Virus record (IMG/VR): IMGVR_UViG_3300032286_000586
Span: 1-24,845 of that record
DNA from: a virus
Direction: 5' to 3' (one strand)
DNA: 24,845 nucleotides
Shown here: positions 1-24,845 of the stretch, piece by piece
How the letters are laid out: each line of letters begins with the position of its first letter
How positions within the stretch are numbered: the stretch's first letter is position 1
Made by a program: the position numbers and the translations under genes
Notes under the pieces: model-generated
What the model was told of the DNA's origin: nothing
Databases searched by the model: none
What the model saw: only the letters and a program-made list of their open reading frames with translations

Positions 1-2
1 AG

Positions 3-533
3 CGTAGTGGTGCCACAGCCTTTATCAATGATCGTCGCAATCATTATGACATTGCCAATATTGTAAAATTAAACATGTGGATTGCAGATATACGGGCCCA
101 AGGTATTGTTAAACCTGTTATGCTGTATTATGATGGTGAAGAACGGTTAGGAATCAACAATGGCGAAAGTCGTTTACGAGCACTGGAGCGGGTGGGATCC
201 ATTACAACCCTGAACGGATTTATCAGTACCAGATCTGAACATCGACATCTTTTTGCTCATTTAACAGAAGTAACATCATTTGATCAATTTGCTGAAATTT
301 GTGGCGCCGAGTCCGGGCAAGAGTTTCAATTTACTTTCACAGATCCGTCTGCGCCCTACGGTATATTTTGGTATGAATATGATAGCGAGCGCACACGCTT
401 GGTAACGCCCGGAGAAAAGACCTGTGTGGCCGCCCTGGAACGCTACTTGACCGAACACCCTGCTACACAATTTACACCACAGTGGTTTGATGATCTGGTG
501 GCATGGGATCAGTATGGACTTTCTTTTTTGTAA
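3..533 (+). CDS. ParB-like N-terminal (ParB/sulfiredoxin fold) domain protein, 5' partial
   Basis: The frame is open back to the first base of the window, so the true start lies outside and the ATG at 75 is internal. The segment GIVKPVMLYYDG followed by GINNGESRLRALERVGSI resembles the ParB box, in which a Gly-Glu-x-Arg-Leu-Arg-Ala motif follows a short beta hairpin. ParB-like domains bind or cleave nucleotides (CTPase or nuclease activities are known in the superfamily), and phages often carry them as stand-alone proteins. The rest of the protein, about 110 residues, is acidic and aromatic-rich and is not recognised. It is the only plus-strand gene of the window and converges on the oxygenase gene, with which it overlaps tail to tail by 25 bases. 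The role is inferred from the motif only. Confidence 0.7.
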   Translation, partial: RSGATAFINDRRNHYDIANIVKLNMWIADIRAQGIVKPVMLYYDGEERLGINNGESRLRALERVGSITTLNGFISTRSEHRHLFAHLTEVTSFDQFAEICGAESGQEFQFTFTDPSAPYGIFWYEYDSERTRLVTPGEKTCVAALERYLTEHPATQFTPQWFDDLVAWDQYGLSFL

Positions 534-1048
534 GTCCAGTAGTTGATTTGTAGGCACCTGCGCACTGAATCGAAATGAGTCGGTGGATAATCGTGTAGAG
601 TATCGGGTCCTGCTACAAAAAAGAAACAACGATTGTCTCGGCTTTCTACTCTGGTACCATCGCCCAGTCCGGTGCCGGGCCATAACTGTGCATGATCAGT
701 GTATACCAGGGCACTAAGACGTTTTTCAAAATGATCCAGGTGCGGTTCCAGGCTAAAATCACCTATGTCGCTGATTACTTCTACTCTAGGATAAAGACCT
801 GTATAATCAATACCGGTAGCTGATTCAAAAAAAGTTTTGTATTCTCCGTCTTGTAAACTACAGTACAGTTGATAAAGATGTGGATATTGATCCTGATTAG
901 TTTCGTCAACAAAGAAACGTTCTGAGCCATTTCTACGTCCAGCTACTAACTGTGGTAAAGCTGAGTCAACCGCCTTTAATTCAGCCAGGCATTCTGCTGA
1001 TAAAAAATCGTCCGCGATCCAATGCTGCCAGGGTTGATCAACCTGCAT
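509..1048 (-). CDS. 2-oxoglutarate/Fe(II)-dependent oxygenase
   Basis: A 179-residue protein with the double-stranded beta-helix signature of prolyl-hydroxylase-like dioxygenases. The iron ligands are visible as His103-Leu-Asp105 (in EPHLDHF) and distal His152 (in TLHDY), and Arg163 or Arg164 about 11 residues later should bind 2-oxoglutarate. Such enzymes use oxygen and 2-oxoglutarate to hydroxylate a protein side chain or a small molecule; the substrate cannot be read from the sequence. The start at 1048 is chosen because GGAG lies six bases upstream of this ATG; an ATG 45 bases further out would lengthen the overlap with asnB. The gene overlaps the asnB stop by 11 bases, so the two are probably co-translated. 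Similar oxygenases are common in T4-like cyanophages and pelagiphages. Confidence 0.85.
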   Translation of the reverse strand: MQVDQPWQHWIADDFLSAECLAELKAVDSALPQLVAGRRNGSERFFVDETNQDQYPHLYQLYCSLQDGEYKTFFESATGIDYTGLYPRVEVISDIGDFSLEPHLDHFEKRLSALVYTDHAQLWPGTGLGDGTRVESRDNRCFFFVAGPDTLHDYPPTHFDSVRRCLQINYWTYKKESPY

Positions 1049-2501
1049 AGAAACTCCGTTGTAGGGCCTGTTGCCAATCCAGTTGCCGATCACCTGTGGC
1101 CTCTATTTCAATACCCATCCAGGGTATAGCATCATTACAGTGCCCAGTAAATCCTTTTTTGGCGTGTATCTGCTGTTCACTCCAACGTTCTAAGAACATT
1201 CTTTTAATTAGGGGTTTGCCACGACGCAGTTCCGTGGGCAAGTTAAGTGCTAGATCCATAATGGGTCGGGCCAAGAATGGACTGCGTGGTTCTATACCAT
1301 AGGCGCCATTGATTACATCTGCGGATCTAGCGTCACAGCCTACAATCTGATGCCAGTAATCAGCCAACAAGGTAGCAGCTTCAGCATCGCCCCTACAAAC
1401 GTCTATGCATTGACGCCACAAGGGTGTGCCCTGACTGTAAGGACTGGCTGATGCGTCTGCTGTAAACTCAAGATCTTGGTATATGGTGTAACCACCAAAC
1501 AGCTCATCTGCACCTATACCAGTGAATATGACACGTTGTCCGCACAAGGCTGCTATTAGCCATTGTCCTACAAAGCTACCGGTCTGTATGGGCATTTGTA
1601 GGCGTTGTTGGCAAGCAGCAAATGCTAGAGCAAAATCTTGTTCATCCACATCAAAACGGGCCAAGCGATTTAGTTCTCCGGCAGTAAGGAATCCTTCTAC
1701 ACGTTCGCTTATGGGGTCTTTGCCCCGCATGTTGGTCGTGTATATGTAAGCACCCGGCAAGTGACTCAAGATAATACTGCTGTCAAGACCGCCCGAATAG
1801 GTTAATGCAGAGTCACAGGCTGGCGTCATTTGTCGCATCACACCACGCCAGCGTGAACTAAACTCTTCGTAAGCTTCATCTTCTGTTTGTGCTTGTGGTT
1901 CTCGAATCCAAGACCATATGCTGTCTATTGCACCTGCTGGGTGTCCATCTCTATACAGCATGCCCGGTACGCAACGTGTGATGCCTGACCAAGGTGTGGT
2001 ATCTAGCATGGTCCAATTGCGTGTAGTATATGGTTGCGGTTGTTTAGTAGCATTGATATAACTCAGGATAGGTGCTACTTCTGACGACACAATTAAGATG
2101 CTGTCGTCTTGGTACTGATACAGGGCACGTTCGCCTTGCGGATCCGAGGCATACAACACAGTCGTATTGTCGGTCCAAGCCCAGGCCCAGGGACCCCATC
2201 CGGCTTTTAGTCTGCCCAGGTCCTGTTCCACACACTCGTGTACAAACTCTGTGTCAGTGGTATAAGCACCTAAATCTCTGTAGTTGTAGATCTCGCCGTT
2301 GTAGGCCAGGAAGTTGCGAGGACTGTTATCGTAATACTCTCGATTGCCGGTAATGTGTAGCACTGTTTGTCCAATGAACGTTGTGCCTTCGTGACGATAG
2401 CGTGAGAAGTCTGGTCCACGACTTTCAATCAGTTTTAATGCATCCAGGTGTTTTCGTAAAGGAATTCGGTCGCGACTGCGAACCATCAATATGCCGCACA
2501 T
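1038..2501 (-). CDS. asnB: Asparagine synthetase, glutamine-hydrolysing (AsnB-like)
   Basis: A 487-residue class II glutamine amidotransferase fused to an ATP-pyrophosphatase synthetase domain. The protein starts Met-Cys-Gly-Ile, so Cys2 is the glutaminase nucleophile once Met is removed. RGPD (29-31) and YNGEIYNY (67-74) are the glutamine-binding segments. The synthetase half carries SGGLDSS at 236-242 (PP loop) and GIGADELFGGY at 328-338. The family makes asparagine from aspartate, ATP and glutamine, but relatives amidate other carboxylates, including sugar acids in O-antigen gene sets. It is somewhat shorter than E. coli AsnB (554). It follows directly on the terminator of the porin gene and overlaps the oxygenase gene downstream. 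Only a weak ribosome site (GGTAAG) precedes the ATG. Confidence 0.92.
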   Translation of the reverse strand: MCGILMVRSRDRIPLRKHLDALKLIESRGPDFSRYRHEGTTFIGQTVLHITGNREYYDNSPRNFLAYNGEIYNYRDLGAYTTDTEFVHECVEQDLGRLKAGWGPWAWAWTDNTTVLYASDPQGERALYQYQDDSILIVSSEVAPILSYINATKQPQPYTTRNWTMLDTTPWSGITRCVPGMLYRDGHPAGAIDSIWSWIREPQAQTEDEAYEEFSSRWRGVMRQMTPACDSALTYSGGLDSSIILSHLPGAYIYTTNMRGKDPISERVEGFLTAGELNRLARFDVDEQDFALAFAACQQRLQMPIQTGSFVGQWLIAALCGQRVIFTGIGADELFGGYTIYQDLEFTADASASPYSQGTPLWRQCIDVCRGDAEAATLLADYWHQIVGCDARSADVINGAYGIEPRSPFLARPIMDLALNLPTELRRGKPLIKRMFLERWSEQQIHAKKGFTGHCNDAIPWMGIEIEATGDRQLDWQQALQRSFYAG

Positions 2502-2516
2502 GATTTACTTACCATG

Positions 2517-2540
2517 AAAAAAGGACCCGAAGGTCCTTTT
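2517..2540 (-). terminator. Rho-independent terminator of the porin gene
   Basis: A 9-bp perfect stem (AAAAGGACC / GGTCCTTTT) with a TTCG tetraloop and a T-run lies 20 bases after the porin stop codon and just before asnB. Confidence 0.88.
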
Positions 2541-2559
2541 GTGGTTACATTGAATTGGA

Positions 2560-3306
2560 TTATTCAAATGTTTTGGTTAGGGTTGCTACAACTGCGTTCT
2601 TGTAAAGTTTTTGACCATTTACATTGTTAGCTGTTTGGAAAGTGCTTGTCATAGAACTATTAGTGTAGTACTTGGCATTGATTGACCAATCTTTTGGCAA
2701 GGCATAGCCTAAGCCAACGTTCATGTCATTGTAGTCCAAGTTACTACTGTTAGCAACGTTAGTACGACCATAGTGAGCCAAGAAACTCACGTCTTTCAAC
2801 TTGGCACTCAAAGGTGCAAGTGATTGAGCGATATCAGCTTGTGTATAGTTTGTGTTTTTAGCATTGGCAGTACCAAAGTAACCGTTGCCCAATGTCTGGC
2901 TGTACTTAACTGCCACAGGACCATAACCTACGCCAATGAAACCTTCGTATGTGTCATAGTTAGAACCTGTCTTGGCTGAAGTAGTAGCACGTGGATAGAA
3001 GTAGTTGTATGTACCAACATCAATAGTGATGCCACGGTAGATATCTTTCTTGTATCCTGCATAGAGATCGCTCTCAACACCAGCACCGTTTGTGTAAACT
3101 TGTGAACTTACACTACTGTTCCAGTTACCAATATACAAACCACTTGAGTGTGCATAGTCAACGCCGCCTTGGACAGCAGGAGCATTTTGGGATTGACTAA
3201 TGCCGCGGAAACGGTAGTCACTGGTCAAACCTAAATTGCCAGATACCTGAGCGTGAGCCGCGGTAATGCTAGCCAGAGCAAGAATTGCTAATAGTACTTT
3301 TTTCAT
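2560..3306 (-). CDS. TorF-family putative outer-membrane porin
   Basis: A 248-residue protein that starts with a Sec signal peptide (MKKVLLAILALASITAAHA, cleavage before QVSGNLG) and continues as alternating amphipathic strands rich in Tyr, Gly, Asn and Ser. The motif SGNLGLTSDYRFRGISQS near the N terminus and the final ALTKTFE-like strand ending in a C-terminal aromatic pair region are typical of the TIGR02001/TorF group of small porin-like proteins common in Proteobacteria. It should form a beta-barrel in the outer membrane. The start at 3306 is preceded by AAGGAAAT; an ATG 42 bases upstream would bury the signal peptide. It has its own terminator, and a hairpin-rich leader separates it from ssrA. 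A porin gene is unusual cargo for a phage and may alter permeability or receptor exposure of the infected host. Confidence 0.85.
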   Translation of the reverse strand: MKKVLLAILALASITAAHAQVSGNLGLTSDYRFRGISQSQNAPAVQGGVDYAHSSGLYIGNWNSSVSSQVYTNGAGVESDLYAGYKKDIYRGITIDVGTYNYFYPRATTSAKTGSNYDTYEGFIGVGYGPVAVKYSQTLGNGYFGTANAKNTNYTQADIAQSLAPLSAKLKDVSFLAHYGRTNVANSSNLDYNDMNVGLGYALPKDWSINAKYYTNSSMTSTFQTANNVNGQKLYKNAVVATLTKTFE

Positions 3307-3326
3307 CTGATTATTTCCTTTTAAGA

Positions 3327-3348
3327 ATGTTGAGACGAAGCTCAACAT
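3327..3348 (-). promoter_or_regulatory. Hairpin in the 5' leader of the porin gene
   Basis: An 8-bp perfect inverted repeat, ATGTTGAG / CTCAACAT with a 6-base loop, ends 6 bases before the AAGGAAAT ribosome site. It could protect the mRNA 5' end or control translation; no terminator T-run follows it. Confidence 0.5.
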
Positions 3349-3372
3349 AATATTTAGTGGTTTTTACTGATG

Positions 3373-3391
3373 GTCTGCAAAAAATGCAGAC
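3373..3391. repeat. Inverted repeat GTCTGCA-N5-TGCAGAC
   Basis: A 7-bp perfect inverted repeat with an A/T-only spacer lies between the ssrA terminator and the porin leader. Its size and place fit an operator or an RNA hairpin; it lacks the T-run of a terminator when read on the minus strand. Confidence 0.45.
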
Positions 3392-3421
3392 TTTCTAGTA
3401 ACTTTTAGAGTTAACTGCGTA

Positions 3422-3446
3422 CAAAAAGAAACCCGCCGAAGCGGGT
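3422..3446 (-). terminator. Rho-independent terminator of ssrA
   Basis: Stem ACCCGC / GCGGGT with a TTCG loop followed by TTTCTTTTTG on the minus strand, placed after the coding piece of the tmRNA. Confidence 0.88.
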
Positions 3447-3756
3447 CCTGTTAGTTTCTGTTACGAGGTATAACTACCCTAGGCGGCCTAAGCTGCCAAT
3501 GCGAACTGTTCGTCGTTTGCGTTTACGTTATTTGCTTTTTACGTCTACTCCTGACGTGTTGCCTTTTTCGTTATCTCGCCATGTCGAAACCTTGTCATCC
3601 CCATCATAAAGATACATACCGCATAGTTTACAAAACAGGCTATTCCCCACAGATACTGCCAGTGCCAATTTTCAAACATAATATATCCTTATGGTGGAGA
3701 TGCCGGGAATCGAACCCGGGTCCACAGCGCCTTCACTACGAAGGAATTACAACAAT
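3447..3756 (-). ncRNA. ssrA: Transfer-messenger RNA, circularly permuted (two-piece) form
   Basis: The gene order on the minus strand is acceptor piece first, then coding piece, which is the reverse of a normal one-piece tmRNA. The acceptor piece (about 3756-3692) contains the T arm (CCCGGGTTCGATTCCCGG) and ends in an encoded CCA at 3694-3692. After an 89-base intervening segment the coding piece starts with GGGGATG at 3602; it pairs over 7 bp with CATCTCC before the discriminator A, forming the acceptor stem, and is followed by the conserved GGTTTCGAC D-loop-like segment. CATGGCG can pair with GCGCTGTG to form helix 2. The tag frame at 3520-3488 reads ANDEQFALAA followed by TAG. The RNA rescues stalled ribosomes with SmpB and tags the peptide for proteolysis. 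Permuted ssrA is known from alphaproteobacteria, cyanobacteria and one betaproteobacterial lineage; the tag is of the beta/gamma type. Exact processed ends are inferred. Confidence 0.93.
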
Positions 3757-3759
3757 ACT

Positions 3760-3927
3760 TTAATTATAACCTTTTACGGCTTTTCCGTCAACCTTTGGGT
3801 TGCCTTTTGCGTGAGCGTCTTGTAACTTACTACGATCACGTTCGTCTGGCAACGGACCGCAACCCAATCGATTCCATTCTTGTTTGGAATAGTAATAGCC
3901 TTCTACAGGTTTTTTGTTTGGTTTCAT
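3760..3927 (-). CDS. Small hypothetical protein (55 aa)
   Basis: A short basic, hydrophilic protein with the segment EGYYYSKQEWNRLGCGPLPDE and no membrane helix or signal peptide. I do not recognise a family. The ATG at 3927 has no clear ribosome site; a TTG at 3948 that overlaps the stop of the upstream receptor gene as TTGA is the alternative and would add seven residues. Its last 10 codons contain the -35 and -10 boxes of ssrA, so the end of the gene is constrained by that promoter. It may be translated by coupling with the receptor gene. Confidence 0.5.
   Translation of the reverse strand: MKPNKKPVEGYYYSKQEWNRLGCGPLPDERDRSKLQDAHAKGNPKVDGKAVKGYN
3763..3791 (-). promoter_or_regulatory. Sigma70 promoter of ssrA
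   Basis: TTGACG (3791-3786), 17-base spacer, TATAAT (3768-3763). The predicted transcript start is near 3756, just ahead of the acceptor piece. The promoter sits inside the 3' end of the small upstream gene. Confidence 0.85.
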
Positions 3928-3944
3928 TTGCAGATATTTAGTTA

Positions 3945-4847
3945 TCAATTTCCTTGTTTTGCAGTTTGTATATCATTTTCATATTTTGTTTGTAATTGTT
4001 TGATCTTGGATATTGAACCTGTGTAGAATTGTTCTGTGCTGATTCCATCAAACACTGGAGGACGCATAGCAGACAACTTGTAAATTTCAGACAGTCCTAT
4101 TTTTTGAACAGCTGAATCTAATATAACGCTGATGGCTTTTTGTCTGGCCTTGGGCATGCTTTTATGCGATATAATAATGTTGAAAATGTACGGAGCGTCT
4201 GCTCCTAGTTCTCTAACTGTTTTGATGTTGGGTGCTTGGGCAAGTCTTGCTGGGCAGCTGGCAGCAACCATTTGTAACTTGGGATTTTTAATTTTAAAAG
4301 ACTCGTAATTTTCGTATTTGTCAATGATAAAATCCACACCATTATCCGCTGCCATGTTTGCTAATGCATCAAAGTTTGATTTAAAAACAATATATCTAAC
4401 TTTAAAATTATATTTTTTTGCAAGACTTAGTGCAGTCAAGTGAGTGGCATTACCAAACCCAACTCCGCCTACTACAAATTCAGTACCACTATTGAGAGGT
4501 TTGTTAGCAATGACCGCCCAGCAGGCATCTCCTAGCGCATGAATGGGCACATAATCTGATTCATTCAGTTTGCCAGATGCAATATTTTCCACATACGACG
4601 GAGCAATAATAGCCAGACTGTTGTCGGGCTCCAGGCTCTTGACCGCAATAATTTGATTGCCGCCGGGTTTAAAATCCAAAATAAATTTGTAAATGTCTTG
4701 CGAGCCATTGGCCTGATCAATTATTCTTCTCAATGCAGGTGTGCCGCTGTGTCCTGGACTGTAAGGAGAATATATTTTGATAATTTCCGAAGCCTGGACA
4801 ATAGCTGGAGACAAGGCTATCAGTATAACTAATAATATTTTTTTCAT
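3945..4847 (-). CDS. Tripartite tricarboxylate transporter (TTT/Bug) family receptor, divergent
   Basis: A 300-residue secreted solute-binding protein with a clear signal peptide (MKKILLVILIALSPAIVQA, then SEIIKIYSPYSPG). Family landmarks are FKPGGNQIIAVKSL, matching the usual RPGAGG ligand loop, and GGVGFGNATHLTALSLAKK, matching the GSGTxxHL segment. Bug proteins bind carboxylates in the periplasm and hand them to a TctAB-type permease; no permease gene is present here. The sequence is more divergent than the copy at 5975-6889, with several Asn/Lys-rich stretches. The start at 4847 is set by the signal peptide; the 72 bases upstream that are open in frame run through a terminator hairpin. 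No ribosome site is obvious. It is followed by the small gene at 3927. Confidence 0.82.
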   Translation of the reverse strand: MKKILLVILIALSPAIVQASEIIKIYSPYSPGHSGTPALRRIIDQANGSQDIYKFILDFKPGGNQIIAVKSLEPDNSLAIIAPSYVENIASGKLNESDYVPIHALGDACWAVIANKPLNSGTEFVVGGVGFGNATHLTALSLAKKYNFKVRYIVFKSNFDALANMAADNGVDFIIDKYENYESFKIKNPKLQMVAASCPARLAQAPNIKTVRELGADAPYIFNIIISHKSMPKARQKAISVILDSAVQKIGLSEIYKLSAMRPPVFDGISTEQFYTGSISKIKQLQTKYENDIQTAKQGN

Positions 4848-4863
4848 AAAAATTTTAAAAGAA

Positions 4864-4886
4864 AAAGTGGGCAGACCGCCCACTTT
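4864..4886 (-). terminator. Rho-independent terminator after the TRAP receptor gene
   Basis: A 9-bp stem AAAGTGGGC / GCCCACTTT followed by TTTC on the minus strand lies 11 bases after the stop at 4897 and 17 bases before the start of the next receptor gene. Confidence 0.85.
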
Positions 4887-4896
4887 ATTTGAAATA

Positions 4897-5382
4897 TCAA
4901 CTGCGTTTAATACGGTCAATCAGTCCTGGTGAGAATGTGGGTTCAAACTGCTCGTACACTGCTTGAGCCTTTTGCTTCCACTCGGCTGTTTCTTCTGGTG
5001 TCAGGTCAACAATGTCAATACCGTCGGCCATCAACTGCTGTTTGGCCGCTTCGCCGTCTTGTATAGTAACTTCACGTTCACGACGACCTGCTTTGATAGC
5101 AGCATCTTTGATCACAGCTTGTACTTCTGGACTTAACGTCTTCCAAAAGTCATCGCGCATGATCATGGTGGTCAAAAATAAGCTGTGCTTGCTGTCAATT
5201 ACAGTTTGGCTAACTTCATTTTGACCCAAGGGATAAATGCGACTGTAAACAGTTTCGCCACCTTCGCAATCACCTTCGATGATGTGGGCACGGGTGTCTT
5301 CGGTTTCACAAACAAAAACATCAGCGCCCAACACACGCATGGTTTCCTGAGCAACAGGATTACGATTGGTTCTTATTTTCAT
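4897..5382 (-). CDS. TRAP/DctP-type solute-binding protein, C-terminal half (split gene)
   Basis: A 161-residue product matching the second lobe of DctP-type receptors. It begins MKIRTNRNPVAQETMRVLGA, which corresponds to the conserved family segment containing the carboxylate-binding Arg (LKxRV), and ends with the long C-terminal helices (LTPEETAEWKQKAQAVYEQF). In intact homologues this would directly continue the upstream product. The ATG overlaps the stop of the N-terminal half as ATGA. Either a single-base deletion in an A-run split the gene, or the two halves are translated separately by coupling and assemble. A terminator follows at 4864-4886. It has no signal peptide. Confidence 0.8.
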   Translation of the reverse strand: MKIRTNRNPVAQETMRVLGADVFVCETEDTRAHIIEGDCEGGETVYSRIYPLGQNEVSQTVIDSKHSLFLTTMIMRDDFWKTLSPEVQAVIKDAAIKAGRREREVTIQDGEAAKQQLMADGIDIVDLTPEETAEWKQKAQAVYEQFEPTFSPGLIDRIKRS

Positions 5383-5849
5383 TTGCTGCCTAGATCTTTG
5401 AGTGTGCTGACTTTTTTGTTGGCAATAATGTTACGGAAGCCGCCTGAGTATGTGAATGCCATACCACGCACATTGGATTTCTTGGTGATCTTTTCTAGCA
5501 ATTCTTCACCAACTGGACCTTCCAACACACGAGTTGCATGGTCGTGATCACTGAAAATAAACGGCATTTCCAATGACAACATGTCATGCTCGATATCTTC
5601 GGCTAACCAGGTTGTGTACATCTGACTCATTTCAATCTTGCCTTGATCCATCAGATCGATCAAGTCGTGTTTTGTAACCAAAACACCATCATTGTATTTC
5701 ATGCTGTACTCGGACAGAGTCATTACTTCAACTTCGATCTTTTCTGCACTTTGAGCTTCATTAACAAACTGCTGGAAATCTTTAGCTGCACGCAAAAATA
5801 GGCTTAATGGTTCGTGAGCAATTACCCAACGAATTTTAGTAGTTTTCAT
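5379..5849 (-). CDS. TRAP/DctP-type solute-binding protein, N-terminal half (split gene, no signal peptide)
   Basis: A 156-residue product matching the first lobe of DctP-type receptors: it opens with KIRWVIAHEPLSLFLRAAKDFQQFVNEA and ends with FTYSGGFRNIIANKKVSTLKDLGSK just before TGA. Together with the downstream product it would give about 317 residues, close to a full DctP domain. AAGGAAT precedes the ATG, and an in-frame TAA 24 bases upstream excludes a hidden signal peptide; the protein begins directly with the first beta strand. DctP proteins normally act in the periplasm and deliver C4-dicarboxylates or related acids to DctQM permeases; no permease is encoded here. As written, the protein should stay in the cytoplasm, where it could act as a ligand sequestering or sensing protein (inference). 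Confidence 0.8.
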   Translation of the reverse strand: MKTTKIRWVIAHEPLSLFLRAAKDFQQFVNEAQSAEKIEVEVMTLSEYSMKYNDGVLVTKHDLIDLMDQGKIEMSQMYTTWLAEDIEHDMLSLEMPFIFSDHDHATRVLEGPVGEELLEKITKKSNVRGMAFTYSGGFRNIIANKKVSTLKDLGSK

Positions 5850-5869
5850 ATTTGATTCCTTTATATAAA

Positions 5870-5900
5870 ATTAGAGCGGCGTTCTAATGTAACACATTAG
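5870..5900 (-). promoter_or_regulatory. Two overlapping, mutually exclusive inverted repeats upstream of the TRAP gene
   Basis: CTAATGT-N3-ACATTAG (5884-5900) shares one arm with ATTAGA-N7-TCTAAT (5870-5888). Only one hairpin can form at a time. The site is 20 bases upstream of the TRAP start and could be an operator or a simple RNA switch. Confidence 0.4.
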
Positions 5901-5974
5901 TAAAAGGGTCTGTTACCCCAAGCGTCTGACGTCAATTGAATATCGGCGTTGCTGTAATTATTTAGCCCGTGCTG

Positions 5975-6889
5975 TTATTTGTCCAATTTAACACCCTGGG
6001 TCAAGCGTCTCCACTGTACCAGCTGTGAATTGTACCAGTCGTTTAGCTGTGCATCGGGCATTTGATTGTTGGGCACACAGTTATCAGCGGCATTGGCATC
6101 ACGTACTGTTTTGGCACGACTGGCTACTACTAGAATTTGACGAAGTTCGTTGAATCGTGCATCAGGTAACTTGCGTGACGCAAAGATCTGTTGCGGTGTA
6201 CTCATGCTGGTCAGGTTTTTACTGAATCCTTGTTTGGACAATAGTTCTGTGCCTTTGATACTGTGATCGCCAGTTTGCCCCAGCCAGTAGACCTGTCGGA
6301 CCGCTCCTGGTGCAGTATACTGTTCACTGTCACCGTGGAAGCCCACGCTAAAATCCACAGTACCACTTAGCACGTTCAACAAGGCTTCGCTGGTGCTTTT
6401 AAATGGCACAATGGTCATGTTGGGATAGTTCTTGGCAATCTGCAAGCTGACCAAGTGTGTGGTGGTTCCTAAGCCGCTCATGCCAATTGACAGACGGGCA
6501 TCACGTGGCACTTCTTTCCATGTTTTGTAACGGGCACTGCTGACCACAAACGGACTCACACACATGGGCAGGATACTGCGGAAGTCGGCCATGCTGTGAC
6601 TTTCTGTTGGAAACAGGTTAGGACGGATAAAAGCCGCCGAACTGTTGATCCATAAGGTCGTTGTGGGATTGTTGTTGGTGTAGTTTGCAGCCACGGTGCC
6701 ACCGGCACCTGGTTTAGGATCAAACACAAAGGTGTATTGATTTTGTAATTTGTTGGCTTCTTCGGCCAAGGCACGATAGAAGTTGGCAGCATTATCACCG
6801 GCACCCCAACTATAGGCCAAGGTGATAGTTTCTTTTGCTGTTGCTGTAAATGACAGGGCGGCTAATACAACTGCTAGGAGTTTTTTCAT
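5975..6889 (-). CDS. Tripartite tricarboxylate transporter (TTT/Bug) family receptor
   Basis: A 304-residue periplasmic receptor with signal peptide MKKLLAVVLAALSFTATA followed by KETITLAYSWGAGD. The ligand loop DPKPGAGGTVAAN and the segment GMSGLGTTTHLVSLQIAKN are the standard landmarks of Bug proteins, which bind citrate, dicarboxylates or aromatic acids for a TctAB-type permease. AAGGAAAT five bases before the ATG gives a firm start. The length is normal for the family. The stop is followed by a 125-base gap that ends at the TRAP gene and contains a weak GGGT/ACCC-T4 hairpin and the overlapping inverted repeats. It lies 9 bases downstream of the PP-loop gene. Receptor genes without permeases suggest use of host permeases. 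Confidence 0.88.
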   Translation of the reverse strand: MKKLLAVVLAALSFTATAKETITLAYSWGAGDNAANFYRALAEEANKLQNQYTFVFDPKPGAGGTVAANYTNNNPTTTLWINSSAAFIRPNLFPTESHSMADFRSILPMCVSPFVVSSARYKTWKEVPRDARLSIGMSGLGTTTHLVSLQIAKNYPNMTIVPFKSTSEALLNVLSGTVDFSVGFHGDSEQYTAPGAVRQVYWLGQTGDHSIKGTELLSKQGFSKNLTSMSTPQQIFASRKLPDARFNELRQILVVASRAKTVRDANAADNCVPNNQMPDAQLNDWYNSQLVQWRRLTQGVKLDK

Positions 6890-6898
6890 ACTATTTCC

Positions 6899-8083
6899 TT
6901 AAAATTTAAAATGCAAATTGGTACCAGGGTCTGCAAAGTCGGCTTCGCCTAGATAATAAAACGGACTTATAAATCCAACAAGACCCACGGGTCTGCCCAT
7001 TTCGTAATTAAAATATTTGGGATCAATTGAATCAACCAGATACTTCAGACCACTTTGCCAAACACGATACGCATGAGTGTCTTGAAAATTTGTGTAAAAC
7101 CAATGATCCATTTCGTTGTAAAAACTGTTGGTGGGCTTGCTGGTCTGAAATGTTGTAGGGTCATAATCAGGATAGATCAAAGGTTTGACAATGTGTTCAA
7201 AAGTAGTGCGTTGTGTAAAACTATAATTGGGCCATCGAACCAAGTGCTGAAGATATTTATTACTTTCTAAATTGAACCAATTTTTTATCATGTGTGCTTG
7301 TTTACACAACAGTTCTGGCAGTTCTGGACTCCAGAAAAAATATTCATTAGTAACATTGGTGTAGCCTCCAGTATCAGGGTTGGCTGCATTGGCCTGGATG
7401 TCCATAAAATACAGGTACCACTTTTTATCTTTGATGCAGACCTTGGGTTTATCTACACCCCATAACACGCAAACTCGCTGTCCTTGATCCAGCTTTCTTT
7501 TGTGATCATCTACTGCATCCACTGTGTGCTTGAACGGGTGTCCGGGCTGAAAATAGTCTCTAGTTTTAAACACCCAGCTTTCGTCGTGTCGACTGCTGAG
7601 CATGTCCTCACTATAGTCATGTATGGTGATAAGCGTTTGTGGGCTATGGATAGAAATCCAATTCAGTATGGGCATGGCCGCATACCGAGCCTCACTCAGC
7701 GTATTCTCGGGCTTGGTATTAAATGGATCGTCGCTAACGTTCTTCTCGCCGGTTTTGGGATAACGAAACACCACTTCATCTAGATGTATACCATTATTGA
7801 TAAAAGTATAGGCTACGGTAGCACTGTCGCTACCTCCACTAAATTCTAATCTAATGTAATCGTAGCTGTCTCTAATCTGCTGTGCTCGTATGCGATACAG
7901 TTCAAGTAGGTTTGATGTGGGCTCTGATAACCAATCATAGGCGTCAAATACTGCACGATTAAAATTCCATTCTGGAAATTGATTTCGTTGAGATCCTTCA
8001 ATCAGGGCCATGACTTTGTTGTGGAATTTTTCCTCCCCAATTTGGTAGTACCCTAGTTTGTCATTTTTTTCGATGTTTAGCAT
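6899..8083 (-). CDS. PP-loop superfamily ATPase (adenine nucleotide alpha hydrolase-like), phage type
   Basis: A 394-residue protein with the pyrophosphatase loop SGGSDS at residues 82-87, after a hydrophobic strand (YIRLEF). This fold activates a carbonyl or carboxyl group with ATP, as in QueC, asparagine synthetase, TilS and PAPS reductase. The remaining sequence (for example VLWGVDKPKVCIKDKKWYLYFMD and a long aromatic C-terminal region) is not one of those enzymes; the four-Cys zinc site of QueC is absent. The reading frame is open into the tRNA upstream, but translation of tRNA is an artefact; the ATG at 8083, 14 bases after the tRNA CCA end, is the likely start. It has no Shine-Dalgarno sequence. 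The substrate is unknown. Confidence 0.72.
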   Translation of the reverse strand: MLNIEKNDKLGYYQIGEEKFHNKVMALIEGSQRNQFPEWNFNRAVFDAYDWLSEPTSNLLELYRIRAQQIRDSYDYIRLEFSGGSDSATVAYTFINNGIHLDEVVFRYPKTGEKNVSDDPFNTKPENTLSEARYAAMPILNWISIHSPQTLITIHDYSEDMLSSRHDESWVFKTRDYFQPGHPFKHTVDAVDDHKRKLDQGQRVCVLWGVDKPKVCIKDKKWYLYFMDIQANAANPDTGGYTNVTNEYFFWSPELPELLCKQAHMIKNWFNLESNKYLQHLVRWPNYSFTQRTTFEHIVKPLIYPDYDPTTFQTSKPTNSFYNEMDHWFYTNFQDTHAYRVWQSGLKYLVDSIDPKYFNYEMGRPVGLVGFISPFYYLGEADFADPGTNLHFKF

Positions 8084-8097
8084 ATAGTATTTGTGTT

Positions 8098-8174
8098 TGG
8101 TGGGCCTTGTTGGATTCGAACCAACCACCGAGCGATTATGAGTCGCTAGCTCTAACCGAATGAGCTAAAGGCCC
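8098..8174 (-). tRNA. tRNA-Ile2 (anticodon CAU, probable lysidine tRNA)
   Basis: A full cloverleaf of 77 bases with encoded CCA. The acceptor stem GGGCCTT / AAGGCCC is perfect over 7 bp, the D arm reads AGCTC...GAGCT, the anticodon stem is AGCGA / TCGCT with loop CTCATAA, and the T arm is GTTGG TTCGAAT CCAAC. The anticodon CAU could be Met or Ile2. The anticodon stem and loop (GCGACTCATAATCGC) equal those of E. coli tRNA-Ile2, not elongator Met, so it probably reads AUA after C34 is changed to lysidine by host TilS. Phages often carry this tRNA. Confidence 0.95.
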
Positions 8175-8182
8175 TAGTATGT

Positions 8183-8211
8183 AGTATAACACTAGGCGCC
8201 GTAGTTGTCAA
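8183..8211 (-). promoter_or_regulatory. Sigma70 promoter of the tRNA gene
   Basis: TTGACA (8211-8206), 17-base spacer, TATACT (8188-8183), predicted start just before the tRNA 5' end. It lies in the last codons of the upstream gene and presumably also drives the PP-loop gene. Confidence 0.85.
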
Positions 8212-8560
8212 TGAAATTACGCAGGTCTCCGTACAGATTGGCCATCATGGCTTCCTTGCTGCCAAAAAATACAATCTCTCTGGGATAGTGTTTGATCATT
8301 GTGATGTAGTAAGGTTGTTGCAGTCTGCGATCCATATCCACGATCAAACGCGAAGTCACTGCCAAGGGATCCACGGTAAAACGATAGTGTTGCAATTTTA
8401 AATGTTCCAGGAATATCTTAACTCCGGCAGTGGTAAGACGCATGCCACCGTTGGGTCTGATATTGTACCACCAAGTGGTGTAAGCAGACTCCGCAGTAAA
8501 TCCCAGGTCTGGATCAAGTTGGGCTACTAGAGTTTCGGTGAGTTTTCTTTTATTACGCAC
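8192..8560 (-). CDS. Conserved phage-type hypothetical protein
   Basis: A 122-residue protein if started at the GTG at 8560, which directly follows the stop of the upstream gene (TGA, one base, GTG) with GAAAGAA upstream. No ATG occurs until about residue 45 of this frame; a frame extension further upstream only overlaps the preceding gene. The sequence contains WWYNIRPNGGMRLT and FGSKEAMMANLYGDLRNFID, mixed alpha/beta, without signal peptide or membrane segment. It resembles proteins of unknown function in T4-like phages. The last codons hold the tRNA promoter. It is probably co-translated with the gene at 8562-8852. Confidence 0.7.
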   Translation of the reverse strand: MRNKRKLTETLVAQLDPDLGFTAESAYTTWWYNIRPNGGMRLTTAGVKIFLEHLKLQHYRFTVDPLAVTSRLIVDMDRRLQQPYYITMIKHYPREIVFFGSKEAMMANLYGDLRNFIDNYGA

Positions 8561-8561
8561 A

Positions 8562-8852
8562 TCAAGGAAAAATTCTTTCGCCCTGTTTGAGAACCACAAC
8601 TGAGAACTTGTCGGTCTTGAATTGAGTGTTGAGTTTGCGTGCCAGATTGATAGCATGTCCGGGATTACTGAAACTAACTTTTTTATACTTGGGCCCAGGG
8701 TATTGAACCAACAAATTGCTGGTCTTGAGGTTAATAGGTTTGGCATCATAAAACACTGCCCATACTCCTTCGGAACTCAGGACCTGTTCGGTCTTGTAGT
8801 TGCTTTTGTTGGTCAGTTCTACCAGTACGTTTGGCTTAGGTCGGCTCATCAT
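8562..8852 (-). CDS. Small phage-type hypothetical protein (96 aa)
   Basis: A 96-residue basic protein (VSFSNPGHAINLARKLNTQF, then a strand FSVVVLKQGERI) without recognised domain. Two adjacent ATG codons (8852 and 8849) follow AGGAG; spacing of 7 favours the second, so the true product may be one residue shorter. A TATAAT overlaps the ribosome site and a T4-late-like CATAAATA lies at 8874-8867, so this may be the start of a transcription unit with the gene at 8192-8560 downstream. Function unknown. Confidence 0.72.
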   Translation of the reverse strand: MMSRPKPNVLVELTNKSNYKTEQVLSSEGVWAVFYDAKPINLKTSNLLVQYPGPKYKKVSFSNPGHAINLARKLNTQFKTDKFSVVVLKQGERIFP

Positions 8853-8866
8853 TATACTCCTACATT

Positions 8867-8874
8867 TATTTATG
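8867..8874 (-). promoter_or_regulatory. Possible T4-type late promoter element
   Basis: CATAAATA on the minus strand, fitting the NATAAATA late consensus of T4-like phages, 14 bases upstream of the ATG at 8852 and upstream of its AGGAG site. A match of seven fixed bases can occur by chance. Confidence 0.3.
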
Positions 8875-8891
8875 CCAAAATATAGGTAGTT

Positions 8892-9098
8892 TTAGAACGT
8901 GCCGCCGTCCATTTTAATGGTTATTACTTGTTGTTCGGACGCAGGAGCCGATTCTTTAAGGGTCTGTAATTCCAGCAATAAACGAGTAATATCGGCGTGC
9001 AGGTCTTTGGCATCGGTCATGCTCATGACAAAATCCTTGATTCCGCGAGCTTCTTGCCCACGCAGGCGATCTACAAAGCGTTGGATATGTAGGCTCAT
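8892..9098 (-). CDS. Small helical phage-type hypothetical protein (68 aa)
   Basis: A 68-residue protein, mostly predicted alpha-helix (VDRLRGQEARGIKDFVMSM, then DLHADITRLLLELQTLKES with heptad-like Leu spacing), followed by a short strand ending DGGTF. Its ATG overlaps the stop of the MazG-like gene as ATGA and has no strong ribosome site, so translation is probably coupled. No known domain is recognised. Confidence 0.72.
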   Translation of the reverse strand: MSLHIQRFVDRLRGQEARGIKDFVMSMTDAKDLHADITRLLLELQTLKESAPASEQQVITIKMDGGTF

Positions 9099-9463
9099 TG
9101 ATGGTTACTGTGTAGATATGGCTTCAACACAGGTGGAGTCCAACCTTCAGGCTTGAGCACCTTGCCGGTATTATCCTTGTCCACACGGCCAGTGTTGATA
9201 TTGATCTTGGCCATGTTGGTACGGATCACTTCATCCCAAGCACCTTTAGGATCAGCACCCATGCTGTAGATGGCTCCAATGGTCACTACCATGATATCGA
9301 TCAAGGCATCCAGATCGCTCTCGGGTGTGGTCGAATCGCGTAGTTCTTGCACTTCCTCTTCGATTAGATCCAGATATAACTTGTACTGATCTCTGTTTTC
9401 ATCATCAGTGGTTTGGCCACAGGCCTCCATAAATGTTCTTTGGTCTTGAAATGGATTTGTCAT
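9095..9463 (-). CDS. MazG-like nucleoside triphosphate pyrophosphohydrolase
   Basis: A 122-residue all-alpha protein with the metal-binding pattern of the MazG/dUTPase/HisE superfamily: EEEVQEL (ExxE type) and, about 20 residues later, DLDALIDIMVVTIGAI (the second acidic helix). These enzymes cleave NTP or dNTP to NMP and pyrophosphate. In cyanophages MazG-like proteins are thought to adjust nucleotide or alarmone pools during infection. AGGAAAT precedes the ATG. It overlaps the genes on both sides by 4 bases (ATGA), within the 8.6-11.1 kb set of small phage genes. The exact nucleotide substrate is unknown. Confidence 0.82.
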   Translation of the reverse strand: MTNPFQDQRTFMEACGQTTDDENRDQYKLYLDLIEEEVQELRDSTTPESDLDALIDIMVVTIGAIYSMGADPKGAWDEVIRTNMAKININTGRVDKDNTGKVLKPEGWTPPVLKPYLHSNHQ

Positions 9464-9912
9464 TGTATTTCCTCTCGAGTGTGATATGGGCCGTGATAAG
9501 CGTAGCGTTGTAGAACAATCAGTTTAGGATCTTGCATGGCAGTCCAAGCCCGACCTTTCTTGACCTGATACCATCCGGCTGCAAACCAACTTTTGCTTTT
9601 GCTGGTCTTGGTATAGATTGGTAGTTTCATTTTAACGTCCCACACCGGATTGTAAGCACGTCCGGCTGTGTTGTAACCATGCACTGAATTACTACTGGCA
9701 CGCTTACGCGGTGCTGTAGTAATCATGGGCGGTTCAAAACGTATGTTGGCACGCTGTTCAACCATCTTGATAGTCTTGTATTGACCAACTACTTGATTGT
9801 TGATTTTGATTTGATAACCACCTGCACAGGCTTCTACGTTGCCAACCTTCTGGTCATCTTCTTGTAAAATCCAATACTGTTTGTTAATTACGGGTTTTGC
9901 TATTAGGCTCAT
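9460..9912 (-). CDS. Conserved phage-type hypothetical protein (150 aa)
   Basis: A basic 150-residue protein. The N-terminal half looks like a small beta sheet (KQYWILQEDDQKVGNVEAC, then YQIKINNQVVGQYKTI); the middle is Arg/Ser-rich, and the C-terminal half is aromatic (SWFAAGWYQVKKGRAWTAM). Similar proteins occur in T4-like cyanophages without assigned function. AAGGAGG, the best ribosome site of the window, precedes the ATG, and the ATG overlaps the upstream stop as ATGA. No signal peptide or membrane segment. Confidence 0.75.
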   Translation of the reverse strand: MSLIAKPVINKQYWILQEDDQKVGNVEACAGGYQIKINNQVVGQYKTIKMVEQRANIRFEPPMITTAPRKRASSNSVHGYNTAGRAYNPVWDVKMKLPIYTKTSKSKSWFAAGWYQVKKGRAWTAMQDPKLIVLQRYAYHGPYHTREEIQ

Positions 9913-10106
9913 TGGGCCTCCTTTTGTTTTTTCCTACATTCCGATTTCATAGCCGGAGTAAAGTCTGGACTGATTTCGGCAATTCTACAATCGTAGATGG
10001 CTTCCTTGGGTAACACTGAATGGATACCGTACAGCAAAGAAATCAAACTGACTCCTAACACAGTCAACACCATATACATGATCACGTAGGTTCGTCGGTC
10101 GCTCAC
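9909..10106 (-). CDS. Small single-pass membrane protein (65 aa)
   Basis: A 65-residue protein with one hydrophobic helix at about residues 7-27 (YVIMYMVLTVLGVSLISLLYG) and a charged tail with two Cys residues (DCRIAEIS and SECRKKQKEAQ). The start is a GTG that overlaps the exonuclease stop as GTGA, with AAGGTG 7 bases upstream. With a short positive N terminus (SDRR) the tail is predicted to face the periplasm, where the two Cys could form a disulfide. Function unknown; small membrane proteins of phages may act in lysis control or exclusion. Confidence 0.65.
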   Translation of the reverse strand: MSDRRTYVIMYMVLTVLGVSLISLLYGIHSVLPKEAIYDCRIAEISPDFTPAMKSECRKKQKEAQ

Positions 10107-11101
10107 GCTAGGACACCTTTGTAGGTTTCGTTCATCCAGCGTCCAAAACTATCTGCTGACTCGCTACACTTGTTCAATTCATACTTGCCACAGAACTGCA
10201 TAAAACGCACACCCACCTGTCCAATGTCTTTGTGACTGATTTGTTCACGTATGGCGGTATCTACTACTGTTTTAATATCGTCTGGTTGCGCTGTCAAGTC
10301 AATCAAGGTTCTGTTGCGTTCGTAGTCGTCTAAGACCCTGTGCTCTACACCGTCTGGATCTGTCCAGCGTTGTAACATCATGTTGTTCCAGTTGTAGCCC
10401 TGTTTCTCTCGATCCTCAAACGCCTCCGTAAGGCCAACCTTATTCTTAGTGCCCTTAGTACGGACGCCCGGGTAAGCCGAGAACACGTTGTCCGACGAAT
10501 CGCCGCGCATACACTTTTCGAAGAGTAACCATTCTGGGTTAGGGATTTGCTTAGGTTCTTTAGTTTTCTTATCGATGACTGCTTTACCCTTAGCATCAAA
10601 TATTCCTTCTATTGTAATTAATTCGTCTGTGATACCGTTGTATTGTTTGACATTGGGTGCTACTAATTGAACAAAATCAGTATCACTGCTGATAACGATG
10701 TGTTCATCTTCGGGATGTAGTGCGATCCAGCGAGCAATGATATCGTCGCCTTCTGCTGTAGGACATCTTATGACTGAGCAATTAGTCCTTTCAGCCAAGT
10801 ATTTAGTCAGATTATCGTACGTTTCCCAGAACATTTTGTCTTCGTCTGCTTGCTCTTCGGTTAGAGCGGCACGGGCCACAGCACGGTTATTTTTGTAGGG
10901 TTTGTATGCATCTTTGCGCCAGCTTCTGCCTTCCAGCGCAAAAACCACATGATCTGCTTCAAAGCGGCGGGCCACTTTGTTGGCACTCATTAGGGTTACA
11001 TGGAGGGCAAATCCAATTTTCTCCCACGTGTCAGCGGCACGGAAAGCACCATGCCTAGCACGAAAGAACATATTAGCCGTATCTATAAGAACATATTTCA
11101 T
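10103..11101 (-). CDS. 5'-3' exonuclease / RNase H-type flap nuclease (T4 Rnh-like)
   Basis: A 332-residue member of the FEN/PIN-like nuclease family used by T-even-type phages to remove RNA primers and flaps. The acidic metal ligands are visible: Asp7 (LIDTANMFF), Asp119 and Asp120 (AEGDDIIARW), Asp140 and Asp142 (SSDTDFVQLV), and Asp201 with Asp204 in RGDSSDN, which leads into the helix-turn-helix DNA-binding part (AYPGVRTKGTKNK). M1 must be the start because Asp7 is catalytic. There is no Shine-Dalgarno sequence; a consensus promoter puts the transcript start at the A of the ATG, so the mRNA is probably leaderless. This is the clearest replication gene in the window. Confidence 0.92.
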   Translation of the reverse strand: MKYVLIDTANMFFRARHGAFRAADTWEKIGFALHVTLMSANKVARRFEADHVVFALEGRSWRKDAYKPYKNNRAVARAALTEEQADEDKMFWETYDNLTKYLAERTNCSVIRCPTAEGDDIIARWIALHPEDEHIVISSDTDFVQLVAPNVKQYNGITDELITIEGIFDAKGKAVIDKKTKEPKQIPNPEWLLFEKCMRGDSSDNVFSAYPGVRTKGTKNKVGLTEAFEDREKQGYNWNNMMLQRWTDPDGVEHRVLDDYERNRTLIDLTAQPDDIKTVVDTAIREQISHKDIGQVGVRFMQFCGKYELNKCSESADSFGRWMNETYKGVLA

Positions 11102-11107
11102 ACTACA

Positions 11108-11136
11108 ATTATAACAGATTTTTGAATTGGTGTCAA
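11108..11136 (-). promoter_or_regulatory. Consensus sigma70 promoter for a leaderless exonuclease mRNA
   Basis: TTGACA (11136-11131), 17-base spacer, TATAAT (11113-11108), both hexamers perfect. Six bases separate the -10 box from the ATG at 11101, so +1 falls on the start codon. The -35 box overlaps the stop codon of the SGNH gene. Confidence 0.9.
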
Positions 11137-11837
11137 ATGAATTTATTCGTCATCAAGTAGTTTAATATGTAACGAAACCAGGCCGAGTGCCCGTCTTGTC
11201 CAAAATGCCACGATTTTGGTGCTACCGTTTCAATACCTTTTGATCGTATGACCGCATCATAGGTTTGTGCAGGATCATAAGGACCAATGTAATTGGTACC
11301 CCATTCCTTTTGTTTTTTAATCAAGGAGAAGTCATTATTGCCGTTGAAGAACAGATGGGCAATACCTTGTGCCGTGAGTTCCAAATGAAATGCCCAGATC
11401 TCATCATGTGCTTGTTGAGTCTTGGCTTCCCAATTGGTACCAATCACAAAGTTTCTGTAGCGTTCCTGTGCTTCGGCTGGAACTTGGTCAATGCCACTGG
11501 AACCCACTTGATAATAGGTATCACCGTATAACCATTCTTCACGTTCCCAAGTGGACCATTGTATAACAACCAACTTGTCTTCTACACTGTTTTTTCTTTC
11601 GTCCAGCCAGGCTCGAGTAGTACGTAGGATCCTAGCATTTGAACTGGCACTTTCGGCCTCCATGTGTAGGCTTACTTTAAGAGTGCGAGCCAACTGTGTA
11701 GCCCAGGCCACTGCTTGGTTAGCTGGATGCGGTCTCCGCCCTAAATAAAAATAACTACTGTCATCCATGGCAAATGCATGATTGTTTACTGCTTCTGCAG
11801 CGGCAGCGTGACTATCACCGTTGACATATAGTATCAT
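11133..11837 (-). CDS. SGNH-like hydrolase, tandem paralogue B
   Basis: A 234-residue protein that starts MILYVNGDSH; the GDS motif provides the candidate nucleophile Ser9 of an SGNH (GDSL-like) esterase. GNNDF may represent the block III Asn, and DGHSAW near the C terminus the Asp/His pair. SGNH enzymes remove acyl groups from polysaccharides or lipids. It is clearly paralogous to the next gene: both share NARILRTTR/NQRILRTTR, WSTWEREEWL and NYIGPYD/NYVGPYD. This copy has an insert near residues 11-40 (AVNNHAFAMDDSSYFYLGRR). It overlaps the upstream paralogue by 4 bases (ATGA). No signal peptide, so it acts in the cytoplasm or in the virion. Function in the phage unknown. Confidence 0.75.
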   Translation of the reverse strand: MILYVNGDSHAAAAEAVNNHAFAMDDSSYFYLGRRPHPANQAVAWATQLARTLKVSLHMEAESASSNARILRTTRAWLDERKNSVEDKLVVIQWSTWEREEWLYGDTYYQVGSSGIDQVPAEAQERYRNFVIGTNWEAKTQQAHDEIWAFHLELTAQGIAHLFFNGNNDFSLIKKQKEWGTNYIGPYDPAQTYDAVIRSKGIETVAPKSWHFGQDGHSAWFRYILNYLMTNKFI

Positions 11838-12454
11838 AATAAATTGCTTTCTTCAATGTGTTTGATCAACCGATCTGCCCAAACTGCATGAGCATCTTCG
11901 CCATAATGATACCATGCATCGGTTGTGTGGCCTAGCTGCTTTAGATAGTGATAATAGCTGAGATCATTATCATATGGACCAACATAATTATCTTGCCACT
12001 CTACAGGTTCTACTATTTTAAAAAAATTGTACATACAGTTAAAAAACAAGTGAGCGGTGTTGTCCAGTTCTTTGTGCAGTTGATATATGTCGTCATGATG
12101 CTGTTGCGATTTTGCATCGACTTCGTCGGCTGTTTGCTCAATAACCCACTGTTTGTAGCGTGTGTGTAATTCTGGGGGTAAGCCACTGTGTCCACTGCTG
12201 TTTACATCGTAGTACTGTCCATCGTGCAACCACTCTTCACGTTCCCAAGTGGACCAACCAATCAGGATCATTGCAGGTTCATGATCTTTTAAATAGTCTC
12301 TGGTGGTACGCAGTATGCGTTGATTACTGGCCGCTACCTGTGCGTGATTTACTAGTGTTAGGCCAAAGTGCCTGGCTACGCGATAGGCAAAAGTTCGTTT
12401 TGGATCAACGCCTAGTCCATAACTATGGCTATCACCGTTGACATACAAGATCAT
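11834..12454 (-). CDS. SGNH-like hydrolase, tandem paralogue A
   Basis: A 206-residue paralogue of the next gene with the same MILYVNGDSH start and a C-terminal Asp/His block, DAHAVWADRL. The conserved core WSTWEREEWL is present; the block III Asn region reads FFNCMYNFF and is weaker than in the other copy. The two genes even share DNA blocks of about 20 identical bases, which indicates a duplication not very long ago followed by divergence. Its ATG overlaps the nucleotidyltransferase stop as ATGA, and it ends in ATGA with paralogue B. No signal peptide or membrane helix. Confidence 0.75.
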   Translation of the reverse strand: MILYVNGDSHSYGLGVDPKRTFAYRVARHFGLTLVNHAQVAASNQRILRTTRDYLKDHEPAMILIGWSTWEREEWLHDGQYYDVNSSGHSGLPPELHTRYKQWVIEQTADEVDAKSQQHHDDIYQLHKELDNTAHLFFNCMYNFFKIVEPVEWQDNYVGPYDNDLSYYHYLKQLGHTTDAWYHYGEDAHAVWADRLIKHIEESNLL

Positions 12455-12927
12455 TGTTGTTTAAGTAGTTTTACTGTTTCGGCTTCAACTACACGCTTAC
12501 GTAAACTACTGCTACTAAACGAATGATCTCGGCCGTTAAAAATACATTCAATGCCACGAGTCCAACATTCTTTTTTGCCTGTATATTCTTTGTCCTCGTA
12601 CTCGACTCCTAGTACACGAATATCAACCGGAAGTATCAACAACAAGTCCACTAAGTCCTGTTCAGTTTGATAAACAACAACTTCGTCAACATAACGACAA
12701 GCAGCCAGCTGTATTTGACGCTCCACAATGCTTTGCACAGGTTTGTTTTTGGTATCAGGGCGATCGATAGTAGGATCAGTTTGTAGGCCACAAATCAAGT
12801 AATCGCAATGATTCTTTGCTTCAGCCAACATGGCAATGTGTCCTGCGTGTAGCATATCAAAAGTGCTAAAGGTAATGCCGATCTTTTTACCTTCTTCTGT
12901 AAGTCGGCGAATATGATTAAAAATCAA
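12451..12927 (-). CDS. Cytidylyltransferase-like nucleotidyltransferase (TagD/RfaE type)
   Basis: A 158-residue Rossmann-like nucleotidyltransferase. The active-site motif HAGH is at 27-30 (GITFSTFDMLHAGHIAML), the second signature KNKPVQSIVERQIQLAACRYVDEVV matches the family, and SSSSLRKR near the end replaces the ISSTxIR motif. Relatives activate glycerol-3-phosphate, ethanolamine phosphate or heptose-1-phosphate with CTP or ATP. The start is a TTG that overlaps the upstream stop as TTGA, with GAGG just upstream. It heads the SGNH pair, so a link to polymer or lipid decoration is plausible; the substrate is not readable. Confidence 0.82.
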   Translation of the reverse strand: MIFNHIRRLTEEGKKIGITFSTFDMLHAGHIAMLAEAKNHCDYLICGLQTDPTIDRPDTKNKPVQSIVERQIQLAACRYVDEVVVYQTEQDLVDLLLILPVDIRVLGVEYEDKEYTGKKECWTRGIECIFNGRDHSFSSSSLRKRVVEAETVKLLKQQ

Positions 12928-13316
12928 CTTACCTCACTCCTACCGTCGCCAATGTTTCTTGACTTGATCACACGGTCACGTTCGGGATTCATGGCCTGTT
13001 CTTGTTCCCAAGTTTCTAGTACCACATTGCGGCATACCGCAGTAAACCAACGGTCTACAATGTTGGCATCAGTATCTGTTTTGTCCATCATATAGCCATG
13101 TCGTACCAGGTCGGCTATAAACTTTGCGTTCCAATCTAGTTCAAATGCACCGGCACTGATGTTTTCAGGATCTACATCCATGTTGACAATATTGACATAG
13201 GCTTCGCCCTTTTCTGTGGCAATCTCTTTGGCAGATTTAACTGGGGCTTTTTTTTCTCGAGGTTCGACAGTTTTTACCGCAGGTTTTTTCTTTTTAAATC
13301 TATCCAGGAATCCCAT
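12924..13316 (-). CDS. Conserved T4-like phage hypothetical protein (130 aa)
   Basis: A 130-residue protein with a very basic N terminus (GFLDRFKKKKPAVK) and a conserved core (GEAYVNIVNMDVDPENISAGAFELDWN, then DANIVDRWFTAVCRNVVLETWEQ). The core matches a protein of unknown function that I recall from T4-like cyanophages, which supports the phage assignment. The ATG shares its A with the stop of the dehydrogenase gene (TAATG). No catalytic motif is visible. Confidence 0.78.
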   Translation of the reverse strand: MGFLDRFKKKKPAVKTVEPREKKAPVKSAKEIATEKGEAYVNIVNMDVDPENISAGAFELDWNAKFIADLVRHGYMMDKTDTDANIVDRWFTAVCRNVVLETWEQEQAMNPERDRVIKSRNIGDGRSEVS

Positions 13317-14548
13317 TATCTTGTATCTCCATAGTGTATTACTGTCAGGTCTGTTCTTGATCGATCAAACGTCCTCCAAGGATCTACCACAACAGATCCT
13401 GGAAGAAAATCAAAATAGTTTACTTCTGTTTGTGTTTGACCAGTATATCCGTAGGTCACTTGTTTATTATGAGCCAATAAAATCACAGCCGGTTCTTCCC
13501 AATTGGAAAAAACATCAGTGATGTCATCTGCTAGAGGATCCACGTAGTTGATCTTGTGACCTGTTTGTTCTACATAGTGACCAATCAAGGTACTGTAACT
13601 GCCAATACAATAAGGTACATCTGGCTTGTAAGTCTTGCCGTGTATCACTATAGGTAGGTTGTGTTTTTGTGCTTGTGTGACCAAAAAGTCAGATAGATTT
13701 TTAGCTTGGCGCTCGCGGGCCAACATGATGGTGTCAAATAGATCATAGCCCACTTCGTACTCCTCGGCTAACCAACGCAAGGCAATGTTGTCGCGAGGAT
13801 GGCATGCACCAGCATCGCCCATGCCGGCAGTCATGTACTTGGGTCCCATGATACGCATGGTGCTATTGGCCAATGCATCAGTGACCACATCTACATTGAT
13901 GTGCCCAATTTTCATAGCAAAATCTTGAATCATGTTGGCCAGGCCAACCTTGGCACTGATAAAAGTATTGTAGAAAATCTTAATGGCTTCGCACTCGTCC
14001 CAGGTACCAATTTCAATACGTGGATCATTCTGCATGACCGGACGATACAGGTCAACCAGTTCGTGAGCAACACCAGTCCATCTGCCGTCTTCGGTCCCTA
14101 CCATGATCATTTCAGGATTGACCATGTCCCATTTGACCGATCCCATAGCAATCAAATAAGGATTGTATAGGAATTCGTGTATGGCTTCGAGAGCTGGAAC
14201 AAAGTAACGACGTGTGGTTCCAGGCAGTACAGTACTAATAAGAACTACTTTTTTAGGTGCGTTGGCATATTGATTGATCTGTTGTATTGCATCCATAACA
14301 GCATCGCGACCAAAGTCTTTGGGCGGCATATGGCTACTAGGAACGGATCCATCGTAGCCTTCGGCATGCGGAGTAGGAACGGCAATAAAAATCCAATCGC
14401 TTAGTTCAATTACTTGTTTGATATCGCATACCTGTACTGTATCACTGGTTCTAAGGGCAATGTCGTAGCCACGCACAGTGTAATGTTCAGCAAACACTTC
14501 GGCACAATCAAGTCCTAACTTGCCTAATCCAATAAACCCTATGTTCAT
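13316..14548 (-). CDS. UDP-glucose/GDP-mannose 6-dehydrogenase family protein
   Basis: A 410-residue NAD-dependent sugar-nucleotide dehydrogenase. The N-terminal Rossmann motif is GFIGLGKLGL (GxGxxG). The middle domain carries Lys190 and Asn194 (EAIKIFYNTFISAK) and the catalytic Cys249 in GAGACHPRD, the family's GxCxPxD site. GKTYKPDVPY replaces the usual GxxYKxxxxDxR segment. These enzymes oxidise UDP-glucose or related sugars twice to uronates for capsule or O-antigen. GGAG six bases upstream of the ATG, and the stop of the upstream gene directly adjoining the ATG, give a firm start. It opens the distal part of the sugar cassette. The substrate cannot be told from the sequence. Confidence 0.9.
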   Translation of the reverse strand: MNIGFIGLGKLGLDCAEVFAEHYTVRGYDIALRTSDTVQVCDIKQVIELSDWIFIAVPTPHAEGYDGSVPSSHMPPKDFGRDAVMDAIQQINQYANAPKKVVLISTVLPGTTRRYFVPALEAIHEFLYNPYLIAMGSVKWDMVNPEMIMVGTEDGRWTGVAHELVDLYRPVMQNDPRIEIGTWDECEAIKIFYNTFISAKVGLANMIQDFAMKIGHINVDVVTDALANSTMRIMGPKYMTAGMGDAGACHPRDNIALRWLAEEYEVGYDLFDTIMLARERQAKNLSDFLVTQAQKHNLPIVIHGKTYKPDVPYCIGSYSTLIGHYVEQTGHKINYVDPLADDITDVFSNWEEPAVILLAHNKQVTYGYTGQTQTEVNYFDFLPGSVVVDPWRTFDRSRTDLTVIHYGDTR

Positions 14549-14824
14549 CTATACTCCATATTTTAATTTTAACATCAACATCTCTTCACGGCTATACCAA
14601 CGAGTCCATACGGCAGGATCTCCAGGGCCGCTGATAACATATTCAGCACAATAGGCTAACGTAAGACATAACCATCGACCACTGACATGACAACGGCGAG
14701 GCCACAGTGACCATACAAGTTCGGTCTTGGCACGATTTAAAAATCTTTTATCGTCGTATTTGTCTGGTCCAATATGTTCTGGAATTGGCATATAATTGAT
14801 ATTGTATAATCCCTGAGGAAACAT
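14549..14824 (-). CDS. Conserved phage-type hypothetical protein (91 aa)
   Basis: A 91-residue protein with the conserved-looking block WPRRCHVSGRWLCLTLAYCAEYVISGPGDPAVWTRWY (quoted in part: WPRRCHVSGRW and GPGDPAVWTRWYSREEML). Proteins with this Trp/Arg/His pattern occur in many phages without known function. The start at 14824 shares a base with the QueE stop (TAATG); an ATG 24 bases further upstream would overlap QueE more. No membrane helix. Confidence 0.75.
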   Translation of the reverse strand: MFPQGLYNINYMPIPEHIGPDKYDDKRFLNRAKTELVWSLWPRRCHVSGRWLCLTLAYCAEYVISGPGDPAVWTRWYSREEMLMLKLKYGV

Positions 14825-15690
14825 TATTTGCCCCAACCGTTGCCCCACAGGTCTACGTGTAATCGTGGACTATAATTAAATCCACGGTCACAGCAGATGT
14901 TGGCAATGTTTAATTTATTACTTTCATATGGATCTACTACACCGCCTTGTGGCATCAAGTATACAACACCTTGAAATCCACCTGCCCTAAATGCATCCAC
15001 AGCTCGAATTGCTTCGTCTACGTGGTCTTCGGTTTCAACAACAAACTTAAGATAGGTGTGTCCAAATGCTTGATATTCATTAACTACTTCTGGACAGATA
15101 GCATCTTCCCACTTCTCTCCTGATGCACTCAGTTTAGCACTAACACTAAATGTAACTTCTCTTAGGAATCCAGGACCATCAAGTTGCCAATTCTTTAAGA
15201 ATGCTTTAAAGTCTTCTGATAACTTTTGTGTTCCGTTGGTTTCAAATGTAATATTCCTCAAGTCCTGCATGCGAGGATGACTCAACAACTCGCCATAAGC
15301 ACGTTGCCAGCCCAATAAAGGTTCTCCACCCGTAATGACCAAGTGTACATCATTACCGTTGTTCTGTTTCCACATTTTGTTGGGAGTTAGTGCTAACATC
15401 TGATCTACTAGATCTTCTGTAGTAACAGTAGGACTTAGATGCTTGAACGCAGGATGCCAACTTGCATAACTGTCACATCCGGTTTCTACCAAAGGTAACT
15501 CTAAGAAACTATTGTACATATGAACCACTTCGGCCACATCGTCTGCACCTGTTGACTTTTCACCTGGCTTGCAACCAAACCCTGAACAGGTAAAGTTACA
15601 GCCATAAGTGCGTAAGAACACACTAGGCACACCAACAAACCGACCTTCGCCCTGTAGACTATAAAATATTTCGCTTACTTTGATTTTCAT
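14824..15690 (-). CDS. queE: 7-carboxy-7-deazaguanine synthase (QueE, radical SAM)
   Basis: A 288-residue radical SAM enzyme that turns 6-carboxytetrahydropterin into 7-carboxy-7-deazaguanine. The N terminus EIFYSLQGEGRFVGVPSVF is the QueE substrate segment, and VITGGEPLL (118-126) binds SAM. The cluster cysteines are Cys31, Cys35 and probably Cys40, spaced CX3CX4C instead of CX3CX2C, with another Cys at 72 in ETGCDSYAS, an insert seen in phage-type QueE. Start at 15690: ATGA overlap with the phosphoribosyltransferase stop, GGGAAG upstream; the 12 in-frame codons before it belong to that gene. QueD and FolE of the same pathway are 5 and 9 kb upstream. Confidence 0.92.
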   Translation of the reverse strand: MKIKVSEIFYSLQGEGRFVGVPSVFLRTYGCNFTCSGFGCKPGEKSTGADDVAEVVHMYNSFLELPLVETGCDSYASWHPAFKHLSPTVTTEDLVDQMLALTPNKMWKQNNGNDVHLVITGGEPLLGWQRAYGELLSHPRMQDLRNITFETNGTQKLSEDFKAFLKNWQLDGPGFLREVTFSVSAKLSASGEKWEDAICPEVVNEYQAFGHTYLKFVVETEDHVDEAIRAVDAFRAGGFQGVVYLMPQGGVVDPYESNKLNIANICCDRGFNYSPRLHVDLWGNGWGK

Positions 15691-16226
15691 TTCCACCACT
15701 CTTCCCAAGGAAAAACAATCCAACAATCTTCTTCAGCCTTATTTAGATCAACGGCTGAATAGCTAACATTTAATTCACTCTTACTAGATTCATTATCACA
15801 CAGCACAGCCACACGCACATTGTTACCCCAAACAAGATGCCACCGAGGCTCATTGGGAAAACAACTGCTTTGCCAATCTTGTTTGATCCAGTTTAGTGTA
15901 GCACCCGAGTCATTGATATCATCTACAATAAGAATATTTTTACCACGTGTGCTGCGAGTAGGATCACTATCAAATGTGGCACCGTCATAGCCAAATGCAT
16001 CCTCGGCCATCCACAAGTTGCTTTCGCTATCGCCACCATCACGTAGTTGCACCTTGAGTGTTTCCATTCTGCAACCCAAATACTGACTAATAAGATTGGC
16101 CGGAACTAGACCGCCTCTTGTAAGGCCTACCACATAGTCTGGACGCCAGCCATCCGATTGTATTTGACGCAGGATTTCTTGGGTCTGTCGTTCAACATCT
16201 TGCCATGTATAATATAGTTTGTTCAT
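15687..16226 (-). CDS. Purine-type phosphoribosyltransferase
   Basis: A 179-residue type I phosphoribosyltransferase. The PRPP loop is ILIVDDINDSGATLNW, and DYVVGLTRGGLVPANLIS is the N-terminal pyrophosphate loop. Length and motifs are closest to xanthine/guanine or hypoxanthine enzymes (Gpt/Hpt type). It would make a nucleoside monophosphate from a base and PRPP; given QueE directly downstream, a deazaguanine base is a possible but unproven substrate. The N terminus MNKLYYTWQDVERQ is normal for the family, so the ATG at 16226 is right even though no ribosome site is present. A promoter ends 5 bases before it, so the mRNA is probably leaderless. Confidence 0.87.
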   Translation of the reverse strand: MNKLYYTWQDVERQTQEILRQIQSDGWRPDYVVGLTRGGLVPANLISQYLGCRMETLKVQLRDGGDSESNLWMAEDAFGYDGATFDSDPTRSTRGKNILIVDDINDSGATLNWIKQDWQSSCFPNEPRWHLVWGNNVRVAVLCDNESSKSELNVSYSAVDLNKAEEDCWIVFPWEEWWK

Positions 16227-16231
16227 ACACT

Positions 16232-16261
16232 ATTATACACTATTTGTTCAAGACTTTGCAA
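16232..16261 (-). promoter_or_regulatory. Sigma70-like promoter for a leaderless phosphoribosyltransferase mRNA
   Basis: TTGCAA (16261-16256), 18-base spacer, TATAAT (16237-16232); five bases later comes the ATG at 16226. The -35 region overlaps the end of gmd. No Shine-Dalgarno sequence lies between. Confidence 0.72.
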
Positions 16262-17231
16262 GATCTTTCTGATAGATATCCATCCAATACGCAATCATTT
16301 CGTCCATAAGTTGTTCAAAACTGTAGGTAGGAGCCCAGTCCAACAAGTTTCTTAACTTAGAGCTATCACCGCGTAAGTATGGTAATTCTTCTGGACGCAG
16401 GAACTTTTTGTTCTGTACCACATACTGACTATAATCCAAATCCAATTTGCCAAACACATAGTTACACATGTCACGCACACTACGAGTTTCGCCTGTGGCA
16501 ACCACAAGGTCAACCGGTTCACTATGGTTAATAATTTTGTGCATGGCACGCACATAGTCGTAGCTGTGTCCCCAGTCGCGATAGCTGTCCATGTTGCCCA
16601 TTTCTAACTTGTCTGTGAGACCTAGTTTGATCTCCACAGCACCTTTGACAACCTTGTTGGTCACAAAGTTTGATCCACGACGTGGGCTTTCGTGATTGAA
16701 CAGGATACCGTTGCTGGCATGCAGTTTGAATGCTTCGCGATAGTGACGCACAATGTTGTAGGCAAATACTTTACTGCAACCATAAGGGCTTACTGGCTTC
16801 ATGGGTGTAGTTTCACGTTGATACAGATCTTCGTCTACACCTTTGCCAAACATTTCACTGGAACTGGCCTGATAAAAACGTGCTTCTGGGCAGATGCTTT
16901 TGTAGGCTTCCAACAAGTTTAGCACACCAATGCTGTTGGTTTGTGCTGTGAACTGCGGAATGTCACTGCTGATACGCACATGACTTTGTGCACCAAGATT
17001 GTAAATCTCATCGGGCTTAAACATGCGGAGAGCACGTTCCAAACTGCTTTGATCGGTAAGATCGCCGTATTCTAATTCCAACGGAAGTCCATCTACACGA
17101 TTGCGCTGATGCTCTACTGTGCTGTTACGTCGCACAATACCAGTTACTCGGTAACCTTGTTCCAACAAATGCTCGGCCAAGTAACTTCCATCTTGTCCAG
17201 CAACTCCGGTGATAAATGCAGTTTTTTTCAT
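16248..17231 (-). CDS. gmd: GDP-mannose 4,6-dehydratase
   Basis: A 327-residue extended short-chain dehydrogenase. FITGVAGQDGSYLAEHL is the GxxGxxG nucleotide-binding loop in the exact form found in Gmd; the catalytic residues are Ser/Ser/Glu in QASSSEMFG (124-126) and Tyr150 with Lys154 in SPYGCSK. NHESPRRGSNFVTNKV and SYRDWGHSYDYV are further Gmd landmarks. The enzyme makes GDP-4-keto-6-deoxymannose, the precursor of fucose, rhamnose and perosamine sugars. AGGAC precedes the ATG. It follows the FdtA-like cupin gene by 14 bases. No GDP-fucose synthase or perosamine synthase is in the window, so the final sugar is open. Confidence 0.95.
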   Translation of the reverse strand: MKKTAFITGVAGQDGSYLAEHLLEQGYRVTGIVRRNSTVEHQRNRVDGLPLELEYGDLTDQSSLERALRMFKPDEIYNLGAQSHVRISSDIPQFTAQTNSIGVLNLLEAYKSICPEARFYQASSSEMFGKGVDEDLYQRETTPMKPVSPYGCSKVFAYNIVRHYREAFKLHASNGILFNHESPRRGSNFVTNKVVKGAVEIKLGLTDKLEMGNMDSYRDWGHSYDYVRAMHKIINHSEPVDLVVATGETRSVRDMCNYVFGKLDLDYSQYVVQNKKFLRPEELPYLRGDSSKLRNLLDWAPTYSFEQLMDEMIAYWMDIYQKDLAKS

Positions 17232-17245
17232 AATAGTCCTAGGGT

Positions 17246-17659
17246 TTATTTTCCGTCAAAAATGCTGTCTGTTCTAAATGTATCGGCTTCGTAGTCAGCA
17301 CCGCCTCTTGGGCCTTCGCTGAACACAATAAATTCGCTTTCGGCATCATCCAAGTAACGTAAAGCATGGATCTCGTTAGGTGGTGTACTGACCAAGTCAC
17401 CTACTTCTACCATGACCATTTGACTAGGTTCTGTAGATCCTACTGGCTTGTACCAGTATTCCATGCGACCCTTGGTCATTAGCATGTGTTGGGTTGACTC
17501 TTTGTGATAGTGATTGCCACGTAGGCTGTGTGGTTTGGTATTGACCACTGCTACATGGTGAATTTGTGTGTTATAAAATATGTCAGCAATGACACCACGG
17601 TCATCTGTGTGACGTTCGAGACCATCGATATTATCTTTGAATACGTTTACTTTTTTCAT
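17246..17659 (-). CDS. FdtA/WxcM-like sugar cupin (3,4-ketoisomerase or epimerase type)
   Basis: A 137-residue cupin of the WxcM-like/RmlC-like group. The conserved histidines are in RGNHYHKEST, followed by MLMTKGRMEYWY and the second cupin motif DLVSTPPNEIHALRYLDD. Relatives isomerise or epimerise 4-keto-6-deoxy sugar nucleotides, which fits the product of the Gmd encoded next. The ATG overlaps the methyltransferase stop as ATGA, and the ribosome site is weak (AAGG). An AATAAATA element 28 bases upstream could be a late promoter. Confidence 0.85.
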   Translation of the reverse strand: MKKVNVFKDNIDGLERHTDDRGVIADIFYNTQIHHVAVVNTKPHSLRGNHYHKESTQHMLMTKGRMEYWYKPVGSTEPSQMVMVEVGDLVSTPPNEIHALRYLDDAESEFIVFSEGPRGGADYEADTFRTDSIFDGK

Positions 17660-18888
17660 TGTGATAGGAACCTTATGTTGGGGTTGATATTTATTAGTGC
17701 TTGCTTGAGTGGCTCACTAATATTCCAGCTCAAAATTAAAGCATAGGGCTTTTCATGTTGAGCAAACTCTTGATCACTTAGCACCGGAATTCGTGTAAGT
17801 GGAGTGTATTTGCCTTGCTTGTGTTCGCTAGCGTCAGTAACACAGTGCAGGTGCGAAGCAGTAAGTCCGTGCCAGGTTAACCAGGTATTGGCCTTGGCAG
17901 CAGCACCAACACCAATAAACACAGCATCGGGTTCAGCTAGACGTATTTGATAAAAGTTGTGTAGCCATGCATCACGTTGCTGTTCAAATTGTCTTTGCAG
18001 GTTGTGATAAAAGCCCACACTGAATAGACCAATTTGTGTTTCTCTAGCGATATAATCTTCAACCACTATGGGTATACCAGCACCAGTAGCATGGCGAGCA
18101 ATCACACGAATGCTACCACCGTGATAGTTGACAAGATCCACATCTTCAATTTCCAGCCCGGCTGCTTGTAACAAATTCCATGCACTCTTGACAGTAAAGT
18201 AACTGACATGTTCGTGATATACTTGATCCGGCAAAGTGCCACGTTCAATAGTACTGAGCCAGTAAGGCAATTCAAATACAAAACGTCCGTCCGGTGCCAA
18301 CAAGGCCGCTACACCCTTGGCGAAATCTACAGGATCGTTGGCATGATTAAACACATTGTTGGCAATGATCAATGAAGCAGGTCCGTGGGCAATTTCAGCG
18401 GCCTCGCCCACAGCACGATCAAATACTGAATGTATGCAAGCTACACCACGTTTAACAGCCAGCCCAACCATGGCACCTGAACTGTCAATGCCTAGCACTC
18501 GTGTGGTGTCGGACTTGAACTGATGCACAAGATAACCATCGTTTGATCCAATTTCAACCACAAAGTCTTGCTCTGGAAAACGTGCTTTCATAGTGTTAGC
18601 ATATTCATCCCAATGGTCCCGAGCAAACTTGCTGTTGCTAGAAGTATAGCTGTAGCTGTAAAGATTATAACGATCTTCGGCGTTGCTGATGTAACGCAAC
18701 TGTACACTACCTGAATCGGCGTTCATCCATACTTCCAAAGGAAACACCGGTTCACTGAGATTTAACTGTTCTGGCTTGACAAAAGTGTCAGCATAGGCAT
18801 GCTGTCCAAGATCTAATATCTTGACAACAGGTGCTCCAGAAATTAAACAGTTATCGATTGATTGGCTGTGAGTCAAGCTGTGCGCCAT
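17656..18888 (-). CDS. SAM-dependent sugar C-methyltransferase-like protein
   Basis: A 410-residue three-part protein of the TylC3/NovU/TcaB9-like family: N-terminal region (normally zinc-binding), class I SAM fold (VVEIGSNDGYLVHQF, later IIANNVFNHANDPVDF) and C-terminal domain (VFIGVGAAAKANTWL, then CVTDASEHKQGKYTP). Family members methylate carbons of keto-deoxy sugar nucleotides. The zinc site seems lost: CLISGAP stands where CxxCG is usual, and the second Cys pair is also not evident. The start at 18888 overlaps the upstream cupin gene by 38 bases; two ATGs further upstream lack ribosome sites, so the start is tentative. It fits the gmd/FdtA set beside it. Confidence 0.85.
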   Translation of the reverse strand: MAHSLTHSQSIDNCLISGAPVVKILDLGQHAYADTFVKPEQLNLSEPVFPLEVWMNADSGSVQLRYISNAEDRYNLYSYSYTSSNSKFARDHWDEYANTMKARFPEQDFVVEIGSNDGYLVHQFKSDTTRVLGIDSSGAMVGLAVKRGVACIHSVFDRAVGEAAEIAHGPASLIIANNVFNHANDPVDFAKGVAALLAPDGRFVFELPYWLSTIERGTLPDQVYHEHVSYFTVKSAWNLLQAAGLEIEDVDLVNYHGGSIRVIARHATGAGIPIVVEDYIARETQIGLFSVGFYHNLQRQFEQQRDAWLHNFYQIRLAEPDAVFIGVGAAAKANTWLTWHGLTASHLHCVTDASEHKQGKYTPLTRIPVLSDQEFAQHEKPYALILSWNISEPLKQALININPNIRFLSQ

Positions 18889-19264
18889 AATAAGGTCCAT
18901 TTTTAATTTCAACGATAACAGCATCGTCTATTACTTCTAATGTATGCCCGCCACGATAGGTAGTCATACATTCACCGGCGTCTAATACAAAAGTATCAAT
19001 AGCGGTATCGTCTATGTCAAACAGTTGTACTTCCACCTGTCCTGAAAACACTACCCAACATTCTTGTGTGCCGACGGTTTGTCGTGCGGTAGCCACATGT
19101 TTGTGCGGATTAACTTGACGTCCTTGTTTTAAACTCATAGCCGAAACCTGTAGGATCTCGTCAACATCTGCGCTATCCACACGTCCTGGTGCCATGTTGC
19201 GTGTGTCCAGTACAGATACCAACAGTTTTTGGTCTATGCGGCTAAGGATATGTTTGCGATTCAT
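18851..19264 (-). CDS. WbuC-like cupin-fold protein
   Basis: A 137-residue cupin with metal-binding histidines in VNPHKHVATARQTVG and the barrel strands QECWVVFSGQVEVQLFD and CMTTYRGGHTLEVIDD. The pattern recalls WbuC-type proteins of O-antigen gene clusters and other small cupins of sugar metabolism; the reaction is unknown. The ATG overlaps the stop of the SDR gene as ATGA. It ends inside the methyltransferase gene. It is not a duplicate of the FdtA-like cupin at 17246. Confidence 0.78.
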   Translation of the reverse strand: MNRKHILSRIDQKLLVSVLDTRNMAPGRVDSADVDEILQVSAMSLKQGRQVNPHKHVATARQTVGTQECWVVFSGQVEVQLFDIDDTAIDTFVLDAGECMTTYRGGHTLEVIDDAVIVEIKNGPYYGAQLDSQPINR

Positions 19265-19806
19265 TTTACTGTTACCGTTATCACATGCATGGGATTCTCT
19301 AACACGCCGATTACCTGGAGGGCCATGTCTTCGGCAGTGGCACCACGATGGCCACTCATGGGCGATTGAAATGCACTGGGTTCTACCACAGTCAATTGGT
19401 TGTTACTGCCACGTTGTACTAGACCTTGCACGAATTCGCTTACAGCACGCTTGCTTTGATTGTAAGTAAGTCTGGCCACAGTCACATCTGGCCAGCTGGT
19501 CCATCTGGCGGCATAGCTAGACACCACAACAATACGTTGATCTCTAGCTACATCATTCAATTGACCAACTAGATAGCAAGGTCCTACGGTATTGGTCATC
19601 CACATGCTCCAGACGTCTGTGCTGATTTCACCGGCGGTTACTACTACACTATCATAGGTAGCCAACTCTGGAATCAATTGATCGCACTGTTCACGATCGG
19701 CAACATCAAAAATACTGTGTGGATAAATTTGTACTTCGCCTGAGTATTGCTCAGCAATGGCTCGTGCAAGAGTACCGCCACCAACAATGGCTAATCTACT
19801 AGGCAT
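19261..19806 (-). CDS. Short-chain dehydrogenase/reductase (SDR) family protein
   Basis: A 181-residue small SDR. The nucleotide loop is IVGGGTLARAIAEQY, the catalytic Ser is in VVVSSYAARW, and Tyr/Lys are in TYNQSKRAV (YxxxK). It is shorter than classical SDRs (about 250) and lacks much of the substrate-binding end. The ATG at 19806 has AAGGA just upstream and overlaps the glycosyltransferase stop by 8 bases; a TTG four codons earlier is an alternative. Placed between the glycosyltransferase and the cupin, it probably acts on a sugar or sugar nucleotide, but the substrate is unknown. Confidence 0.8.
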   Translation of the reverse strand: MPSRLAIVGGGTLARAIAEQYSGEVQIYPHSIFDVADREQCDQLIPELATYDSVVVTAGEISTDVWSMWMTNTVGPCYLVGQLNDVARDQRIVVVSSYAARWTSWPDVTVARLTYNQSKRAVSEFVQGLVQRGSNNQLTVVEPSAFQSPMSGHRGATAEDMALQVIGVLENPMHVITVTVK

Positions 19807-20656
19807 TATCCTTGACAATTCTGGTGGTGTTGGTGATAGGATCGCGTACAGTGTGGAACTGTATCATCTGCTTGTTAATGTCATTTTCTTTGAGCTTGGC
19901 CCAGGGATCCTGTTGATTCATTTTGACTTGTTTCCACCAATCAATACTCATGCCTATGCTCAACATGTGTTCGGCCAATTTATCAGTGTCGTCGATGCGA
20001 CGTTGAATGCGTGGTTGATTATGAAAGTCTCTAGGATCTAAAGGATTGCCTTCAAATCGCATTTTGTTTTTGCTGGTGTCATCTTCTTCACCGGTCAAGT
20101 CAGACTGATCGTGTGTTACATCAACTTCGATAATTTCCATCAAGTCCAACATGTAAGCAATTTGACTCACTTCTGCATCAATCATTTGATGCAAACTGAT
20201 ATATCCTAGTGTTTCAATCCAGGCCGCTGGCACTATAGGAAAAATACTGTAAGGATGATCGTTGTGGGTGTGTACTTTTAACAAACGGAACTGTCCAGTA
20301 TAGGAATCCACAACGGTGTCCCAATCTTGGGTATTCATAATGGCATCGTCGTTCCAGACAAAGATCCATTCAGCATCGGCTGACTCGGCCAAGGTATTGT
20401 AATAGCGATTTAGTGCGGTATAGCCTAGTCTATCAAATCCCATGACAGCATATTCTACACCGGATTCGTCCAGGTACGGCTCAATTTCCTCGTTAAAGTA
20501 GTTGAGTCCAATCTCGTCATCGTGGTCTAGACCCATCAGCAACTGTATGTTGTCTAGATTTTTGGCCTTGTCAATGATGCTGGTTACGCTACGCTTTAGT
20601 GAATCTGTGCGTCCACGTGTGGGTAATAGGATTGCAATTTTGTATGTTTTAGTCAT
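19799..20656 (-). CDS. GT-A fold glycosyltransferase-like protein (family 2-like)
   Basis: A 285-residue protein starting with the GT2 nucleotide-binding strand (KIAILLPTRGRTDSLKRSV) and holding a DXD-like motif in WIFVWNDDAIM. GLDHDDE follows the second strand. The C-terminal third is charged and helical. Members are frequent in T4-like phages and may glycosylate phage DNA, virion proteins or host glycans. No ribosome site precedes the ATG (ATATCTCACC), but a TATAAATA element does, so a late promoter with a very short leader is possible. It heads the run of overlapping genes that ends at 17656. Confidence 0.82.
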   Translation of the reverse strand: MTKTYKIAILLPTRGRTDSLKRSVTSIIDKAKNLDNIQLLMGLDHDDEIGLNYFNEEIEPYLDESGVEYAVMGFDRLGYTALNRYYNTLAESADAEWIFVWNDDAIMNTQDWDTVVDSYTGQFRLLKVHTHNDHPYSIFPIVPAAWIETLGYISLHQMIDAEVSQIAYMLDLMEIIEVDVTHDQSDLTGEEDDTSKNKMRFEGNPLDPRDFHNQPRIQRRIDDTDKLAEHMLSIGMSIDWWKQVKMNQQDPWAKLKENDINKQMIQFHTVRDPITNTTRIVKDNA

Positions 20657-20663
20657 GGTGAGA

Positions 20664-20671
20664 TATTTATA
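20664..20671 (-). promoter_or_regulatory. T4-type late promoter-like element TATAAATA
   Basis: A perfect match to the T4 late -10 octamer on the minus strand, 7 bases before the glycosyltransferase ATG, in a 39-base intergenic gap. No late sigma factor gene is in the window to support it. Confidence 0.4.
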
Positions 20672-20695
20672 GGCGTATATAATGGCCGGTAAAAA

Positions 20696-21145
20696 TCAGC
20701 CCTCGTAAATAGCACTGTTAGCACCGTGTTCTGCACATTCAACTCTAACGCAATAACACCGACCTTTGGATTCTTTACGTATCAATCGATCTGCAAAATT
20801 AAAAGCATGCTCAGCAAACTTCTCTGCACCTACACCATCAAAGATCCTGGTTTCTGCCAAACCTAATGTTTCTAGTTCTTGGAACTTGGCCAAGTGTGGA
20901 TCAGAACGATCTAGAGCCAGCTTGTGATCAAAGCTGTCTTCAAGCCAGGCTTTGAGCTTTTTAAGACCACCAAAGTCCACTGCCCAATTTTTATCATCTA
21001 GGTGATCACACCCAAATGTAAATGTGAACGCTAAACTGTAACCGTGTAGCAGGTGACAATGTGAATGATCAGCATTGGGTTGACGGAACACCGCACTCAA
21101 TCCAATATTATGACCGTAATGTTTTGTTGAATAATACTTTGCCAT
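20696..21145 (-). CDS. queD: 6-carboxytetrahydropterin synthase-like (QueD, atypical subfamily)
   Basis: A 149-residue member of the 6-pyruvoyltetrahydropterin synthase family that converts dihydroneopterin triphosphate to 6-carboxytetrahydropterin, the second step to preQ0. Landmarks are HCHLLHGYSLAFTF, WAVDFGGLKKLKAWLE, FDHKLAL and ECAEHGANSA. Two of the three usual zinc histidines are replaced: AVFRQ stands where xxAAHxL is normal, and HGY where HGH is normal. This FRQ/HGY form is found in a phage and alphaproteobacterial branch, as I recall. AGGAGA and a sigma70 promoter precede the ATG. FolE, the first enzyme, is 3.4 kb upstream and QueE 5 kb downstream. Confidence 0.88.
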   Translation of the reverse strand: MAKYYSTKHYGHNIGLSAVFRQPNADHSHCHLLHGYSLAFTFTFGCDHLDDKNWAVDFGGLKKLKAWLEDSFDHKLALDRSDPHLAKFQELETLGLAETRIFDGVGAEKFAEHAFNFADRLIRKESKGRCYCVRVECAEHGANSAIYEG

Positions 21146-21164
21146 TCTTATTCTCCTATGTTAG

Positions 21165-21193
21165 ATTATAGCATAGGCGGCAGAGTTTGTAAA
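21165..21193 (-). promoter_or_regulatory. Sigma70 promoter of queD
   Basis: TTTACA (21193-21188), 17-base spacer, TATAAT (21170-21165); predicted start near 21158, leaving a short leader with AGGAGA before the ATG at 21145. Confidence 0.82.
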
Positions 21194-21229
21194 GCGGGAT
21201 GACGCCGTAAGGCCGCTTGAAGCTACTAT

Positions 21230-21388
21230 TTACTTTTGTTCTTGGGGCGACTCAGGTTTTGTTGGAGGCATTACTCGATCAATAGCCGGATTAACATATG
21301 GCTCTACTACGGTTTTTTGAGCGGTGCCCCAACCGATTGCACTGAAGAAGCCAATCACTATCCAGGTGCCAATCAATTCAAGGATCAT
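21230..21388 (-). CDS. Small membrane protein (52 aa)
   Basis: A short gene whose ATG overlaps the HIT stop as ATGA. The product starts MILELIGTWIVIGFFSAIGWG, one hydrophobic helix, continues TAQKTVVEPYVNP and ends with a Pro/Gln/Lys-rich tail (PPTKPESPQEQK). Similar small 'IGTW' membrane proteins are, as I recall, common in T4-like cyanophages, with no known function. The tight coupling and a coding-like composition support it as real. Confidence 0.72.
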   Translation of the reverse strand: MILELIGTWIVIGFFSAIGWGTAQKTVVEPYVNPAIDRVMPPTKPESPQEQK

Positions 21389-21753
21389 TTTTTATAGTTG
21401 CCCTTGCCTGGTATTGTATTTCTTACACCGCCTACTGGATCCTCAACATCACCTGCCTTGCGTGGTATAAGATGGATGTGTGGATACATGACAGTTTGTC
21501 CAGCGACTGTACCGCTATTGTAACCAATGTTGAACCCATCGCACTCTCCTTCTGCAACCATATGATTGCCATCTGCTAGGGCATCTTCAAACGCTTGCAC
21601 AATCCAATTGGGATTGTCATCTTTGGGCACATATAATCTATGCCCTGGAGTACATGGATACCGGTCTAAATATACTGCAACCAAGGGACGATCTTTTATC
21701 TGGTTGTCCCAGGGTGCTACGCCTGCTTGTTGTGCGTCTAGTAGTGTTGTCAT
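21385..21753 (-). CDS. HIT-family (histidine triad) nucleotide hydrolase
   Basis: A 122-residue histidine-triad protein. The active site reads QTVMYPHIHLIPR (His92, His94): the first triad His is Tyr, while the central nucleophile His and the third are kept. HIT proteins hydrolyse nucleoside phosphoramidates or dinucleoside polyphosphates. Other family features are RYPCTPGHRLYVPK and the final GGVRNTIPGKGNYK, a tail typical of HIT proteins in phages and bacteria. It starts one base after the lipoprotein stop (TAA-T-ATG) without a strong ribosome site and is probably translated by coupling. Confidence 0.85.
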   Translation of the reverse strand: MTTLLDAQQAGVAPWDNQIKDRPLVAVYLDRYPCTPGHRLYVPKDDNPNWIVQAFEDALADGNHMVAEGECDGFNIGYNSGTVAGQTVMYPHIHLIPRKAGDVEDPVGGVRNTIPGKGNYKK

Positions 21754-21754
21754 A

Positions 21755-24196
21755 TTAGTCTATCCAAAATCTAAGTTCTGTCATTGCTCGATATTGTCCA
21801 TCGGTTGTGCTCATAGCACTTAATCTTAACTGTGTTTGTTTAGTCAACTGATTGGTATAAAGTGCCCGCACATAACCGGTAGTTTGATTCTGTACTGCCA
21901 GTGTTTTGTTAGTGTACATGATATTACCTGTATTGTCAACACTGGTAGGCAATTTAGCTTCCACTGATCCTGACAGTACCACAGGTTTGATACCGGCATA
22001 AAATCCTAAATTGCCTTCACGTTGTACATCGCCGAATCTGTATCCAGTTTCAGCCCATGCACCCCACATGTTGTTGACCTTGGTAATCAAACCTGGATTG
22101 ATGTTGGTAGTTACATTCATCAAGCTGGCCTGTGCGCTGAATCCGCTATTACGATAAGTGACCACATTGTCCATGATCCCTGAACCAGTAACTTCTCCCC
22201 AAGCACCGCCAAACGCAATCCACGGATTGGTATTTAAATAGGTGTATTGCGCACCAATACTCCATTTACCATAACTGTAAATCTTAGGTACGCCTATGGT
22301 ATATTGTGTAGGCTTGTTTAACGCACTGATATTATTGGCATCTCTTCCAGCATAGTCAGTACCCATACGCATACCGTTGACAGTGGTCAATTGACCATTG
22401 ACCAAATACTCCGCATGACTAGTCAACTCGTATTGATCGTTGTGTTCTGTGTTGTAACCAAACGCATTGATTCTGCTTACGGCCATTGGAGTCAAGTTTA
22501 GGTTGTAACTACGGCCTGCCATGTCCATGGCCACCACCGATCCGTCACCAAGATTAACGCCGGCTATGAATCCATTTATAGCCTTGTATCCACCCGCAGT
22601 AGGCAAACTCAAATCACCAATGGGTTTAAATATGGAGTCTTCCTCAATGATGCCCACACCGTTTATGTACGAAGCTACAGTACGGGCCAAAGCATCGTTG
22701 GCCTGTGGCACAGTCATGTAGGGCCATTTTTTCAACATTAAATTCACGGCTGTTTGTGCTGTGGTTACGCTCTGGCTACCTAGGGCACTGATATACACTG
22801 CTAACTGTCGATCCGATCCATTCATATAACTCACGGCCGAAACCAAGTACATCTTGCCGTCGGGGCCCTTGACCACGTTCACAGTATGATTGTTTGCATC
22901 GCCACCAGCTGACGCTTTGACCTGCGCCAGATAATCACTCAATATCGTTGCATAAGTAGCCACGTACTTGCCATCGGCACTTTTTAACAAAAACTGACTG
23001 CTGGTACCCGAATTGTCGCCGCCTGATACCAGGATATCGGTTAGGCCGTCACCGTTAAGGTCCAAGAATTTGGGTTGATAGGTAGTGCGAGTATTGGTGT
23101 TGTATCCAACCAGGATTGAGTCAGTTACATCAGTAAATGACCCAGAGCCGTTGTTTTTTAGGAATTGTATTTCACTGTAGTTGTTATTGACACCAGGTGC
23201 TGTAATGCCAGGTTGGCTGAATACAATAGCATCCATGACCGAGTCACTATTGAAATCATGTGCAGCTACTCGGACATTATGACTGTCGGTAATTCCTAAT
23301 GCCGCCCATTTTGGCAAGTTAAATCTGGATGTGGGCAACACCGCAAGCTCATTGAAACTAAGATTGTTACTGCTATCAATACTCCAACTCCACAATTTTT
23401 GTACGGTACCACCGGCTGACCAGTTGTCTGTGGTAATAAAAGTACTGGAGCCGTTGTTCAAAAAGTCTGCCACTGCAATACTGCTACCGCTTAGTTGTGT
23501 ACCTGACGTAGCTGTGTAGGTTCGAAAACTGCTGACTCGATCGTTAATGGCTAGAGTGCTGTTTCGAGCATTGGCATCCAGGATCACAATATCTTTGTAG
23601 CCATCGCCATTAATGTCGGCTATAGCTGAATCATGGGCACTGACATTGGCCGCAATAGCTTGTCTAGTAAAACTGGTTCCATTGTTGATCCATACATAGG
23701 CTGGCCCATTGTCGGTAAGACTCCAGTCTGTGTAGGGTGCGGTAAACATGTCAGTACGACCAGACTTGAAGAAGTCTGCAAATTTTACGGCGTTGGTACC
23801 TAAGATGATGTTGCTGTCGCCGGTGAACCATTGCGCTGTTTTGTCTACCAAGGTACCGTTAGACCAACTGAACATACTAATCCTGGTGCTGGCCCAATCC
23901 GTGGCAGAGGATTGTGCTGTAGATGCTCCAGCAATGATTACATCTTCACCGGATCCTGATATGTTAGCCACATAGGTATCACCAACAAAATAAGTGTATT
24001 TGTTGTTGACTAAGGGATCAACTGTGCCTACCCTGACAGGTGTGGAATACGGAACTTCGGTTCTAAGGTACGAGTTACCAGATGAATACGGGCTACCGCC
24101 ACCACCACCACCACCGCCGCCACCACAGGCTTGTAGTAATACAGTAGCGGCCGCTGCGGCTATAGCAGTCCTATTAAATGCCTGTACCTTGCGCAT
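21755..24196 (-). CDS. Large FG-GAP/VCBS-repeat lipoprotein with probable C-terminal beta-barrel
   Basis: An 813-residue secreted protein. The signal peptide ends in the lipobox LLQAC (Cys24), followed by ten Gly residues as a flexible linker. Residues about 80-450 hold FG-GAP/VCBS calcium loops: DINGDGYKDIVIL, DFNSDSVMDAIVF and LDLNGDGLTDILVSGG, the pattern of a beta-propeller. The last 250 or so residues (from GGYKAINGFIAGVNLGDGS on) alternate polar and aromatic residues and end in a strand, MTELRFWID, like the barrel found at the end of some S8-type and other autotransporter-like proteins. GGAG and a sigma70 promoter precede the ATG. Likely displayed on the host outer membrane; superinfection exclusion or surface binding are guesses. 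Confidence 0.82.
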   Translation of the reverse strand: MRKVQAFNRTAIAAAAATVLLQACGGGGGGGGGGSPYSSGNSYLRTEVPYSTPVRVGTVDPLVNNKYTYFVGDTYVANISGSGEDVIIAGASTAQSSATDWASTRISMFSWSNGTLVDKTAQWFTGDSNIILGTNAVKFADFFKSGRTDMFTAPYTDWSLTDNGPAYVWINNGTSFTRQAIAANVSAHDSAIADINGDGYKDIVILDANARNSTLAINDRVSSFRTYTATSGTQLSGSSIAVADFLNNGSSTFITTDNWSAGGTVQKLWSWSIDSSNNLSFNELAVLPTSRFNLPKWAALGITDSHNVRVAAHDFNSDSVMDAIVFSQPGITAPGVNNNYSEIQFLKNNGSGSFTDVTDSILVGYNTNTRTTYQPKFLDLNGDGLTDILVSGGDNSGTSSQFLLKSADGKYVATYATILSDYLAQVKASAGGDANNHTVNVVKGPDGKMYLVSAVSYMNGSDRQLAVYISALGSQSVTTAQTAVNLMLKKWPYMTVPQANDALARTVASYINGVGIIEEDSIFKPIGDLSLPTAGGYKAINGFIAGVNLGDGSVVAMDMAGRSYNLNLTPMAVSRINAFGYNTEHNDQYELTSHAEYLVNGQLTTVNGMRMGTDYAGRDANNISALNKPTQYTIGVPKIYSYGKWSIGAQYTYLNTNPWIAFGGAWGEVTGSGIMDNVVTYRNSGFSAQASLMNVTTNINPGLITKVNNMWGAWAETGYRFGDVQREGNLGFYAGIKPVVLSGSVEAKLPTSVDNTGNIMYTNKTLAVQNQTTGYVRALYTNQLTKQTQLRLSAMSTTDGQYRAMTELRFWID

Positions 24197-24226
24197 GCTG
24201 GCTCCAAAAATTTACGATATGCTACT

Positions 24227-24255
24227 ATTATAGCTTATTGTTCTTTTTGAGTCAA
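24227..24255 (-). promoter_or_regulatory. Sigma70 promoter of the large lipoprotein gene
   Basis: TTGACT (24255-24250), 17-base spacer, TATAAT (24232-24227), with a leader of about 25 bases carrying GGAG before the ATG at 24196. The gap 24197-24288 holds nothing else. Confidence 0.87.
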
Positions 24256-24288
24256 ACTGTTAGGTGTGGGTTTTTTACAACAAAGTTA

Positions 24289-24513
24289 TTAGGCTCTTTG
24301 TCCTCGTAACCACTCATCGACTCTTTGTTCGGCTTCGGTTTGGCTGATAGCAGGAACGGTAATTTCTACCTGCTCACCCATGACATGGTTAAGTGTGTAA
24401 GGAATTGGCGCACCGCAGAATACAATATCTTCCATGTCGCGGAATACTGCAAACTCTTGTAGATTTTTTGCTCGATCTATTGCCTCTGCGGCTAACACGT
24501 TGATATTTTTCAT
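24289..24513 (-). CDS. Small hypothetical protein (74 aa)
   Basis: A 74-residue acidic protein (NVLAAEAIDRAKNLQEFAVF, then MGEQVEITVPAISQTEAEQRVDEWLRGQRA) with an alpha-beta-beta-alpha look and no membrane helix. The ATG overlaps the FolE stop as ATGA, so it is co-translated with FolE. I do not recognise a family; whether it has a role in the pterin pathway is not known. Confidence 0.68.
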   Translation of the reverse strand: MKNINVLAAEAIDRAKNLQEFAVFRDMEDIVFCGAPIPYTLNHVMGEQVEITVPAISQTEAEQRVDEWLRGQRA

Positions 24514-24845
24514 CTTGGAGCAAACTCCTGTTGTAGTTTGATATTGTCCATGAACTCTTTTTTAGTTCCGGCATCTGTTAAAAAAGCACCTTTTAATACT
24601 GTGGTCTGTGTCAGACTGCTATGAGCCATAATGCCACGATTCTCGCAACAACCGTGTGTGGCCTGTATGTAAACAGCCACGTTCTCTGATTCAGTAGCCC
24701 GCATTATTTCTCTTGCGATGTCGTTACATAGTTCTTCTTGAAGTGTGCCACGACGACTACACCACTGAGCGATCCTAGTATATTTAGACAGGCCAATAAG
24801 TTTATTTGCGGCGATGATTCCGATGTAAGCAACACCAGACACAGG
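24510..24845 (-). CDS. folE: GTP cyclohydrolase I (FolE), C-terminal part, cut by the window end
   Basis: The C-terminal 112 residues of a FolE-type enzyme; the frame continues out of the window, so the GTG at 24842 is internal. VAYIGIIAANKLIGLSKYTRI matches the FolE core (AHVxYxPxxxVIGLSK), and the zinc/active-site segment is HGCCENRGIM, matching HxCMxxRG, followed by SLTQTTVLKGAF. FolE converts GTP to dihydroneopterin triphosphate, the entry to both folate and 7-deazaguanine pathways. With queD and queE downstream, deazaguanine synthesis is the likely purpose. The N-terminal Cys/His zinc ligands lie outside the window. Confidence 0.92.
   Translation of the reverse strand, partial: PVSGVAYIGIIAANKLIGLSKYTRIAQWCSRRGTLQEELCNDIAREIMRATESENVAVYIQATHGCCENRGIMAHSSLTQTTVLKGAFLTDAGTKKEFMDNIKLQQEFAPR

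Follow-up and report, generated by a model that had tools for sequence, protein, structure and literature searches.

The 24,845-nucleotide stretch analysed here (IMG/VR virus record IMGVR_UViG_3300032286_000586, positions 1 to 24,845; hereafter the window) comes from a large freshwater tailed phage. Its sequence identifies a betaproteobacterial-type circularly permuted two-piece tmRNA gene, and a small protein gene appears to be nested within the spacer that separates the two pieces. We consider it highly probable that these are two genes in one, a single transcript yielding both the two-piece tmRNA and a spacer that carries the small gene. Comparison with other virus contigs indicates that in these phages the spacer of the tmRNA serves as a slot for small genes. 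The new part is this small conserved membrane-protein gene in the spacer, together with the unrelated small genes that occupy the same slot in related phages.

Results

The permuted tmRNA gene of the window

The tmRNA gene is complete and lies on the minus strand. Its parts, and those of the nested gene, are as follows, in the order of transcription.

3760-3948: 62-aa ORF with the YYYSKQEWNRLGCGPLP motif, upstream of the tmRNA and containing the tmRNA promoter within its last codons (3' end)
3763..3791, minus strand: sigma-70-type promoter TTGACG-17-TATAAT, near-consensus (11/12 consensus positions)
3692..3754, minus strand: acceptor (tRNA-3') piece with T arm, 3' strand of the acceptor stem and encoded CCA (RF04321 alignment, ARAGORN); its mature 5' end is approximate
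3603..3691, minus strand: intervening segment (spacer), 89 nt, predicted to be removed on maturation (ARAGORN domain boundaries)
3682..3691, minus strand: 5' strand of the precursor's extended acceptor stem, TAAGGATATA, containing the Shine-Dalgarno (SD) (sequence, covariation)
3545..3679, minus strand: nested small ORF of 44 codons, MFENWHWQYLWGIACFVNYAVCIFMMGMTRFRHGEITKKATRQE (sequence, family conservation)
3607..3616, minus strand: 3' strand of the extended acceptor stem, followed by TGAT/GGGG (covariation)
3488..3602, minus strand: coding (tRNA-5' and mRNA-like) piece, to the tag stop (cmscan, ARAGORN)
3488..3520, minus strand: tag reading frame ANDEQFALAA and stop TAG (ARAGORN)
3421..3448, minus strand: intrinsic terminator, hairpin (3448-3429) and T-run (sequence scan)

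The sequence-only reading had proposed a permuted two-piece tmRNA with its own promoter and terminator in a phage-like genome, and each of these elements was recovered. Using cmscan, the region matched the Rfam families RF01850 (beta_tmRNA; 3805-3427, 166 bits, gathering score 84, E 6.8e-52) and RF04321 (tmRNA_permuted; 3754-3488, 142.5 bits, gathering score 47), and none of the one-piece tmRNA families, a match to which would have spoken for an unpermuted gene, scored above threshold. ARAGORN agreed, reporting a permuted tmRNA with the tag ANDEQFALAA, whose coding piece opens with GGGGATG at 3602. Along the RNA, the acceptor/T-arm piece, with its CCA end at 3692, precedes the spacer and then the coding piece, and in the permuted structure given by ARAGORN the acceptor stem can be formed only between the two pieces. 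The tag has the frame set by the resume codon, an ALAA-type end and a stop. The promoter consensus alone is not significant, as one promoter-type site was found against a mean of 1.4 in shuffles (700 bp); the promoter-like leader of the RF01850 model itself aligns at the window promoter. The possibility that the element is a prophage attachment-site fragment of a host ssrA was rejected, since the gene is complete and no integrase match was found in the 30 window ORFs scanned.

Phage origin and neighbourhood

The phage-like character of the genome is confirmed by its status as an IMG/VR virus record and by a gene order common to other virus contigs. The order exonuclease, MazG, 185-aa ORF and tmRNA, with other genes between, is found in many of them, including contigs of 320 kb and 342 kb. 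A search of 28 records, comprising the window itself and 27 contigs that mostly bear spacer ORFs, gave terminase (phrog_2) matches in 8, 7 of these at E 1e-44 or better; the window was not among them. The exonuclease of the window and its counterpart in PA5oct-like jumbo phages share 52% identity, and the order QueE, structural protein, exonuclease is common to both. In the PA5oct-like phage Paride and in XbC2, the 21 kb of sequence surrounding the exonuclease contains no tmRNA.

Beside the tmRNA, at 2560-3348, 3945-4919 and 5975-6889, lie genes for phage-borne solute-binding proteins (two of TctC/Bug type) and a Gcw_chp outer-membrane-type protein. At 4897-5849, a solute-binding gene of TRAP type (DctP) is broken into two ORFs overlapping by 4 nt; its relatives at loci L113 and L125, where DctP and Bug homologs also lie near the tmRNAs, align in a single continuous frame, which indicates that the window copy is frameshifted, through decay or sequencing error. 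A tRNA with a CAU anticodon (8098-8174) overlaps the listed start of ORF 6899-8128, the true start of which is probably further downstream.

Permuted tmRNAs are common in aquatic phages

That the gene is unusual phage cargo, as the sequence-only reading hinted, is not supported: the permuted phage tmRNA is itself already known and is common in aquatic phages. PMC9004378 describes a two-piece tmRNA in the OM43 phage Melnitz and counts two-piece forms as 53 of the 133 distinct structures of phage tmRNAs, PMC11915505 counts 79 unique tmRNAs from bacteriophages, and our own pattern scans of IMG/VR (one tag pattern and one T-arm pattern) returned 115 permuted tmRNAs. They are also present in cultured phages of Pseudomonas, Xanthomonas and Stenotrophomonas, in some cases unannotated: those of the Samunavirus phages SM1, UF_RH6 and PA_L9 and of Xanthomonas phage Rb1 (L474, L475, L476, L480) are missing from the record annotation.

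The suggestion that the gene marks the host lineage from which it was taken found no support. In a tree of the mature pieces, the 25 sampled Burkholderiaceae chromosomal copies form a single clade (100/99) with the window outside it, and the nearest rows to the window are all phage; recent capture from a Burkholderiaceae host was rejected on this basis. As for the tags, lengths of 20-31 aa (for example ANADTFDFSAMSFTGNSVSGKSKVALAA) occur in 32 of 111 viral permuted tmRNAs that were not tag-selected (L132, L140, L174, L349 and L409 among them), in recurring families, and the tag is 10 aa long in all 21 distinct bacterial permuted tmRNAs. One phage-type permuted tmRNA (L148/L207) lies on a contig of 3 kb (G006 contig C195) that had been assigned to a bacterial MAG; a different contig of this MAG gives a weak tmRNA match of its own. 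C195 is probably a mis-binned phage contig.

An ORF nested in the spacer of the window

The sequence-only reading was right about the tmRNA but overlooked the nested ORF. Between CCA and GGGG, the window spacer reads TAAGGATATATT-ATG and then an open frame, with the SD AAGGA at 3690-3686 and the ATG at 3679. The first 25 codons lie within the spacer, of which the ORF covers 87%, and the last 58 nt within the mature coding piece. The peptide has one predicted hydrophobic helix, and its conserved hydrophobic N-terminal part is the part encoded by the spacer; its family is found in 20 distinct spacers. No Pfam match was obtained for the peptide, nor any tblastn match against cultured phages. We define the class of spacer ORFs by an SD in the first spacer strand, an ATG 4-20 nt after CCA, an ORF that covers 78% or more of the spacer, and relatives under purifying selection, all of which the window shows. 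Its ORF does not stop before the coding piece, a marker of the read-through sub-class only and not a defining feature, and its end is dictated by the tmRNA sequence, not by a conserved protein.

Spacer ORFs across phages

An SD followed by ATG and an ORF (>=78% of the spacer) was present in 16 of 104 unique unbiased viral spacers, against a mean of 0.43 and a maximum of 3 expected by chance (300 dinucleotide shuffles of the 104-spacer set). Because the targeted samples were chosen on SD and ATG, the frequency is obtainable only from this set, whose loci were found by tag or T-arm and not by SD; the figure of ~15% so obtained holds for those beta-like phage tmRNAs that the two unbiased patterns recovered. 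The remaining 84-88% of unbiased viral spacers are without such an ORF, and none was found in the permuted tmRNAs of the cultured phages checked, including the 107-112-nt spacers of SM1, UF_RH6, PA_L9 and Rb1. Control spacers with an SD and ORF numbered 0 of 25 in Burkholderiaceae (beta), where the spacers sampled are 29-76 nt long (median 33), and 0 of 25 in alphaproteobacteria, where they are mostly 22-57 nt.

With targeted scans added (two for the SD and one for peptides), the distinct ORF-bearing spacers numbered 109, and their products fall into 50 unrelated families. The sampling covered hosts and phages other than cyanobacterial ones, most contigs are fragments and the boundaries are those of ARAGORN. 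One cargo is a full-length DUF2061 (E 3.5e-20) and another is PGDYG (Pfam E 3.4e-6; phrog_419 E 9.7e-12). Pfam gave nothing over the cut-off for 20 other spacer peptides, PGDYG was the sole clear match to PHROGs among ten peptides, and no homing endonuclease was seen among the cargo. Fourteen of the 50 families, that of the window included, are strongly hydrophobic, and the longest cargo has 124 aa after correction of a parser boundary. Tandem pairs of genes in one spacer occur in two cases: L414 holds two hydrophobic ORFs, and L326 (1393-2057) has two ORFs in its spacer and a window-type small gene just upstream of its tmRNA.

The layout of these genes is regular. The ATG lies 11-13 nt past CCA in 96 of 109 spacers. 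The stop falls 1 nt before the coding piece in 46 of 109 (the TGA of TGAT/GGG) and 12-13 nt before it in 15, and the ORF reads into the coding piece in 46 as parsed, 3 of these calls being boundary errors in which the ORF actually stops before the coding piece. At the level of families, the three stop classes split 22/14/14, and the choice of the TGA frame exceeds one third (P = 6e-4).

Codon substitution patterns show that the spacer ORFs are under purifying selection. Counted on the spacer part alone, with the stem strand dropped, pN/pS in the true frame was 0.35 for the window family, 0.26 for the MNDDLT family and 0.40 for the MKYTALCP family, and about 0.7-4.6 in the other two frames of these three largest families. 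The window family is also found as a gene outside the spacer (MFENWHWVYMWGILVVVNYMFWIVKSLFDNVKE) at seven loci, in three of which its 3' end lies immediately before the acceptor piece of the tmRNA, and relatives of the window's upstream 62-aa gene lie within the spacers of L091, L404, L431 and L435. Together, these two observations indicate that genes move between the upstream position and the spacer.

The extended acceptor stem contains the Shine-Dalgarno

The spacer is closed by base pairing between its ends, nucleotide k with position -(k+4) for k = 1-10, along with C75-G(-3) and A76-U(-4), and this helix lengthens the acceptor stem by about 10 bp. Across 68 distinct ORF-bearing ends (two ends from mis-parsed coding-piece boundaries having been omitted), 95.1% of cells are paired, with a covariation score of 0.393 against 0.164 shuffled and 0.04-0.11 slid. 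The extended stem is also present in bacterial and ORF-less viral spacers, and the SD is therefore one strand of an ancestral helix. In ORF-bearing spacers alone, however, AAGG is fixed on the 5' strand and in many cases faces U; the account of the SD as merely a stem strand was rejected as incomplete, as ORF-less spacers keep the stem with other sequences. Predicted exposure of the SD (medians of 54) rises from 0.4% in the precursor to 6.8% once the spacer is free, and even in the released spacer equilibrium folding leaves the SD mostly paired. A simple switch, in which release of the spacer would expose the SD, is thus weakly supported by these predictions.

Discussion

We infer that the nested ORF is translated, and propose the following series of steps. 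Most likely, ribosomes would load on the nascent precursor, where the SD is transcribed ahead of its partner strand. Closure of the stem over the SD would then turn initiation off, and the tmRNA would fold and be processed. In the read-through class, cleavage by RNase P would strip the stop codon from the spacer RNA, leaving a nonstop message; late translation of this RNA would stall, the peptide would be tagged by tmRNA and expression would thereby limit itself. The phage tmRNA itself presumably rescues ribosomes during infection. According to PMC9433436, the RNase P complex is inhibited from forming when the 5' leader pairs with 3'RCCA, so a ribosome that melts the helix could also affect processing. 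More broadly, the discarded spacer may be an exchangeable cassette site for small genes in large aquatic phages, in which the stem strand doubles as a ribosome-binding site, such that cargo translation and tmRNA maturation exclude each other and tmRNA processing or saturation controls the cargo. We put this forward tentatively, judging its chance of being right to be a little below even, and because the stem is ancestral, its role in locking the SD is an interpretation.

The simplest account would be an ordinary phage permuted tmRNA with a longish spacer, in which the open frame arose by chance and AAGGA is the 5' stem strand alone. The stem is indeed present in bacterial and ORF-less spacers too, and 84-88% of unbiased viral spacers lack an ORF. 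Against this stand the 16 ORFs seen where 0.43 were expected, purifying selection confined to the ORF frame, two Pfam domains within spacers, relatives outside spacers, and AAGG fixed on the 5' strand of ORF-bearing spacers only. We regard this account as very improbable, and a chance ORF as such was rejected by the excess over shuffles, the conservation of the families and pN/pS. It is quite possible, if on balance doubtful, that the gene is real and merely rides along, being translated constitutively from readthrough or precursor RNA with no regulatory tie to the folding or processing of the tmRNA. The extreme diversity of the cargo (50 families), the fact that its proteins are unrelated to ribosome rescue, and the possibility of tandem gene pairs in one spacer fit such a passenger well; stops clustered exactly before the processing site, an SD inside a conserved helix and an ATG at a fixed distance fit it less well.

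The phage tmRNA could also be non-canonical: in place of ribosome rescue, its role would be to supply the spacer peptide, or to serve as a decoy or inhibitor against the host tmRNA. A precedent is the tag-less tmRNA of phage DS6A, which inhibits the endogenous tmRNA (cited in PMC11915505), and the odd 20-31-aa tags of some phage tmRNAs point the same way. In the window, however, the T arm is complete, CCA and the acceptor stem are retained, and the tag is the standard ANDEQFALAA, closed by a stop in frame; we consider a non-canonical role improbable.

The window presents a tmRNA gene that would double as an mRNA gene, in which the constraints of RNA structure and of protein overlap. At least 50 small-protein families are likely to have been missed by gene callers because they lie inside an RNA gene, and the spacer offers a fixed address at which further small genes can be sought. 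Spacer genes would also explain the wide length variation among the spacers of phage permuted tmRNAs. A coupling of small-protein expression (14 of the 50 families being hydrophobic) to ribosome rescue in phages becomes testable.

Searches of the open-access literature turned up no earlier description of tmRNA spacers that carry protein genes. A large tmRNA survey reports two spacers with inserts, one a tRNA-Ala and the other a repeat element, and homing endonuclease genes in group I introns. The latter offer a parallel: in the group I intron tmRNA (PMC11915505), as here, a protein gene resides in a removable part of the tmRNA gene, but there the slot is a self-splicing intron in a one-piece tmRNA, whereas in the window it is an RNase-processed spacer of the permuted form. 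The tmRNA of Melnitz (PMC9004378) is likewise a phage-borne permuted ssrA of aquatic phages; it differs in its glutamine riboswitch and its kinship with the alphaproteobacterial lineage, and the available text mentions no spacer gene. A further likeness, mechanistic only, is to arfA, a nonstop mRNA that PMC10107115 describes as repressed by trans-translation. If RNase P cuts the read-through class, its spacer RNA would similarly be an mRNA without a stop codon and sensitive to tmRNA, but arfA itself belongs to no tmRNA gene. With the betaproteobacterial permuted tmRNA (RF01850; RF04321), the window shares piece order, promoter, terminator, tag and the extended precursor stem. The bacterial spacers sampled are short and without SD and ORF, whereas those of phages are longer and some bear genes, and the phage sequences fall outside the Burkholderiaceae clade.
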